From contig NZ_JAUOZU010000001.1 of assembly GCF_030551875.1 (NCBI RefSeq), positions 496,001 to 560,000 of the forward strand: a stretch of 64,000 nucleotides of DNA, in the 5' to 3' direction. The DNA is from Fluviirhizobium alvei. Lineage in GTDB: Bacteria; Pseudomonadota; Alphaproteobacteria; Rhizobiales; Rhizobiaceae. Position numbers and translations under genes: made by a program. Shown here piece by piece: positions 1 to 64,000 of this stretch (its first letter is position 1; each line of letters opens with the position of its first letter). The notes under the pieces were generated by a model. It saw only the letters and a program-made list of their open reading frames with translations. It searched no databases and was not told the DNA's origin.

Positions 1-179
1 GCTGGAAGACCGCCGACAAGAAGCCGGTCAAGAATGCCGAACTCTGGCAGGCGCTGGATGAGGCCCGCCAGGTGCACAAGGTGACGCTGCACTGGGTCAA
101 GGGCCATGCCGGACATCCGGAAAACGAACGCTGCGACGAACTCGCGCGCCTGGCGATGGAACCCTACAAGCGGAAATAA
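1..179 (+). CDS. rnhA: Ribonuclease HI, C-terminal part (partial)
   Basis: The 5' part lies outside the window. The visible 58 residues read [15 protein letters not shown], then [14 protein letters not shown]-type sequence (here [20 protein letters not shown]) and end EPYKRK. The WVKGHxGxxxNExCDELA block is the C-terminal signature of bacterial RNase HI; it includes the His of the flexible loop and the last catalytic Asp (in CDELA). The enzyme cuts the RNA strand of RNA-DNA hybrids in the cytoplasm and helps remove primers and R-loops. The frame starts at base 3 and stops with TAA at 177-179. The neighbour to the left is unknown. Identification is firm because the motif is so distinctive. Confidence 0.93.
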
Positions 180-266
180 TTGGGCGAGCGTATAGCTTTG
201 CACAAGCGGCGTCTTGCGACTGTCATGGACCTGTGCCTTCATAGGCGTGCATTTGGGGGCAGGTCC

Positions 267-1217
267 ATGAACAGCAAGTCCATTCTTCTTTCGCTTTTTC
301 TCGCATCAGTCGCACTTCCGGCGGCAGCGACCGATCTCACGGTCATGAGTTTCAATATCTGGGGCGGCGGTGCCAATGCCGACAAACCGGTCGATGAAAC
401 CGTCGCTGTCATCAAGGCGGTCAATCCGGATATCATCGGCATTCAGGAAACCAAGCCGGAACCCGATCCCTGCGACGCCGACAATTGCGTGCCGACCGGA
501 AAATCGGTCGCCGCCGATATCGCCAAGGCGCTCGGCTATCATTATTACGACCAGTCGGCGTCCAACCCAGCCGTCTGGGCGAATGCCATTCTGAGCCGCT
601 ATCCGATCGGCAAGGCTACCAAAAACGATCTCTGTGTCGAAATCGCAGTGGATGGGCGTAGGGTCGCAGCCTGTAATATCCATCTGACGGATTTTCCCTA
701 TCAGCCCTATCAGCTGCTCAACATCGAGTACGGCCCGGCCCCGTTCCTGAAAACGGCGGCGGAGGCCGTCGAGGCGGCGAAAAAGGCGCGTGGCCCGGCG
801 CTCGACCTCCTTGAGGCAGATCTCAAGGCTGTTTCGGGTTCGGATGCCGCCTTCATTTTCGGCGATTTCAACGAGCCATCGCATCTCGACTGGACGGAAG
901 CTGCCGTCAAGGCCGGGCTGCAGCCGATGGTCGTTGCCTATCCGTCCACACTGCGGATCGAGAGCTGGGGATTTCACGATCTTTTCCGCACGGCCTGGCC
1001 GGATGTCGCCGCCAAGCCGGCCTTGACCTGGACACCGACGTCAGAACCGACCGCCAAGGATGACCATCACGACCGGATCGATTTCACCTTCGGTCGCGCG
1101 AAGAACCTCAAGGTTCTCTCCGCCGGCATCGTCGGCGAAAAGAAACCCGAGGCCGATATCGTCGTTACGCCCTGGCCGGCCGATCACCGGGCGACGATGG
1201 CGAAGGTGTCTTTCTGA
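267..1217 (+). CDS. Secreted endonuclease/exonuclease/phosphatase (EEP) family protein
   Basis: A 316-residue protein with a Sec-type signal peptide (MNSKSILLSLFLASVALPAAA) followed by a DNase I/EEP-fold domain. Visible landmarks are MSFNIW near the mature N terminus, IIGIQET (metal-binding Glu), GDFNEPSHLDW (Asp/Asn pair), a DHHDRIDF block and a final PADHRATMAKV (catalytic Asp-His). These match the metal-dependent phosphodiesterase core, so a periplasmic or secreted phosphodiesterase or nuclease is likely; the substrate cannot be read from sequence. The ATG at 267 was chosen over an upstream TTG at 180 because it begins the signal peptide and follows an AGG at 261-263. The 3' end overlaps the oppositely oriented MHYT gene by 34 bp. 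Confidence 0.85.
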   Translation: MNSKSILLSLFLASVALPAAATDLTVMSFNIWGGGANADKPVDETVAVIKAVNPDIIGIQETKPEPDPCDADNCVPTGKSVAADIAKALGYHYYDQSASNPAVWANAILSRYPIGKATKNDLCVEIAVDGRRVAACNIHLTDFPYQPYQLLNIEYGPAPFLKTAAEAVEAAKKARGPALDLLEADLKAVSGSDAAFIFGDFNEPSHLDWTEAAVKAGLQPMVVAYPSTLRIESWGFHDLFRTAWPDVAAKPALTWTPTSEPTAKDDHHDRIDFTFGRAKNLKVLSAGIVGEKKPEADIVVTPWPADHRATMAKVSF

Positions 1218-3298
1218 TCCCTCGTCCGTCCCGCTTCTGAGGCTGCGGACTGACGGGCGATGGCCCGCAGCCTGGTCGCATAATTGGCCGGATCATCAGA
1301 AATTACCGAATAGGGTGCCGGCTTGCCGAGCAGGTAGCCCTGGGCATTGTCGCAACCCTCTTCCCGCAGGATGTTCATCTGATCGTAGGTTTCGATCCCT
1401 TCGGCCAGAACCGGAATGCCCAGGCTCTTGCCGAGCGCAAGCACGGCCCGGATGATCGAGCGCGCCTGCAGGCTTTCGGCAGCCTCATCCATGAAGGATT
1501 TGTCCAGCTTGATCTTGTCGAAGGGGAAGGCACGCAGCGTTTCCAGCGACGAATAGCCGGTGCCGAAATCATCCAGCGCAAAGGTCACGCCGAGTTTGCG
1601 GATCTGCTCGAGAATGGCAAGCGTTCGCGCCTTGTCGGCGATGATGGCCGATTCCGTGAGTTCCAGTTCGAGATAGTGCGGCGGCATCCCGGTTTCATCG
1701 AGAATATCGCTCACCAGTTTGGCAAGGTTCGGATGCAGGAACTGGATCGGCGACAGGTTGACGGCAACCTTGACCGGCGGGTCGCGGCGGGCGAACTGCT
1801 GGCAGGCTTCGCGTAGCGCCCATTCGCCGAGCTTGAGGATGAGGCCGTTTTCCTCGGCAAGCGGGATGAATTCCATCGGCGGCACAAGGCCGCGCTGCGG
1901 GTGGCGCCAGCGCAGCAGCGCTTCGTAGCCGGTGATTTCACCGGTCAGCACCGAACTCTGGACCTGATAGTGGAGTTCGAGTTCGTCGTTGGCGATGGCC
2001 TGTCTGAGATCGTTTGCCAGCGCCCGCCGTTTGCGGACGGCCTCATCCATCTCCTGGTCGAAGAAACAGATCTTCTCTGTCGGTTCTGCCTTGGCGCGAT
2101 AGAGCGCAAGGTCGGTATTGTTGATCAGGAGGTCTTTGGTGGAGGCATCGTCCGGATAGAGGCAGGCACCGATACTGGCACCGACGGAGAGTTCGAAATC
2201 GTCGATGTCAAAGGGCTTAACGAGTTCGGATCGAAGACTGGAAAGGCGCTTCATGGCGTCGGCGCGATTGCCAGACGGCAAAAGCAGCATGAACTCGTCG
2301 CCGCCGACCCGGGCGACGAGAACACCGGGTCCGGCAAATTCACGCATTCTTTCGGCAAGCAGCACCAATGTCAGGTCGCCGATCGAATGGCCGCGAACGT
2401 CGTTGATTTCCTTGAAGCGGTCGAGATCGATCGCGGCAAGGACGAACTTTCGTCCGGTTCTGGCTGTCTCGTCGATCGAATGGTCGAGAATTTCGTGGAA
2501 ATGCGCGCGGTTGGAGAGGCCGGTCAAACCATCGCTGAGCGCCATCTTCCTGAGATCGGTAATCGATTTCGCCCGCGTCTTTCCGTCGATCAGATAGCTC
2601 GAAATTGCGGCGCCGACGATGATGAAGCCGGCGAGTGCCACAGCAATCGCCATGGCCCGCATGGCATCGGGATCAACGAAATGCAGCCCCACGGCCATCG
2701 GGGTAATCCGGAGCGCGGCCATGCCGGTGAAATGCAGGCCAACAACGGAGAGAAGGAAGATAACGGTCGCCGCAAGCTTGGTCTTTAGATGGTGGTCAAG
2801 CGAGGCGACATGCAGCGCAATCCCGCCGAGTATGACAGCGAGCACCACCGAAGCGATGACGACGCGGCTGTCCCATTCGACGATGCCGTTGATCTTATAA
2901 GCTTCCATGCCGGTGTAATGCATGGCGGCCACAGAGAGGCCCACGACGACACCGCCGAGGGAGGGGGCCCAGCGATAGGGCAGGGCGCCGCCAATCATGA
3001 AGCCGGCAAATCCACCCGGCATGACGACCAGCAGGGACACGATCGTCAAAACCGGATCGAAAGTGACATTCACGCTCGGCTGGTAAGCTAGCATGGCGAT
3101 GAAATGCGTGCACCAGACCGCAGCACCCGCGGCTGTCGCCGTCAGAAAATGCCAGCCGATCGCTTCACTGCCACGCGCCAGCCGCCCCCGCCTGAAAAGC
3201 CCCACCGTTGCCCAACTGCCGGCAAAGCAGATCAGCGCCGCCACAAGCACGAGCCAGGGATTGTGAGAGGTCGTAATGCAGGAGATGATATAAGACAT
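1184..3298 (-). CDS. MHYT-GGDEF-EAL membrane protein, c-di-GMP turnover
   Basis: A 704-residue protein. The first ~240 residues form seven hydrophobic segments carrying the MHYT sensor motifs (CTHFIAM, AAMHYTGM, LHFTGMAAL), proposed in this family to bind copper and sense O2, CO or NO. A GGDEF domain follows with an intact signature (ARVGGDEFMLLL), then an EAL domain with GYEALLRW and a DDFGTGYSSL loop. Both output domains look catalytically complete, so it could both make and degrade cyclic di-GMP at the inner membrane. It appears monocistronic, with about 220 bp of non-coding DNA between it and nadC. The C terminus overlaps the end of the EEP gene convergently. Domain identity is clear; the net activity is not predictable. 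Confidence 0.92.
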   Translation of the reverse strand: MSYIISCITTSHNPWLVLVAALICFAGSWATVGLFRRGRLARGSEAIGWHFLTATAAGAAVWCTHFIAMLAYQPSVNVTFDPVLTIVSLLVVMPGGFAGFMIGGALPYRWAPSLGGVVVGLSVAAMHYTGMEAYKINGIVEWDSRVVIASVVLAVILGGIALHVASLDHHLKTKLAATVIFLLSVVGLHFTGMAALRITPMAVGLHFVDPDAMRAMAIAVALAGFIIVGAAISSYLIDGKTRAKSITDLRKMALSDGLTGLSNRAHFHEILDHSIDETARTGRKFVLAAIDLDRFKEINDVRGHSIGDLTLVLLAERMREFAGPGVLVARVGGDEFMLLLPSGNRADAMKRLSSLRSELVKPFDIDDFELSVGASIGACLYPDDASTKDLLINNTDLALYRAKAEPTEKICFFDQEMDEAVRKRRALANDLRQAIANDELELHYQVQSSVLTGEITGYEALLRWRHPQRGLVPPMEFIPLAEENGLILKLGEWALREACQQFARRDPPVKVAVNLSPIQFLHPNLAKLVSDILDETGMPPHYLELELTESAIIADKARTLAILEQIRKLGVTFALDDFGTGYSSLETLRAFPFDKIKLDKSFMDEAAESLQARSIIRAVLALGKSLGIPVLAEGIETYDQMNILREEGCDNAQGYLLGKPAPYSVISDDPANYATRLRAIARQSAASEAGRTRDQKDTFAIVAR

Positions 3299-3468
3299 GG
3301 GTCAGCCGCGGCAATTCGATATGCGACAGACCTAGAATTCTGACTATTGCCAAATTCTTAATTAGCAGACTTTACCCAATCATTTGATGAATCGAATATG
3401 TGCATATTCAACCTGAAGTATTAAAACTTCAATGGTCTAGAGATCTTATTGTTCCGCAATCATTTATT

Positions 3469-3489
3469 CAGCGAAGTTTTACTTCGCTG
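3469..3489 (-). terminator. Hairpin just downstream of nadC
   Basis: A perfect 9-bp inverted repeat, CAGCGAAGT and ACTTCGCTG with a 3-nt loop, lies 28 bp past the nadC stop on the minus strand. No T-run follows (AATAAAT instead), so it may be a weak intrinsic terminator or an mRNA-stabilising 3' hairpin of the nadABC transcript. Confidence 0.45.
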
Positions 3490-3516
3490 CAACCGGATAC
3501 CGCGCCGTTCGATTGG

Positions 3517-4422
3517 TCACCCGATTCCGATATCGAGGCCGATATCGAGCGTCGGAGCGGCCATGGTGATTTTCGAGGTCGAGATATAATCGACGCCCGA
3601 AAGACCGATCGCGCGAATCGTCTGCAGATTGACGTTGCCGGATGCCTCGAGCTTGATGCGGCTTTGCGAACCCCGATAGTCCTTCTCCGAAAGTCCGGCA
3701 TGCAGGCGATTGATCTCGACGGCTTCGGCCAAAAGGTCCGGCCCCATATTGTCGAGCAGGATCACGTCTGGTCCAGCGGTCAGGGCCTCGCGCATCTGCT
3801 CGAGCCCATCCACTTCGACCTCGACCTTGACGAGATGGCCGGCAAAGGCGCGCGCCCTGCGAATGGTTTCGCTGACCGAACCATTGACGGCGATATGGTT
3901 GTCCTTGATCAGGATCGCATCGTCGAGCCCGAGTCGGTGCGAGGAACCGCCACCGCAGCGCACGGCATATTTGGCGGCGATCCGGAGCCCCGGCAGCGTC
4001 TTGCGTGTGCAGGTCACCTTCGCATGCGTGCCCTCGAGTTCCCGTGCGAAGCGGGCCGTATAGGTGGCGATGCCCGACATGTGCATAAGAAAATTCAGGG
4101 CCACCCGTTCGCCGCCCAGAACGGCACGCGCCGGGCCTTCGATGCGCGCAATGGCCTGGCCTTTTGACACCCGTTCGCCATCTGCAGCAAGCGGTGTAAA
4201 GGCTATATCACTGCCGGCCAGCCGGAACGCCATTGCCGCAAATCCCATGCCCGAAAGATAGCCATCCTCGCGGCTGTTCATTTCGGCGCTCGCGCGCATG
4301 GCAGGCGAAAGCGTCGCCTGGCTGGTAATGTCGCCGGCACGACCGAAATCTTCCAGCAGGGCATTGCGAACCATGCCTTCGACCAGAATATCGGGAAGGC
4401 TCGGCAGCAGCAGGTCGCTCAT
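3517..4422 (-). CDS. nadC: Nicotinate-nucleotide pyrophosphorylase (quinolinate phosphoribosyltransferase)
   Basis: About 301 residues. NadC converts quinolinate plus PRPP to nicotinate mononucleotide, CO2 and PPi, the step after NadB and NadA in de novo NAD synthesis. Family signatures visible are EDFGRAGDITSQA near the N terminus, MHMSGIATYT, TCTRKTLPGLR, KYAVRCGGGSSHRLGL, DAILIKDNH, KVEVEVDGLEQ, ILLDNMGPDLL and the C-terminal EASGNVNLQTIRAIGLSGVDYIS. Two ATGs stand in tandem; the second (4420-4422) is preferred because AAGGAG lies 6 nt upstream of it and only 3 nt from the first. It is the last gene of the leftward nadA-nadB-nadC operon, 12-15 bp after nadB. Confidence 0.96.
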   Translation of the reverse strand: MSDLLLPSLPDILVEGMVRNALLEDFGRAGDITSQATLSPAMRASAEMNSREDGYLSGMGFAAMAFRLAGSDIAFTPLAADGERVSKGQAIARIEGPARAVLGGERVALNFLMHMSGIATYTARFARELEGTHAKVTCTRKTLPGLRIAAKYAVRCGGGSSHRLGLDDAILIKDNHIAVNGSVSETIRRARAFAGHLVKVEVEVDGLEQMREALTAGPDVILLDNMGPDLLAEAVEINRLHAGLSEKDYRGSQSRIKLEASGNVNLQTIRAIGLSGVDYISTSKITMAAPTLDIGLDIGIG

Positions 4423-4437
4423 CATCGTCTCCTTGGT

Positions 4438-6033
4438 TCAGGCAGCGTTGCGCGGCGCAAGCGCCTTCTCGCGCGCGGCATCCGCTTCGGCAAGCGTCAG
4501 AAAGGTCCGGTGCTTCCACTCGCCGAGCGGTTTGGGAAAATCGGAACGGAAATGGCCGCCGCGGCTTTCCCGTCGCAGCCAGGCTGCCGCGGTAATCAGC
4601 TTTGCCGCCACCAGCATATTGGCAAAGCTCGCGCTTGCCGGTTCCTTTTCCAGTGCGGCGACCACGCTCAGCGCATGTTTCAGCCCTTCCGCATTGCGGA
4701 TGACGCCGACATCGGCGCTCATGGTCTGGCGCAAAAGCGCAATGCGATCCGCTTCACCGGTGATCGTGGGGTCCGCTACATTGTCCGGCAGGGCGCTGGT
4801 CGCGATCGGTCCGGCCTTGTCGGAGAGGGAAGCGGCAATGTCGCTGGCGATCTGGGCGGCGAAGACGGCGGCTTCGAGCAGCGAATTGGAGGCGAGCCGG
4901 TTGGCGCCGTGAATGCCGGTGGCGGTCACCTCGCCGGCAGCCCAGAGGCCGGGCAGGCTGGTGCGGCCATTCAGATCCACCGCGATGCCGCCCATATGGT
5001 AGTGAACCGCCGGCACGACCGGGATCGGCGCCGTCACGGGATCGATGCCGGCCGACATGCAGGAAGCATAGACCGAGGGAAACTCTTCGGCGAAATGGCT
5101 ACCGATCGCCGTCCGGCAATCGAGAAAGGCGCCGCGATTGCTCATCACTTCGGCAAAGACGCCGCGGGCGACAATATCGCGCGGCGCCAGTTCGCCATCC
5201 GGATGCAGCGCCAGCATGAACCGCTCGCCGGCGCGATTGACGAGATGGGCGCCTTCGCCGCGCAGGGCTTCGGTCGCGAGCGGTGCCGGATCGCGGCCGA
5301 TATCGATCGCGGTCGGGTGATATTGCACGAATTCCGGATCGGCGATCAGGGCGCCGGCCCGCGCCGCCATGCCGATCCCTTCGCCGCAGGCCTGTTCCGG
5401 ATTGGTGGTGACGGCATAGAGATGGCCGATACCGCCGGTACAGAGCACGGTGGCTGCGGCATGCAAGGCGATGCGCTCGCGGCCAGATCCTATTGCCGGG
5501 CGGGCCACGACGCCGCGCACCTTGCCGTCGGTCACGATCAGTTCTTCTGCCTCGAACTCTTCCATCAGCGTGATGGATGGCGTGCGGCGCACGGCGGCAA
5601 CGAGAGCGGCCATGATCGCGCGGCCGGCCATGTCGCCCTTTACGCGCACGACGCGATGCTCGGAATGGGCAGCCTCGCGCGACAGCATCAGCTTGCCGGC
5701 GAGATCGCGATCGAACGGAACGCCGAGCGCCAGGAGATCGTGGATACGGTCCGGCCCCTGGCTGACGACGGCACGCGCCACGTCCTCGTCGACGATGCCG
5801 GCGCCGGCCTCGATCGTGTCGGCGACATGCTTGTCGAACGTGTCGTCGACGCTCATGGCCGCGGCAATGCCGCCCTGCGCCCAGGCCGAAGAGGCACCTT
5901 CGCCCAGGGGAGCGGTGGTCAGAACCGTCACGGGGAGCGGCGCAAGCTTGAGCGCTGCAAACAACCCGGCCAGCCCGCCGCCCACGATCAGGATTCCGGT
6001 TGCGGTTTCCGGTACCGATTGCGATCTCGTCAT
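4438..6033 (-). CDS. nadB: L-aspartate oxidase
   Basis: 531 residues. NadB is a flavoprotein oxidising L-aspartate to iminoaspartate, the substrate of NadA. The N terminus has the dinucleotide-binding [13 protein letters not shown], followed by the [12 protein letters not shown] block typical of the fumarate reductase/aspartate oxidase family, [60 protein letters not shown]-type sequence (PRDIVARGV), [14 protein letters not shown] and [13 protein letters not shown]. The start ATG is preceded by GGAGG about 9 nt upstream. It lies 32 bp or more downstream of nadA and just before nadC, so the three genes are very probably co-transcribed. Confidence 0.96.
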
Positions 6034-6065
6034 GTCGGCCCGCCTCCGGCGGGAAGGGCAGGGCC

Positions 6066-7127
6066 CTATTTCAGGTTGATCATCAGCTCCACGGCGAGCC
6101 GGGCACGATCGGCGATCGCCGGATCCACCAGAACCTCTTCAGTCATCATGAGAAGGCTGTCGAGGATCGTCGGGAGCGTGATCCGCTGCATGTGCGGACA
6201 GAGATTGCAGGGCTTCATGAATTCGACATCCGGCAGTGACGCCTGGATATTCGACGCCATCGAACATTCGGTGACCAGAAGCACCCTGGCCGGATGATGG
6301 CTCTTCACATAGTCGATCATGCCGGATGTCGAACCGGCAAAGTCCGAGACCGCGATCACATCCGGATGGCATTCCGGATGAGCGATGATTTCCACGGATG
6401 GGTCGGCGGCCTTCACGGCCAGCAGTTCCTCCGCCGTGAAGCGCTCATGCACCTCGCAGCGGCCCTTCCAGGTCAGGATCTTCTTCTTCGTCTGGTTGGC
6501 GACATTCATCGCCAGATATTCGTCCGGAATGCAGAGAACGGTATCGCTATCGACGCTCTCTACCACCTTCACCGCGTTGGCGGAGGTGCAGCAGATGTCG
6601 GTTTCCGCCTTCACTTCGGCAGAGGTGTTGACGTAGGTGACGACCGGTACGCCCGGATAGCGCTGCTTGAGAAGCCGCACATCGGCACCCGTGATCGATT
6701 CCGACAGCGAACAGCCGGCCTTCGAATCAGGAATCAGCACCGTCTTTTCGGGATTGAGCAGCTTTGAGGTCTCGGCCATGAAATGCACGCCACCCTGGAT
6801 GATCACCTCGGCATCGACGCGCGTCGCGTCACGCGCAAGCTGCAGGCTGTCGCCGACAATATCGGCCACGCAATTATAGATCTGCGCCGTCTGGTAATTG
6901 TGCGCCAGGATCACCGCATTGCGCTCTTTCTTGAGCCGGTTGATGTGGAACACGTAAGGCGCATGCACCGGCCATTCGATCGCCGGGATCACATCCTTCA
7001 CCCGTTCGTAAAGATGCGCGGTCTCCTTGAGCAGGGCCGGCGTGCAGGTCAGGTCCGGTCGCTCGATGATGCCGAACCGCTCGGCAGCGCTGTGACCCTG
7101 GTGTTTTGGGGAAAGGTTCAAGGACAT
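6066..7127 (-). CDS. nadA: Quinolinate synthase A (4Fe-4S enzyme)
   Basis: About 353 residues from this start. NadA condenses iminoaspartate with dihydroxyacetone phosphate to quinolinate using a 4Fe-4S cluster. Motifs seen are [95 protein letters not shown] and KPCNLCPHM; three conserved Cys positions of the long (plant/bacterial) form are present. The start is ambiguous: AGGAGG lies 6 nt before a GTG at 7131-7133 and 12 nt before the ATG at 7125-7127, so the true start may be the GTG. First gene of nadABC. The 270 bp upstream are AT-richer and hold two direct TTGATA copies (7257-7262 and 7266-7271) that could be regulatory. Confidence 0.95.
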
Positions 7128-7437
7128 GTCCACGCGCATCCTCCTCGGGACGGGGGCGACGGCCAACCTCGCGGGCCGTCATCAACGAAGCGACTATGTA
7201 TGAAGATTGGCCGCCGAATACAAGGTGGCAATCAACAAAAGCCGTTTGCAAAGCAATTGATAATATTGATAAAAATCGTTCAAACACTGATAGGTTCTCC
7301 ACATGGTTTGGAAGAATCCTTCCAGCCTTGTCCGCGGAAGCGCCGTTGAAAGGCTGACAACCTGCGAAATGTCGCATTGTTTTTTATCGCGCGCGGCGCT
7401 AGGGATTGCGGATCGACCAAGGGGAATTCCGTCCGGC

Positions 7438-7824
7438 ATGATGAGAAAAGCCAAAACATGGCATTTCTGGCTGCGCATGATGTGCGTGGCACTTCTGCTG
7501 TCGCTCGGATTCTCCCATGCGCCTTACGCCGCCGTGGTCGAACCCACGGATGTGGCAGCCTATACGCTGCCGGATGGCACTGCGCCGGTCATCTGTTACG
7601 GTGCCGAGGAAGACGGAGCGGCCAAGAAGATGGTCGATCACGGCTGCGAAGCCTGTCGGCTTTCCTCCTCCATCGCCATGCCGCTTCCGTCGGAAACGGA
7701 TGGCGAGATCGTCCGGATCGAGCTCGGCCGGCTGGCGATCGTTGCGCCGGAACAGTTCCACCGCCTGATTTTCCCGCCCAGCGCCGCCCCGCGCGCACCA
7801 CCTGTCGCTCCCGCAATCGCTTGA
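7438..7824 (+). CDS. DUF2946-like secreted protein
   Basis: 128 residues starting at the first of two tandem ATGs (7438 and 7441), before which GGGGAA occurs. A hydrophobic segment near the N terminus (WLRMMCVALLLSLGFSHAPYAA) acts as a signal peptide or anchor. The rest carries TLPDGTAPVICYG and a DHGCEACRL stretch, the CxxC and single upstream Cys arrangement seen in DUF2946-type proteins. Those are often found beside copper or cytochrome-oxidase assembly genes, and here a PCu(A)C chaperone lies 2.2 kb downstream. The CEAC pair may bind metal. The open frame extends upstream to 7303, but that part has no signal peptide and was rejected as the start. Function unproven. Confidence 0.7.
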   Translation: MMRKAKTWHFWLRMMCVALLLSLGFSHAPYAAVVEPTDVAAYTLPDGTAPVICYGAEEDGAAKKMVDHGCEACRLSSSIAMPLPSETDGEIVRIELGRLAIVAPEQFHRLIFPPSAAPRAPPVAPAIA

Positions 7825-7890
7825 ACCGGCCTGTGCCCTCTCGGCCAGACCTGACATCGATTTCGGGACCGTGAACGGCATGTCCGTCCT

Positions 7891-7907
7891 CCGGTACCCG
7901 CTACCGG
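7891..7907. promoter_or_regulatory. Inverted repeat upstream of the Crp/Fnr gene
   Basis: CCGGTA and TACCGG flank a 5-nt spacer, ending 9 bp before the Crp/Fnr-type start codon. It could be an operator (autoregulation) or a leader hairpin that occludes the weak ribosome-binding site. The sequence alone does not decide. Confidence 0.3.
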
Positions 7908-7916
7908 GACAGATCC

Positions 7917-8582
7917 ATGTTGTTACTTGCCCACAATGAGGCCTTTGTAGCGCCCGCACTTCCCTTGCCGGCCGCCCCGGCACCCCGCGCCCGCTTCCAG
8001 CAGACGCTCTCCGCACGGCAGAGTTTCTGCTTCGACAAGCAGGAAGCGGGCGGCTTTTACCGCCTGACGAGCGGTTGTCTGGCGCTCAGCCAGTATCTCC
8101 CCGATGGCCGCCGACAGATTGTTGATTTTGTCGGTCCGGGCCGCCTGTTCGGTTTCTGCGCCTTTGGCCCGAACGGCACCATCGCCGAATCGCTGACGAT
8201 CTCGACCTTCGAACGCATCGCGGCCGATAGCAGCGAGAACCTGCAGGACGAGCTGTCGACCATGCTCTGGCGCATGCAGAACCATGCGCTGCTCTTGGGT
8301 CGCAAGACGGCAATGGAGCGCGTCGCATCCGCGATGCTCGATCTGTCGCGGCAATTTGCCCGGCCCGGCCGCGCCCGCCTGCAGATGGCGTTCACACTCT
8401 ATCCCACCCGCGCAGACCTCGCCGACTGGCTGGGCCTGACGGTGGAAACGGTCAGCCGCTGCCTGAACGCGATGAAGCGCGATCGTCTGATCGACTTCAC
8501 GCGGCCAGAACTGGTGACCATCCGCGACATGCCGCGCCTTCTCGAGGCGTCCGGCGCCACAGCTGTCGCCAAGACAGCCTGA
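7917..8582 (+). CDS. Crp/Fnr-family transcriptional regulator, FixK-like
   Basis: 221 residues. A cNMP-binding-fold domain fills roughly residues 30-140 (YRLTSGCLALSQYLPDGRRQIVDFVGPGRLFGF) and a winged helix-turn-helix the C terminus. The recognition helix region PTRADLADWLGLTVETVSRCLNAMKRDRLI is the FixK/Fnr type, with the ExxxR core that reads TTGAT half-sites. The N-terminal cysteine cluster that holds the 4Fe-4S in Fnr is absent, so it resembles FixK rather than an oxygen-sensing Fnr. It lies between a DUF2946-like gene and a PepSY gene and probably controls this local cluster. The start ATG has only a weak Shine-Dalgarno sequence. Confidence 0.85.
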   Translation: MLLLAHNEAFVAPALPLPAAPAPRARFQQTLSARQSFCFDKQEAGGFYRLTSGCLALSQYLPDGRRQIVDFVGPGRLFGFCAFGPNGTIAESLTISTFERIAADSSENLQDELSTMLWRMQNHALLLGRKTAMERVASAMLDLSRQFARPGRARLQMAFTLYPTRADLADWLGLTVETVSRCLNAMKRDRLIDFTRPELVTIRDMPRLLEASGATAVAKTA

Positions 8583-8596
8583 ACAACCAGACCAGC

Positions 8597-8613
8597 AAGG
8601 AGGGACTAGCTTG
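8597..8613 (+). promoter_or_regulatory. Ribosome-binding site deciding a TTG start
   Basis: CAAGGAGGG followed by ACTAGC places a near-perfect Shine-Dalgarno sequence about 7 nt before TTG at 8611. There is no closer ATG or GTG, so the PepSY gene very probably uses TTG. Confidence 0.7.
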
Positions 8614-10020
8614 GTCACGATCGAAGAAAACAGGGCAGCGGCAGCAGATCGCGGCGCTTCCCAGAAATTCTATTTCGCCGCATGGCGCTGGCATTTCTAT
8701 GCCGGCCTCTATGTCATTCCGTTCGTCATCGTGCTGGCGATCACCGGCATCATCATGCTCTATGACAACAACATCGAGAGCCGTCTCGGCATGGCCCACC
8801 CGGTCGTGGCGACCGACAGCCCGATCAGCGTCATCGCCCAGGCCAAGGCCGCGCAGGAAACGCTGCCCGGCGGCGAGGTGAAGATGTATGTCGCGCCACG
8901 CACGCCGGAAGCCGCGGCAATGTTCCAGGTCAATGTCGATGGCAAGGCGCATCTTGTCGCCGTCGATCCCTATAGCGGCAAGGTTCTCGCCTCCGTTGTC
9001 AAGGATGATACCTGGTATTATTGGGCGGACGATGTCCATGGCACCCTGCTTCTCGGCGATCTGGGCGACCGGCTGATCGAGATTGCCGCCGGTCTCGGCT
9101 TCATCCTGCTCGCCAGCGGCCTCTATCTCTGGTGGCCGCGCAACGGCAAGTCGCTCCGCGCCATGCTGGTGCCGAACATCTTTGCCCGCCGCCGCCAGTG
9201 GTGGAAGGAAATGCACGGTTCGGTCAGCTTCTATTCCTCGATCATCCTGATGCTGTTTCTCGTGTCGGGCCTGTCCTGGGCCGGCATCTGGGGCGGCAAG
9301 TTCGTCCAGGCCTGGAGCACTTTTCCAGCCGAGAAGTGGGACAATGTTCCGCTGTCGGACAAGACCCATGCCTCGATGAACCATGGTGCGCTCGAAGAAG
9401 TGCCGTGGGGCCTCGAGCAGACGAAGATGCCGGTCTCGGGTAGCGACGCTGGCAAGAAGGGCATTGCCGACGGGTTGCCGGTCAATCTCGATACGGTCGC
9501 CGCACTCGCCCGCGAAATCGGCTTCAACGAACAATATCGGATCAATCTCCCGTCGGGCGAGGATGGGGTCTATACGATCTCCGCCGATTCCATGGATGGC
9601 GATACCGTGAGCCCGACCGCAGACCGCACCACCCATGTCGACCGCTACACCGGCAAGATCCTTGCCGAAGTCGGCTATCCGGACTATTCGGTGGCCGCAA
9701 AGGCGATGGCCGTCGGCATTCCGCTGCATATGGGCCGCATGGGATTGTGGAACCTGGTGCTGAACACGGTCTTCTGTGCCGCCATTCTGTTCATTGCCGT
9801 CAGTGGCGTCGTCATGTGGTGGATGCGGCGTCCGGCCGGTGCCTTCCGTCTCGCACCGCCGCCGATGCCGGCTGACATGCCGCAATGGAAGGGGGCGGTG
9901 TTCCTGATGCTGTTCCTGTCGCTGGCCTTTCCGCTCGTTGGTCTGACGCTCCTGGCCATCTTCGCGCTCGATCTCATCCTCTTCACCCGCGTCGGTTTCG
10001 TTCGCCGCGTACTCAACTGA
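8611..10020 (+). CDS. PepSY-associated TM helix protein (PiuB-like)
   Basis: 469 residues with a TTG start supported by a strong ribosome-binding site. The N terminus is the PepSY_TM signature (FYFAAWRWHFYAGLYVIPFVIVLAITG), followed by a periplasmic loop with a PepSY unit (VDGKAHLVAVDPYSGKVLASV) and DDVHGTLLLGDLGDRLIEIAAG, then further helices; four or five transmembrane segments in all, with WWPR after the second and a C-terminal pair. The family is linked to siderophore, haem or metal reduction at the inner membrane, and the conserved WHFYAG and DVHG histidines may bind haem. The neighbouring PCu(A)C chaperone suggests a role in copper handling or cytochrome oxidase maturation. Exact function not established. 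Confidence 0.85.
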   Translation: MVTIEENRAAAADRGASQKFYFAAWRWHFYAGLYVIPFVIVLAITGIIMLYDNNIESRLGMAHPVVATDSPISVIAQAKAAQETLPGGEVKMYVAPRTPEAAAMFQVNVDGKAHLVAVDPYSGKVLASVVKDDTWYYWADDVHGTLLLGDLGDRLIEIAAGLGFILLASGLYLWWPRNGKSLRAMLVPNIFARRRQWWKEMHGSVSFYSSIILMLFLVSGLSWAGIWGGKFVQAWSTFPAEKWDNVPLSDKTHASMNHGALEEVPWGLEQTKMPVSGSDAGKKGIADGLPVNLDTVAALAREIGFNEQYRINLPSGEDGVYTISADSMDGDTVSPTADRTTHVDRYTGKILAEVGYPDYSVAAKAMAVGIPLHMGRMGLWNLVLNTVFCAAILFIAVSGVVMWWMRRPAGAFRLAPPPMPADMPQWKGAVFLMLFLSLAFPLVGLTLLAIFALDLILFTRVGFVRRVLN

Positions 10021-10072
10021 TCTCCGCAAACTCCCTTATGGGGCAAAATCATAGACTTGAAAGGAAACATCC

Positions 10073-10573
10073 ATGATGAAACTCACGCAGACCCTGTTCG
10101 CCTCGCTCCTCGTTGCCTTCAGCGCCGTTGCCGCTTTTGCCCATGACTACAAGCTCGGCGATCTCGACATCCATCATCCGGCGTCGCGCGCCATGATCGA
10201 AGGGGCCGAAGTGGCGGGTGGCTTCATGACCATCACCAACCACAGCAAGACGGATGACCGGTTGATCAAGGTCAGTTCCGACGCGGCCAAGATGATCCAG
10301 CTTCATGAAATGAAGGTCGAAAACGACGTCATGAAAATGGGCGAAGTGCCCGGCGGTATCGTCATTCCGGCCGGCGGCACCGTCGAACTCAAGCGTGGCG
10401 GCCTGCATGTCATGTTCATGGGCGTCTCCACTCCCTTCAAGGAAGGCGACAAGATCAAGGCTGTGCTCACCTTCGAAAAGGCCGGCGACATTGCCGTCGA
10501 ATTCGCTGTCGGTCCAGCCAATGGCGAAGCCGCCAAGAGCGAACACGACGCCCACAAGCATCACCAGAACTGA
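10073..10573 (+). CDS. Periplasmic copper chaperone PCu(A)C
   Basis: 166 residues with a signal peptide (MMKLTQTLFASLLVAFSAVAAFA) and a DUF461/PCu(A)C domain. The copper(I) ligands of the family's H-M-x10-M-x21-H-x-M motif are recognisable as His78 (IQLHEM), Met89 (VMKMGE), His112 and Met114 (GGLHVMFMG). The tail HDAHKHHQN is rich in His and may bind further metal. PCu(A)C delivers copper to the CuA or CuB site of cytochrome oxidase, usually with ScoI/SenC. No senC is adjacent here; the partners are PepSY and DUF2946 proteins. AAAGGA is placed 7 nt before the first of two ATGs. A stem-loop downstream probably ends the transcript. Confidence 0.93.
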   Translation: MMKLTQTLFASLLVAFSAVAAFAHDYKLGDLDIHHPASRAMIEGAEVAGGFMTITNHSKTDDRLIKVSSDAAKMIQLHEMKVENDVMKMGEVPGGIVIPAGGTVELKRGGLHVMFMGVSTPFKEGDKIKAVLTFEKAGDIAVEFAVGPANGEAAKSEHDAHKHHQN

Positions 10574-10581
10574 TCACGGCG

Positions 10582-10623
10582 GCGCGCAGGGCTGCGACAT
10601 TTTCGCCCTGCGCGCTTCTGTCA
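10582..10623 (+). terminator. Probable terminator after the PCu(A)C gene
   Basis: An 11-bp perfect stem (GCGCGCAGGGC at 10582-10592 and GCCCTGCGCGC at 10605-10615) with a 12-nt loop is followed by TTCTGTCATTTT. The stem is GC-rich; the U tract is imperfect. Confidence 0.6.
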
Positions 10624-10641
10624 TTTTGACGCCCGTCATAT

Positions 10642-10655
10642 TTGATGATTTTCAA
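10642..10655. promoter_or_regulatory. Fnr/FixK-like box
   Basis: TTGAT-GATT-TTCAA matches the Fnr/FixK consensus TTGAT-N4-ATCAA at 9 of 10 defined positions. It lies 32 bp before the start of the small membrane protein gene and 2.1 kb from the end of a FixK-like gene. A class II activator site would put the transcription start at about the ATG, so repression, a leaderless message or coincidence are all possible. Confidence 0.35.
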
Positions 10656-10687
10656 TCGACCATTAAAACACTGATAAAGGAGAGAAA

Positions 10688-10906
10688 ATGGTCGCCGCTG
10701 TCGTTTACAGAATTCCCGTGCTCGGCTGGATGATCAAGGAAGCCGCGCTCGGCAGCGCCAATACGAAGGTGCTTTTCCTCATCAACATGGTGCTCGTCTG
10801 GCTGCTCGCCATCGCCACCTTCGGCTATCCGGCCATCATCATTCCGGCACTCATTGCCGTCCCGTCCATGTTCACGGTCCTGATCCTGATCACGGCGGGC
10901 AAGTAG
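10688..10906 (+). CDS. Small two-helix membrane protein
   Basis: 72 residues. A short N-terminal stretch (VAAVVYRIPVLGWMIKEA) is followed by two hydrophobic helices (KVLFLINMVLVWLLAIATFGYP and AIIIPALIAVPSMFTVLILITAG). A clear AAAGGAGAG precedes the ATG with good spacing, and codon use resembles the neighbours, so the gene is probably real. It begins 115 bp after the PCu(A)C gene behind a terminator-like hairpin and a Fnr-like box. The C terminus overlaps the end of the opposite HEAT-like gene by 17 bp. No family was recognised; association with the metal/respiration cluster is only positional. Confidence 0.7.
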   Translation: MVAAVVYRIPVLGWMIKEAALGSANTKVLFLINMVLVWLLAIATFGYPAIIIPALIAVPSMFTVLILITAGK

Positions 10907-11942
10907 GGCCAAGCCTACGCCGGATATAGTCGAGCCGCTCGATGAGCGCGCCTTTCGTCTCGCCGGAATAGAGAGCCAAAATTCCGGCCGGCTCCACGAT
11001 CCGGTCGATATTCTGGATGAACCCGTCAAGCGCCACCTTGCGAACGGTGAGGGACCGATCCCGCGACAGTTGCCGGATGAGCGCCTCGCGATCGACCGGA
11101 TGCTCATAGGGGCGGGTCAGGTTCGTCGAAAAGCGAGTCCGGGTCGCCCCGAGCCTATCGCTGATGGAATAGGTCTCCCAGCCCCAGATATTGTCGACGC
11201 GGCCGGTCATCAGCACCCCGGCCGCACGCGCCCGCAATGCCGGATGAAAGGCTTCAAGTGCAATCTCTTCCAGGTGATCATCGACCAGATCGGTCGCGAG
11301 GATCGAACGGAAGAAGCGCGGCAGGAACCCCTCCCGGCCTTGCTTGAGCCACGTCACAAGCTCCGCTCGAACGGCCTTCCGAGCCTTGAGCCACGAAGGC
11401 AGAGCCACGCTCGGCTGACTTTGCCACTGGGCCCGGCGCCTCAGATAGAAGGGCAGGCTCGCAAGCACCATTTGGTCGGAAATGACTGGCTCGACCCGCT
11501 CGAAACAGGCCTCTGCCGCCAACCGCACCTCTCCGACATGATCATGCAATCGGAGAAAAAGACCGGCGAGAAAGGCCGCGCCCGGTGGCGCGCTGTCGAT
11601 CTGCTTGAGCGCCTCTTCCCGCCGATAGCCATTGCCGGAAAAGATGCGGAGCCAGGCGAGGTTCTGAACATCGCTCTCGTCACCTGCTTGTGCGGTTGCA
11701 TGGCGCAGGAGCTGTCTCAGGGCCATTCCGAAACGCTTTGGCCGCGGGGCCGGCCAATAATGCCGTCGAAAGCCATACTGGATCGAAGTCACATCGTCGG
11801 CGCGACAGTCTGCGATCAGCCCGACCAATCTGTCGACGAGTGCCTTCGGTGCGGATTGTTCGGAATCAGCCCGGATGAACTCCAGCGCAAGCTGCTGGAA
11901 CTCGGCACTGATCCGTCGCTCCGGATGGTCTTCGATCACCAT
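10890..11942 (-). CDS. Uncharacterised HEAT-repeat-like protein
   Basis: 350 residues from the ATG at 11940-11942, which is preceded by GGAGG at a 4-nt spacing; an upstream in-frame start at 11987 falls inside a terminator hairpin and is rejected. The protein is soluble and helical, with several Leu/Ala-rich units of about 35-40 residues (GEVRLAAEACFERVEPVISDQ; LVDDHLEEIALEAFHPALRA; DRSLTVRKVALDGFIQNID) that look like HEAT-type repeats, and many Arg and Trp residues. No catalytic motif is evident. It stands alone between the small membrane protein (convergent) and the peroxiredoxin gene. Such proteins usually act as scaffolds; no specific role can be assigned. Confidence 0.6.
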   Translation of the reverse strand: MVIEDHPERRISAEFQQLALEFIRADSEQSAPKALVDRLVGLIADCRADDVTSIQYGFRRHYWPAPRPKRFGMALRQLLRHATAQAGDESDVQNLAWLRIFSGNGYRREEALKQIDSAPPGAAFLAGLFLRLHDHVGEVRLAAEACFERVEPVISDQMVLASLPFYLRRRAQWQSQPSVALPSWLKARKAVRAELVTWLKQGREGFLPRFFRSILATDLVDDHLEEIALEAFHPALRARAAGVLMTGRVDNIWGWETYSISDRLGATRTRFSTNLTRPYEHPVDREALIRQLSRDRSLTVRKVALDGFIQNIDRIVEPAGILALYSGETKGALIERLDYIRRRLGPTCPP

Positions 11943-11957
11943 GGGGCCTCCGCAATG

Positions 11958-11986
11958 CAAAATGCCCGGAAGTACACTTCCGGGCA
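11958..11986 (-). terminator. Intrinsic terminator of the peroxiredoxin gene
   Basis: A perfect 11-bp stem (TGCCCGGAAGT at 11963-11973 and ACTTCCGGGCA at 11976-11986) with a tight loop is followed on the minus strand by TTTT. It sits 26 bp past the peroxiredoxin stop and immediately before the ribosome-binding site of the next leftward gene. Confidence 0.75.
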
Positions 11987-12011
11987 AGGTTGTTTGGCGG
12001 GGCTTTGGCGA

Positions 12012-12497
12012 TTAGAGCTGGCCGAGCAGCGTTTCGGCGCCAGAGGTCACGGCCTTGCCGGGCTGATCCTCGATATTGAGCTGCTTGACCACGCCATCCT
12101 CGATCAGCATCGAATAGCGCTTGGAACGCAGGCCGAGCCCGCCGGCTGACAGGTCCATTTCGAGACCGAGAGCCTTGGCGAATTCGGCGTTGCCGTCGGC
12201 GAGGAAGCGGATCTTGCCTTCGCCACCGCTTGCCTTCGCCCAGGCGCCCATCACATGCACGTCATTGACCGACACGACCATGATTTCTTCGACACCCTTC
12301 GCCTTGAAGGTATCGAGATTGTCGAGATAACCGGGCAAATGATTGAGCGAGCAGGTGGGCGTGAATGCACCGGGAACGGCAAAAAGAACGACCTTGCGGC
12401 CCTTGAGCAGATCGCCGATCTCGAGATCGACCGCGCCGTCGGCGGTCTTTTCCTTGAGCTTGGCGGCCGGGATCTTGTCTCCAATGGCAATCGTCAC
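12012..12497 (-). CDS. Peroxiredoxin, Prx5 type
   Basis: 161 residues. It reduces H2O2 and organic peroxides through the peroxidatic Cys49 in PGAFTPTCS, the Prx5 signature; other family blocks are VVSVNDVHVMGAWAK, IRFLADGNAEFAKALGLEMDL and GLGLRSKRYSMLIEDGVV. The length is normal for a stand-alone Prx5 without a fused glutaredoxin. The start is taken as GTG at 12495-12497 because AAAGGA lies exactly 6 nt upstream and the protein then begins MTIAIGDKIP, the usual N terminus; the upstream frame (to 12566) is not supported. It is followed by a good intrinsic terminator, so it is likely transcribed alone. Confidence 0.94.
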   Translation of the reverse strand: MTIAIGDKIPAAKLKEKTADGAVDLEIGDLLKGRKVVLFAVPGAFTPTCSLNHLPGYLDNLDTFKAKGVEEIMVVSVNDVHVMGAWAKASGGEGKIRFLADGNAEFAKALGLEMDLSAGGLGLRSKRYSMLIEDGVVKQLNIEDQPGKAVTSGAETLLGQL

Positions 12498-12614
12498 GTG
12501 ATGTCCTTTCCTCGAAATGTCTTGACGAAGGTCAATATAGTGCGGCTTTGCGACATTTGCAGTCATCCACTTCTATCTCGCCGCGAATTTTTACGTTGCC
12601 GCCGGATGTTCGGA

Positions 12615-13415
12615 TCAGGGCAGGGCGATCTTCGTCTCGATGGCGCGCTCGCCGGATTTCACCAGCAGCGTCAGCTCCGCCGGTTTGCCGTCCTTCGGCC
12701 ATTTCTTCACCGGTACCGTGAGTTGCAACGCAGTCCCGGTTTGCTGCACGGCAACCTTGTGGCTGAACCTGAGGCCCGGTTCCGGCACCAGCGCAAATTC
12801 GGGCTTGGCCTCGGATGGTAGCGCGATGTCGAACGTCACCGATGTGCGATCGGCGGACGGCGTGGTTGCGGTCACTAAAAAATCCGCTGCCGGTGCAGCC
12901 GGCAGCAGGGCGGCTGCCGCAGTCAGGCTCTCCTGTTCGGTCTCGGTTCGCGACGTCACCGGCAGACGGAATTCGCCCTGAACCGGCAGGCAGATATCCT
13001 TGCAGAGGCCGATCAGGATCTTGGCATCGAGGGTCGAGGGTGCCGACGCGGGTTGATCGAAATCGATCAGGATACGCACCGGACCATGATAGCCGATGAA
13101 ACGACCATCGGCGTCCTCGGCAAATTCCGGCACCGGGAAGGCTAGCGACCGGATCTTGAGGTTCTTGGATGCCGCGCCATCGATTTCCGGCGGCATGCCG
13201 GCGTCACCGGGATTGCGCCAGTAGGTCTTCCAGCCCGGTGCCGGCTCGATATCGAGAAGGGCCTGAACCTGCCCCTCGTTGCTCTGGCTCAAGGCGGCGA
13301 TGCGCATGCGGCCGCCGTCCGAGACCACCCAATCACTGTCGGCAGCAAGCGCCGGAACGGAAGGGGCGGTGGCAAGGGGCAGCAGCGCGAGCAGGCGGAT
13401 CAAACTGGACTTCAT
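12615..13415 (-). CDS. Stand-alone DsbD-type periplasmic domain protein
   Basis: 266 residues with a signal peptide (MKSSLIRLLALLPLATAPSVPALA) and a domain like the N-terminal alpha domain of DsbD/ScsB (PAPGWKTYWRNPGDAGMPPEI; ILIGLCKDICLPVQGEF). The Cys138-x3-Cys142 pair matches the redox pair of that domain. The transmembrane beta and thioredoxin gamma domains of full DsbD are missing, so it must receive electrons from another protein such as CcdA or ScsB. A role in periplasmic thiol or cytochrome c maturation chemistry is plausible. The ATG at 13415 follows GGAAAG; an ATG four codons upstream is less well placed. It is divergent from yqgE. Confidence 0.8.
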   Translation of the reverse strand: MKSSLIRLLALLPLATAPSVPALAADSDWVVSDGGRMRIAALSQSNEGQVQALLDIEPAPGWKTYWRNPGDAGMPPEIDGAASKNLKIRSLAFPVPEFAEDADGRFIGYHGPVRILIDFDQPASAPSTLDAKILIGLCKDICLPVQGEFRLPVTSRTETEQESLTAAAALLPAAPAADFLVTATTPSADRTSVTFDIALPSEAKPEFALVPEPGLRFSHKVAVQQTGTALQLTVPVKKWPKDGKPAELTLLVKSGERAIETKIALP

Positions 13416-13535
13416 CGGACTTTCCATTCAAACGGGATCTGCAGAGCGCGCAGAGATTACGGCTCTTCTATGAAAAAACCGGGCAATCCGCATCTGGCTC
13501 TTTTCATTTCACCATGAATTGATAGGCTGTGAACC

Positions 13536-14144
13536 ATGGTGGATCTTCAGTCGTTGAAAAGCAAAGGCGAGCGAGGCTTCCTTGACGGTCAGTTCCTGAT
13601 CGCCATGCCGGGGATGGCCGATAGCAATTTTGCCCGTGCGGTGGTCTATATCTGTGCCCATTCGACCGATGGCGCCATGGGCTTCATCATCAACCAGCCG
13701 CAACGGCTCTCCTTCGTCGATATCCTTTTGCATCTGAAGCTGATCGGCGAGGATGATGCGATCATGGTGCCAGAGACGACGCGCTCCTTCCCGATCCAGA
13801 AGGGGGGGCCGGTCGAAACCGGTCGCGGCTTCGTGCTCCATTCGGACGATTATCTCACGCAATCCTCAATCCCGGTCAGCGACGAGCTTTGCCTGACGGC
13901 GACCGTCGATATCATCCGTGCCATTTCGCGCGGACGCGGACCGAGCCGGGCGACATTGTTGCTCGGCTATGCCGGCTGGTCGGCCGGTCAGCTGGAAAGC
14001 GAAATCGCCGCCAATGGCTGGCTATCCTGCCCGGCGGACGAGAGCCTGATATTCGATCGCGATCTCGACGGCAAATACAATCGGGCACTGGCCCTCATGG
14101 GCATTCACCCTGCCATGCTGTCGATGGAAGTCGGCCACAGCTGA
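13536..14144 (+). CDS. YqgE/AlgH family protein (DUF179)
   Basis: 202 residues with the DUF179 signatures [50 protein letters not shown] and [25 protein letters not shown]. It is a cytoplasmic protein of unknown biochemical function; algH was named from an alginate-production phenotype in Pseudomonas. The rhizobial length agrees with the family. It lies divergent from the DsbD-like gene and converges on the 971-residue GGDEF/EAL gene with a 28-bp gap that contains a stem-loop. Confidence 0.93.
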
Positions 14145-14155
14145 AGCCTCAGCTG
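14138..14155. terminator. Stem-loop between convergent genes
   Basis: CAGCTGA and TCAGCTG around a 4-nt loop form a 7-bp stem that includes the yqgE stop codon and lies 17 bp from the stop of the opposite gene. It may serve both directions; no U tract is present. Confidence 0.3.
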
Positions 14156-14172
14156 CTGCACCCTATCCGGAA

Positions 14173-17088
14173 TCAGCCGGTTCGGGTGAGCGGGAAACGT
14201 TCCTTGAGGATTTTCAGCACCGCATCGGTGCCGATCGGCGGGCCGAAATGGTAGCTCTGCCCGTAATGGCAGCCCATCTGGCCGAGCATTTCGGCATCGT
14301 CTTCGGTTTCGATCCCTTCCGCCACCAGCGTCATGCCCATTTCAGCGGCCATGGAAATGACCGAGCGCAGCAGCACGTCGCGCTTGTCGGACTGGTCGTT
14401 GACCAGCATCTTGTCGATCTTGATCGTATCGAACGGATAGCGGGTCAGGTAGCCGAGCGAGGAATAGCCGGCGCCGAAATCGTCGAGCGCCAGGCTGACG
14501 CCGATATCGTGCAACTTGTCGAGCACGAGGCGCGACTGTTCCGGATTGTCCATCACCACCGTTTCGGTCAGTTCCAGCTTGATCCGGCTTGCCGGGCACC
14601 CGGCCTGGTTCAGCACCCGCCGCACATCGTCGGCAAGGTTGGAATTCACCAGCTGGGCGCTCGAGACATTGATGGACACGAAGAAGGGAATGTCGCCGGT
14701 CTGGATCAGCCAGTTCGACAGGTCCGAGGTCGCGCGCTCCAGGGCAAACAGTCCAAGCTCGCTGATGAAATTGGAGTTCTCTGCCAGCTGGATGAATTCC
14801 GATGGCGGGACGTTACCGCGCTTGGGGTGGTCCCAGCGCATGAGCGCCTCGAATCCTGCGATTTCGGCATCGTCCAGCCGCACGATCGGCTGATAGACCA
14901 TTGACAGTTCCCTGCGCTCGATGGCGCGGCGCAGATCGCTTTCGAGCTGCAGCCGGTCGGAAACGGCCATGCGGAAGGCAGGCTGGAACGGTTCCACGCG
15001 GTTGCCGCCGGATTTCTTGGCCCGGTACATCGCCAGTTCCGCATCGTTGAGCAGGCCTTCGCCGTTCGTGGCCTGTTCGCTCCAGGTGGCGACCCCGACG
15101 GATGCGGTGAGAATGATTTCGTGATTGGCGAAATTCAGCGGCACCGAAATCGCCTTGGCAACCGCATCGGCAAAATCCGCCACGCGATGCGGCGCCGTTT
15201 CGGAGACGAGGATGATGCCGAACTCGTCGCCCGCGAGACGACCGAGCGTATCCTGCGGCTTGAGAAGGCGGCGAAGCCGTCGCGTCAGCGCGATCAGGAT
15301 ATTGTCGCCGGCCGCGATGCCGAGCGAATCGTTGACCTGTTTGTATCGGTCGATATCGATCGCCAGCACAGTCGGCCGCAGGTCATCATCGGTCGAAGCA
15401 AGTGACAGAAGCGACTGAAGACGATCGAGAAACAGCTGCCGGTTCGGCAATCCGGTCAAGTTGTCGCTCAACGCATCGTTCATCAACCGGTTGATCATGT
15501 TCTTCTGTTCGGTCACGTCTTCGACAATGCCGACGCAGCGGGTGATCTCGCCATTGCCGCCCAGCACCGGCCGTGCCCGGATGGCCAGCCAGTGGTACTG
15601 GCCGTCTTCGGCGCGCAGACGGAAATCATGGCAGAGGCGGCCCTTCTTCTGCGCGAGCAGAATGTCGAGCGTGGCCCGGAAACGGTCACGATCGTCGGGA
15701 TGCAGGCGCGGCAGCCAGTTGCGCGCCGGCCCGTGCAGGGCGCCGGGAACGGTGCCGAGCTTGAGCGAGATATCGGGGATCGTCGTCACGCGATCGCGCG
15801 AGACGTCCCAGTCCCAGATCGTGTCGCCGGCGCCGGTAAGTGCCAGCGATTGCCGTTCGAGATCGGAGAACAGGCCCTGCTGGTAGGCGCCGCCGGCAAA
15901 GGCGTGTTGCATCACCGTAAAGCCGATCAGCAGCACGATCAGCACCAGCCCGAAAGCGAGCGCCGGCTGCACGATGTCATTGTCGAGCTGACCGGTGACA
16001 GTCAGCCAGGCAGCAAACAGCCAGGCGAGAATGACCAGCCAGGACGGGATCAGCAGGATTGCCCGGTCATAGCGGTTGAAGCCGAGAAAGACGATCAGGA
16101 AGATACCGGCCACCGCCGTCAGCGCGAAGGAAAGCCGCGCAATGCCCGAGGCGATCGATGGATCGTAGATTGCAACGCCGAAAAGCGTTACCAGTCCCAG
16201 CACCCAGGCCAGCGTCGCATAGGCGAGGTTGGCGTGCCATCGGCTGAGATTGAGATAGGTGAAAAGAAAGATCACCAGGCCTGCGGCGAGCGCCACTTCC
16301 GCACCCGCGCGCCATATTCGCTCGTCGAGCGTATTGTCGCCGAACAGCTGCTCGAGAAAGCCGAAATCGACGCAGACATAGCCGAGCACGGCCCAGGCCA
16401 GAGCCGCCGTCGCCGGCAGCATCGAGGTACCCTTGATGACGAAGAGATTGGTCAGAAACACCGCCAGCAGGCCGGCAATGCCGAGAACGATGCCGCGATA
16501 GAGCGTAAAGGCGTTGACCGTATCCTTGTAGGCCTCCGGCTCCCAGAGATAGAGCTGCGGCAGGTTCGGCGAGGTGATCTCGGCGACGAAGGTGATCACG
16601 GTGCCCGGATTGAGCGTGATCGAGAACACATCGGCATCGTTGCTCTCGACGCGGTCGAGCGCAAAGCCTTCCGATGGCGTGATCGACAGAATGCGTTCGG
16701 AACCGAGATCGGGCCAGAACAGGCCGGATTTCACCAGCCGGTAGTGCGGCGCCACGATCAGCCGTTCCAGCTGCTCGTCCGAAACGTTGGCGAGCGCGAA
16801 GACGGCCCAGTCGCCGCTATGCCCCTCGCTCTGGGCGCGCACCTCGATCCGGCGCACGATACCATCGGCACCGGCCGCTGTGGACACCTGCATGGCGGGT
16901 CCCTGGTTGGCGTAGATATCGGCAATGGCCGTCAGGTCGAGCGCCTTGTCGTCCCGCGAAATCTTCACGGGTTCGAGCGCATGTCCAACGCCGAACAGGC
17001 AGAAAAGAGCAAGCAGGATCAACAGGACGTGGCGGGCGCCGAGCAACATCGTCCGGCGAAAGCCATGGTCTGATAGGCAAAAGGTCAA
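14173..17088 (-). CDS. Large membrane PAS-GGDEF-EAL protein
   Basis: 971 residues (or about 958 from an internal ATG, MLLGARHVLL). There is an N-terminal signal-like segment, then a periplasmic domain of about 180 residues (VKISRDDKALDLTAIADIY...) resembling a 7TMR-DISM extracellular sensor, seven or eight transmembrane helices, a PAS domain (TGAGDTIWDWDVSRDRVTT; HWLAIRARPV...CVGIVEDVTEQK), a GGDEF domain whose signature reads AGDEF (GRLAGDEFGIIL) and an EAL domain with GFEALMRWDHP and DDFGAGYSSLGYL. The first Gly of GGDEF is replaced by Ala, which is often tolerated but may lower cyclase activity. The start overlaps the GNAT stop by ATGA, implying coupling. Confidence 0.9.
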   Translation of the reverse strand: MTFCLSDHGFRRTMLLGARHVLLILLALFCLFGVGHALEPVKISRDDKALDLTAIADIYANQGPAMQVSTAAGADGIVRRIEVRAQSEGHSGDWAVFALANVSDEQLERLIVAPHYRLVKSGLFWPDLGSERILSITPSEGFALDRVESNDADVFSITLNPGTVITFVAEITSPNLPQLYLWEPEAYKDTVNAFTLYRGIVLGIAGLLAVFLTNLFVIKGTSMLPATAALAWAVLGYVCVDFGFLEQLFGDNTLDERIWRAGAEVALAAGLVIFLFTYLNLSRWHANLAYATLAWVLGLVTLFGVAIYDPSIASGIARLSFALTAVAGIFLIVFLGFNRYDRAILLIPSWLVILAWLFAAWLTVTGQLDNDIVQPALAFGLVLIVLLIGFTVMQHAFAGGAYQQGLFSDLERQSLALTGAGDTIWDWDVSRDRVTTIPDISLKLGTVPGALHGPARNWLPRLHPDDRDRFRATLDILLAQKKGRLCHDFRLRAEDGQYHWLAIRARPVLGGNGEITRCVGIVEDVTEQKNMINRLMNDALSDNLTGLPNRQLFLDRLQSLLSLASTDDDLRPTVLAIDIDRYKQVNDSLGIAAGDNILIALTRRLRRLLKPQDTLGRLAGDEFGIILVSETAPHRVADFADAVAKAISVPLNFANHEIILTASVGVATWSEQATNGEGLLNDAELAMYRAKKSGGNRVEPFQPAFRMAVSDRLQLESDLRRAIERRELSMVYQPIVRLDDAEIAGFEALMRWDHPKRGNVPPSEFIQLAENSNFISELGLFALERATSDLSNWLIQTGDIPFFVSINVSSAQLVNSNLADDVRRVLNQAGCPASRIKLELTETVVMDNPEQSRLVLDKLHDIGVSLALDDFGAGYSSLGYLTRYPFDTIKIDKMLVNDQSDKRDVLLRSVISMAAEMGMTLVAEGIETEDDAEMLGQMGCHYGQSYHFGPPIGTDAVLKILKERFPLTRTG

Positions 17089-17699
17089 GTGCTTCCGGCC
17101 CCGGCGTTGTCGTTCTTCTTGTCGATCCGGGCGTAGAGCAGATGGTCACGCCATTCGCCCCGGATTTTCAGATAGTCGGTCATATAACCTTCGCGGCGGA
17201 ATCCGGCTTTTTCAAGTACCCGGATCGATCGCACGTTGTCCGGAATACAGGCAGCTTCGATCCGGTGCAAGCCAAGCCCGGAAAAGATATGTTGGATCGC
17301 GATGCCGATCGCCTGCGACATGTGGCCCTTGCCGGCATGACGGATTCCCATCCAGTAGCCGATCATGCAGCTTTGGGCCGCACCTCGGCGAATATGGCCG
17401 ATCGTCAGGCCGCCCAGCAACTCGTCGCTGTCCTTGGCAAACAGGAGAAGCGGCATCGCAAGGCCGGATTCAAACTCCTGGCGGGCACGGATGACGCGCG
17501 TGCGAAAATGGCTTTCGGTCAGGGCATCGCTGCTCCAGGCCGGTTCCCATGGCTCAAGGAAAGCACGGCTTTCGCTGCGCTGGCGATACCAGGCGCGGTA
17601 ATCGGTATTGCGCGGCAGCCGGAAATAATGATCGGGCCCGGCAATCACTTCTGCCGGACTGTTCCTGGCGGACAGGAAACCGAACACCGATCTTGCCAT
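17085..17699 (-). CDS. GNAT acetyltransferase, RimJ/RimL type
   Basis: 204 residues. Features of the RimJ/RimL clade are RNTDYRAWYRQRSESRAFLEPWEP near the start, IGYWMGIRHAGKGHMSQAIGIAIQHIF (acetyl-CoA pyrophosphate loop with RxxGKG) and HRIEAACIPDNVRSIRVLEKAGFRREGYM. It should transfer acetyl groups to an N-terminal or small-molecule amine; rhizobial members are commonly annotated as ribosomal protein S5 acetyltransferase, but the substrate is not certain. It lies 30 bp downstream of the M16 protease gene and overlaps the next gene by four bases, so it is part of the thrC operon-like cluster. Confidence 0.9.
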   Translation of the reverse strand: MARSVFGFLSARNSPAEVIAGPDHYFRLPRNTDYRAWYRQRSESRAFLEPWEPAWSSDALTESHFRTRVIRARQEFESGLAMPLLLFAKDSDELLGGLTIGHIRRGAAQSCMIGYWMGIRHAGKGHMSQAIGIAIQHIFSGLGLHRIEAACIPDNVRSIRVLEKAGFRREGYMTDYLKIRGEWRDHLLYARIDKKNDNAGAGST

Positions 17700-17729
17700 T
17701 CCGTTCGTTCCGCGCCTTTACGGGCCGAT

Positions 17730-19031
17730 TTACTCGGCTGCCGTCCGGTGGACCGGCGGCGTTGTGCTGGAGAGAGATTTCACCACCTCGTCCATAGAAG
17801 CCAGTCCATCGACCGGCCCAATGGCCGAGACCGTCGGCACCGTATTGAAGAACAGGCGTCCGGCGAGATCCGTCAGACGCTCCACCGTAATGCCGGCCAG
17901 ACGCTCCATCAGCTCGCCGTTCGGTATCGGGCGACCGTAGAGCATCATCTGGCGGGCGATCTGGCCAGCGCGGGCACCGGGGCTTTCCTGGCCCATCAAG
18001 AGCTGGGCACGGATCTGGGCGCGGGCGCGGTCGATCTCTTCCTGGCGGATGTTCTCGGAGGATTTGCGCAGTTCCTCGATGATCACCGGCATCAGTTCCG
18101 GCAGGTTCTCACCGCCGGTTGCCGCATGAACGCCGAAGACGCCGGTGTCGGAAAAGCCCCAATGGAATGCATAGACCGAATAGCAGAGGCCGCGGAATTC
18201 GCGCACCTCCTGGAAGAGGCGCGAGGACATGCCACCACCGAGAATGTTGGCAAGGATCTGCGAACAGTAGAAATCGCGGGCATGATAGGCCTTGCCCTCG
18301 AAGCCGAGCAGCACCTGGGCATCCATGAGGTCGCGGGTCTCGCGCACATCGCCGCCGGTATAGCGGGCCGTCTCGGAAATGATCGAGTTGGAGGCGCTCG
18401 TCGGCAGGCCGGAGAAACGGCGCTCGACCTCACGGACGAATTCGTCATGCTTGACGGCTCCGGCCGCGACCACGAACATGCGGTCGGTCAGGTAGTTGCG
18501 ATCGAGATAGCCGCGGATCTGTTCCGGCGTGAAGGACAGGACCGATTCCGGCGAGCCGAGAATCGGGCGCCCGATCGTCTGATCGGCAAAGGCGACGGCA
18601 GAGAAACGGTCGAAGACGATATCGTCGGGCGTATCGTTGGCGGCACCGATTTCCTGTAGGATGACATTCTTCTCGCGCTCAAGCTCTTCCTCGTCGAAGG
18701 CGCTCTCGGTGAGAATGTCAGCGAGGATATCGACAGCCAGCGGCATGTCGTCCTTCAGGACGCGTGCATAGTAGGAGGTCGACTCGGTCGATGTGGCGGC
18801 GTTGACTTCGCCGCCGACATTTTCGATTTCCTCGGCAATCTGGCGGGCTGTGCGCCGCGCCGTGCCTTTGAAGGCCATATGTTCGAGCAGATGGGCGATC
18901 CCATGCTCATCGGCGGCTTCATTGCGCGATCCGGATTTGACCCAGGCACCGAGTGCAACGCTTTCGAGATGCGGCATATTCTCGGTTACGACCGTCAGCC
19001 CGGAGGGCAGCTTCGTCAACTCAACTTTCAT
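17730..19031 (-). CDS. M16 family zinc protease (processing-peptidase-like)
   Basis: 433 residues. The inverted zinc motif HxxEH is present as His47-Leu-Leu-Glu50-His51 (GIAHLLEHMAFKGT), and the distal Glu occurs in the family block EELEREKNVILQEIGAANDTPDDIVFD. The rest follows the M16 pattern, including GGGMSSRLFQEVREFRGLCYSVYAFH. No signal peptide is seen, so it is probably cytoplasmic; it is related to the mitochondrial processing peptidase beta subunit. The ATG at 19031 is chosen over upstream TTG/GTG codons. It follows thrC by 20 bp, the usual rhizobial arrangement. Confidence 0.94.
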   Translation of the reverse strand: MKVELTKLPSGLTVVTENMPHLESVALGAWVKSGSRNEAADEHGIAHLLEHMAFKGTARRTARQIAEEIENVGGEVNAATSTESTSYYARVLKDDMPLAVDILADILTESAFDEEELEREKNVILQEIGAANDTPDDIVFDRFSAVAFADQTIGRPILGSPESVLSFTPEQIRGYLDRNYLTDRMFVVAAGAVKHDEFVREVERRFSGLPTSASNSIISETARYTGGDVRETRDLMDAQVLLGFEGKAYHARDFYCSQILANILGGGMSSRLFQEVREFRGLCYSVYAFHWGFSDTGVFGVHAATGGENLPELMPVIIEELRKSSENIRQEEIDRARAQIRAQLLMGQESPGARAGQIARQMMLYGRPIPNGELMERLAGITVERLTDLAGRLFFNTVPTVSAIGPVDGLASMDEVVKSLSSTTPPVHRTAAE

Positions 19032-19051
19032 CACCAATCAAGACGCCCGCA

Positions 19052-20449
19052 TCAGCTTGAAATCCGGGCATGCCGGGCGATGAAGGATTCCACCGTCTCG
19101 ATGTCCGCATCCAGCACTTCGTAGCGTTCCTCCCTTTGCATCAGATCAGCTAACCACGATGGCAGCGCCGGATCAATACCGCAAGCGCTTTTTACCGCAG
19201 CGGGGAACTTGGCCGGATGCGCGGTGGCAAGCGTTACCATCGGCGCATTCGGCTTTTCATGTTTTGCCGCGACGTGAACACCGACAGCCGTATGCGGATC
19301 AAGGAGATAGCCGGTTGCTTCGAGCGTTTCCTTGATGGTCTTGGCGACCTGCTTTTCGGTGACCTTGCCGGCCTTGAAATCACGCGTGATGGCGGCAAGC
19401 GCATCCTTCTCGATCTCGAAGGCCTGCGATTGCTTGAGGCTTTCCATCAGCCGCCGCACCTTGCCGGCGTCGCGGTCATGGACCTCAAACAGGAGCCGCT
19501 CGAAATTCGAGGAGATCTGGATATCCATCGAAGGCGAGGTGGTGGCGGCAACGCCGCGCATCTCGTACCGGCCGGTCTTCAGCGTGCGGGCGAGAATGTC
19601 GTTGTCGTTGGTGGCAATCACCAGCTTTCCGATCGGCAGGCCCATGCGCTTGGCCACGTAACCGGCGAAAATATCGCCGAAATTGCCGGTCGGAACGGTG
19701 AAGGAGATCTTGCGGTCGGGTCCGCCGAGCGAGATCGCGGCGGTGAAATAATAGACGATCTGGGCCATGATGCGGGCCCAGTTGATCGAGTTGACGCCGG
19801 CAAGCTGCATCCGGTCGCGGAACTTCACATCGTTGAACATCGCTTTCACGAGGTCCTGGCAGTCGTCGAACGTGCCGCGCACGGCAATCGCATGCACATT
19901 GGCATGCGCCGAGGTGGTCATCTGGCGCTGCTGCACCGGCGAAACCTTGCCATGCGGGAAGAGGATGAAGATGTCGGTCCGGTCGCGACCGCCGAAAGCG
20001 TCGATGGCAGCGCCGCCCGTATCGCCCGAGGTCGCACCGACGATGGTCGAGCGTTCGCCGCGCACTTCCAGTGCATGGTCCATCAGGCGGGCGAGCAATT
20101 GCATCGCCACGTCCTTGAAGGCGAGCGTGGTGCCATGGAACAGTTCGAGAATGAAGGCATTGGCCCCGGTCTGCACAAGCGGTGCCACCGCCGGATGCCG
20201 GAAGGTCGCATAGGCCTCGCCGATCATGCGCTTGAGATCGGCATCGTCGATTTCGCCATCCACGAAAGGCGAAAGCACGGCAAAGGCGATCTCCTCATAG
20301 GATTTGCCCCGCAGCGCCCGGATTTCCTTCTTGCTGAAATGCGGCCAGGATTTCGGCACATAAAGCCCACCGTCGCGCGCCAGACCCGTCAGCAGCGTAT
20401 CGATGAAACCCAGGTTCGGAGCCTCGCCCCGCGTAGAAACATACTGCAC
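19052..20449 (-). CDS. thrC: Threonine synthase
   Basis: 465 residues. ThrC converts O-phosphohomoserine to threonine with PLP; the Schiff-base Lys112 is in ELFHGTTLAFKDVAM. Other conserved blocks are YVSTRGEAPNLGFIDTLLTGLARDGGLYVP, TSGDTGGAAIDAFGGRD, SINWARIMAQIVYYF and VPTGNFGDIFAGYVAKRMGLP. The start is set at GTG 20447-20449 because CTGAGG precedes it by 7 nt and the protein then begins MQYVSTRG; a TTG two codons upstream is too close to that site. It heads a leftward cluster with the M16 protease, GNAT and a GGDEF/EAL protein. Confidence 0.96.
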   Translation of the reverse strand: MQYVSTRGEAPNLGFIDTLLTGLARDGGLYVPKSWPHFSKKEIRALRGKSYEEIAFAVLSPFVDGEIDDADLKRMIGEAYATFRHPAVAPLVQTGANAFILELFHGTTLAFKDVAMQLLARLMDHALEVRGERSTIVGATSGDTGGAAIDAFGGRDRTDIFILFPHGKVSPVQQRQMTTSAHANVHAIAVRGTFDDCQDLVKAMFNDVKFRDRMQLAGVNSINWARIMAQIVYYFTAAISLGGPDRKISFTVPTGNFGDIFAGYVAKRMGLPIGKLVIATNDNDILARTLKTGRYEMRGVAATTSPSMDIQISSNFERLLFEVHDRDAGKVRRLMESLKQSQAFEIEKDALAAITRDFKAGKVTEKQVAKTIKETLEATGYLLDPHTAVGVHVAAKHEKPNAPMVTLATAHPAKFPAAVKSACGIDPALPSWLADLMQREERYEVLDADIETVESFIARHARISS

Positions 20450-20792
20450 TTGCAAACCTCAGTTCTTCAGGTTTTCTCTTCAAAAACCTCTAGCATTCAA
20501 TGGTGTGAAAGGGTGTTCAGAAAGCGTCCGGGCAGCGGTGGCCGGTGTCGCCCGGGGCATTTCATTCTCCCTTGCCGATCTTCATCGCGCCATCGGGTCC
20601 GCTTCGCCCGCCCGGTCTCTGCGGCCATTGTCAAAGCCGGAGGATTTCGGCGCAAACTTTCCGCTTTCCAATCGATTTTTTATCCGGTCGCTGGTATAGA
20701 CCGATTTCAGCGGTCGTGAAAAGGCCCGAATTGTCGTCTCGGAAGGGTCTTTCGACGGTTCCGTGCAGTGCCGTATTCAAGAGTGGAGCGTT
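20450..20792. other. Non-coding divergent region, thrC / lipoprotein
   Basis: 343 bp between the divergent thrC and lipoprotein starts. It must hold both promoters. AT-rich patches occur around 20490-20500 and 20675-20690. A weak AAACCT/AGGTTT repeat lies near the thrC start. No gene, RNA or riboswitch was recognised. Confidence 0.4.
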
Positions 20793-21371
20793 ATGGTGTC
20801 GCGAAATTTTATCCGGTTTCTCTCTTCCATGGCGGCTGTGTCGCTGATTGCCGGTTGCAGTGCCACCGATGGCATGAATCTCGGTCTCGGCGGCAAGAAG
20901 AAGGTTGAGGAAGATCCCAACAAGCCGGTGATCGTTCAGGGCGCCTGCCCGTTCGTCTATCTTCGCGAAGGCACCGCGATCTACCGTCAATATGCCAAGG
21001 GCACCAAGAAAGGCCCGGATGGTCTTGCCGATCCGGAAAAGCTCGTCGTCCAGGCGACGCTCGACCAGACCACCCGTCAATGCCGCCAGACCGATCAAGG
21101 TCTCGTCGTCACCGTCGTCGTTCATGGTCGCATCGTTCCGGGACCCGCCGGCGGACCGGGAACCTACACGCTGCCGATTCGCGTTGCCGCCACCGATGGC
21201 AGCGCCACGCTCTACTCGGAGCTGAGCAAGTTCGAAGTCACCATTCCGCCAAGCCAGAATGCGGCGACGCAGTTCATCTTCACCAAGGAAAATGTCGTGC
21301 TGAGCGGACCGGCCACCGGTCTCACGCGTCTGTTCGCCGGCATTGACGAGGGTCCCTACAATACAAAGTAA
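20793..21371 (+). CDS. Conserved lipoprotein of unknown function
   Basis: 192 residues. The signal sequence ends in a lipobox (VSLIAG-Cys22), so the mature protein is lipid-anchored. The mature part has no catalytic motif; it contains VIVQGACPFVYLREGTAIYRQYAKG, two further Cys residues and a beta-rich C-terminal half (GTYTLPIRVAATDGSATLYSELSKFEVTIPPSQNAATQFIFTKENVVL). The layout suggests a small beta-sandwich envelope protein, as often seen in Rhizobiales. The start ATG at 20793 begins the signal sequence and follows GGAGCG. It is followed 23 bp later by a lipid kinase gene, so the two may be co-transcribed. Confidence 0.82.
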   Translation: MVSRNFIRFLSSMAAVSLIAGCSATDGMNLGLGGKKKVEEDPNKPVIVQGACPFVYLREGTAIYRQYAKGTKKGPDGLADPEKLVVQATLDQTTRQCRQTDQGLVVTVVVHGRIVPGPAGGPGTYTLPIRVAATDGSATLYSELSKFEVTIPPSQNAATQFIFTKENVVLSGPATGLTRLFAGIDEGPYNTK

Positions 21372-21394
21372 GGCTCACCTCGGGGGGAGGGCGA

Positions 21395-22318
21395 GTGGCA
21401 GTGATCTTGATCGTGAATCCCGTGTCTGGAGGGGGACGGGGTGCACGCAGCGAAAATCGTGTTGTTGATGCGCTAAGGCGCCGCTTCGGGACCGTCGATC
21501 TCTATCGGACGCGGGCGCCGGGCGACGCGTCCGATCGCGCTCGCGCTGCGGCCGGCGAGGGTTACGAACTTGTGGTCGCCATGGGCGGTGACGGCACCAT
21601 CAGCGAATGCGTGAGCGGAATTCTGTCGTCGGCTCGGCCGGATATGCCTCTGGCTTTCGTTTCCACCGGTCGCGGTTGCGATTTTGCCAGCCAGTTCGGT
21701 TCCGCCGGCTCGCCCGAAGCCTGGGTCGAACGGATAAAATGGCCGCAAACGCGCAAAATCGATGCCGGGGAAATCCGGTTCGATGGTGAAATAGGCAACG
21801 AACCACCGCGCTATTTCAACAACATCGCTTCTTTCGGCGTATCCGGCCATATCGCCCGCCGCGTCAATCGCGCCCGCCGCATTCCTTTCCTGCCGGCGCG
21901 GGCCCTGTTCTTCGTCCATTCGCTGATCGGTCTTGCGACCTACAAGCCCGTTGCCATGCGGCTTTCGGTCGAAGGGCGCGAGGCAAGCCTCTACGAGGTC
22001 ACGCTTGCGGTGGTTGCCAACGGTCCGCGTTTCGGCGGCGGCATGAAGATTGCGCCGATGGCAATGACCGACGACGGGCTCTTCGATATCGTCATCATTC
22101 CGGCCATGGCGCGCTGGAAGATCCTTTTGCAGTTCGGGCGGATCTATCGCGGCACCCATTTCCGCAATCCGGATGTCATCCATGTCAGGGGCCGCAGCAT
22201 GACGATCGAATGTGCTGACGGTATGATGAGCCTTTCGGCGGAAATCGATGGCGAAGCGATCGAGATCCGTTCGGTCGCCTTGAACCTGCAGCCGGCCGCT
22301 CTGACGCTAGCGATGTAG
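21395..22318 (+). CDS. Diacylglycerol/sphingosine-kinase-like lipid kinase
   Basis: 307 residues. The nucleotide-binding motif GGDGT is present (VVAMGGDGTISECVSGIL), preceded by ILIVNPVSGGGRGARSENRV and followed by PLAFVSTGRGCDFA and VVANGPRFGGGMKIAPMAMTDDGLFDIVII, which together define the DAGK catalytic-domain (YegS/BmrU) family. It should phosphorylate a diacylglycerol or related lipid at the inner membrane. The GTG at 21395 is used as start because GGGAGG ends 4 nt upstream; a GTG two codons later is possible. It lies just after a lipoprotein gene, consistent with an envelope role. Confidence 0.92.
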   Translation: MAVILIVNPVSGGGRGARSENRVVDALRRRFGTVDLYRTRAPGDASDRARAAAGEGYELVVAMGGDGTISECVSGILSSARPDMPLAFVSTGRGCDFASQFGSAGSPEAWVERIKWPQTRKIDAGEIRFDGEIGNEPPRYFNNIASFGVSGHIARRVNRARRIPFLPARALFFVHSLIGLATYKPVAMRLSVEGREASLYEVTLAVVANGPRFGGGMKIAPMAMTDDGLFDIVIIPAMARWKILLQFGRIYRGTHFRNPDVIHVRGRSMTIECADGMMSLSAEIDGEAIEIRSVALNLQPAALTLAM

Positions 22319-22431
22319 GCAAAGGTGAGTGGTCAATACAACCTTGGCGCAATGGGAATTTTCCGCCTCGGTGTTATGATGGCGATACGGTGGGGGATCG
22401 GGCCCGGACAGGGCCGGAGGATGTGGGGCGA

Positions 22432-23328
22432 ATGCGACGTTTCCTGTTGATTTTGCATATCCTGGCGATCGCGATCCTCTTGCCTGCGCTTCTGTCTGCC
22501 TGCAGCCAGACCGCTTCCAGGCAGTCCGCCGCCAGACCGGAAATCGTCAAGACCGAGCCACCCTGCTGCCGCAAGCTCGAACCCTATCCGAAATGGCTGG
22601 TCCGGGTGCTGGAGCCCGCAGCGCCTCTGGTCGGGCGCACGGTCGCCCTCGTCGAATGGCGCAAGGGCTACATGGAGAAAGAACCGCAGGCGCTTGCTGA
22701 GATGCAGTCGAGGCTGAGGCCCCTCGACATCATCGTCGTTGCCAACAAGGGACGGCTGAGCGGCTATACGATTCCCGGGCTTTTCAGTCATGGTGCCGCC
22801 TATCTCGGCGGCGAGGCCGATCTCAAGCGCCTCGGCATCTGGAACGACAAGGCCGTCGTGCCCTTCCACCAGGCGATCCGTGACGGCAAGACGATGATCG
22901 AGTCCGACCAGAAGGGCGTGCATCTGTCGAGACCCATCGATGTGCTCGGCTCTGACCGGGTCGTCATCTTAAGGCCGCGCTACAGCTGCCGGGCTGCCCG
23001 CCAGAAGGTGGGGCGCGCCTTCTTCGAACATCTCGGAACCAAGTTCGACTTCCATTTCAACTCGGACGATGACCGCAAGCTCTACTGCGTCGAGCTGATC
23101 GATCATGTGCTCGGCGCGATCCAGTTCCCCCAGCGCGAAATCTATCGCCGCCAGACCATCGTCCCGGATGATATCATGATTGGCGTCAGCAACCGGATCT
23201 TGCCACTCGATGTGATCGCCTATTATCGCGCCGGACCGCATGGGTGGGAAAAGGCTGACGCCCGCAGCCTTCGGACCGACATCGATGACTATTGGATGAG
23301 ACGCAAGAAGGTTAGGCGAGCTCGGTAA
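22432..23328 (+). CDS. YiiX/NlpC-P60-like lipoprotein
   Basis: 298 residues starting at ATG 22432 (MRRFLLILHIL). The signal sequence ends in a lipobox (LLSA-Cys24). The mature protein has the permuted NlpC/P60 papain-like pattern of the YiiX/YebB group: a His in IPGLFSHGAAYLGG comes first and the Cys in KLYCVELIDHVLG comes later. A peptidase or amidase acting on envelope peptides or lipids is therefore plausible, but the substrate is unknown. It begins about 110 bp after the lipid kinase on the same strand and converges on the HAD gene, with the 3' ends overlapping by 17 bp. Confidence 0.78.
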   Translation: MRRFLLILHILAIAILLPALLSACSQTASRQSAARPEIVKTEPPCCRKLEPYPKWLVRVLEPAAPLVGRTVALVEWRKGYMEKEPQALAEMQSRLRPLDIIVVANKGRLSGYTIPGLFSHGAAYLGGEADLKRLGIWNDKAVVPFHQAIRDGKTMIESDQKGVHLSRPIDVLGSDRVVILRPRYSCRAARQKVGRAFFEHLGTKFDFHFNSDDDRKLYCVELIDHVLGAIQFPQREIYRRQTIVPDDIMIGVSNRILPLDVIAYYRAGPHGWEKADARSLRTDIDDYWMRRKKVRRAR

Positions 23329-24001
23329 AGCTTTTGAGCGCTTCCACCATCTGCGGCAGTTCTACCATGCGGGAAATCACCGTTTCGGCGCCGGCATCAG
23401 TGAGCCGGTCGGCATGGGTGGGATAGGTGTGCGATCCGCCGGTGAAGCCGATCACCCGCATTCCGGCCGCACGCGCTGCAGTGACGCCATGGACGGAATC
23501 CTCGATCACCAGGCAACGTGACGGCTCTGCCCCGAACGCTTTGGCGCCATGCAGATAGATATCCGGCTTCGGCTTGGTGCGGTCCGGGCCGAGATCCTTG
23601 GCCGAATAGATATGGCCCTCGAAATAGGGCTTGAGACCGACCTTGGTCAGCATCAGGTCCAGCCGGTGGCTGGAGGAGTTCGAGCAGATGCAGCGCTGTT
23701 CGGTGATCTTCGAGAGCGCATAGCGCACGCCATCAATCATCTTCACGCGCTGGCCGAGCGTGCGGTCGAGCAGCTTTTCCGACTTGTCGATCAAGGTTGC
23801 CGACAGCGGCAGTTCCGCTTCCTGCTCGACTGTCAGCAGAATGTTCTTCCAGTCCATGCCGGCGAAACGGATGCACATGTCTTCGGCCGAAATCTCGAAG
23901 CCGGCTTCCCGCAACAGCTTGGATTCCACTTCTGCCGCGATGATTTCGGAATCGACGAGCACGCCGTCGCAATCAAAAAGAATGAGGTCAAAGCCGGACA
24001 T
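23312..24001 (-). CDS. HAD-family phosphatase (subfamily IA)
   Basis: 229 residues. Motif I is DLILFDCDGVLVDSE (nucleophile and acid Asp pair), motif II the CSNSSSHRL region, motif III the KPDIYLHGAKAFG Lys and motif IV VIEDSVHGVTAARAAG. This is the phosphoglycolate phosphatase/beta-phosphoglucomutase layout, so it hydrolyses a small phosphorylated metabolite in the cytoplasm; the exact substrate is unknown. The ATG at 23999-24001 is preceded by AGGAAA, and an upstream in-frame extension to 24127 lacks family sequence. It ends 17 bp inside the opposite YiiX-like gene. Confidence 0.92.
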   Translation of the reverse strand: MSGFDLILFDCDGVLVDSEIIAAEVESKLLREAGFEISAEDMCIRFAGMDWKNILLTVEQEAELPLSATLIDKSEKLLDRTLGQRVKMIDGVRYALSKITEQRCICSNSSSHRLDLMLTKVGLKPYFEGHIYSAKDLGPDRTKPKPDIYLHGAKAFGAEPSRCLVIEDSVHGVTAARAAGMRVIGFTGGSHTYPTHADRLTDAGAETVISRMVELPQMVEALKSFTELA

Positions 24002-24237
24002 TTGTTTTCCTGGAAATCGGACTGCCGAGAGCGCTTTGGGCCGTGTGGCTGGACGAATACCTCGCCATGCGACCACGCCGCCTCTTGAACTTGCGGGCTG
24101 CCTACACGATCGGCCCGCTTTTCGCAATCGTCAAACCCGCATAGGTCCTCTGCAGGGATCTGGCTCTTTCGACCTTAGTTCCCTTTCCAGAAAGCGGTTC
24201 ACGGTTGTATAAACGGCGCGAACTGGGAGGAGCCAGC

Positions 24238-25866
24238 ATGCCAAGCACGATCTATGATCGCGATCTCGATCGCAATGAAGCCAATTTTGCCCAACTGACG
24301 CCGCTCACCTTTCTCGAGCGTGCCGCCGATGTCTTCCCCGATCGTGTGGCGATCGTCCATGGCAGCTACCGCGAAACCTATCGCGAACTGAGGCTGCGGT
24401 CTCGCAGGCTTGCTTCTGCGCTTGCGGCCCGTGGCGTGGCGCGCGGCGATACGGTTGCCGTCATGCTCGCTAACACACCGGCGATGATCGAATGTCACTA
24501 TGGCGTTCCGCTGACCGGCGGCGTGCTCAACACGCTCAATACCCGTCTTGATGCGGCGACGCTCGCCTTCATCCTCGATCACGGCGAGGCGAAGGTGCTG
24601 ATCACCGATCGCGAGTTTGCGCCGGCCATCCGCGAGGCGCTGTCGCTTTGCACGGTCAAGCCGCTGGTGATCGATTATGACGATCCGGTCTATCCGCAGA
24701 CCGGAGAACGGTTGGGAACGCTCGATTACGAGGCGTTACTCGCCGAAGGCCGGGAAGACCATCCCTATCGCGGACCCGATGACGAATGGGATGCGATCTC
24801 GCTCAATTACACGTCAGGCACCACCTCCAACCCCAAGGGCGTGGTCTATCACCATCGCGGCGCCCATCTGCTCGCCCAGGGCAACATCCTGACATCCGGT
24901 ATGCCGAACGGTGCGGTCTATCTCTGGACGCTGCCGATGTTCCATTGCAATGGCTGGTGTTTCCCCTGGTCGCTTTCGGTGGTTGGCGGCACCCATGTCT
25001 GCCTGAGGCAGGTGCGCGCGAGCGCCATCTATGAAGCGATCGAAAAGCATGGCGTGACCCATATGTGCGGTGCGCCGATCGTCATGTCGATCATCCTCAA
25101 TGCCTCGTCCGAGGAGAAGCGTGCGATCGACCGCCAGATCACCTTCATGACAGCGGCCGCCCCGCCGCCGGAAGCCGTGCTTGCCGCCATGAAACAGGCC
25201 GGTTTCGATGTCATCCATCTCTACGGCCTCACCGAGACCTACGGTCCCGCCGTCGTCAACGAATGGCAGGGCGAGTGGGATGCGCTCGACCAGTCGGCCT
25301 GGGCGCAGAAGAAGTCGCGCCAGGGCGTGCGCTATTCGGCGCTCGACCGGCTCGATGTCATCGATCCGGAAACCATGCAGCCGGTGCCGCGCGACGGCAA
25401 GACGATCGGCGAGGTGATGTTTGCCGGCAATGTGGTGATGAAAGGCTATCTCAAGAACAAGAAGGCCACCGATGAGGCCTTTGCCGGCGGCTGGTTCCAT
25501 TCCGGCGATCTCGGTGTCATGCATCCCGACGGTTATATCCAGCTCAAGGACCGTTCCAAGGATATCATCATCTCCGGTGGCGAAAACATTTCCTCGATCG
25601 AGGTCGAGGATGCGCTCTACAAGCATCCCGCGGTTGCCAATGCTGCCGTCGTCGCCAAGCCGGATGAGAAGTGGGGCGAAACACCGTGCGCCTTTATCGA
25701 GCTCCGGCCCGGCATGACGGTGACCGAAGAGGAGCTAAAAGACTGGTGCCGCCAGCATCTGGCGCATTACAAGGTGCCGCGCGCCTTCGTCTTCTCCGAA
25801 TTGCCGCGCACCTCGACCGGCAAGATCCAGAAATTCAAGCTGCGCGACCAGTTCAAGGCAGGCTGA
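24238..25866 (+). CDS. Acyl-CoA synthetase (AMP-binding)
   Basis: 542 residues. It activates a carboxylic acid as the acyl-AMP and then the CoA thioester. The AMP-binding signature is YTSGTTSNPKGVVYHHRGAH; later motifs are YGLTETYGPAVVNEW, GWFHSGDLGVMHPDGYIQLKDRSKDIIISGGENISSIEVE and the C-terminal catalytic Lys in TSTGKIQKFKLR. Similarity to medium-chain and methylthiopropionate (DmdB) ligases is felt from the TLPMFHCNGWCFPW block, but the substrate is not decidable. The start ATG at 24238 follows GGAGGA. It is followed after one base by an enoyl-CoA hydratase, so the pair probably acts in fatty or short-chain acid breakdown. Confidence 0.94.
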   Translation: MPSTIYDRDLDRNEANFAQLTPLTFLERAADVFPDRVAIVHGSYRETYRELRLRSRRLASALAARGVARGDTVAVMLANTPAMIECHYGVPLTGGVLNTLNTRLDAATLAFILDHGEAKVLITDREFAPAIREALSLCTVKPLVIDYDDPVYPQTGERLGTLDYEALLAEGREDHPYRGPDDEWDAISLNYTSGTTSNPKGVVYHHRGAHLLAQGNILTSGMPNGAVYLWTLPMFHCNGWCFPWSLSVVGGTHVCLRQVRASAIYEAIEKHGVTHMCGAPIVMSIILNASSEEKRAIDRQITFMTAAAPPPEAVLAAMKQAGFDVIHLYGLTETYGPAVVNEWQGEWDALDQSAWAQKKSRQGVRYSALDRLDVIDPETMQPVPRDGKTIGEVMFAGNVVMKGYLKNKKATDEAFAGGWFHSGDLGVMHPDGYIQLKDRSKDIIISGGENISSIEVEDALYKHPAVANAAVVAKPDEKWGETPCAFIELRPGMTVTEEELKDWCRQHLAHYKVPRAFVFSELPRTSTGKIQKFKLRDQFKAG

Positions 25867-25867
25867 C

Positions 25868-26635
25868 ATGACAGAGACCAATCAGGACATCGTCCTCTAT
25901 TCGGTGGCCGATCACATCGCTACCATCACGCTGAACCGGCCCGACAAGGGCAATGCGCTCTCGGCCGCGATGATGGATGCGCTGGAAGCCGCACTCCGTT
26001 CGGCGGCCGACGACGATGCGGTCCGCGTCGTCATCCTCACCGCCAACGGCAAGATCTTTTCGGGCGGCCATGATCTCGAGGAAATGCTCGGCCATGAGGA
26101 ACATGCCTGGCAAAAGGCGCATTTCGAGCGCTGCGCCCGCCTGATGGCAACGGTTCGCCATCTGCCGAAACCGGTGATCGCCCGCGTTCAGGGGGCGGCG
26201 GTTGCCGCCGGCTGCCAGCTCGTCGCCACCTGCGATCTCGCCTATGCCGTCCGCTCTGCCAAATTCGGCATCAACGGCATCAATCTCGGCCTGTTCTGCT
26301 CCACCCCTTCGGTGGCGCTATCGCGCGCCATCCACCCCAAGCAGGCGCTCGACATGGCGCTCACCGGTCGGCTCATCCTGGCGCCACGCGCCGAGGAAAT
26401 CGGCCTCATCAATGCGGCACTCGCCTCGGAAGATCTCGACCAGGCGGTCATGGATGCCGCCCGCGCCATTGCTGCCAAGGAGCCGCAGGCCATCGGTCTC
26501 GGCAAGGATCTGTTCTATCGCCAGGCCGAACTCGATATCGACAGCGCCTATCAGCTGGCAGCTGGCCGCATGGCCGACAATATGGATTTTGCAGAAACCC
26601 GGGCCGGCATCAGGGGCTTCGTCGACAAGCACTGA
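25868..26635 (+). CDS. Enoyl-CoA hydratase/isomerase family protein
   Basis: 255 residues with the crotonase fold: ATITLNRPDKGNALSAAMMDALE, IFSGGHDLEEM (oxyanion hole), PKPVIARVQGAAVAAGCQLVATCDLAYA and the FGINGINLGLFCSTPSVALSRAI region. The usual hydratase glutamates are replaced by Gly/Leu/Phe in that last block (NLGLFCSTP), as in the ECHDC3-like group, so it may be an isomerase or have lost hydratase activity. It begins one base after the acyl-CoA synthetase stop, so the two are surely one transcript and likely process the same acyl-CoA. Confidence 0.9.
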   Translation: MTETNQDIVLYSVADHIATITLNRPDKGNALSAAMMDALEAALRSAADDDAVRVVILTANGKIFSGGHDLEEMLGHEEHAWQKAHFERCARLMATVRHLPKPVIARVQGAAVAAGCQLVATCDLAYAVRSAKFGINGINLGLFCSTPSVALSRAIHPKQALDMALTGRLILAPRAEEIGLINAALASEDLDQAVMDAARAIAAKEPQAIGLGKDLFYRQAELDIDSAYQLAAGRMADNMDFAETRAGIRGFVDKH

Positions 26636-26728
26636 ACGGGCAGGGCGATCCGTCTCTTTACGGAATCTTTATACGCCCGCCGCGAACCTTTATGCCGCCG
26701 AGATGCGGATGAGCCTATGGCAATGAGG

Positions 26729-26746
26729 CTGGCAGTAAACTGCCAG
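26729..26746 (+). promoter_or_regulatory. Stem-loop upstream of kup
   Basis: CTGGCAG and CTGCCAG around a TAAA loop form a 7-bp stem ending 23 bp before the kup ATG, followed by TCCGTTTTC. It could be the terminator of the acyl-CoA operon or a leader structure controlling kup. Confidence 0.4.
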
Positions 26747-26769
26747 TCCGTTTTCAGCATGGGTTCATC

Positions 26770-28671
26770 ATGTCCAGTTCGACACCAACGGCAGCAACGG
26801 CCGATCTTCCGGTCAAGCGCCTGCTCGTTCTCTCCCTCGGTTCCATCGGCGTTGTCTACGGCGATATCGGCACCAGTCCGCTCTATGCTTTCCGCGAGGC
26901 CATCCGGCCTGTCGCCGGCGATGGCGTTTCCATGCAGGAAATCACCGGCATCATCTCACTGATGATCTGGACGCTGACGATCATCGTCACGCTCAAATAT
27001 GTCTTCTTCCTGCTCAAGGCCGACAACAATGGCGAGGGCGGAACCCTGTCTCTGCTGGCGCTTCTGGCGCATCGCCTGTCGGCTGGAAGGGCGAGGTTTC
27101 TGTTCCTGATGGGCCTCATCGGCGCCGCCCTCTTTCTCGGCGATGCAATGATCACGCCGGCACTCTCGGTGCTTTCGGCCGTCGAAGGTTTGAAGCTCGT
27201 AACCCCGGCGCTGTCGCCCTATGTGCTGCCACTGTCGATCGTCATTCTTGTTGCGCTCTTTGCGGTTCAATCGCGTGGCACCGGGGCGGTCTCAAAGGCT
27301 TTCGGGCCCATCACGCTCGTCTGGTTCCTCGTGCTGGCGGTGGCGGGCCTCTCCCATATCATCGAGGCGCCCGCCATCCTCAAGGCGCTGAACCCGATTG
27401 AAGCCGTGATCTTCTTCGCCCATAGCGGTTATGCCGGTTTCGTCGTGCTGGGTGCGGTGTTCCTGACCGTGACCGGTGCGGAAGCGCTCTATGCCGATCT
27501 TGGCCATTTCGGCCGCAAGCCGATCCAGCTCGCCTGGCTGGCGATCGTCTATCCGGCCCTCATCCTCAATTATCTCGGCCAGGGCGCGCTCGTCATGCAG
27601 GATGCGGCGACGATCGAAAACCCCTTCTACCTGATGTTCCCTGAATGGGCGCTGGTTCCGGCCATCGTGCTTGCCACCGCCGCCACCATCATTGCCAGCC
27701 AGGCCGTGATTACCGGTGCCTTCTCGCTGGTCTCTCAGGCCATCCATCTCGGCTTCCTGCCGCGGCTCGAAATCACCCATACGTCGGCTTCCGATACCGG
27801 CCAGATCTATCTGCCGATGGTCAATGGCGTGCTGCTGTTCGGCGTCATGCTTCTGGTGCTGATCTTCCAGTCGTCAGATGCGCTCGCCACGGCCTACGGG
27901 ATCTCGGTCACCGGTGCGATGGTCGTCACGACCCTGATGTTCTTCGATTTCCTGCGTGTCGGCTGGCGCTGGTCGTTGCCGGCAGCACTTGCCCTCATCG
28001 TACCGCTGGCCGCCTTCGAACTCACCTTCCTTGCCGCCAATCTCCTGAAGATCCACGATGGCGGCTATGTGCCGGTGCTGATTGCCGGCCTCGCCGTGGT
28101 CATCATGTGGACCTGGCGGCGCGGTTCGGCCATGCTCACCGAAAAGGTGCGGGCGAATGCCATTCCGCTCAAGGATTTCATCGCCGCGCTGGAAACCAGC
28201 GGCCACGCGCCCAACGATGCCGCCGGCACTGCCGTCTTCCTGACCGCCGATCCCACGATCGTGCCGAGCGCCATGCTGCACAACATCAAGCACAACCATG
28301 TTCTGCATGAGCGCAACATCATCCTCACCATCCGCACCGAAAACCGGCCGACCGTACCGGTCGCAGAGCGGGTCGAGGTGGAACGGCTGACGGATCGTTT
28401 CAGCGTCGTCACCCTGTTCTTCGGCTTCATGGATACGCCGAACGTCTCGCAGGCGCTCGGGCATGTCCGGCGCGCGAACCTGAAGTTCGACATCATGACC
28501 ACCTCCTTCTATCTCGGCCATCGCAAGCTGGTTCCGAGCGCGCGTTCGGAAATGCCTGCCTGGCAGGACAAGCTCTTCATCGCGCTGTCCGGCATTGCCT
28601 CCGATCCGTCGGACTACTTCCGGCTGCCCTCCAACCGGGTTGTGGAACTGGGGGCGCATGTGGCAATTTAG
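26770..28671 (+). CDS. kup: Potassium uptake protein Kup
   Basis: 633 residues. Kup is a proton-coupled K+ importer of the inner membrane. The N terminus contains the diagnostic [22 protein letters not shown], followed by about twelve transmembrane helices (for example [44 protein letters not shown]-type loop here [13 protein letters not shown]) and a hydrophilic C-terminal domain of about 180 residues. Length is normal. The stop is followed 39 bp later by a KdpD-like kinase gene and then a KdpE-like regulator, suggesting K+-responsive control of this transporter rather than of a Kdp ATPase, which is not in the window. Confidence 0.97.
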
Positions 28672-28710
28672 TCCGAAGCGGCGGACCTCTCCGCCACGGG
28701 AAGCCTGGGA

Positions 28711-30204
28711 ATGACAGATCGCATGCGCGATGGCGGCAGCCACCGGTTCGGCAACTATCTCTATGCGGGACTGGCGACGCTCGTCGCCTCGCTCGTCGGC
28801 CTGCCATTCCGCGATCATGTCGATCCCGACAATGTGGCGCTGTTTTATCTGACGGCGACCGTATTCTCGACATTGCGCCTCGGCCTCGGGCCGGGGCTCT
28901 TCTCGACGCTTGTCGGCACGCTTGCCTACAATCTCCTGTTCGTCGAACCCTATTACACGCTCGAAGTGTTCCGGCCTTCGGGCTATTTCACCTTGAGTTT
29001 CCTCTTCCTCACCTCGCTTGCCGCCGCCGGCATCGCCCGGCCGGTGGTCAGTTCGATCGCGCTCGCGCGTCGCGAACAAGCCGAAACGCGCAGGCTGCTT
29101 GCGCTCTCGCGTGACCTCACCGCGACCCGGACGCTCGCCGAAATCCACCAGTCGATGGTGCGCCATCTCTCCGGTCCGCTCGGCTGCGACATCAGCCTGC
29201 ATCTGCCGAAGGAGGGGGGATGGGAGCGGTTCTGGCAGGGCGGCGAACGCCATCGCGATGCCATCATCGCGGCGACGATGGCGATCGAAGGCGCTGTCTC
29301 GGACGGAATTCTTCTGCAGAGGCTTGAGGTCGATGGTGATAATCATGGCTTTCTGGCAGCCGACCGGGTTGCAGCCCCTGCCTTTGCCGCACTCGATCCG
29401 CTCTGGCTCGATATGGCCGCCACGCTCGTCGCTGGCGCCGTCATCCGGGTGAAACAGGCCGACGAGGCGGCTAAGAGCCGGGCCGAAAGCGAAAACGAGA
29501 AGCTGCGCAATGTGCTCATCAGTTCGCTTTCGCATGATCTGAGAACCCCGCTGACCGTGCTTGGCGGCACAGTGTCCAATCTCATGCGCATGCGACGGAA
29601 ATTGCCGCGCGAAGCGCTCGACGAGGTCACCAGCCTGTCGCTGCAGGTGAGCCAGCTCCAGACATTCACTGCCAATCTTCTCAAGGTGGCGGCCATTGCC
29701 TCAGGTGGCCTGAAACTCAACCGCGACGCCTATATGCTGCAGGAAATTCTCGGCGCCGCCATCGGTCGGCTTGCCGAAACCCGCGGCGACCGCCATATCG
29801 GCACCGTGGTGGTCGGCACCATTCCGCTCGTCGATATCGATGGCGCGCTGGTCGAGCAGGTGGTCGTCAACCTGATCGAAAATGCGATTGCCCATACGGC
29901 AAACGAGGGGCGCATCGTGGTGTCGTTGAAACGGGTGGGCGAGATGGTCGAAGTTGGTGTCAGCGATGATGGTCCGGGCGTGCCGGAAGGCGAGATCGAG
30001 ACCGTGTTCGAACGTTTCCGCATCGGCTCCGGCACCGGCGATCGCCATAGCCGCAAGGGCACCGGCCTTGGCCTTGCGATCTGCCGCGGCATTGTCGAGG
30101 CGCATGGCGGCACGATAAGGGCCCGCAATGGCGGCGAACTGCCGGGTGCGACCTTCCTCTTCACGCTGCCGGTCTGGAAGGAGGAAGCCTCATGGGACAG
30201 TTGA
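28711..30204 (+). CDS. KdpD-like sensor kinase lacking the N-terminal half
   Basis: 497 residues. Residues about 15-110 form the DUF4118 four-helix membrane domain of KdpD (YLYAGLATLVASLVGLPF; VEPYYTLEVFRPSGYFTLSFLF), then a GAF-like linker, a HisKA domain with phospho-acceptor His275 (SSLSHDLRTPLTVLGG) and an HATPase domain with GxGLGLAICRGIVEAHGG. Full KdpD has about 350 more residues at the N terminus (KdpD and Usp domains that bind c-di-AMP or ATP); these are absent here. The gene follows kup and overlaps the KdpE-like gene by 13 bp. It probably senses K+ or turgor; direct regulation of kup is an inference. Confidence 0.88.
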   Translation: MTDRMRDGGSHRFGNYLYAGLATLVASLVGLPFRDHVDPDNVALFYLTATVFSTLRLGLGPGLFSTLVGTLAYNLLFVEPYYTLEVFRPSGYFTLSFLFLTSLAAAGIARPVVSSIALARREQAETRRLLALSRDLTATRTLAEIHQSMVRHLSGPLGCDISLHLPKEGGWERFWQGGERHRDAIIAATMAIEGAVSDGILLQRLEVDGDNHGFLAADRVAAPAFAALDPLWLDMAATLVAGAVIRVKQADEAAKSRAESENEKLRNVLISSLSHDLRTPLTVLGGTVSNLMRMRRKLPREALDEVTSLSLQVSQLQTFTANLLKVAAIASGGLKLNRDAYMLQEILGAAIGRLAETRGDRHIGTVVVGTIPLVDIDGALVEQVVVNLIENAIAHTANEGRIVVSLKRVGEMVEVGVSDDGPGVPEGEIETVFERFRIGSGTGDRHSRKGTGLGLAICRGIVEAHGGTIRARNGGELPGATFLFTLPVWKEEASWDS

Positions 30205-30881
30205 TCCTGGTCATCGAGGACGAGAAGGAGATCCGCCGCTTTCTCGAGATCTCCCTTGGCGATCATGGCCATACGGTGCTGCAGGCAGCCGATGCGGCCA
30301 GCGGCCGCCGGCTCATCGTCGATCGCAAGCCCGATCTCGTCATTCTCGATCTCGGCCTGCCGGACCAGGACGGCCAGGATTTCATCCGCGATCTCAGGGA
30401 ATGGAGCGAGGTGCCGGTGATCGTGCTGTCGGCCCGCGACGCCGAGGCGCAGAAAGTCGAGGCACTGGAAAACGGCGCCGACGATTACCTGACCAAGCCA
30501 TTTTCAGTCGCCGAACTGGCCGCCCGCATCAAGGTGGCGCTCAGGCGCAGGCCGGATACCGGTTCACCCCCGGTTTCTAGCTTCGTTCTGGACGATCTCT
30601 CCATCGATTATGCCGCCCGCCGCGTGACATTGGCCGGCGAGGAAGTTCGGCTGACGCCGATCGAATACAAGCTGCTGATCGCGCTTACCCGCCATGCCGG
30701 CAAGGTGCTCACCCATGGCCAGCTGATGAAGGATGTCTGGGGCCGCCGCGCTGTCGAAAGTCATCAGAGCCTGCGTATCCATACCCAGCATCTGCGCGAA
30801 AAGCTCAAGGATGATCCGCTCGCCCCGCGCTTCATCATCACCGAACCCGGCATCGGCTACCGGTTCCGGTCGGGAGGGTGA
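30192..30881 (+). CDS. KdpE-like OmpR-family response regulator
   Basis: 229 residues. A receiver domain with acidic pocket Glu9-Asp10, phospho-acceptor Asp53 (LVILDLGLPDQDG), Ser/Thr of VLSARDAEAQKVEAL and Lys of YLTKPF is joined to a winged helix of the OmpR/PhoB class (LTPIEYKLLIALTRHAGKVLTHGQLMKDVWG...SLRIHTQHLREKLKDDP). The GxGYRF-type C terminus (ITEPGIGYRFRSGG) fits KdpE. It overlaps the kinase gene by 13 bp, so the pair is translationally coupled. Likely targets are kup and perhaps a distant kdp operon. Confidence 0.93.
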   Translation: MGQLILVIEDEKEIRRFLEISLGDHGHTVLQAADAASGRRLIVDRKPDLVILDLGLPDQDGQDFIRDLREWSEVPVIVLSARDAEAQKVEALENGADDYLTKPFSVAELAARIKVALRRRPDTGSPPVSSFVLDDLSIDYAARRVTLAGEEVRLTPIEYKLLIALTRHAGKVLTHGQLMKDVWGRRAVESHQSLRIHTQHLREKLKDDPLAPRFIITEPGIGYRFRSGG

Positions 30882-30902
30882 GGGAGGCTGTCCGCAACGA
30901 AT

Positions 30903-31409
30903 TCAGGTCCGGGGTTGGCTTCCGAGGCCTGCAAGCAGTTCGTTCAGTTGCATGAGCTGCTCCGGCAAGGCCGCTGCCGAGCCCTCCATTGCCTCTTCTC
31001 GCGCCTGCAGGGAAGGATAGATCTCATGGAAGTTCAGACGCGTCTTCGTGTCCTGTGCCGCGAAGGTCACCGTCGTTACCGCACCGCCTTCTTCCTCGTC
31101 ATTGGTCCAGACGATCCGTTCATTTGGAACCACTTCGAGATATCTGCCATGGAAGGCCATGGTGTCTGAAGGGCCGAACCGGAACTCAAGCCGATAGGTT
31201 CCCCCTGAGCGAACATCCAATTCGCAACTTTCCAGGGAAATGCCGGTAGCCGATCGCGGAAACCACCAGCGCCGAAACAATTCCGCCTGGCTCCAGGCTT
31301 CATAGACAATCTCTGGAACCGCATCGAATATCTGTGTGATCGCGAGTTCCCGATCACCGATGCGTTCGACGCTGATCGGGTTCGGCATGCCATCAAGTTG
31401 CTCGTTCAT
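30903..31409 (-). CDS. SRPBCC/AHSA1 domain protein
   Basis: 168 residues. The AHSA1-type START fold is shown by ITQIFDAVPEIVYEAWSQAELFRRWWFP, the GGTYRLEFRF block, GRYLEVVPNERIVWTNDE and TTVTFAAQDTKTRLNFHEIYPS. Family members bind hydrophobic ligands or act as polyketide-cyclase-like proteins; no ligand is predictable. The ATG at 31409 follows GGGAGAGGA, whereas an upstream in-frame start to 31445 has none. It lies convergent with the KdpE-like gene (21-bp gap) and 52 bp downstream of a quinone oxidoreductase gene. Confidence 0.85.
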   Translation of the reverse strand: MNEQLDGMPNPISVERIGDRELAITQIFDAVPEIVYEAWSQAELFRRWWFPRSATGISLESCELDVRSGGTYRLEFRFGPSDTMAFHGRYLEVVPNERIVWTNDEEEGGAVTTVTFAAQDTKTRLNFHEIYPSLQAREEAMEGSAAALPEQLMQLNELLAGLGSQPRT

Positions 31410-31461
31410 CGTCCTCTCCCATTCGATCGAACTTGCGACTGGCATTGCTTATGCCGCCTCG

Positions 31462-32463
31462 TCACCCCACCTTGAGCACGATCTTGCCGACATGGGCGGA
31501 GGATTCCATCAGCTGGTGGGCTTTGACGATCTCGGTGAAATCGAACACCTGGTTGATCACCGGCGCCACAGTACCGGCTTCGATCAGCGGCCAGACCTTT
31601 GCAAGAAGTTCGTCGCGGATCTCGCGTTTCTCGTCTGCGGTGCGCGGTCGCATGGTGGAGCCCATCACCCTCAGCCGTTTGACCATGATCGGGGTGAGGT
31701 TGGCCTTGTCCGCCACGGCACCGCCGAGAAATGCGATGATCGACAGCCGCCCGTCGCGGGTGAGCGAGGCGAGGTTGCGGTCGAAATAGGCAGCACCGAT
31801 CATGTCGAGCACCACATCGACGCCGCGCTTCTGGGTTTCCTCGCGGATGATGGCGGCAAAATCCTCAGTTTTGTAATTGATGGCGCGATCGGCGCCGAGC
31901 GCACGGCAGGCTTCGGCCTTCTCCTCGTTGCCGACGGTGGTGAACACCTTGGCCCCGATCGCATGGGCGAGCTGGATCGCCGTCGTGCCGATGCCGCTTG
32001 AACCGCCATGGATAAGCACGCTTTCGCCGTCTTTCAGCCCCGCCATCATGAAGAGATTGGCCCAGACGGTGAAGAAGGTCTCGGGCAGGGCGGCGGCGCG
32101 GATCGCGTCATAGCCTTTTGGCCAGAACAAGGCCTGTCCGGCCGGCACCGTGCAATAGTCGGCATAGCCACCGCCATTGGCGAGCGCGCAGACCTTGTCG
32201 CCAAGCTTGAAGCCGGTCACATCCGCGCCCATCGCCACCACTTCACCGGCCACTTCCAGCCCCATGATCGGGCTCGCATCGGCCGGTGGCGGGTAGGTGC
32301 CCAGGCGCTGGGCAATATCGGGACGGTTGACGCCGGCGGCCTCCACCCGCAGCAGCAATTCCCCGGCTTTCGGCACCGGCAGCGGTCCGCGTGCGATCCG
32401 CATGTTTTCGGCTGGGCCGGGTTGGGGAAGATCGACAAAGCGCATGTCGGCGGGCAGCATCAT
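31462..32463 (-). CDS. NAD(P)H-quinone oxidoreductase (MDR, PIG3-like)
   Basis: 333 residues of the medium-chain dehydrogenase family without structural zinc cysteines. Motifs: [54 protein letters not shown], the Rossmann block [39 protein letters not shown] and [17 protein letters not shown]. It should reduce quinones with NADPH in the cytosol. GGAG lies 5 nt before the first of two ATGs. It is followed by an SRPBCC gene on the same strand. Confidence 0.93.
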
Positions 32464-32545
32464 GAAAACTCCGTGCGGTCGGCTTTCGGTTCGACCGGTA
32501 TAGAGCCTGCTTGCTGCCTTGCCAATCGATCTGTCGCGCCGGACC

Positions 32546-34360
32546 TCAGCAGTTGATGCAGACCGGTCCGCCGAAGCGGGAAATGCACAGGCCCGACGGG
32601 CTCGATTTCGCGCCTGCCTTCACTTGCGCGATCTCGGCACTGATCCGGTCGAGATCGGAGATCACCACGCCTTCGGGAATTTCGAGCACGCCGATCGAGC
32701 AGCGCATCAGCGGCAGCCGCCGTTCGTTGCCTTCGCGGTCATGGCCGAGAACATAACCGTTGGCCCGGTCTTCGTCCGAATAGAGTTCCCGCACATCGGT
32801 CGCAAAATCGTTGAGCAGCCGGCCGAGCGGATGCAGCATCTCTTCCTCTGAATGGCCATCGAGCCCGATGAAGAAATCGTCGCCGCCGACATGGCCAATG
32901 AACTCGCTGTCATGGAAGAAATAGCGACGCAGCAGGGCGGCAAACAGTGAAATGGCATGGTCGCCGGCATGGAAGCCGTAAAGATCGTTGAACGGCTTGA
33001 AACTGTCGAAATCGCAATAGCAGAGATAGCGCGGCTGGTCGCCATCCTTGCAGGCATTACGCAGGAAATCGAGAATGGCGAGATTGCCGGGCAGGCCGGT
33101 CAGCGGGTTCTGGTCGAGCGCCGTCTTGAGCTGCTTTTCGTTCAGCACCTTGATCAGCGATGCCGCCGAGATGATGCCCTTGTAGCGCATGTTCTCGGTC
33201 AGGATCACGCAGTGGCAGCCTTCCATGTTGGCAAAGGCGGTGATCAGGTCGTCGGTATCGGAATCGACCGAAATGATCGGTGCTGCCTTCGCGAAATAGG
33301 AGACTGGCCTGAGATAGTCGCGGTTCTTTAATAGATCGCGGCCAAACGGGTGGTAGATATATTCCTTGAGCTGGTTTTCCTGGATAATGCCCCGCGGCTC
33401 GCCATTGACATTCAGCACCGGGAAATAGCTCAGGCCCGGATTCTGGCGAAACATCTCGAAGACATTCTCGACCGGATCGTTCTCAAAGACGGTCGGCAGG
33501 TTTTCGATCTGCTTGAGGATCAGCAGTTCGTCGAGCGAGCGACCGGAAACGCGTCGCTTCGACTGGTCCTTGAGATGCGGATAGCAGGGCTTCTGGTCGT
33601 CGATATTCACCGAGGGGCGGGCGATGTAATAGCCCTGCACCATGTCGATGCCGAATTCGCGGGCCGCAAGAAACTCGCCCTCGGTCTCCACCCCTTCGGC
33701 AATGACCTTGATGCCGAGCGTGTGCGCGATCGAGACGATGTTGCGGACGAGATGCTGCCGTTTCGGCGATTCATCGATGGCGGCGATGAAATGGCGGTCG
33801 ATCTTCAGATAGTCGATGGGGAAATCGCACAGCAGCTTGAACTCGGCACGCCCGACGCCGAAATCATCGATGGCGATCTTGAAGCCGGACTGGCGCAGGC
33901 GAAGCATCAGCGCTTCGAACTGCGGGATGGCGGTATTGTCGAACCGTTCGGACAGTTCGAAACAGATGGAGGAGGGCGGGATTGCGTGGTTGCGCAGATG
34001 CTTGAGCAGGGTCTCGACCATCTGCAGCCCGTCCGGGATCAGCCGCGCATCGAGATTGATGAACAGGGTCGTGGAGCGGTGATGCGGCAGCGAGGCGAAC
34101 TTGGCGAGCGCCCGCGACAGCATCATCTGGTCGAGCTGCAGCAGAAAACCGCCTTCCGCCACCCGGTCGATCAGCTCGAGCGGCGAGGAAAAATCGAGCC
34201 GGTCATGGCCGCGCAACAGCGATTCATAACCGAAAACCGCGCCGGTATTGACCTCGACGATCGGCTGGAAAGCGCAATCGAGTACCGCCTTTCCGAGGGT
34301 GAGGATCTTCTCACCGGCATAGCGGATCGGGAAGGCAATGCGTTCGGAAGCGGTCTGCAT
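32546..34360 (-). CDS. EAL-CBS-GGDEF cytoplasmic protein
   Basis: 604 residues without transmembrane segments. Residues about 20-255 form an EAL domain whose signature reads ESL (GYESLLRG) but which keeps FELSER, DDFG and the AEGVET loop, so a phosphodiesterase is plausible. A CBS pair follows at about 280-405 ([69 protein letters not shown]), then a GGDEF domain with GGDDF ([12 protein letters not shown]). The CBS modules probably sense an adenine nucleotide and set the balance of the two activities. The C terminus ends in [12 protein letters not shown] good GGAG lies 5 nt before the ATG. Confidence 0.9.
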
Positions 34361-34478
34361 GAATGCTCCAAAGAAAATTCATAAAGCGTTTGCCGCCAAA
34401 ACTGTTTGATAATCTTCAATAAAACGTTTCTCGCATATGAAACTTTTGTGACGGAGTGTGTCGTTTTCAAGCCTGCAA

Positions 34479-35375
34479 TCAATGCGATTGGTGATCGAGA
34501 AGCCAGGTGACAAGCTTTTCGGCCGAAGCCTGTTTGCGGGGCGAAGCGACGAGCCAATAGCCGCGATCCTCTGCCGAAATCGTCGGTCCGGCAGTCACGA
34601 GAACGCCGCTTTCGATCAGCGGATCGACGAGACCCGCCCAGCCGAGCGCCACACCCTGTTCGCCGATCGCCGCCTGGATCACCAGCGAATAGGTATTGAA
34701 GCTCAGGTCTCCCTCGTCACGATTTCCCGCCCGCTGGTGTCCGAGTTGCAGGAAATAATGGCTCCAGTCGAACCAGGAGGCGGCGGCATTGTCGAGATGG
34801 ATCAGCCGCGTGCGTGCGAGATCCGCCATAGTGGGATTTTCCGTGAGCCGGGCCGCAAATCCCGGTGCGCAGACCGGCGTCACCTGTTCGCTGAGAAGCA
34901 GGATCGCACCGGGACCCGCTTCCGCCCGGCTTCCGAAGGTGACGGAGACATCATCGGTCTCCTTCACCTGCACGGCCGGGTTCTGGGTGGCGATGATCTG
35001 CAGGTTGATTTCGGGATGGCGATCGCGGAAGGACTGCATGCGCGGCATCATCCACAGGGACGCGAAGGCATAATCGGTGTGAAGCCTGACCGTCGGACGG
35101 TTCCGGGTGCCGCGGATCTCGCGGGCGAGCGCGTCGATTTCCTCGACCTGTCGGAGTGCCAGGGCATGCAGCCGCTTGCCCTCCTGCGTGAGATCGATGC
35201 CGCGATGATGGCGGATGAGAAGCGGAACGCCGAGCTGTTCCTCGATCCGCCGGATCTGATAGCTCACGCCCGGTTGCGTCAGCTTCAGCCGTTCCGCGGC
35301 AACCGTCAGGTTTCCACTTTTGCCCACTTCGGCGAAGATGCGCAGCCAGCCAAGATCGAGTGGATGTTCAGCCAT
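34479..35375 (-). CDS. LysR-family regulator divergent from betC
   Basis: 298 residues. The N-terminal helix-turn-helix is clear (LGWLRIFAEVGKSGNLTVAAERLKLTQPGVSYQIRRIEEQLGVPLLIR), followed by a substrate-binding domain (VRLHTDYAFASLWMMPRMQSFRDRHPEINLQII). It is of the GcvA/AmpR type. The start at 35375 has AAGGA upstream; the frame open to 35549 is rejected because it would cover the betC promoter. It lies divergent from betC with 173 bp between, and so may activate choline-sulfate use; the usual TetR-type BetI regulator is not visible in this window. Confidence 0.92.
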   Translation of the reverse strand: MAEHPLDLGWLRIFAEVGKSGNLTVAAERLKLTQPGVSYQIRRIEEQLGVPLLIRHHRGIDLTQEGKRLHALALRQVEEIDALAREIRGTRNRPTVRLHTDYAFASLWMMPRMQSFRDRHPEINLQIIATQNPAVQVKETDDVSVTFGSRAEAGPGAILLLSEQVTPVCAPGFAARLTENPTMADLARTRLIHLDNAAASWFDWSHYFLQLGHQRAGNRDEGDLSFNTYSLVIQAAIGEQGVALGWAGLVDPLIESGVLVTAGPTISAEDRGYWLVASPRKQASAEKLVTWLLDHQSH

Positions 35376-35548
35376 AAGAAATCCTTTGGTCCGCCATTGA
35401 AAATCTGCCGCTTCACAGCCGGGCGGATGCATAGTCAATAGGTTGCTTGAGGTGGTTTCGAATGGCAAGATCGAAGGATCGGTTTCCGACCCAACGAAAG
35501 CCAGTCTTTGAACCGAAACGGAAATGCAAAAGCGGCAGGAGGTCTCCA

Positions 35549-37066
35549 ATGGCTCGTCCCAACATTCTCATCATCATGGTCGATCAGCTGAACGGCACCT
35601 TCTTTCCCGATGGGCCGGCCGAGTTTCTCCATGCGCCGCACATGAAGGTGCTTGCGGCCCGGTCTGCGCGTTTTGCCAACAATTACACATCTTCGCCGCT
35701 GTGCGCGCCGGCGCGTGCCTCCTTCATGGCTGGCCAGCTGCCCTCGCGCACCCGGGTCTATGATAATGCCGCCGAATATGTTTCGGCCATTCCCACCTTC
35801 GCCCATCATCTCCGCCGCGCCGGCTATTACACCGCCCTTTCCGGCAAGATGCATTTCGTCGGTCCCGACCAGCTGCACGGTTTCGAGGAACGGCTGACCA
35901 CCGATATCTATCCGGCCGATTTCGGCTGGACGCCGGACTATCGCAAGCCCGGCGAGCGGATCGACTGGTGGTATCACAATATGGGCTCTGTCACCGGCGC
36001 CGGCGTGGCCGAAATCACCAACCAGATGGAATATGACGACGAGGTCGCCTTTTTCGCCAACCAGAAGATCTACCAGCTTTCGCGTGAAAACGATGACGCC
36101 GACCGCCGTCCCTGGTGCCTCACCGTTTCCTTCACCCATCCGCATGATCCCTATGTCGCGCGCCGCAAATACTGGGATCTCTACGAGGATTGCCCGCATC
36201 TGCTGCCGGAGGTCGGCATGCTCGATTTTCAGGATCCCCATTCCGAACGGATCCTGAAATCCTGCGACTATGCGAGCTTCGACATCACCGAGGAAGATAT
36301 CCGCCGCTCACGCCGCGCCTATTTCGCCAATATCAGCTATCTCGACGACAAGGTCGGCGAACTTGTCGATACGCTCACGCGCACCCGCATGCTCGATGAG
36401 ACGCTGATCTTCTTCTGCTCCGACCATGGCGATATGCTGGGCGAGCGTGGTCTCTGGTTCAAGATGAACTTCTTCGAGGGCTCGGCGCGCGTACCGCTGA
36501 TGATCGCCGGTCCCGGTGTCACCGCCGGCCGGCATGAAACCCCGACCTCCAATCTCGATGTCGCCCCCACGCTCTGCGATCTCGCCGGCATCGACATTGC
36601 CGATATCATGCCCTGGACCGATGGTGTCAGCCTCAAGGGCATGCTCGAGGGCAGGGGACGCACCGAGCCGGTGCTTATGGAATATGCCGCCGAAGCCTCC
36701 TACGCGCCGCTGGTCGGCATTCGCGAAGGCAAATGGAAATATGTCTATTGCGCACTCGACCCCGAGCAGCTTTACGATCTCGCCAACGATCCGCACGAGC
36801 TCAACAATCTCGCCAACGATCCGGCCCACGCCGACATTCTGGCCACCTTCCGGGCCAAACGCGCGGCCCGCTGGGACATGGCCCGTTTCGATGCCGAGGT
36901 GCGCGAAAGCCAGGCGCGCCGCTGGATCGTCTATGAAGCGCTGCGCAACGGCGCTTATTTCCCCTGGGATTACCAGCCGCTGCAGAAGGCTTCCGAGCGC
37001 TACATGCGCAACCACATGAATCTCGACAATCTCGAGGGCGAGAAGCGTTATCCGCGCGGCGAGTGA
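35549..37066 (+). CDS. betC: Choline-sulfatase
   Basis: 505 residues. BetC hydrolyses choline-O-sulfate to choline and sulfate in the cytoplasm. The sulfatase signature Cys52-x-Pro-x-Arg (SSPLCAPARASFM) gives the formylglycine residue, with ILIIMVDQLN metal-binding residues at the start, FFCSDHGDMLGERGLWFK and the BetC-specific C terminus (SQARRWIVYEAL...WDYQPLQKASERYMRNHM). AGGAGG lies 5 nt before the ATG at 35549; an earlier in-frame start at 35447 lacks one. betB and betA occur 4-8 kb downstream, not adjacent, which differs from the contiguous betICBA of Sinorhizobium meliloti. Confidence 0.95.
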   Translation: MARPNILIIMVDQLNGTFFPDGPAEFLHAPHMKVLAARSARFANNYTSSPLCAPARASFMAGQLPSRTRVYDNAAEYVSAIPTFAHHLRRAGYYTALSGKMHFVGPDQLHGFEERLTTDIYPADFGWTPDYRKPGERIDWWYHNMGSVTGAGVAEITNQMEYDDEVAFFANQKIYQLSRENDDADRRPWCLTVSFTHPHDPYVARRKYWDLYEDCPHLLPEVGMLDFQDPHSERILKSCDYASFDITEEDIRRSRRAYFANISYLDDKVGELVDTLTRTRMLDETLIFFCSDHGDMLGERGLWFKMNFFEGSARVPLMIAGPGVTAGRHETPTSNLDVAPTLCDLAGIDIADIMPWTDGVSLKGMLEGRGRTEPVLMEYAAEASYAPLVGIREGKWKYVYCALDPEQLYDLANDPHELNNLANDPAHADILATFRAKRAARWDMARFDAEVRESQARRWIVYEALRNGAYFPWDYQPLQKASERYMRNHMNLDNLEGEKRYPRGE

Positions 37067-37093
37067 ATTTGTCGCAATCTGCCATCTGTCAAT

Positions 37094-37117
37094 AATTCGC
37101 CGCAATCGCGGCGAATT
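37094..37117 (+). terminator. Hairpin after betC
   Basis: A perfect 10-bp stem (AATTCGCCGC and GCGGCGAATT, 4-nt loop) starts 27 bp after the betC stop and is followed by TGGTC rather than T's. It likely ends or protects the betC message, separating it from the AT-rich, gene-free stretch 37118-37340. Confidence 0.5.
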
Positions 37118-37355
37118 TGGTCAATTGCGGCAAGGATAGGAATAGTAAATATTAAATATAGATGAATACAAAATAAGAACATGTTAAAAATAATTAAGTT
37201 GAGAAAATAGAGAAACCGAATAGAAATCATCCTCGGAAACGGAAGCAGCCGGCACGAAAAACAGAACGTGCGACGCGACAGTTTCAGACGTTTCCAGTCG
37301 ACCCCGCACGGCCATCGAAACCTTTCGTGCGGTAGATATCAAAGAGGATAGTGCC

Positions 37356-37613
37356 ATGCGCGCTCTTTTTGCATCTGTTGTTGTTCTCTCCACCGTTGCT
37401 GCCATTCCTGCCGCCTATGCTGCGACGCAGTCGATGACCGGTACCGTCAAGTCCTATGTCGCGGGCAAGTCGCTCACGCTCAAGAACGGCGACCAGTTCG
37501 TCCTGCCGGTGAACTTCAAGGATCCGGGCATCAAGACCGGCGAGAAGGTCAAGGTGGCCTATGAGAAGGCAGGAAAGAAGCTCCAGGCCGAGATGGTGAC
37601 CATCGTCCACTGA
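37356..37613 (+). CDS. Small exported DUF1344-type protein
   Basis: 85 residues with a signal peptide (MRALFASVVVLSTVAAIPAAYA) and a short beta-strand-rich domain (MTGTVKSYVAGKSLTLKNGDQFVLPVNFKDPGIKTGEKVKVAYEKAGKKLQAEMVTIV) that resembles DUF1344, a small periplasmic OB-like family of Rhizobiales. AAAGAGGA stands before the ATG. The upstream 280 bp are unusually AT-rich and may carry a strong promoter. A stem-loop follows the stop, so the gene is probably transcribed alone. Function unknown. Confidence 0.8.
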   Translation: MRALFASVVVLSTVAAIPAAYAATQSMTGTVKSYVAGKSLTLKNGDQFVLPVNFKDPGIKTGEKVKVAYEKAGKKLQAEMVTIVH

Positions 37614-37626
37614 GTTCTGATCCCGG

Positions 37627-37660
37627 GGCGCCACACGTGGTTCTCACCATGTGTGGCGCC
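37627..37660 (+). terminator. Stem-loop after the DUF1344 gene
   Basis: GGCGCCACACGTGGT pairs with ACCATGTGTGGCGCC (one G-T pair) over a 4-nt loop, a 15-bp stem starting 14 bp after the stop. There is no T tract, but the stability suggests a terminator. Confidence 0.55.
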
Positions 37661-37794
37661 ATCGCCACCTTGTATAAACAGAAAAAACGATAGGTCTGTT
37701 TCGAATTTCCTCTCACTTTTCATGCGTATGCACAGTTAAATCCCTTTCGACTTTAGTTTTTCTTCCCGACTGCTTTCTTGACGCTTGGTATGAG

Positions 37795-38853
37795 TTGACA
37801 ATAGAGCGGCGAAAGGTCTTGCTTGCGTTGGTTTTCCGGCGGCTCTGGAGGTGTCGATTGGCGTTTGAGCGGATGCAGGGCCCGGTTGCCATCCGCGGGC
37901 GAATGGCGCGACCCGAAGATGCCCTGGCGCTTCTGGGCTTTCTCGAATGTTTCCTCTGGCGTCGCGATGTGGGGGCCACTTTATGGGCGGAACCGGTTGC
38001 CCGTCACCTCCGCGCGGGTTCATTGCGCGGTGGCATGATCGAGGAAATTCACGGCCAGGATAACGGCTCTATCTTGCTGTCGGCTGTCGGCTTCAGTGCC
38101 TTTGTCACGGATCGTGCCGTCGCCGCGCTGATGGAGGCCGGTCGGCCCGAGGGCGCGCTCGACATGCTTGGCCGCGTCTGCTCCGGTGAAGACGGACTTC
38201 TGCTCAAGGAAGCCGAGATCGCCGCCGCCAATGGGGGCGAGGGATTGAACCTCATGGTTCTCGGCTTCGCCCATCGCTATGAAAATCCGGATGATCCCAA
38301 CTGCCGCGCGCTGCTTGCGCGGGCCATCGCGCATTTCGTCGAGGCCCATTCCGGCTTCAATCTTCGACAGATCGTCCGGGAGGATCCCGAGCCGGTCGCC
38401 AGTGTTCTCATCAGTTCCGGCATGCGGGAAGTGGCGCGTTATCCGTTGCCGGGTGTCGAATTTGTGGTGACGCACCGCCGCCGCGATGACGATCTACCGC
38501 TGTTTCCCGATTCGATCACCGCCCAACTGATGGCCCACAGCCCGCCGATCATCCGTTTCTCCGCCGCACAACGCGCGCTGCTCGAACTCGCCTGCGATGC
38601 CATGACCGATGATGACATTGCCGAAACGCTCGGCCTCTCGATCAATACCGTCAAGCGCACCTGGAAGCTGATCTATGACCGCGTCGCCGATCGCGCGCCT
38701 CAGGTCATGATGGGTCGCGCGCTCGGGCACGGATCCTCTCCGGGACGCGGCACCGAGAAACGCCGCCACCTGATCAGCTATCTCAAACAGCATCCGCAGG
38801 AGTTGCGTCCGATTGCCGATCGTGCTGTTCCCCGGGGAACAGGACCCTTTTAG
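37795..38853 (+). CDS. LuxR-type HTH regulator
   Basis: 352 residues from a TTG at 37795, or 326 from the ATG at 37873; neither has a good ribosome-binding site, so the N terminus is uncertain. Residues about 258-310 form a GerE/LuxR helix-turn-helix (FSAAQRALLELACDAMTDDDIAETLGLSINTVKRTWKLIYDRV). The preceding 230 residues (ALALLGFLECFLWRRDVGATLWAEPVARHL; LLARAIAHFVEAHSGFNLRQIV) are not a recognised autoinducer-binding or receiver domain. It sits 60 bp before an RTX protein gene on the same strand and may control it. The C terminus is basic. Confidence 0.75.
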   Translation: MTIERRKVLLALVFRRLWRCRLAFERMQGPVAIRGRMARPEDALALLGFLECFLWRRDVGATLWAEPVARHLRAGSLRGGMIEEIHGQDNGSILLSAVGFSAFVTDRAVAALMEAGRPEGALDMLGRVCSGEDGLLLKEAEIAAANGGEGLNLMVLGFAHRYENPDDPNCRALLARAIAHFVEAHSGFNLRQIVREDPEPVASVLISSGMREVARYPLPGVEFVVTHRRRDDDLPLFPDSITAQLMAHSPPIIRFSAAQRALLELACDAMTDDDIAETLGLSINTVKRTWKLIYDRVADRAPQVMMGRALGHGSSPGRGTEKRRHLISYLKQHPQELRPIADRAVPRGTGPF

Positions 38854-38913
38854 GGTAATTGCGGAACCAGAGCCCCGCGATGAACATGCCGTCACCCCAA
38901 GAGGAGAGACGAC

Positions 38914-40140
38914 ATGACCCTTCAGTTGCATCAGCTCACCACCACCATCACCACCACTTGGACTATTTCGACGACGGCCGACACCTGGATGGTCCGCTCC
39001 AGCGGCGTGATCAATTCCGGCGCAGCCGATGGGATACACGAAACGAGCGGCGCGGCCTCCAACCTGATCGACATTGCCGGTTTCGTCAAAGCCAGCAGTG
39101 CGATGGATGATCAGGCCGCCGGCATCCTGGCGGAAGGCTCGAACACCGATATCGGCATCGCTACGTCTGGTGTCGTTGAAGGGTTTTACGGCGTGGAACT
39201 GTTCGGCACGTCGCAGTCGCTGGTCAATCACGGCGCCATTTTTGGCGCCATCGCCAATGGCTATGGCGTCTATATGGATGGCAATGTCGGTTCCACCATC
39301 TCCAATTTCGGCTCGATCGGCGGCGATACGGCCGTCTTCATTTTTGGCGGCAATCTGCTCTCGGGTCCATCGGGTGTCACAGCCCTTGTCAATCGGGATG
39401 GCGGCGTGATCTCGTCGACGGGCGATGCCATAAACGCCTCGACCGCCGACAATGAGTATATCCGTATCGTCAATCGCGGCCTGCTCGATGGTGACGATAT
39501 GGCCTATACCGGTGGTGATGGCTCGGATGTTCTCGTCAATTCCGGCGAGATCCAGGGCGATGTAAGGCTTGGCCTTGGCAGCGACAGCTTTGATGGCCGC
39601 GGCGGCAAGATGTTCGGCAATATCTATGGCGGTGGCGGTGGTGATACGCTTCTCACCTCGAAAGCCGGCCTGCAGCTGATCGAAGGGTTCGGGGCCGGGC
39701 GCGACAGTGTCTTCTCAACCGTCAGCTATGATCTGAACGCCAATGTCGAACAGCTTTTCCTGATCGGAAACAAGAATATCGATGGCAACGGTAATGGGCT
39801 CGACAACCGCCTCGAAGGCAATGTCGCCAACAACATTCTCAGGGGCGGCGATGGCAACGATCATCTCTGGGGCCATGCCGGTGCCGACAAGATGCGCGGC
39901 GGCGCTAATGCCGACATCTTCATTTTCGGCGATGGCGATGGGCGTGACCAGATCCTGGATTTCGAGAATGGCAGGGACCGTATCGATCTCTCGGGCTGGG
40001 CCAACACCTCCAATCTCTTCGACGTAAAGGCGCATCTCACCGTCGATGGCGACGATCTCGTCATCCGCGCCGGCTCCGATAGCCTGCGCCTGGTCGATGT
40101 CGACCGCAACGAACTCGACAGAAGCGATTTTCTGTTCTGA
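38914..40140 (+). CDS. RTX-type secreted protein 1
   Basis: 408 residues. It has no Sec signal peptide; the N terminus is Thr-rich (QLTTTITTTWTISTTADTW). A repetitive beta-helix-like part (residues about 30-230, with VNHGAIFGAI, SNFGSIGG, VNRDGGVIS, VNSGEIQGDV units) is followed by a short calcium-binding RTX block (GGDGNDHLWGHAGADKMRGGANADIFIFGDGDG) and a C-terminal type I secretion-like tail ending RSDFLF. GAGGAGAGA precedes the ATG. The gene follows the LuxR-type gene. Export by a type I transporter is expected, but none is in the window. The exact activity, adhesin or enzyme, is unknown. Confidence 0.8.
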   Translation: MTLQLHQLTTTITTTWTISTTADTWMVRSSGVINSGAADGIHETSGAASNLIDIAGFVKASSAMDDQAAGILAEGSNTDIGIATSGVVEGFYGVELFGTSQSLVNHGAIFGAIANGYGVYMDGNVGSTISNFGSIGGDTAVFIFGGNLLSGPSGVTALVNRDGGVISSTGDAINASTADNEYIRIVNRGLLDGDDMAYTGGDGSDVLVNSGEIQGDVRLGLGSDSFDGRGGKMFGNIYGGGGGDTLLTSKAGLQLIEGFGAGRDSVFSTVSYDLNANVEQLFLIGNKNIDGNGNGLDNRLEGNVANNILRGGDGNDHLWGHAGADKMRGGANADIFIFGDGDGRDQILDFENGRDRIDLSGWANTSNLFDVKAHLTVDGDDLVIRAGSDSLRLVDVDRNELDRSDFLF

Positions 40141-40150
40141 CTGAACCGGG

Positions 40151-40627
40151 TCAATCGACCCGGATCTCTTCTTCCGAAATCGGTGCGATCGAAATCGTAT
40201 CCTCGCCATGATGGAAGGCGATCGCGAGCCGGAAACTGTGGGCGATCCTGAGGGCGCGGTTGACGAACAGCTGCGCCACTTCCGGCGGGCAAAGCCGGCG
40301 CACGGCCTGTCGGAACAGGAGGAGCCAGCGACGGAAATGCGCTTCCCCCAGACCATCAAGGCTAAGATGCGGCGGCAGCGGCCTTCCATCGTAGCGATCG
40401 GTGCGAAGCAGCGTTGCCGACCAGAAATCGCTCATCTTGTCGAGATGGCGCGGCCAGTCCGCATCCGGAATATGGGCGGCGAAGATCGGCCCGATAAGGT
40501 CATCCTTGCGGATGGCATCGTAGAAACCATGCACAACCGCCCGGATCATCGCCTCGTCCAGCATGTCGGGCAGCGCGACGCCATCGATCACGATCGTCTT
40601 GCCTGTGCGGCTCTCGGCAATCTGCAT
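40151..40627 (-). CDS. Group III truncated haemoglobin
   Basis: 158 residues. The 2-on-2 globin pattern of group III is visible: FYDAIRKDDLIGPIFAAHIPDADWPRHLDKMSDFW with the Phe35-Tyr36 pair in helix B, the YDGRPLPPHLSL segment and GLGEAHFRRW with proximal His97. Members occur mainly in alphaproteobacteria and bind O2 or NO, often linked to nitrosative stress or respiration. The last ~20 residues (EDTISIAPISEEEIRVD) extend beyond the fold. It converges on RTX protein 1 with a 10-bp gap and is divergent from betB. Confidence 0.9.
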   Translation of the reverse strand: MQIAESRTGKTIVIDGVALPDMLDEAMIRAVVHGFYDAIRKDDLIGPIFAAHIPDADWPRHLDKMSDFWSATLLRTDRYDGRPLPPHLSLDGLGEAHFRRWLLLFRQAVRRLCPPEVAQLFVNRALRIAHSFRLAIAFHHGEDTISIAPISEEEIRVD

Positions 40628-40696
40628 GTCGAATCCAATCCGTTCTGATCCGGCGCGGATTTTAGACCCTTCTCGCCCGGATTTCGATGCGGCAAA

Positions 40697-40735
40697 GCGA
40701 CATCGTTTCGCTAGCGAAGCCTTCGTGTCGCAAAC
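40697..40735. promoter_or_regulatory. Nested palindrome upstream of betB
   Basis: A perfect 12-bp palindrome TTCGCTAGCGAA (40707-40718) lies inside wider arms GCGACA (about 40697) and TGTCGC (about 40726-40731). It sits in the 210-bp divergent region between the globin and betB starts, about 120 bp from betB. It is a good candidate operator for a dimeric or tetrameric regulator such as a BetI-like protein. Confidence 0.4.
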
Positions 40736-40837
40736 GGAACGGAATCTGGCCCCGGCAAAAACGGTATCGTCGCAATGTCACGGCTATATGCTAGGCTGAG
40801 GGGACCATCCCGAAACCATTCCAGACCGAGGTAGACG

Positions 40838-42301
40838 ATGCGCGCACAGCCCAAAGCCAGCCATTTCATCGATGGGGAGTATGTCGAGGATACTGCCGGC
40901 ACCCCTTTCGACAGCGTCTATCCCGCAACCGGTGAGGTGATCGCGCGTCTCCATGCCGCCACGCCGGCGATCATTGAACGCGCCATCGCCTCTGCCAAGC
41001 GTGCGCAGGTGGAATGGGCGGCGATGAGCCCGACGGCGCGCGGTCGCATCCTCAAGCGCGCTGCCCAGATCATGCGCGAACGCAACCGTGAGCTCTCCGA
41101 ACTCGAGACGCTCGATACCGGCAAGCCGATCCAGGAAACGATCGTCGCCGATCCGACCTCGGGTGCCGATGCGTTCGAATATTTCGGTGGCGTCGCGGCC
41201 TCCGCCCTCAATGGCGAGCATATTCCGCTCGGCGGCGACTGGGCCTACACAAAACGTATTCCGCTCGGCGTCTGCGTCGGCATCGGCGCCTGGAACTATC
41301 CCCAGCAGATCGCCTGCTGGAAGGGCGCGCCGGCGCTGATCTGCGGCAATGCCATGGTGTTCAAGCCTTCGGAAAACACGCCGCTCGGTGCGCTCAAGAT
41401 CGCCGAGATCCTCATCGAGGCCGGTCTGCCTAAGGGGCTATACAACGTCATCCAGGGAGATCGCTCCACCGGCCCGCAGCTGGTCAATCATCCCGATGTC
41501 AATAAAGTGTCGCTCACGGGCTCGGTGCCGACCGGCCGCAAGGTGGCGGAAGCCGCTGCAGGCCATCTCAAGCATGTGACGATGGAACTCGGCGGCAAGT
41601 CGCCGATGATCGTTTTTGACGATGCCGATGTCGAAAGCGCGATTTCCGGCGCCATGCTGGGCAATTTCTATTCGACCGGCCAGGTTTGCTCCAACGGCAC
41701 CCGCGTCTTCGTTCAGAAGGGCATCAAGGACAAGTTCCTGACCCGGCTCAAAGCCCGCACCGAAGCGATCCTGATCGGCGATCCGGAAGATGAGGCGACC
41801 CAGATGGGTCCGGTCATCAACCGCGCCCAGCAGGAAAAGATCCTCGCCTATATCGAAAAGGGCAAGGCCGAAGGCGCCACACTCGTCACCGGTGGCTCGA
41901 TTCCCAATTCGGTTTCGGCTGAAGGCTGCTATGTCCAGCCAACCGTGTTTGCCGATGTCACGGACGACATGACGATTGCGCGCGAGGAAATCTTCGGGCC
42001 GGTCATGTGCGTCCTGGATTTCGCGAATGAAGCGGAAGTCGTCGAACGCGCCAATGCGTCGGAATTCGGTCTCGCTGGCGGCGTCTTTACCGCCGATCTG
42101 GCCCGCGCCCACCGCATGGCCGACCAGATCGAGGCCGGTACCTTCTGGATCAACACCTACAATCTCTGCCCGGTCGAAATTCCCTTCGGCGGCGTCAAGC
42201 AGTCCGGTTTCGGTCGCGAAAATTCGCTCGCTGCCATCGAACATTATTCGGAACTGAAGACGGTCTATGTCGCCATGGGCAAGTGCGAGGCGCCGTATTG
42301 A
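40838..42301 (+). CDS. betB: Betaine aldehyde dehydrogenase
   Basis: 487 residues. BetB oxidises betaine aldehyde to glycine betaine with NAD(P)+. The catalytic Glu250 ([10 protein letters not shown]) and Cys284 (GQVCSNGTR) are present, as are [33 protein letters not shown] and [22 protein letters not shown] lies 6 nt before the ATG. In many rhizobia betA follows directly; here a MITE-like repeat, a broken betA copy and a toxin-antitoxin operon intervene, so co-transcription with betA is unlikely. Confidence 0.96.
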
Positions 42302-42312
42302 TTAGGTAGAGC

Positions 42313-42592
42313 ACCCCTCACCAAGCGCGTCCATGCAATCGGCTTTGCCTCTTGCGGACTTGCTATCCTCTCCCGCAAGGGGAGAGGTAGGGTGCCGCAA
42401 GTGCGGCTTCGAGTTGGTTGAGGCGGTACCGCGGATTTACCTCTCCCCTTGCGGGAGAGGCTTGGCAGAGGCCGGCGAAGCCGGACAAAACAACAATGTT
42501 GTTTTGAGCGAACAAGGCCGGAGCGCGAACCGTGCGAGGGCAAAAAGGCCAGGTGAAGCGCAGCGAACCTTTGGCCGAAGTTGGTGAGGGGT
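42313..42592. repeat. MITE/RIME-like element between betB and betA
   Basis: 280 bp bounded by perfect 12-bp terminal inverted repeats (ACCCCTCACCAA at 42313-42324 and TTGGTGAGGGGT at 42581-42592). Inside are two 22-23-bp arms that are reverse complements (42367-42389 and 42438-42460, built on CTCTCCCGCAAGGGGAGAG) and a near-perfect 21-bp palindrome (42486-42506, arms CAAAACAAC/GTTGTTTTG). It has no transposase and no reading frame worth calling, so it fits a non-autonomous miniature element or a compound RIME. It begins 11 bp after betB stops and may form strong mRNA hairpins. Confidence 0.75.
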
Positions 42593-42633
42593 AAAACCCC
42601 ACATTAGGCGGCCACACAAAAGGCAGGCAGGGT

Positions 42634-42697
42634 ATGAACATGCAAGCTGATTTCATCATCGTAGGCTCAGGCTCCGCGCTGGCGTCGAGACCGTCGG
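42634..42697 (+). pseudogene. Truncated copy of the betA 5' end
   Basis: This 64-bp segment matches the first 73 bp of intact betA (43738-43810) with two substitutions and one in-frame 9-bp deletion between repeated GGCTCC units. It encodes [21 protein letters not shown] and then runs out of homology at 42698, 9 bp from the end of the toxin-antitoxin operon. An open frame continues to 42906, but only as the complement of the third operon gene. It looks like a scar of the event that put the operon between betB and betA. Confidence 0.85.
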
Positions 42698-42706
42698 CAG
42701 CTTGGC

Positions 42707-43030
42707 TCATTCACGCCGCAAGGCCTTTTCTTTCCGGGCGAGCGTTTCACCAAGTGGGCGGTCAGGATCTTTGCGTTTGGCCGGTTTCAACGCCTTGTGA
42801 TCGGCAAGCAGAAGCATTCGTTCGGCCTGCAAAGCATCGTCGTCCAGCATCGCATTCACAGCAATCCTGGCGCCATGTCTTCCGCGCCGGTTCGACTGAG
42901 CTTTGAAAAGAGGAATGTTTTTCCGGGATGCCTTGCTGTTCTCGCCATAGCCATTGCGGCAGTCTCTCTCCAGAGAGAGCTGTTTATCGCCCGGTGGCGA
43001 CCGGCGCTCGCGCGTCTTCGGATCGCTCAT
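42707..43030 (-). CDS. Third gene of the toxin-antitoxin operon, small basic protein
   Basis: 107 residues, very rich in Lys/Arg. The first 50 residues (KTRERRSPPGDKQLSLERDCRNGYGENSKASRKNIPLFKAQSNRRGRHG) contain a pattern (GDKxLSLxxDxRNxYGENxKxSRKxIPxxKAxxxR) that I associate from memory with uncharacterised rhizobial proteins near similar loci; no function is known. The start ATG overlaps the antitoxin stop (ATGA), so it is translationally coupled. It may be an RNA- or DNA-binding accessory. The stop lies 9 bp from the broken betA copy. Confidence 0.65.
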   Translation of the reverse strand: MSDPKTRERRSPPGDKQLSLERDCRNGYGENSKASRKNIPLFKAQSNRRGRHGARIAVNAMLDDDALQAERMLLLADHKALKPAKRKDPDRPLGETLARKEKALRRE

Positions 43031-43398
43031 GCTTGATCGTCCTGCTCCGAAGCCACCAGATCAACGAGATCGACCTTGAGCGCTATCGCAATACGCTTGA
43101 GCACATCGACAGAGCCAGTCTTCTTGCCGGTTTCGATGTCCGACAGATAGGGTTGGGAAATACCGGCAGCGGTGGCCAGTTGGCTCGCGGTCATACCGCG
43201 ATATTTGCGGAAAGTCCTGATGCGGCTGTCGGTTTCAAACAGTTCATAGACAAGTTCTGCCGGCCAAGTCTCTTCGCCAGCAGCGATACGGGCTTTGATT
43301 GCATCCGCCTTCAGACCATCGATCAGGTCCTCGAAATCATCCTCGCTCAAAAGAACATAGTTTTTACCGTCGAGCGTGAGGCGCTGAATATTACCCAT
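43027..43398 (-). CDS. XRE-family antitoxin
   Basis: 123 residues. The C-terminal half is a helix-turn-helix of the Cro/C1 class (IRTFRKYRGMTASQLATAAGISQPYLSDIETGKKTGSVDVLKRIAIALKVDLVDLV). The N-terminal half (MGNIQRLTLDGKNYVLLSEDDFEDLIDGLKADAIKARI) resembles the toxin-neutralising region of such antitoxins. It follows the RelE/ParE-like toxin gene by 6 bp, the HigBA order (toxin first), and overlaps the third gene by four bases. It should repress its own operon by binding upstream of the toxin gene. Confidence 0.88.
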   Translation of the reverse strand: MGNIQRLTLDGKNYVLLSEDDFEDLIDGLKADAIKARIAAGEETWPAELVYELFETDSRIRTFRKYRGMTASQLATAAGISQPYLSDIETGKKTGSVDVLKRIAIALKVDLVDLVASEQDDQA

Positions 43399-43404
43399 TC
43401 TGTG

Positions 43405-43650
43405 TCACTCCTTGTAGATTCCGCCGCGTGGACCGGCATCGATGACCATGACGACAAGCCCTTGGTCGTTAATGATGACACGGTCCTGTCCAACCCGGAT
43501 TCTGTAGTTATCGGAACCAACCAACTTCTTGATATCGACCGCCTCTCCCCTCGCATAGGCATCGACCTTGTCTCGGATCGCTTGTCGCCGTTTTGGCTGC
43601 ATCCGGCTGAGACTTCGTTCGGCGGCCTTGGAGTAGGTGACGCGTTTCAT
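43405..43650 (-). CDS. RelE/ParE-family toxin
   Basis: 81 residues. The small alpha/beta RelE/ParE fold is indicated by KRVTYSKAAERSLSRMQPKRRQAIRDKVDAYARGE, KKLVGSDNYRIRVGQDRVIIND and a strand-like end (QGLVVMVIDAGPRGGIYKE). Such toxins cut ribosome-bound mRNA (RelE/HigB) or poison gyrase (ParE); the sequence does not decide which. It is the first gene of the operon and divergent from betA, whose start is 87 bp away. Confidence 0.88.
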   Translation of the reverse strand: MKRVTYSKAAERSLSRMQPKRRQAIRDKVDAYARGEAVDIKKLVGSDNYRIRVGQDRVIINDQGLVVMVIDAGPRGGIYKE

Positions 43651-43652
43651 GA

Positions 43653-43669
43653 CCGGAGTATAGCTCCGG
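43653..43669 (-). promoter_or_regulatory. Candidate operator of the toxin-antitoxin operon
   Basis: CCGGAG and CTCCGG flank a 5-nt spacer directly upstream of the toxin start codon. The position suits autoregulation by the XRE antitoxin. The same 87-bp region must also serve betA. Confidence 0.45.
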
Positions 43670-43737
43670 GCAATAATTCACGCAATGATATAACTGTTAG
43701 CGATACCCTCCACTGACAGGGCGACAAGGAACCGTAC

Positions 43738-45393
43738 ATGACCATGCAAGCTGATTTCATCATCGTAGGCTCAGGCTCCGCCGGCTCCGCGCTGGCGTCG
43801 AGACTGTCGGAGGATGGCAAGAATACCGTTCTGGTGCTCGAATATGGCGGTTCGGATGTCGGGCCCTTCATCCAGATGCCGGCCGCGCTTGCCTGGCCGA
43901 TGAGCATGAAGATGTATAATTGGGGCTATCTCTCCGAGCCCGAGCCGAACCTCAACAACCGCCGCATCACGGCACCACGCGGTAAGGTCATCGGCGGTTC
44001 GTCCTCGATCAACGGCATGGTCTATGTCCGCGGTTCGGCCGAGGATTTCGACAGTTGGTCGGAGGCGGGCGCTACCGGCTGGTCCTATGCCGATGTGCTG
44101 CCCTATTTCAAGCGGCAGGAGAATTCCAAGGGCGGACAGGATGGCTGGCGCGGCACCGATGGTCCGCTGCATGTCCAGCGTGGCCCGGCGAAAAATCCGC
44201 TCGTGCGCGCCTTCGTCGAAGCCGGTCGCCAGGCGGGTTTCGAAACCACCGAAGATTATAACGGCGAAAAGCAGGAAGGCTTCGGCCTGATGGAGCAGAC
44301 GATCCACAAGGGTCATCGCTGGTCGGCTGCCTCCGCCTATCTGAAGCCAGCCTTGAAGCGTCCGAACGTCGAGCTTCTGCGCTGCTTTGCCCGCCGGGTG
44401 GTGATTGAGAATGGCCGCGCCATCGGCGTCGAGATCGAACGCGGCGGCAAGATCGAGGTGGTCAAGGCCAACCGCGAGGTCATCGTCTCGGCATCGTCCT
44501 TCAATTCGCCCAAGCTTCTCCTGCTGTCCGGCATCGGCCCGGCGGCGCATCTCAAGGAAATGGGCATCGAGGTCAAGCTCGACCGTCCGGGCGTCGGCGC
44601 CAACCTGATGGATCATATGGAATTCTATTTCCAGCAGGTCTCCACCAAGCCGGTCTCGCTCTATTCCTGGCTGCCCTGGTTCTGGCAGGGGGTGGCCGGC
44701 GCGCAGTGGCTCTTCACCAAGACGGGCCTCGGCACGTCGAACCAGTTCGAAAGCTGCGCCTTCGTGCGCTCGGCTCCCGGCGTCAAGCAGCCGGATATCC
44801 AGTTCCACTTCCTGCCGGTGGCGATTTCCTATGATGGCAAGGCGGCCGCCAAGAGCCATGGCTTCCAGGTCCATGTCGGCTACAACCATTCGAAATCGCG
44901 CGGCAGCGTTACGCTGCGTTCGCCCAATCCGATGGATGATCCGGTCATCCGCTTCAACTACATGAGCCATGAGGAAGACTGGATCAAGTTCCGCCATTGC
45001 GTGCGCCTGACCCGCGAAATCTTCTCGCAGAAGGCGTTTGATGATTTCCGTGGGCCGGAAATCCAGCCGGGCGAAAAGGTGCAGACCGACGCCGAGATCG
45101 ATGCTTTCCTCCGCGAGCATCTCGAAAGCGCCTATCATCCCTGTGGCACCTGCAAGATGGGGTCGAAGGACGATCCGATGGCGGTTGTCGATCCCGATAC
45201 CAGGGTCATCGGCATCGACGGGCTGCGCGTCGCCGACAGTTCGATCTTCCCGCGCCTCACCTATGGCAATCTCAACGGCCCCTCGATCATGACCGGCGAG
45301 AAGGCGGCCGACCATATTCTCGGCAAGCCGCGCCTGCCGCGCTCCAACCAGGTGCCGTGGATCAATCCGCGCTGGGAAACCTCCGATCGCTGA
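43738..45393 (+). CDS. betA: Choline dehydrogenase
   Basis: 551 residues of the GMC flavoprotein family. BetA oxidises choline to betaine aldehyde at the inner membrane. FAD-binding [20 protein letters not shown] is at the N terminus, then [52 protein letters not shown] and the C-terminal HPCGTCKMG with active-site His and [33 protein letters not shown] precedes the ATG. It is intact, but its 5' end is duplicated upstream and the promoter region now lies next to a divergent toxin-antitoxin operon. Confidence 0.96.
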
Positions 45394-45400
45394 GGTTTCC

Positions 45401-45955
45401 GTGCCGCCGCGCATCCTCATCGATGCCAATGTGCTTTACCGCACCCGCCTGCGCGAACTGCTGCTGGCGCAAGCCTCAACCGGGCTTGTCCGTCCGCTCT
45501 GGAGTGTGCGGATCATCGAGGAATGCGCGTCCGGTCTCGTGCGCAACGGTGCGCTCGATGGCGCGGCGCGGGAGGGGTTTATCACAAGCCTGTCTGCTCC
45601 GGCCTATATCGCCTCGGGCCACGAGGCGCTTGAGGGAACGTTCGGGCTTCCGGATCCCGATGACGAGCATGTGCTGGCCGCAGCCGTTCATGCGGGTGCG
45701 GGCCTTATCCTCAGTTTCAATCTGAAGGATTTCCCCGTCCGTCGCCTCAAACCGCTTGGGGTGAGGGCGGAAATGCCGGATAGCTTCTTCCTCGGGCTCC
45801 TCGGTGATCGGTCGGATAGTTTCCTTGATGCCGTGGAGAAGGCAAGGGCGACGATTGCGCCGGACCTGCCGCAGGAGGAACATTTCGCCATGCTGCGCCG
45901 CGCCGGCATTCCCCGGACCGTGAAACGCTGTCTGCAGATCATCAACGACCCGTAG
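45401..45955 (+). CDS. Orphan PIN-domain protein
   Basis: 184 residues from a GTG at 45401 with GAGGT upstream, 7 bp after the betA stop. The PIN ribonuclease fold is suggested by ILIDANVLYRTRLRELLL (first Asp), IIEECASGLV (Glu) and DPDDEHVLAAAVHAGAGLILSFNLKDFP (later acids). VapC-like toxins of this kind usually have an antitoxin gene just before them, but here the preceding gene is betA. It may be a solitary toxin, an RNA-processing enzyme or the remnant of a lost pair. Confidence 0.78.
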   Translation: MPPRILIDANVLYRTRLRELLLAQASTGLVRPLWSVRIIEECASGLVRNGALDGAAREGFITSLSAPAYIASGHEALEGTFGLPDPDDEHVLAAAVHAGAGLILSFNLKDFPVRRLKPLGVRAEMPDSFFLGLLGDRSDSFLDAVEKARATIAPDLPQEEHFAMLRRAGIPRTVKRCLQIINDP

Positions 45956-45976
45956 GTACTTTCACACCAGCCTAAC

Positions 45977-47065
45977 TCAACTCGTCCGCGCGCGCTCGGG
46001 CCGTGCCCAGCGCAGGGCTTCGGGCACCAGCCCGTCCATGGTCCGTGCAATGGAGGCGCTATGGCGGTGAACCAACAGGCCGATGCCGATGATGCCGAGC
46101 CCGATCGCCGAAAGCGCGAAAGAGAAAAGAATCACATCGTTGAAGACATTGTAGGCGAGGTCGCCGAGATAGAAGGAAATGCCGAGCGCACCGAACACGG
46201 CATAGACACGGCGACCGAGGAAGACCGACAGGCCGACGAGCCCGACATTGATGAGCAGATAGAGGAACTTGGTGAAGGCGGTGCCGCCCGATGTCATCGA
46301 CAGGCCACCCCAGAAGGCCATGGCGCCGAAAATATGGATCCAGAAGGCGAGATCCGGCCCGTCGCGGCGTGACATGATGTCGATTGCCCAGGCAGCGAAG
46401 ATCATCGCAATGCCGAAGAACAGCGAAATCTGCCGGCGCATCTCGAATTCATCGAAACCGTCCGGCTTGGCTGTGAACCACATGGCGAGGTCCATCGACA
46501 TGAACCAGAGCGCAATGCCCGCGACCAGCAAAATGAAGGAGAACGGATAGCGCCACACGGCCAGCGCCGCCACGATGATCGTGGCGATCTCCATATAAAG
46601 CCAGCTGCCATTCACCCAATTGAAGAAATCGCGATATTGGCCGGGATCGCCGAATTCCGTCGCCCAGAGCCCCAACGCATCCTGCAATCCATAGATCGCA
46701 AGCGGCACCATCGACACAGCAATCGCGATCATCAGGCCGGCGGGCGTCCGCATGCCCGGCTTCTTCCACATGCGGTCGCCGGCGAAGCCGAACACGATGC
46801 CGTAGGCGAGCCCGCAGGCAAAGAGCGCCCAGCCGCCCATGGCACCGAAGGCGGCGGTGGTGAAGAGCCCCATCGCCCCCATGATGATGAGCGCACCGGC
46901 ATACCAGAGGACATGGGTGAGATCGAACCGCACCGGCGGCGAAGCCTGAGCCTTGGCAGGAGTAGAGGCCCCGGCTGCGCCTGAAAGAAAGGCGCGGATT
47001 TCGGCGAGCTTGGCGTCATCGATGATCCCGGCATCACGCAGGCGGCTCAGATCGGTCTCGTTCAC
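45977..47065 (-). CDS. Multi-pass membrane protein of unknown function
   Basis: 362 residues. A soluble N-terminal segment of ~45 residues (MNETDLSRLRDAGIIDDAKLAEIRAFLSG) is followed by about ten hydrophobic helices, for example VLWYAGALIIMGAMGLF, WALFACGLAYGIVFGFA and LGISFYLGDLAYNVFND. The helix-loop pattern recalls DUF2157-type proteins but no firm family was recognised. The promoter would lie in the AT-rich stretch to the right. It converges on the PIN gene with a 21-bp gap. Confidence 0.7.
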   Translation of the reverse strand: MNETDLSRLRDAGIIDDAKLAEIRAFLSGAAGASTPAKAQASPPVRFDLTHVLWYAGALIIMGAMGLFTTAAFGAMGGWALFACGLAYGIVFGFAGDRMWKKPGMRTPAGLMIAIAVSMVPLAIYGLQDALGLWATEFGDPGQYRDFFNWVNGSWLYMEIATIIVAALAVWRYPFSFILLVAGIALWFMSMDLAMWFTAKPDGFDEFEMRRQISLFFGIAMIFAAWAIDIMSRRDGPDLAFWIHIFGAMAFWGGLSMTSGGTAFTKFLYLLINVGLVGLSVFLGRRVYAVFGALGISFYLGDLAYNVFNDVILFSFALSAIGLGIIGIGLLVHRHSASIARTMDGLVPEALRWARPERARTS

Positions 47066-47177
47066 GTGTCTTTCCTCAAAAAATCTGTCGACAGCATCAC
47101 GGTCGTAAGCACCGGTTTATTCGCGTCCGCTGCATTAGGCGGCGATCCCGATCTGAAATCAAGTCATCCGTTTCTGC

Positions 47178-47252
47178 ACGAAAATACACGAAAATTTAAA
47201 TCAGTATTGCAATACGTGAATTAACGTGCAATTCATGCAGTATCGTGCAACA
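47178..47252. promoter_or_regulatory. Repeated motifs in an AT-rich divergent region
   Basis: The 200 bp between the membrane protein and the DUF4406 gene hold ACGAAAAT twice (about 47178 and 47188) and repeats of CGTGCAA (about 47225 and 47246) with CGTGAATTAACGTG between. CGTGCAG also occurs twice just after the DUF4406 stop (about 47632 and 47641). They may be operator repeats. Confidence 0.35.
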
Positions 47253-47268
47253 CTGACAGGAGAAAAGC

Positions 47269-47628
47269 ATGCTGATTTTGATTGCAGGACCCTACCGTTC
47301 CGGCACCGGGGATGATCCGGAGAAAATGGCGGACAATCTCAGACGGCTCGAAGCGCCTTCGCACGCGCTCTTCAAGGCCGGTCATGTGCCGATGATCGGG
47401 GAATGGGTGGCGCTGCCGGTCTGGCATGCAGCGGGCGGCAAGACCATTGGCGATGCGCTTTATGAGGAAATCTTCCACCCGACGGCGCATCGCCTGCTGC
47501 AGCTCTGCGAGGGCGTGCTGCGCCTGCCAGGTGCCTCGAAAGGCGCCGACAATGACGTGAAGATCGCCAACGAACGTGGCATCCCGGTCTGGTATGATCT
47601 CAAGGATGTTCCGGGCGTCGCCGCCTGA
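47269..47628 (+). CDS. DUF4406/nucleoside-deoxyribosyltransferase-like protein
   Basis: 119 residues. MLILIAGPYRSGTGDDPEKMADNLRRLEAPSHALFKAGHVPMIGEWVALP matches the small Rossmann-like DUF4406 family related to nucleoside 2-deoxyribosyltransferases; the later PGASKGADNDVKIANERGIPVWYDL is the conserved active-site-like C terminus. Such proteins are often found in phages and accessory regions. GACAGGAG lies upstream of the ATG. No obvious operon partner is present; a stem-loop follows. Confidence 0.8.
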   Translation: MLILIAGPYRSGTGDDPEKMADNLRRLEAPSHALFKAGHVPMIGEWVALPVWHAAGGKTIGDALYEEIFHPTAHRLLQLCEGVLRLPGASKGADNDVKIANERGIPVWYDLKDVPGVAA

Positions 47629-47706
47629 ACGTGCAGGTTCGTGCAGCGATCGTCAACCGTCGCTGTCTTGACCCTGGCATGGATGGAGCGGGCAGGGACC
47701 CGTTTG

Positions 47707-47731
47707 CGCGGCCCGGAATTTTCGGGCCGCG
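47707..47731. terminator. Bidirectional stem-loop between convergent genes
   Basis: CGCGGCCCG and CGGGCCGCG form a 9-bp stem around GAATTTT. It lies in the 132 bp between the DUF4406 gene and RTX protein 2 and may end both transcripts. Confidence 0.5.
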
Positions 47732-47760
47732 TGCAGGCAGTGGCAGGATGGAGATGCCCG

Positions 47761-49803
47761 TCAGAGCAGGAAGTTGGCGGCGAAAAGCTCGCCCTTCTGC
47801 ACATCATCGAGCGTGATCACATCGGTCTTGCTGATCGTGATGATCGCATCGCCATCCTTGTAGGTGAGATGGTTGCGGATCAGGTCCCGGTAGTTGGCGA
47901 TTTCGTCGATGGCGCTCAGGTCGATGACGTCGGCCTCGCCTGTAGAGCCGAAATCCGTGATGAGGTCCTTGCTGCACTTCGCCTCGAACACGAAGGTATC
48001 GATGCCAGTGCCGCCCGTCAGCCGGTCTCCGCCGGTGCCGCCGAACAGAAAATCATCGCCGCCGCCGGCCGATAGCTTGTCGGCGCCGCCAAGCCCCAGG
48101 ATCTGTTCACCGAGCGCAGTGCCATTGAGCGTATTGCCCTTGGCATTGCCCTTGATCTCCGCGCCCATGGTGGTCACGCCCTGGACGGTGATCACAGCCA
48201 GCGCCTCGTCGAGGTTGCTGCCGTCCGAAGCGCTGTAATTGACGATCACCGTTTCCTTTTCGCCAGCCTTGAGGTCGCGGCCGGTCCAATTCACCTGCAG
48301 TTTTCCATCGACGATGGATACCGCTGCATCGCCCGCAAAGACCTCGGCACTGTCGATCGACAGCGTGTCGCCGTCAGGGTCGCCGTCATTGGCGAGCACG
48401 TCGAGCAGTGCTGCGGCGCCCTCGTTGATCGCGAACTTGTCACTGGCGGCGATGGGCCGGTCTTCCATCGGGGCATAGGTGATGGAGATCGATGCTTCGT
48501 CGGACTGAAGCTCGGAAGCAGAATTATCGACCACCCGGAACTTCAGAACAGCCGGATCCGAGCCGCTGAAATTGGCCGGACCGACGAAGGTCACCTTGCC
48601 GGCGCGTATGTCATCGATGTCGACAGTTTCGCCTTCCTCAACGCGAACCCCATCAAGGAACATACGCGCGCCGGTCGGAATGTCGGTGAAGATGACGGCT
48701 GAGAGACTGTCTCCATCTCGATCGCCAAAAGGAAAGAGACCTTGATAAAGACGAAAGGTCTGGTCTTCGACGAGGTCAATGCTCCTGTCAGAAGTCAACG
48801 GCTTGTCGGGAGTGCCCGCGACATCGAAGTTGACAGAATATAGGTTGGCAGATGTGTTGGAGCCATTGTTGTCGGTGCTGCCGTCATCGATGACCTTGAA
48901 ATCGAAAGCCGCGATATTGTCGCCGAAAGTATTTGCGTCGCCATGCCAGACAAGCAGATCAAGCTGGTCGACATCGACAAACTGACCGGCCGAAACCGCA
49001 TTCCCGTCGAGTGTCAGATAGCCCTTGTCGCTGATGCCGGTGATGCTGATGCCGAGGAGCGCATTACCTTCCAGATCGTCGATCGGAAAATCGGCCACAC
49101 TGAACGTATAAGTGCCGGATTCCGCAATCGAAAAAGTCTGATCATAGCCGGTCGGCGCATCGTTGACGGCCGTAACATTCAGCACCAACCTGTTGGCGGT
49201 CTGATCGGTATCGACGCCGCCATTCCAGGTGCCGCCGTCATCGACAACCTGGAAAGTGAAGGAGGCAAGTTCATCGCCGTTTTCGTTGGTGTTGGGAGTC
49301 CAGACCAGCTTGGAGATATTATCGGCGGCGATATGTTGTCCGGCAGATACCGCACCTCCGTCGAGCGTCAGGCCGCCAGTTGGCAGCGACGTGATGATGA
49401 TTTCCTTCAGATCCTCACCGTTGGCGTCGGAAAAGCCGAAATCGGAGACGCTGAACGTGTAGCCTTGATCTTCAAACAGGCTAACGTTGCCGTCGATACC
49501 TTCTGGAGCGATGTTCAGATAGTCCGTAATGATGTCAAAGAAACCGGCCTCGTTAGAAGAGTCGTAGAAAACCACCCGGATGTAGCCGGCGCTCTTCAAC
49601 TGGTCCCCGGAGACGAGCAGCCTTTCGAAGGGGGTGAGGATGTTGTCGCCAAAGAAAACCCATTTGAGATAATCGCCATCCGCGTCGGCAAAGCCAATCA
49701 ACTCCTCCGACAAGGTAAAGCTTGCATATTCCGGAAGGTTATTGGGATCTCCGTCGTCGGGATTGAGTGTCACAATAATGTTGTTTGCAGTTGGTGCCGT
49801 CAT
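47761..49803 (-). CDS. RTX-type secreted protein 2 with cadherin-like repeats
   Basis: 680 residues from the ATG at 49803 (MTAPTANNIIVTLNP). No Sec signal peptide. Three or four cadherin/Ig-like repeats of ~105 residues are visible: GNVSLFEDQGYTFSVSDFGFSDANGEDL, YDQTFSIAESGTYTFSVADFPIDDLEGNAL, SDRSIDLVEDQTFRLYQGLFPFGDRDGDSL, ASDKFAINEGAAALLDVLANDGDPDGDTL. A short RTX block (LGLGGADKLSAGGGDDFLFGGTGGDRLTGGTGIDTFVFE) and a C-terminal secretion-like tail ending FAANFLL follow. It resembles a large adhesin of the biofilm type exported by type I secretion. The tail resembles that of the other two RTX proteins. Confidence 0.82.
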   Translation of the reverse strand: MTAPTANNIIVTLNPDDGDPNNLPEYASFTLSEELIGFADADGDYLKWVFFGDNILTPFERLLVSGDQLKSAGYIRVVFYDSSNEAGFFDIITDYLNIAPEGIDGNVSLFEDQGYTFSVSDFGFSDANGEDLKEIIITSLPTGGLTLDGGAVSAGQHIAADNISKLVWTPNTNENGDELASFTFQVVDDGGTWNGGVDTDQTANRLVLNVTAVNDAPTGYDQTFSIAESGTYTFSVADFPIDDLEGNALLGISITGISDKGYLTLDGNAVSAGQFVDVDQLDLLVWHGDANTFGDNIAAFDFKVIDDGSTDNNGSNTSANLYSVNFDVAGTPDKPLTSDRSIDLVEDQTFRLYQGLFPFGDRDGDSLSAVIFTDIPTGARMFLDGVRVEEGETVDIDDIRAGKVTFVGPANFSGSDPAVLKFRVVDNSASELQSDEASISITYAPMEDRPIAASDKFAINEGAAALLDVLANDGDPDGDTLSIDSAEVFAGDAAVSIVDGKLQVNWTGRDLKAGEKETVIVNYSASDGSNLDEALAVITVQGVTTMGAEIKGNAKGNTLNGTALGEQILGLGGADKLSAGGGDDFLFGGTGGDRLTGGTGIDTFVFEAKCSKDLITDFGSTGEADVIDLSAIDEIANYRDLIRNHLTYKDGDAIITISKTDVITLDDVQKGELFAANFLL

Positions 49804-50081
49804 GAAGATCGCTCTTAAGGCAATTGAGATATACTGAAATGAGACCAGATTCAAAAGACTACAGCCAACTGGCATTGCTTGCCGGTCGATCAGCTGATCG
49901 CATCAGAATCCCTATCTAATGCGGAGTCATATTGCAGAGAAAAGCAATCTTCAATCCCTGATGGTAGGGAAAATCGTTTTAGTCTTGCTTTTGACTTATG
50001 TTCATTTGCTAGGTAGCTATGATCGATGTCTTGTGTCTCGTAGAGAGGGTCCACAGACTTCAGTGAAGCTTGACCTGCACC

Positions 50082-50738
50082 TCACCCCTCGCGGCTGCGC
50101 GTCTCCCACATGGCCTTGAAGGCCGGACGTTCATGGCAGCGCAGGTACCAGTCGCGAACACGCGGGCAGGGCTCGAACAACGTTGGTACTTCCCAGGCAT
50201 AGCGGATGATTTCCGCGACGTTGAGATCGGCAACGGTGAAGCGGTCGCCGACCAGCCAGTCCCGGTTTCCGAGATGCTGTTCGAGAATGGCGAGCGGTTT
50301 TCTGAGCAGGCGGCTGGCGACTGCAATCTTTTCGCGGCCGCCCGGCGTCTCTTGGAGGCCGTTGTCGAATGTGAGCACGATCTCGACCGAATGCGGCTCG
50401 ATTTCGTTGACAGCCCAGAAGGACCAATTGAGCATCTGCCCCTCTTCGGCGATCGATTGCGCGCCGACCGGCCCACCATGTTTGCGGGCGAGATAGAGGT
50501 TGATGGCAATCGATTCCCACAGAACCAGCCCGTCATCGTCGATGGTCGGGATATGGCCGTTGGGATTGATGGCGAGGAAATCCGGTGAGCGCGTATTGAT
50601 CGGCGCATCTTCGGCCAAAGGCTCATCCAGCCGACGCGCCTGGATGACCGGGATGCTCTCGAATGCGAGCCCGAGCTCAAGTGCCATCCAGTAGTTCCGC
50701 GATGCACGCGATTGATAGACGCCATAGATTTTCAGCAT
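50082..50738 (-). CDS. Glutathione S-transferase
   Basis: 218 residues. The N-terminal thioredoxin-like domain is seen in [31 protein letters not shown] and [27 protein letters not shown] (cis-Pro and Glu-Ser glutathione-binding residues); the C-terminal helical domain contains [22 protein letters not shown]. The substrate is unknown. It is separated from the RTX gene to its left by about 280 bp without a gene, and from RTX protein 3 by 225 bp. Confidence 0.93.
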
Positions 50739-50963
50739 ATTCCGTCTCCTGTTCGGTTGCAGGATGCCGCGCTCATTTTCGATCGTCCAATCAATAAACG
50801 CCTGATCTGAAATCAGCCGAATTGATCGAATTCGCGCGGACGTATGAGCCGGCCAATTTATTCGATCGCCCTGTTTCCCGCGGAACAGGCGTGCCGGCAG
50901 ACCGAAGCTATGGTCACTTCATCGGACACGCATATGTGTCGCACCAATCGGATGGAGATCGAA

Positions 50964-52931
50964 ATGGCCAATCTTTTCATAGACAAGCGCAATGCAAGCG
51001 GTCCCGTCGACGAATGGGGCCATGAGGGCAACGACAGGATTTTGGGTTCGCGGTTTGGTGATGAGCTCAAGGGCGCGCAGGGCAACGACACGATCGAGGG
51101 CAATGCTGGCGATGACGTCATCATGGATGTGACCTGGGTCGGCTTCAAACCGAATTTCGGCGCGATCTTCACGGCGTCGCGCTTCACGGACAGTGGTCGC
51201 CTGTTGATCAGCAATTCCGTTCCCGACAATCTCGAAGTCAGCTTCCCGTCCTTCGGAACCCAGCTTTTTCACGGTGGCAACGATCGCTTCTTCGGCGGCG
51301 ATGGCGATGATTACCTGCTTGGCTTCGGCGGTGACGACCGGCTCGATGGCGGCGACGATCTCGATGTGCTGCTCGGCGGAACCGGTCAGGATTTTCTCGC
51401 CGGCGGCGAAGGCGATGACATTCTTGCCGGCAACATCGGCAACGATACGCTACAGGGCGGCGACGGCAACGATTTGCTGAATGGCGGTTTCGGAAATGAC
51501 CGGCTGGAAGGTGGCAAGGGTGGCGACCGGCTGATCGGCGGCGATGGCATCGATACGGCCGCCTATGACAATTCGCTCGCCGGCGTCCATGTCAATCTGC
51601 AGTACGGCACTTACGCCCTCGATACGCCGCGGTTTTCCGATGTGATCGGCGACAGTCTCGAAAGCATCGAAAATGTCGACGGATCGCGCTTTGATGATGT
51701 GATCAGCGGAACGAGCGGCGTCAACGATCTCTGGGGCGGCCTTGGCAACGATGTTTTGCTTGGCGCGGCCGGCGCCGATATCCTCGATGGCAGTGCAGGA
51801 ACCGATACCGTTGCCTATTTCGGTTCGCGTGCCGGTGTCGATGTCGCTCTCGCATCCTCGACATCGTCAACCGGCGCGATCGGTCGCGGCGGTGATGCGC
51901 AGGGCGATGTGCTGATTTCGATCGAGAACCTCTCCGGCACCAGCTTTGGCGATCGCCTGGTCGGCAACAGCAGCGACAATCGCTTTTTGGGATTTTCCGG
52001 CAATGACGAATTGCGCGGCGAAGCGGGGCGCGATCATCTGGAAGGCTGGGAAGGCAACGATACGCTCTCGGGCGGCGATAATGACGACTTTCTGATTGGC
52101 GGCACCGGCTCCGATCTCTTGGATGGCGGCGAAGGGATCGACACCGCGAGCTTTGCTGATCTCAGCGCCCGGCTTTTCGTCGAACTCAAGGAGCGTGGCA
52201 GCGATGGCCGGGCGATCTCCACCGAACCTGGGACGCCGTTTCGGGTTGCGGTCACTGATACGCTCCGCTCGATCGAAAAAGTCATCGGCACCGCTTTTGA
52301 CGACGAATTCTTTGGCAACAGCGAACGCAACACATTCAATGGCGGCGAAGGTGCCGATACGTTCCATTACAGCATCGGCGGTGATACGATCGATGGGGAC
52401 GGCGGTATCGATACGCTCGATATGTCAGGCCTGAAAGTCGGCGTCACGGCAACACTCGGCGGCTCCTTCACCACCGCCATCACGCTTGACCAGGGCTTTG
52501 TGCGCGACATCGAGAACATCTTGACCGGCAGCTTCAACGACACGATTACGGGCTCCTTCACCGACAACCGGATCGAGGCGGGCGGTGGCGTCGATATCAT
52601 GTCCGGTCTGGCCGGCAATGATACGTTCGTTTTCACGTCCATCACCGACAGCGGCCTGGAACGCGGCGAACGTGATGTCATCACCGATTTTACCGCAGGC
52701 GACCGGCTCGACCTGACTGCGATCGATACGGTTCCGGAAATCGATGGCGATCAGATCTTCGTCTTCCTCGGCGAGGGCCGCTTCACCGGTTCGGGCGGCG
52801 AGATCCGGGCAACCGCCAACAATGGCGGCAATATGCTGGTGGCGATCGATCTCGATGGAGATCGCCAGGCGGATTCACGCATCCAGCTTGATGGTGTCTC
52901 CGAGCTTCTGGGATCGGATTTCCTGCTCTGA
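50964..52931 (+). CDS. RTX-type secreted protein 3 (calcium-binding)
   Basis: 655 residues from ATG 50964 (MANLFIDKRN), with GGAG 5 nt upstream. It is mostly composed of GGxGxDxLx nonapeptide repeats that bind Ca2+ (GGDGDDYLLGFGGDDRLDGGDD, GGEGDDILAGNIGNDTLQGGDGNDLLNGG, and more to residue ~480), broken by spacers such as AAYDNSLAGVHVNLQYGTYALDTPR. The final 130 residues include ITDFTAGDRLDLTAI and end SELLGSDFLL, a type I secretion-like C terminus. Serralysin-like or other catalytic domain is absent, so it may be a structural or adhesion protein. Confidence 0.88.
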   Translation: MANLFIDKRNASGPVDEWGHEGNDRILGSRFGDELKGAQGNDTIEGNAGDDVIMDVTWVGFKPNFGAIFTASRFTDSGRLLISNSVPDNLEVSFPSFGTQLFHGGNDRFFGGDGDDYLLGFGGDDRLDGGDDLDVLLGGTGQDFLAGGEGDDILAGNIGNDTLQGGDGNDLLNGGFGNDRLEGGKGGDRLIGGDGIDTAAYDNSLAGVHVNLQYGTYALDTPRFSDVIGDSLESIENVDGSRFDDVISGTSGVNDLWGGLGNDVLLGAAGADILDGSAGTDTVAYFGSRAGVDVALASSTSSTGAIGRGGDAQGDVLISIENLSGTSFGDRLVGNSSDNRFLGFSGNDELRGEAGRDHLEGWEGNDTLSGGDNDDFLIGGTGSDLLDGGEGIDTASFADLSARLFVELKERGSDGRAISTEPGTPFRVAVTDTLRSIEKVIGTAFDDEFFGNSERNTFNGGEGADTFHYSIGGDTIDGDGGIDTLDMSGLKVGVTATLGGSFTTAITLDQGFVRDIENILTGSFNDTITGSFTDNRIEAGGGVDIMSGLAGNDTFVFTSITDSGLERGERDVITDFTAGDRLDLTAIDTVPEIDGDQIFVFLGEGRFTGSGGEIRATANNGGNMLVAIDLDGDRQADSRIQLDGVSELLGSDFLL

Positions 52932-52942
52932 ACGGGGTCTAC

Positions 52943-54898
52943 TCAACCGGCAAAGGCAAGGAGGGGCGCATCATGCGCCCTTTCGGCGTTCCTGAGGATG
53001 AAGGCAGCGACGTCGGTGGCTGGCAGCGGCCGGCTGATCAGGTAGCCCTGCAGCGCATTGCAGCCATTCTGGCAGAAGAATTCGGCGGCCTCTTCCGTCT
53101 CCACGCCTTCTGCCACGACATCGAGCTGCAGCGATTGCGCGAGCGTCGTGATCGAGCGAACGATCTCGCCCAGATTGCAGGAATGCGAGCTGAACGCCTT
53201 GGCAAAGGACTGGTCGATCTTGAGACTGTCGAACTTGAATTTCCAGAGATAGGAAAGGCTGGAATAGCCGGAGCCGAAATCATCGAGCGCGGTGCGAAAG
53301 CCGAGTGCGCGGATCGCCTCGAGCTGGCTCATGATGTCGGGACTTTCCGATAGAAGCACATTTTCGGTCACCTCAAGCACAACCCGCCGCGGGGAGATGC
53401 CGGTTTCCCTCAAAGCCTGTTCGAGGATCGCCAAAAGCGGGCTGCCATTGTTTTCCTGAGGCGCAAATTGGCGCGGCGACAGGTTGATGTTGACGGAAAC
53501 ATGTTCCGGCCAGGTTGCGGCAAAGCGCATCGCCTCATGGAGCACCTGTTCGCCGATCGCGCAGATCAGCTTCTGGTCTTCGGCCATCGGGATGAAGAGA
53601 GACGGCGAAATCAGGTTGCCTTCACCATCCTTCAGCCGCAGAAGTGCCTCGAACGAACGGATTTCTCCCGATACTCCATCGACAACCGGTTGATAATGCA
53701 GTTCGAAACTGCGGTTCGCCAGCGCCTGCCGCAGCACCTTCTCGATGCGGCGCCGTTCGAGCCGGCATTGCTGCAACTCGGCGCTGAACAGTTCGCAGCG
53801 GTTCCGGCCCTGCTGTTTGGCGTGATAGAGCGCCTCATCCGCCTTCAGGATGACGGAATCGAGATCTTCGCCTGTTTCGGATATGGCGCAGCCGACGCTG
53901 GCGCTGAAAGAGAGGTTATGGTTGCCATAGGGCAGTGGTTGCGCGAGTGTTTCGACAACGGAACGTCCCAGTGCGACCGGGTTGCTATTTGGCATGTGCA
54001 AACGGCCGGCCATGATGAACTCGTCGCCGCCGAGACGTGCGACAAGATGGGCGCCATCGACGAGGCCGGAGAGACGTCGACCGACTTCGAAAATGACGGC
54101 GTCGCCGGCGCCATGGCCGAACTCGTCATTGATTTCCTTGAAATGGTCGACATCGATCACGAGAACGAAGTAGCGACCGTTTCCCGCCGCCAGCCGGTGG
54201 CCCAGTTCCATGAAGCGACCACGGTTGAGAAGCCCGGTCATGCTGTCCGTATAGGCCATGGTGGTCACATGGTCGAACAGTCGCCTCTGGTCTTTCTGGC
54301 GCTTTCGGGTCTGAAAACTCAACCAGGCCAGCGCGGCCACGATCACCAGCGAAAAGAGGTTGCGGAACCACATCAGGCGCGACAGCATCTTGTCGACAGC
54401 CGCGAGGTCACGATCGACATCACGGCGTATTTCGAGCATGGCGCGCGAATGGCCAGTTGCGGATGGAACGGAGATGATCAGGCGCAGGAGACGCCCGTTT
54501 TCACCATTCAGGACCCGGTGGATGACCCTGGTCGGATCCTGCCGCAATTGTTCGGCAGCCGATCGCGCGAAGGCATCGCGGGCGGTCGACATGTCATAGA
54601 GCTCGATATCGAACTGAGACCGTGAACGGCGGTGATTGGGCTGATGCGGTTTTGTAAGATCCGAGTTGAGATGCAGGCCGATATTGCGCGCGATGATGGT
54701 GGTGCTGGAGATCAATGTCTCCATTGTCGTGCGTTGAACTGCGCGGGAAACAAAGTAATTGGCGATCGTTGACGAGATCAAAAGGATCAGGGCCACGCCG
54801 ACGACAACATGCATGGATAGCCAGCTGTCGATAGGCGCACGCTTGACCGGAATTCCTCCGGTCTGCGGGTTCAGGAGCGGGGGTGCCAACTTGCTCAT
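52943..54898 (-). CDS. Membrane GGDEF-EAL protein
   Basis: 651 residues. Two transmembrane helices (residues about 29-50 and 180-197) enclose a periplasmic sensor domain of ~130 residues. The GGDEF domain has an intact signature (ARLGGDEFIMAG) and the EAL domain has SFEALLRL and DDFGSGYSSLSYLW, so both activities look possible. It converges on RTX protein 3 with an 11-bp gap. This is the fourth c-di-GMP turnover protein of the window and the only one close to adhesin-like genes. Confidence 0.92.
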   Translation of the reverse strand: MSKLAPPLLNPQTGGIPVKRAPIDSWLSMHVVVGVALILLISSTIANYFVSRAVQRTTMETLISSTTIIARNIGLHLNSDLTKPHQPNHRRSRSQFDIELYDMSTARDAFARSAAEQLRQDPTRVIHRVLNGENGRLLRLIISVPSATGHSRAMLEIRRDVDRDLAAVDKMLSRLMWFRNLFSLVIVAALAWLSFQTRKRQKDQRRLFDHVTTMAYTDSMTGLLNRGRFMELGHRLAAGNGRYFVLVIDVDHFKEINDEFGHGAGDAVIFEVGRRLSGLVDGAHLVARLGGDEFIMAGRLHMPNSNPVALGRSVVETLAQPLPYGNHNLSFSASVGCAISETGEDLDSVILKADEALYHAKQQGRNRCELFSAELQQCRLERRRIEKVLRQALANRSFELHYQPVVDGVSGEIRSFEALLRLKDGEGNLISPSLFIPMAEDQKLICAIGEQVLHEAMRFAATWPEHVSVNINLSPRQFAPQENNGSPLLAILEQALRETGISPRRVVLEVTENVLLSESPDIMSQLEAIRALGFRTALDDFGSGYSSLSYLWKFKFDSLKIDQSFAKAFSSHSCNLGEIVRSITTLAQSLQLDVVAEGVETEEAAEFFCQNGCNALQGYLISRPLPATDVAAFILRNAERAHDAPLLAFAG

Positions 54899-55145
54899 CG
54901 ATCTGCCGTTGATTGCCAGTCTCTTGCCGAAAAATGTCGGTCGTTATTTCAATCCACCTAACAAAGTCGTTGTTAAATAACGATGAAATCGATGAATTTG
55001 CATCGTTCTGAAACGCAACACCTGTCATCAGGGTTAAGGAAACATTTCTAGCGCCAACGTGAACGTCACCCAGGCAAGGATCGAAGACCGCTTACGCTTG
55101 CATATTTTGATTTTTTTCCCGAACCGGGAAAATCCTTCAGCCTTT

Positions 55146-55166
55146 GGTAACCAACATCGGTAACCA
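55146..55166. promoter_or_regulatory. Tandem GGTAACCA sites upstream of ccrM
   Basis: GGTAACCA occurs twice, 13 bp apart (55146-55153 and 55159-55166), about 40 bp before the ccrM start, in a ~300-bp gap between divergent genes. Each contains the palindrome GGTAACC. No GANTC site was found in this gap. Confidence 0.35.
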
Positions 55167-55169
55167 TAA

Positions 55170-56342
<1,173 letters not shown>

Positions 56343-56411
56343 CCTCCAGGCCGTCTCCCCATCCTCAATTCTGCCGTATCCGGTTTCGTACTCCAGTCCC
56401 GGAAAGGCACT

Positions 56412-56449
56412 CGGCCCGGACCGCGCCAAAGCGCTCCGGGCCGTGTTTT
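56412..56449 (+). terminator. Intrinsic terminator of ccrM
   Basis: CGGCCCGGA pairs with TCCGGGCCG over a GC-rich loop (itself able to form GCGC-CAAA-GCGC), followed by TGTTTTC. It starts 70 bp after the ccrM stop and looks like a genuine rho-independent terminator. Confidence 0.75.
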
Positions 56450-56517
56450 CTATCTGTCAGGAAGCCGCAAAACCGGGGCGGTGGACTGGTTTAGCAGAAG
56501 CATTCGGTTGGATGGCT

Positions 56518-56643
56518 CTTCTCCCCTCGGGGAGAAGATGTCCGAAGGACAGATGAGGGGGGGAGCCCTCCAGACACCTGTCACTTCGCCGCAATCCCCC
56601 TCATCCGGCGCTATCGCGCCACCTTCTCCCCGCTGGGGAGAAG
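56518..56643. repeat. RIME-like palindromic repeat after ccrM
   Basis: Two hairpins of the CTTCTCCC...GGGAGAAG type (56518-56537 and 56623-56643) with complementary inner arms (GATGAGGGGGG against CCCCCTCATC) make a ~126-bp palindromic unit like the RIME repeats of rhizobia. It fills most of the 360-bp gene-free stretch between ccrM and the cysteine-rich gene; nothing else was recognised there. Confidence 0.65.
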
Positions 56644-56702
56644 AGTTCACCACGCTTCAACTCGTATTGCGTCCCCGAAGCCGGACAAAATCTATCTGCC
56701 CG

Positions 56703-56885
56703 TTACCGGCGTTCGCCGGGCCGTTCCGCCTGCGGGCGTTTAAGCGTGACGCCTTCGATTTCCGCGAGCGCTTTCCAATCGAGGCATCCGGCCCCCTCCG
56801 AACAGGCGTTGCAATCGCTGCAGCTCGAAACAACCGAACCGTTGACAGTATCCGAATGGGGCAAGTCGCGAACGAAGAGGGTCAT
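56703..56885 (-). CDS. 60-residue cysteine-rich peptide
   Basis: A small gene starting at ATG 56883-56885 with AAGGA about 8 nt upstream inside the end of the aldolase gene, whose stop is 5 bp away. It encodes 60 residues with four cysteines in a compact Cys22-x2-Cys25-x2-Cys28-x5-Cys34 cluster (SSCSDCNACSEGAGCLDW), suited to bind Zn or a Fe-S cluster. The rest is polar. It is the last gene of the dioxygenase-aldolase operon. No family was recognised; a metal-binding partner or electron carrier of the dioxygenase is a guess. Confidence 0.6.
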   Translation of the reverse strand: MTLFVRDLPHSDTVNGSVVSSCSDCNACSEGAGCLDWKALAEIEGVTLKRPQAERPGERR

Positions 56886-56890
56886 GGCAT

Positions 56891-57637
56891 TCAATCCTTG
56901 TAGGAGGGATCGGTCGCGTCGAGACGCGATTTGAGATAGGCGAAATGCTCGAATGCCATGCCGCGATAATCGTCCCAGCCGGCGGCGGTCTTTTCGGCGA
57001 CCTCGTCGGAGAGCACATTGAGCGGCTGACCGGTCGAATAGGCCAGGATCTGGGTCTGCGCCGCCCGTTCGAAGAAATAGAGATCCTCGAAGGCTTCGGC
57101 GACGGTCTGGCCGGCGCAGGCCACACCGTGATTGCCCATCATCAGCGTCTTGTGATTGCCGAGCGATTGCACGAGCCGCATGCCTTCCGCATCCTCGTCG
57201 GCAATGCCGCCGAAGCCGAGATCGACACCGGTGCGGTTGAAGAAACGCGCCGTGTTGTTGTCGAGCGGCTTGAGCGTCGGATCCTTCAGCGTCGACAAAG
57301 CCGTCGAATAGGGCGGGTGGCAATGAAGGAGCACCCGCACCGAAGGCCGTTTTCGGTGGATCGTGCCATGTACGGTCCAGGCCGACGCATCCGGCGCATT
57401 GGGACCCGTCATCACGTCCGGATCGTCGGCATTCAGGAGCAGCAGGTCGCTGGCCCGGATCGACCCGAAATGTTTCCATTTCGGGTTCATCAGGAAGGTC
57501 TTGCCATCGGCTGAGACAGCAGCGCTGAAATGGTTTCCGACCGATTCATGCCAGCCGAACTCGACCGCCAGCCGGAAGGCGGCGGCGAGATCGATGCGCA
57601 GCTGAATCAGGTCGTCGCCCGAAAGATCGCCCGTCAT
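56891..57637 (-). CDS. Class II aldolase/adducin-like protein
   Basis: 248 residues. The fold is recognised by FGWHESVGNHFSAAVS, VRVLLHCHPPYSTALS (zinc ligands His105 and His107) and LMMGNHGVACAGQTVAEAFEDLYFFERAA (third His). The catalytic Glu of fuculose-phosphate aldolase (in its SSEW block) is replaced, since this protein reads DASAWTVHG. It is therefore an adducin-type member whose reaction is uncertain. The ATG overlaps the dioxygenase stop (ATGA), indicating coupling with that enzyme. Confidence 0.9.
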   Translation of the reverse strand: MTGDLSGDDLIQLRIDLAAAFRLAVEFGWHESVGNHFSAAVSADGKTFLMNPKWKHFGSIRASDLLLLNADDPDVMTGPNAPDASAWTVHGTIHRKRPSVRVLLHCHPPYSTALSTLKDPTLKPLDNNTARFFNRTGVDLGFGGIADEDAEGMRLVQSLGNHKTLMMGNHGVACAGQTVAEAFEDLYFFERAAQTQILAYSTGQPLNVLSDEVAEKTAAGWDDYRGMAFEHFAYLKSRLDATDPSYKD

Positions 57638-58788
57638 TTGAAACGGCCTTCCGAGACCAGCGCGCGGTAGGTCGAGCGCATTTCGCCGCGGTCGGCATAG
57701 CAGCCGCGCAGGTAGCGGTCGCCGCTGGTGGCCGAGTAGGCCGAACGGCCATGCACGATGCGGTGATTGTCGAACACGATGCATTCGGTGGCTTCGAGCC
57801 GGAAGCGCATCAGATATTTGTCGGACTGCAGCATGCGGCCGAAGCGGCAGAAGGCCGGGTAATACTTGTCGAGGAAGGCCTGGTCGAGATCGAAAATGTC
57901 GGCCATGTGCTGGCTGATCGTGACGCCCGAGACTTCGCCATGCTGGTCGAGTTCGATCACCCGCTGGCGCGAGCGCATGTCATAGGTGTCATGCTCGCAG
58001 TAATAAGGGATCTCGGTTTCCGACAGCAGCTTGAAATCGTCCGGGAACTGTTCGCGCAGATCATTGGCCACAGCAACGCCATCGAGGAACAGGTTCTGGC
58101 CGCCCTCGACACTGTTGGCGCGCACATGCAGGAACTGCACGCCCGGCGCCACGTCTTCCGCCGGCGTATCGGTATGCATTTCGAGCGCCTTGGCAGTGTA
58201 GGCGAGGTTGGTCGGCTTGATATGCGTCTTGACGTCGAAATATTCGCCGAAGAAGGTCGGTCGTACATGGCCCATCAGGCGCACGAGATCGGTCAGGCCC
58301 TCATGGCTGTCCGGCATCGCGGTAACGATCGCAACACCTTCGACGATCATTGCCTCGAGCCAGGCGGCCACCGCCTTCTTGTCTGCCATCAGCGTCGCAT
58401 GGTCGAAACGGGCGATATCCGGATAATGGTCTGAATACCAGGCGCGGCGCGGCAGGTCGGCCGGGTCGTGGCGCACCTTGCCTTCGCTATACTGGCCGAG
58501 CCAGGCGAGATCATAGCGGCTCTTGTGGCCATCGCCGGCCCAGGTGATCGCGAGCGCGCCGTCTTCGATTGCTGCTTCCGCGGGCTTGGGCGCCGCATCG
58601 AGATGGAAAATGTCGAACACGCGTTCGCGCGTCTGGCTGTCGAACGAACTCGCGCAATTGTCGCGCAGCCAGTAATAATTGAAATAGCCGGTCTTGCCGT
58701 TGGGCAGGGCAACCTCAAGGCCGTTTTCCTTCAACGTGAGAGCCGAGGGGTTGGTGACGCGAGCGTCCATGAATTCATTCCTTTTCAA
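57634..58788 (-). CDS. Gamma-butyrobetaine/trimethyllysine hydroxylase-like 2OG dioxygenase
   Basis: 384 residues. A short N-terminal DUF971-like domain (GYFNYYWLRDNCASSFDSQTRERVFDIFHLD) precedes a TauD/TfdA domain. Iron ligands are His205 and Asp207 (ALEMHTDTPAED) and the distal His346 (DNHRIVHGRSAY). This is the layout of gamma-butyrobetaine and trimethyllysine hydroxylases, which use Fe(II), 2-oxoglutarate and O2. The DUF971 zinc cysteines of those enzymes are mostly missing here (LRDNCASSF has one). It is the first gene of an operon with an adducin-like aldolase and a Cys-rich peptide, divergent from a LysR gene. A trimethylammonium substrate is likely but unproven. Confidence 0.85.
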   Translation of the reverse strand: MKRNEFMDARVTNPSALTLKENGLEVALPNGKTGYFNYYWLRDNCASSFDSQTRERVFDIFHLDAAPKPAEAAIEDGALAITWAGDGHKSRYDLAWLGQYSEGKVRHDPADLPRRAWYSDHYPDIARFDHATLMADKKAVAAWLEAMIVEGVAIVTAMPDSHEGLTDLVRLMGHVRPTFFGEYFDVKTHIKPTNLAYTAKALEMHTDTPAEDVAPGVQFLHVRANSVEGGQNLFLDGVAVANDLREQFPDDFKLLSETEIPYYCEHDTYDMRSRQRVIELDQHGEVSGVTISQHMADIFDLDQAFLDKYYPAFCRFGRMLQSDKYLMRFRLEATECIVFDNHRIVHGRSAYSATSGDRYLRGCYADRGEMRSTYRALVSEGRFK

Positions 58789-58900
58789 CTTATGTAATGT
58801 TGCGGCGCACTTACCAATCGCCTGCTGATATCTGGACGATAATTCCGATTTCGGTTAGGGAGAATATGGGAAATGTTAAATTTAATATAAGCATGGTGTT
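58789..58900. promoter_or_regulatory. Divergent promoter, dioxygenase operon / LysR
   Basis: 112 bp between the two divergent starts. Palindromic pieces include CCGATTTCGG (58845-58854) and TTAAATTTAA (58876-58885), the sort of sites LysR proteins bind. The right half is AT-rich. Confidence 0.4.
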
Positions 58901-59800
58901 ATGATGCCAGATCGCCTGTTGCCCCCCTTGCGGCTGTTGACCGTGTTCGAGACGGTGCTGCGTGCCGGCAACATCCAGCGGGCGGCAGCCGAGCTCAATG
59001 TCACCCAGCCGGCTGTCAGTCAGGCGCTGAAGGCGCTGGAGGATTATGTCGGGCTCAGGCTACTCGATCGCAGCACGCGACCGGCGACACTCACCGAGGC
59101 GGGACGCATCCTGCAGATCGGCGTGACAGAGGGGCTTGATCGCATCGCCGAAGCTGTCGAACAAGTCCGCAATCTCGACCGGGCGGCTGGGCAATCGGTC
59201 ACCATCGCCTGTTCGGTCGGCACCGCCACCTATTGGCTGATGCCGCGTCTGGCCGGTTTTTACACCGAACAGCCCGATATCGCCGTCAACGTTATGACCA
59301 CGCCCGGCTCGCCCGAATTCCAGCCGGGCATGGATCTCGCCATCCGCTACGGCACCGGCAACTGGAAGGATGGCCGCATCGTCAAGCTGTTCGACGAGCG
59401 GGTGGTGCCGGTCTGCAGTCCCGATCTCGCCGCCGAAATCGGTGGCGAAGCCGGCCTCTTACGGGCGACACTTCTCCATGTCCGCAGCAGCGACCGCAGC
59501 TGGTTGACCTGGAAGGACTATTTCGACCTCAACAACCTGCCGGAAAACCGCACGCTCGGCCGCTATTTCACCAACTATATCCAGGCCACGCAGGCCGCCC
59601 TTTCGGGCCAGGGGGTAATGCTGGGCTGGGAATCCAACACCGGCGATCTCGTGCGCGAAGGCCGGCTGGTGACCCTGGGCGGCACGCCCATGGTGCCGAA
59701 GGAAGCGTTCTATCTCGTGGTGCCGGACCGGCGCGACCGCAAACCGGCAAGCGATCTCCTCGAAGCCTGGATCAGGCGGATCGCTGCCGGGCATGGATAG
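58901..59800 (+). CDS. LysR-family regulator of the dioxygenase operon
   Basis: 299 residues. N-terminal helix-turn-helix (LRLLTVFETVLRAGNIQRAAAELNVTQPAVSQALKALEDYVGLRLLDR) and a substrate-binding domain with ACSVGTATYWLMPRLAGFYTEQPDIAVNVMTTPGSPEFQPGMDLAIRYGTGNW, the GcvA type. It most likely activates the divergent dioxygenase/aldolase/Cys-rich operon in response to a substrate. Two ATGs in tandem at 58901 and 58904 leave the first residue uncertain. It ends 24 bp before the end of smc on the opposite strand. Confidence 0.93.
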   Translation: MMPDRLLPPLRLLTVFETVLRAGNIQRAAAELNVTQPAVSQALKALEDYVGLRLLDRSTRPATLTEAGRILQIGVTEGLDRIAEAVEQVRNLDRAAGQSVTIACSVGTATYWLMPRLAGFYTEQPDIAVNVMTTPGSPEFQPGMDLAIRYGTGNWKDGRIVKLFDERVVPVCSPDLAAEIGGEAGLLRATLLHVRSSDRSWLTWKDYFDLNNLPENRTLGRYFTNYIQATQAALSGQGVMLGWESNTGDLVREGRLVTLGGTPMVPKEAFYLVVPDRRDRKPASDLLEAWIRRIAAGHG

Positions 59801-59824
59801 GGTCAGGCAAAAGAAAACAGCACC

Positions 59825-62800
59825 TCAAGCCGCGTCAATCAGTCGTTCAGCAGTTTGCAGATCGACGCTCACGAGGGTGGAAACGCCCTGTTCGGCCATG
59901 GTCACGCCATAGAGGCGGTTCATGCGCGCCATGGTGATCGGATTGTGGGTAATCACCAGAAAGCGCGTTTCGGTGGTGGAGGCCATCTCGTCGAGCAGGT
60001 TGCAATAGCGTTCGACATTATGGTCGTCGAGCGGCGCATCGACTTCGTCCAGGACGCAGATCGGCGCCGGATTGGTGAGAAACACGGCAAAGATCAGCGC
60101 CATGGCGGTCAGCGCCTGTTCGCCGCCGGAAAGCAGCGTCATCGTCTGCGGCTTCTTGCCGGGCGGGCGAGCGAGAATTTCAAGCCCCGCTTCCAAGGGA
60201 TCGTCGCTCTCGATCAGCTGCAACTCCGCCTCTCCACCGTTGAACAGGTGGGTGAAGAGCCGCTTGAACTGGCTGTTGACCTCATCGAAGGCGGCCATCA
60301 ACCGTTCACGGCCCTCGCGATTGAGATTCTGGATCGCCGAACGCAGCTTCTTGATCGCATCGATCACATCATCGCGTTCCTTGATCAGCGCCTCGAGCCG
60401 TTCGCTGAGTTCAGCCTGTTCTTCTTCGGCGCGCAGGTTGACGGCACCCAGCCTTTCGCGCTCCATCTTCAGCCGTTCGAGATCGATCTCGATGCCGCGA
60501 ATGTCAGGCAGGGGAGCATCCGGCGCCAATCCCGTCAGCCGCAACACTTCGTGCGGCGCGCAACTCAGCACTTCGCGGATGCGGACCTCCTGGGCAATCC
60601 GCCATTCGCGGGCCGAAACCAGCCGTTCCTCGATGCGGCCGCGCTTTTCGCGCGCTTCGGCAAGGGCAGCAAGCGCTGAGGATGCGCGGCGATCGGCTTC
60701 GCGTTCCTTGTTTTCCTGCAGCGCCAGCTGGTCGGCAGCGGCCTTGCGGGCGGCGTCCGCCTTGCCGATTTCGGCCACGAGGGCGCGCCTGCGCTCCTCG
60801 AACTCTTCCGGCGCGGCCATGAGATCCTCAAGCTCGATGCGTGCTTCTTCCTCTCGGCCGACCAGCGTCTCGATCTGATGCGCGGCAGAGGCTTCGCGCT
60901 CATGCCACAGCTGGCGTTCCGAGGCGATTGCCGTCAGCCGCCGGCGCCGCGCCTCGTTCTCGCGCGTTTCGGCCTCGTGGGCGGCGCGTGCTTCGGCCAG
61001 TGCCATGCGCTTTTCCGCCACCAGCAGACCCTGCTGCCGCAGCCGGAACTCGAGGCCGGTCAGGTCGGGCGCCTCGGCAAGGGCTATGCGCGCATCCTCC
61101 TCGGCAATGGTCAGTTCCTCGAGGGAGGTTTCGATCGTGTCGGCCTGTTGCACGATCACGTCCTTGCGGCGGGTGAGATCGGCACTCGCCTTCTCCGCCT
61201 CCGCCAGCGCCTCGCGGGCTTCGGCAAGTTTGCGGGAGAGCAGCCTCAGACCGTCGCGGGCATGGGTGAGCGCCATCTCGCGATCGCGCGTTGCTAGGGC
61301 AGCCGCTTCCTGCCGCTCGCTCGCCTCTTCGAGCACATAGCGTGCCTCTTCGCTCTCGGCCTCGAGAGCCGCGAGCCGGTTGCGTTGCTGCAGGCGAAGG
61401 GCTGCCGCACTCGGGGCACCCGCCTTGGTCTCGTGTCCGTCCCAGCGGAAGACGCGGCCCTCGCGCGTCACCAGCCGCTGGCCTGTCGAAAGAAACGGTT
61501 TCAGCCGTTCGCCGGTTGAATCGTCGACCAGACCGATCTGCGCCAGTCGGCGCGCGAGTTCCGGCGGTGCCTTCACATGGTTGCCGAACGGTTCGGCGCC
61601 GGAGGGCAGCGCAGGATCGGCATCGGCCGGTCCCGGCATCGACCAGAAGGCCGGCGCTTCCGGATCAAGCGCCGAATCGAGATCTTCGCCGAGCACGGCG
61701 CCAAGGGCGGCTTCGAGGCCACGGGCGGCAGTGATCCGTTCGGCGACAGCGGCAAAGGCTGAGCTGCCGGTGGCGGCCAACATCTTTTCGATCGTGCGGG
61801 CTTCGGTTTCCAGCATCTGCAGCCGGGCGCGAGCCTGCTCGACCGGCTTGCGTGCTTCGAGTTCGCGTGTCCGAGCATCGGCGAGTGCCTGTTCGGCCTC
61901 GGCCTGGCGCCCTTCGCCATCCTCATAGGCGATTTCCGCTCCTTCGAGATCGCTGCGCCTCTCTTCGGGATCGGGCAGGGCGGCGAGTTTGATGTCGATC
62001 TGGTCGAGCTCGGCGCGAACCTCCTCGCGCTGGCGTTCGAGCCTGAGCTTGCGTTGCGAGAGATCGGCGAGGAACCGTTCAAGCTGCTGGCGGCTGGCGG
62101 CAGCCTCGGCACGTTCGGCCGTCAGCGCTTCCATCGCTGCCTCTTCCGCCGAAACATCGGCGGTGGCGTCGCGCAATGTTTCGGCCAACGTCTCGGCGCG
62201 TTCGGCTGCATCTTCCAGCATCTGGCGCAGCTCTGCCTCTTCCTCGTCAAGCGCAGAAAGCATGCGGCTGTTGCCGGCGATCAGCTGGCGCTCGCGCGAA
62301 ATATCGGCGGAAAGCTGGGCGATGCGGCGTTCGAGATCCTGCCGGCGGCTGTCGAGACGCTTGGCATCCTCGTCAAGCTGGGTGCGGGCGATCGTCAGGC
62401 GCTGCAGGGCGGCGGCGGCTCGTGCTTCGGCATCGCGCAGGTCCGGCAGGCGCAGGCCTTCGATCGCCTGGTCCTTGGCGGCCTGCATCTGCTCCTGCGC
62501 CTTTTCGGCCACATCGTTGGTCGCCTGGTTGAGCGCGCTCTCGGCCTCGCCTTCGGCCTGCTTGGCCTGCGCCCAGCGGATATGCAGGAGCTTGGCTTCT
62601 TCGGCCCGGATGGAGGCCGAAAGCTGCTTGAACCGGTTGGCCTGGCGCGCCTGGCGCTTGAGGCTTTCGATCTGGCTCGAAAGCGTCGCGGTCACATCTT
62701 CCAGCCGCTCGAGATTGGTCTCGGCCGCCCGCATCCTGAGTTCCGCTTCATGACGGCGCGAATGCAGGCCGGAAATGCCGGCGGCCTCTTCGAGCAACTG

Positions 62801-63283
62801 CCGGCGCGCCTGCGGCTTGGCCTGGATCAGTTCGCCGATGCGGCCCTGGCCGACCATGGCAGGCGAGCGAGCACCCGTGGAGGCATCGGCAAACAGAAGC
62901 TGCACGTCACGCGCACGCGCTTCCTTGCCGTTGATGCGATAGACCGATCCCTGTTCGCGTTCGATGCGACGGCTCACCTGCAATTCGTCGGCATCGTTGA
63001 AGGCGGCCGGTGCGCGGCGCTCGCCATTGTCGATGAAGAGGCCCACTTCCGCCGTGTTGCGGGCGGGACGCTGACCCGAGCCCGAGAAGATCACGTCATC
63101 CATGCCCGAGGCGCGCATGTTCTTGTAGGAATTCTCGCCCATCACCCAGCGCAGCGCTTCGACCAGGTTCGACTTGCCGCAACCGTTCGGCCCGACGACG
63201 CCGGTCAGGCCGGGCTCGATCAGGAACTCCGAAGGTTCGACGAAGGATTTGAAGCCGGTCAGGCGCAGTTTGGTGAATTTCAT
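59825..63283 (-). CDS. smc: Chromosome segregation/condensin protein SMC
   Basis: 1152 residues. Walker A GPNGCGKSN is at residues 31-39, long coiled coils (rich in Glu/Ala/Arg) run from ~170-490 and ~660-980, the hinge lies between (FAAVAERITAARGLEAALGAVLGEDLDSALDPE), and the C-terminal head carries the ABC signature LSGGEQALTAMALIFAVF and Walker B ICVLDEVDAPLDDHNVERY. SMC with ScpA and ScpB compacts and segregates DNA. Its length is normal for alphaproteobacteria. The next gene to the right is a DsbA-like gene, the usual rhizobial neighbour, with a repeat element in between. Confidence 0.97.
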   Translation of the reverse strand: MKFTKLRLTGFKSFVEPSEFLIEPGLTGVVGPNGCGKSNLVEALRWVMGENSYKNMRASGMDDVIFSGSGQRPARNTAEVGLFIDNGERRAPAAFNDADELQVSRRIEREQGSVYRINGKEARARDVQLLFADASTGARSPAMVGQGRIGELIQAKPQARRQLLEEAAGISGLHSRRHEAELRMRAAETNLERLEDVTATLSSQIESLKRQARQANRFKQLSASIRAEEAKLLHIRWAQAKQAEGEAESALNQATNDVAEKAQEQMQAAKDQAIEGLRLPDLRDAEARAAAALQRLTIARTQLDEDAKRLDSRRQDLERRIAQLSADISRERQLIAGNSRMLSALDEEEAELRQMLEDAAERAETLAETLRDATADVSAEEAAMEALTAERAEAAASRQQLERFLADLSQRKLRLERQREEVRAELDQIDIKLAALPDPEERRSDLEGAEIAYEDGEGRQAEAEQALADARTRELEARKPVEQARARLQMLETEARTIEKMLAATGSSAFAAVAERITAARGLEAALGAVLGEDLDSALDPEAPAFWSMPGPADADPALPSGAEPFGNHVKAPPELARRLAQIGLVDDSTGERLKPFLSTGQRLVTREGRVFRWDGHETKAGAPSAAALRLQQRNRLAALEAESEEARYVLEEASERQEAAALATRDREMALTHARDGLRLLSRKLAEAREALAEAEKASADLTRRKDVIVQQADTIETSLEELTIAEEDARIALAEAPDLTGLEFRLRQQGLLVAEKRMALAEARAAHEAETRENEARRRRLTAIASERQLWHEREASAAHQIETLVGREEEARIELEDLMAAPEEFEERRRALVAEIGKADAARKAAADQLALQENKEREADRRASSALAALAEAREKRGRIEERLVSAREWRIAQEVRIREVLSCAPHEVLRLTGLAPDAPLPDIRGIEIDLERLKMERERLGAVNLRAEEEQAELSERLEALIKERDDVIDAIKKLRSAIQNLNREGRERLMAAFDEVNSQFKRLFTHLFNGGEAELQLIESDDPLEAGLEILARPPGKKPQTMTLLSGGEQALTAMALIFAVFLTNPAPICVLDEVDAPLDDHNVERYCNLLDEMASTTETRFLVITHNPITMARMNRLYGVTMAEQGVSTLVSVDLQTAERLIDAA

Positions 63284-63343
63284 GCGGCCACCATATCGCT
63301 GGTGATAGCTAGACCATTCACCAAATGCTTTCGGCGTTCAATG

Positions 63344-63499
63344 CCCCTCCCCAACCCCTCCCCACAAGGGGGAGGGGCTAACCCGGCTTTGCCCTCGCAG
63401 GCCCAAACAGACCTTTGAGCAAGGCGAAAGGATGATTTCGGGTGGCGCTGGAGCAGCCAGCTAAGCCCCTCCCCCTTGTGGGGAGGGGTTGGGGAGGGG
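63344..63499. repeat. Perfect 36-bp inverted-repeat element between smc and the DsbA-like gene
   Basis: Arms 63344-63379 and 63464-63499 are exact reverse complements over 36 bp, built from CCCCTCCCC and AAGGGGGAGGGG units, around an 84-bp spacer. It has no reading frame and no transposase. It fills the middle of the 315-bp gap and, if transcribed, would form a very stable hairpin in the 3' region of the DsbA-like message before smc. It is probably a mobile palindromic repeat of the RIME class. Confidence 0.75.
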
Positions 63500-63598
63500 T
63501 TTGCGCCACGAACGTTGAAAGAGGGCGTGATCAGCTTTCCGCAAAACAAAACAGGCGGCAGCCCGAAGGCGCCGCCCGTCATGCAATCAAACGGTGGA

Positions 63599-64000
63599 TC
63601 AAAGAGCGGCGTCGATGAGACCCGACATTTCTTCAACGCTCATTTCCCCAGTATAACGCTGTCCGTTGATGAAGAAGGTGGGTGTGGAGTTGACGCCGAA
63701 TTCCTTGGACGCCGCATCCCGCACCTTGTTCACATCATCCAGAAGCTTCTGGTTCGTCAAGCAGGCTTCGAAGCTCTCCTGTGTAAAACCGGCGAGCTTG
63801 GACATCTGCAGAAGGGCGGCCTTGCCGTCTTCGGCGGTCGCCCAGGTCATCTGGCTGGCAAAGAGCGCCGAAACCATCGGGAAATACTGGCCTTCCGGCG
63901 CGCAGCGCGCCAGCATGATCGCCGCAGCCGCGCGGGTGTCGAGCGGGAATTCGCGGAGCACGAAACGGACCTTGCCGCTATCGACATATTTGGTCTTGAT
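63599..64000 (-). CDS. DsbA-family thiol-disulfide protein (partial)
   Basis: The 5' part is outside the window. The visible ~134 residues read KTKYVDSGKVRFVLREFPLDTRAAAAIMLARC, then MSKLAGFTQESFEACLTNQKLLDDVNKVRDAASKEFGVNSTPTFFINGQRYTGEMSVEEMSGLIDAAL. The VNSTPTFFINGQRY block with cis-Pro is the DsbA/thioredoxin C-terminal signature; the CxxC lies upstream and cannot be seen. Such proteins act in the periplasm. It lies upstream of smc, as in other rhizobia. The stop is TGA at 63599-63601. Confidence 0.9.
   Translation of the reverse strand: MKTKYVDSGKVRFVLREFPLDTRAAAAIMLARCAPEGQYFPMVSALFASQMTWATAEDGKAALLQMSKLAGFTQESFEACLTNQKLLDDVNKVRDAASKEFGVNSTPTFFINGQRYTGEMSVEEMSGLIDAAL

Follow-up and report, generated by a model that had tools for sequence, protein, structure and literature searches.

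A conserved pair of a BBOX/TmpA-like dioxygenase and an aldolase-fold protein in Alphaproteobacteria, a candidate module for the catabolism of a trimethylammonium compound

The locus lies in a stretch of 64,000 nucleotides from Fluviirhizobium alvei, which was analysed as a whole and is referred to here as the window. Pfam searches assigned one gene to the TauD and GBBH-like_N families, each above its cut-off, the next to Aldolase_II and the divergent gene to LysR. The features are as follows.

56703-56885, minus strand: Cys-rich ORF of 60 aa, probably outside the conserved system (no convincing homologue; codon-position G+C)
56891-57637, minus strand: predicted class II aldolase/adducin-fold metalloenzyme of the PRK07490 family, 248 aa (NCBIfam, AF2 model, fold and profile comparison, conservation)
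57634-58770, minus strand: TauD-family Fe(II)/2OG dioxygenase with a degenerate GBBH-like N-domain, 378 aa, ATG start (Pfam, NCBIfam, PDB, fold and residue comparison)
58771-58900, no strand: shared intergenic region, presumed promoter/operator from its position between the divergent genes
58901-59800, plus strand: LysR-family gene, presumed regulator of the pair, 299 aa (Pfam; divergent homologue at related loci)

The dioxygenase and aldolase-like genes overlap by ATGA, within TTTCAAATGACG, the Cys-rich ORF starts after a gap of 5 bp from the aldolase stop codon, and the LysR gene is transcribed away from the dioxygenase gene. All three arrangements had been described in the original prediction and are borne out by the coordinates; the dioxygenase gene that it placed here is also present, with an ATG start at 58770 instead of the upstream TTG at 58788. 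This gene is the sole TauD-family gene detected in the genome. The closest NCBIfam model to the LysR protein is a choline-sulfate regulator (225 bits, under the cut-off of 325), and the protein presumably controls the pair. The choline-to-betaine genes betB and betA were identified inside the window (BetA, 937 bits against a cut-off of 732; BetB, 756 bits against 669); as they lie 12-18 kb from the pair, the earlier description of choline/betaine genes as nearby holds loosely.

Other features were observed around these genes. A PIN-domain gene (45401-45955) is located directly downstream of betA, and a CcrM-like DNA methylase with a RAMA domain (55197-56342) adjoins the operon. Downstream of the small ORF, an intergenic element at 56523-56637 contains an imperfect inverted repeat (CCCCTCGGGGAGAAGATG ... 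CACCTTCTCCCCGCTGGG), which resembles the intergenic mosaic repeats of rhizobia.

The Cys-rich ORF had been proposed as the third component of a coupled three-gene system. It matches no Pfam family, and a search of 61 genomes, including eight others of the genus, returned only the window's own match and one weak match interrupted by stop codons. It is likewise absent from the related loci that were compared. The Shine-Dalgarno-like AAGGA ahead of it coincides with the C-terminal Lys-Asp codons of the aldolase-like gene itself, and its codon-position G+C is less gene-like than that of its neighbours. Since neither 60 related genomes nor the related loci offer a convincing relative, we rejected the peptide as a component, and the ORF probably lies outside the system.

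The coupling of the other two genes recurs widely, as the synteny comparison suggested in the original prediction revealed. Named genomes from Rhizobiales, Sphingomonadales and Rhodobacterales were scanned, which yielded 80 loci encoding a closely related dioxygenase; 73 of them have the aldolase-like gene adjacent to the dioxygenase gene, and 65 have a divergent LysR homologue, more than chance would give. A less biased check on linkage is provided by 199 genomes of the order, sampled without regard to linkage, in which the LysR-dioxygenase-aldolase set was found in all four orthologous loci (the window and three others). The conserved unit is a two-gene module with its regulator. In a quick tree of 134 aldolase-like sequences, one supported clade comprises 79 members, every one of them linked to a dioxygenase gene; this contrast between linked and unlinked sequences is partly built in, because the dioxygenase served as query in finding most of the loci. 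Three further linked sequences (L097, L099 and G395, the last equivalent to L126/L154) fall in the sister group, and there the aldolase-like gene precedes the dioxygenase gene, which indicates that the association survives rearrangement. Within the genus, six of the eight other genomes keep the dioxygenase and LysR genes without a linked aldolase-like gene, and all nine genomes, including that of the window, carry an aldolase paralogue of 50-52% identity elsewhere. In the window's genome, a second PRK07490-type gene lies on contig C5 (61117-61830, locus L132); its product is 50% identical, it adjoins an Lrp-type regulator with no dioxygenase alongside, and each searched genome of the genus contains its counterpart. 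Our literature search, in which subscription journals were thinly covered, found no study of the pair.

The dioxygenase was compared with three characterized families, and it scored under the cut-off of each model: 288 bits for TmpA (NF049936, equivalog cut-off 400), 283 bits for gamma-butyrobetaine (GBB) hydroxylase, GBBH (TIGR02409, equivalog cut-off 414.75), and 189 bits, the lowest of the three, for trimethyllysine hydroxylase, TMLH (TIGR02410, cut-off 268). Its closest solved structure by sequence is TmpA (PDB search, 9e-55), and the fold of its predicted model (pLDDT 87) is that of TmpA and BBOX, with TmpA nearest. Residue comparison indicated that the Fe ligands H199, D201 and H340 and the 2OG-binding Arg (R352) are kept and that the cation-cage positions are aromatic (F174, F178, Y191 and Y358). 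The anion site comprises N188, Q287 and H288. N188 retains the Asn of BBOX position 191, the position of BBOX Asn292 is occupied by Ser286, with Ser in 33 of 33 close relatives, and Asn287/Arg288 of TmpA are replaced by Gln287/His288, which are invariant in the same 33. The roles of the anion-site residues in BBOX and TmpA have been described (PMC12067446, PMC9296572), the second BBOX Asn being numbered one apart in the two papers. Of the Zn-binding cysteines of the N-domain only Cys39 is left, and it is not fully conserved. Their loss had been taken as a sign of new chemistry; the cysteines are indeed mostly gone, and we rejected the conclusion of chemistry peculiar to this protein, since near-loss is common to the dioxygenase clade and TmpA.

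Given that TmpA is the best match by sequence and fold, the dioxygenase could be a TmpA-like hydroxylase of 2-trimethylaminoethylphosphonate, with the aldolase-like enzyme handling a related carboxylate or serving a separate function. At two loci, L021 (4233-12656) and L044 (573-9140), the dioxygenase gene lies beside genes resembling phnI/phnJ of C-P lyase, named by eye; L021 has no linked aldolase-like gene and L044 only a fragment. Since TmpA acts on a phosphonate, these neighbours are suggestive, although there are only two such cases and phosphonate genes were recognised at no other loci. The score of 288 bits against a cut-off of 400 and the replacement of Arg288 by His also argue against this assignment, which we regard as quite improbable.

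The partner protein scored above the cut-off of PRK07490 (NF005689; 361 bits against 260), an NCBIfam family with no assigned function, and its AF2 model is confident (pLDDT 94). By fold and profile it is nearest to the uncharacterised structure 3ocr, followed by TqaM, NovR and the pyruvic oxime dioxygenase POD, and the match to FucA, a class II aldolase with the same fold and metal-binding His, is far weaker. The metal-binding H105, H107 and H170 (HxH...H) are invariant. Position 73 of FucA, the catalytic Glu, corresponds to Ala86, and the residue is Ala in 133 of the 134 sequences compared and Gly in one; NovR, TqaM, 3ocr and 4xxf also have Ala or Gly there. The missing Glu that the original prediction pointed out is thus real, and as a sign of new chemistry peculiar to this protein it was rejected, being a trait of the whole family. 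In the linked clade, W29, W54, W221, D147, R131 and E184 are fixed, and they mostly differ outside it. TqaM converts 3-amino-2-hydroxy-3-methylbutanoate to 2-aminoisobutyrate, one carbon shorter, by decarboxylative oxidation (PMC11880133), CloR and NovR shorten 2-hydroxy acids using three His, iron and O2 (PMC13111500), and POD is an iron dioxygenase of the same fold (PMC11841055). By sequence and predicted fold, the "aldolase" therefore appears nearer to O2-using iron enzymes than to true aldolases, yet adducin, 3ocr and 4xxf, the last of which is annotated as an aldolase, are no more distant. At only about 20-25% identity to NovR, TqaM and POD, with 4xxf equally close and the non-catalytic adducin in the same branch, its reaction type cannot be read from these similarities.

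These results bear on the analogy with carnitine synthesis drawn in the original prediction. Spelled out, trimethyllysine would be hydroxylated and then cleaved by an aldolase, giving glycine and trimethylaminobutyraldehyde for the neighbouring GBB route. Such a reaction would supply GBB to the carnitine genes found beside the pair at other loci, and a PuuC/BADH-like aldehyde dehydrogenase gene lies near the pair at some of them; at most carnitine-type loci no such gene occurs in the stretch examined. The TMLH model is the weakest of the three, and in the partner enzyme the catalytic Glu is missing and the nearest matches are iron enzymes. HTML aldolase activity is known from PLP enzymes, which also speaks against the analogy, and we know of no metal-dependent aldolase of this fold that acts on a beta-hydroxy-alpha-amino acid. 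The analogy is thus weak, and we consider this route improbable and less likely than oxidative cleavage.

The genes around the pair point to the class of substrate. Carnitine-catabolism genes lie next to the pair in 14 of the 80 loci, as well as on three annotated plasmids (Palleronia, Thioclava and Sulfitobacter). They are those for acyl-CoA dehydrogenase, CoA ligase, carnitinyl-CoA dehydratase, BKACE and carnitine 3-dehydrogenase, and a Pot-type ABC transporter is often present as well; 5 of the 14 have at least three carnitine genes, and in the other 9 the flank ends after acyl-CoA dehydrogenase and ligase. The neighbours of the pair are purU, folD and ETF-QO in Agrobacterium vitis, whose place is taken in Paracoccus seriniphilus by genes for a betaine ABC transporter and a Tdm-like demethylase. 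The window's own genome harbors a carnitine/GBB catabolic island on contig C10 (about 86408-114000; L210, L211), which encodes CaiD (a homologue of 75%), CoA ligase, acyl-CoA dehydrogenase, carnitine 3-dehydrogenase, BKACE, a Pot-type transporter, LysR, GMC and HIBADH-like proteins, with Tdm/GCV_T-type proteins nearby. Owing to the linkage in other genomes and to this island, a quaternary-amine theme is well supported, in line with the earlier proposal of a hydroxylate-then-cleave pair for a trimethylammonium compound, which the carnitine 3-dehydrogenase, BKACE, carnitinyl-CoA dehydratase and betaine transport and demethylation genes alongside also support. Linkage to an unrelated pathway, named at the outset as an argument against such a role, was not found. 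Overall, the earlier observation was confirmed in part, and its interpretation is partly supported.

Related genes also occur apart from the pair. At three loci (L158, L162 and L163), a PRK07490-type gene with no dioxygenase detected lies beside a ProVW-like betaine ABC transporter, an aldehyde dehydrogenase and a sulfolactate/malate-type 2-hydroxyacid dehydrogenase. The Palleronia plasmid carries a second, different aldolase-like gene of the PRK07044 family (L094, 28096-28830) directly after carnitine 3-dehydrogenase.

The presence of carnitine 3-dehydrogenase and BKACE beside many of the pairs would also fit a dioxygenase that is itself a GBBH, forming L-carnitine without CoA, with the aldolase-like enzyme acting further along, for example as a decarboxylase or lyase on carnitine or 3-dehydrocarnitine. 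The domain architecture (GBBH-like_N and TauD), the fold, the cage positions and the retained Asn191 are those of BBOX/GBBH. However, the 283 bits fall far short of the cut-off (415), the Zn cysteines are lost, and all 33 close relatives have Ser in place of the Asn292 with which BBOX binds the carboxylate. A CoA-dependent route from GBB to carnitine is already encoded by the neighbouring genes and by the C10 island, CaiD included, and a dioxygenase making the same conversion in the window's genome would be redundant. The assignment would furthermore leave the aldolase-like enzyme without a step, and we judge it unlikely, though with an appreciable chance.

A second layout adds genes for GMC alcohol dehydrogenase, aldehyde dehydrogenase, MR/MLE dehydratase and HIBADH-like dehydrogenase, and recurs in Novosphingobium, P. 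seriniphilus, Rhodobacteraceae SC52 and Halocynthiibacter. This recurrence raises the alternative that the pair acts on a larger hydroxylated or polyol-linked quaternary amine in a longer route with these enzymes; the headgroup of a betaine lipid (DGTS) as the substrate of the Novosphingobium-type clusters is only a guess. Neither the window nor most of the other loci have the set, and the chemistry connecting its steps is not obvious, which makes such a route rather improbable as an explanation of the pair.

We tentatively favour, at somewhat less than an even chance, a module that would break down a trimethylammonium compound in two steps, with two iron-dependent enzymes carrying out hydroxylation and then oxidative removal of one carbon; this would be the most economical reading of the pair. 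In the first step, the BBOX/TmpA-like dioxygenase would, like BBOX and TmpA themselves, hydroxylate its substrate at the carbon that is two bonds away from the quaternary nitrogen, a site that would also adjoin the anion. In the second, the aldolase-fold enzyme, resembling NovR and TqaM in its three His and its lack of the catalytic Glu, would act on the alpha-hydroxy acid so formed and, with O2, release its carboxyl carbon as CO2. For example, beta-alanine betaine would be converted to 2-hydroxy-3-trimethylammoniopropionate and then to glycine betaine and CO2, and the products would enter the glycine-betaine demethylation pathway, presumably under LysR control. That the pair is an undescribed bacterial route of this kind, shortening a betaine by one carbon with a 2OG hydroxylase and an aldolase-fold oxidative decarboxylase and leading from beta-alanine betaine or a close relative to glycine betaine, is a more speculative proposal, possible at best. 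As an alternative to oxidative cleavage, the second enzyme may cleave another hydroxylated amine by a true retro-aldol reaction. Counting against the two-step module are the six of eight other genomes of the genus that have no linked aldolase-like gene, and the neighbourhoods in which genes of the GMC, MR/MLE dehydratase and HIBADH-like kinds occur, which a two-step betaine route does not explain.

The proposed module can be compared with systems already described. In the TmpA/TmpB pathway of 2-trimethylaminoethylphosphonate catabolism in Leisingera, TmpA has the same dioxygenase fold, Fe/2OG ligands and aromatic cage and likewise lacks the Zn cysteines. TmpB then acts as an O2-using cleaving enzyme and yields glycine betaine, a sequence of hydroxylation and cleavage that the window pair would share. 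This analogy fits because the dioxygenase is related to TmpA; the substrate of TmpA/TmpB is the phosphonate isostere of beta-alanine betaine. In contrast, the partner in the window has the aldolase fold whereas TmpB is an HD-domain diiron oxygenase, and the anion-site residues are SQH in the window dioxygenase and NNR in TmpA. NovR and TqaM both cut a 2-hydroxy acid oxidatively, but the substrates of NovR/CloR, TqaM and POD are aromatic keto or hydroxy acids, amino-hydroxy acids and an oxime. In gene content alone, as given in its description, an Arctic SAR11 genomic island resembles the system, with two BBOX-like dioxygenases, a class II aldolase, carnitine dehydrogenase, BKACE, betaine transport and choline/aldehyde dehydrogenases (PMC12421898).

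The pair is found across three alphaproteobacterial orders, in bacteria of soil, plants, lakes and the sea, and databases leave it unnamed or label it generically as "hypothetical protein" or "TauD/TfdA family dioxygenase". If the proposed function is true, it would represent a new bacterial way from betaines to glycine betaine, the carboxylate counterpart of the TmpA/TmpB phosphonate route, and annotations of "gamma-butyrobetaine dioxygenase" in such clusters would be corrected. It would also give a function to PRK07490, a large aldolase-fold family that is now classed with the aldolases even though iron and oxygen are used by the nearest relatives that have been studied.
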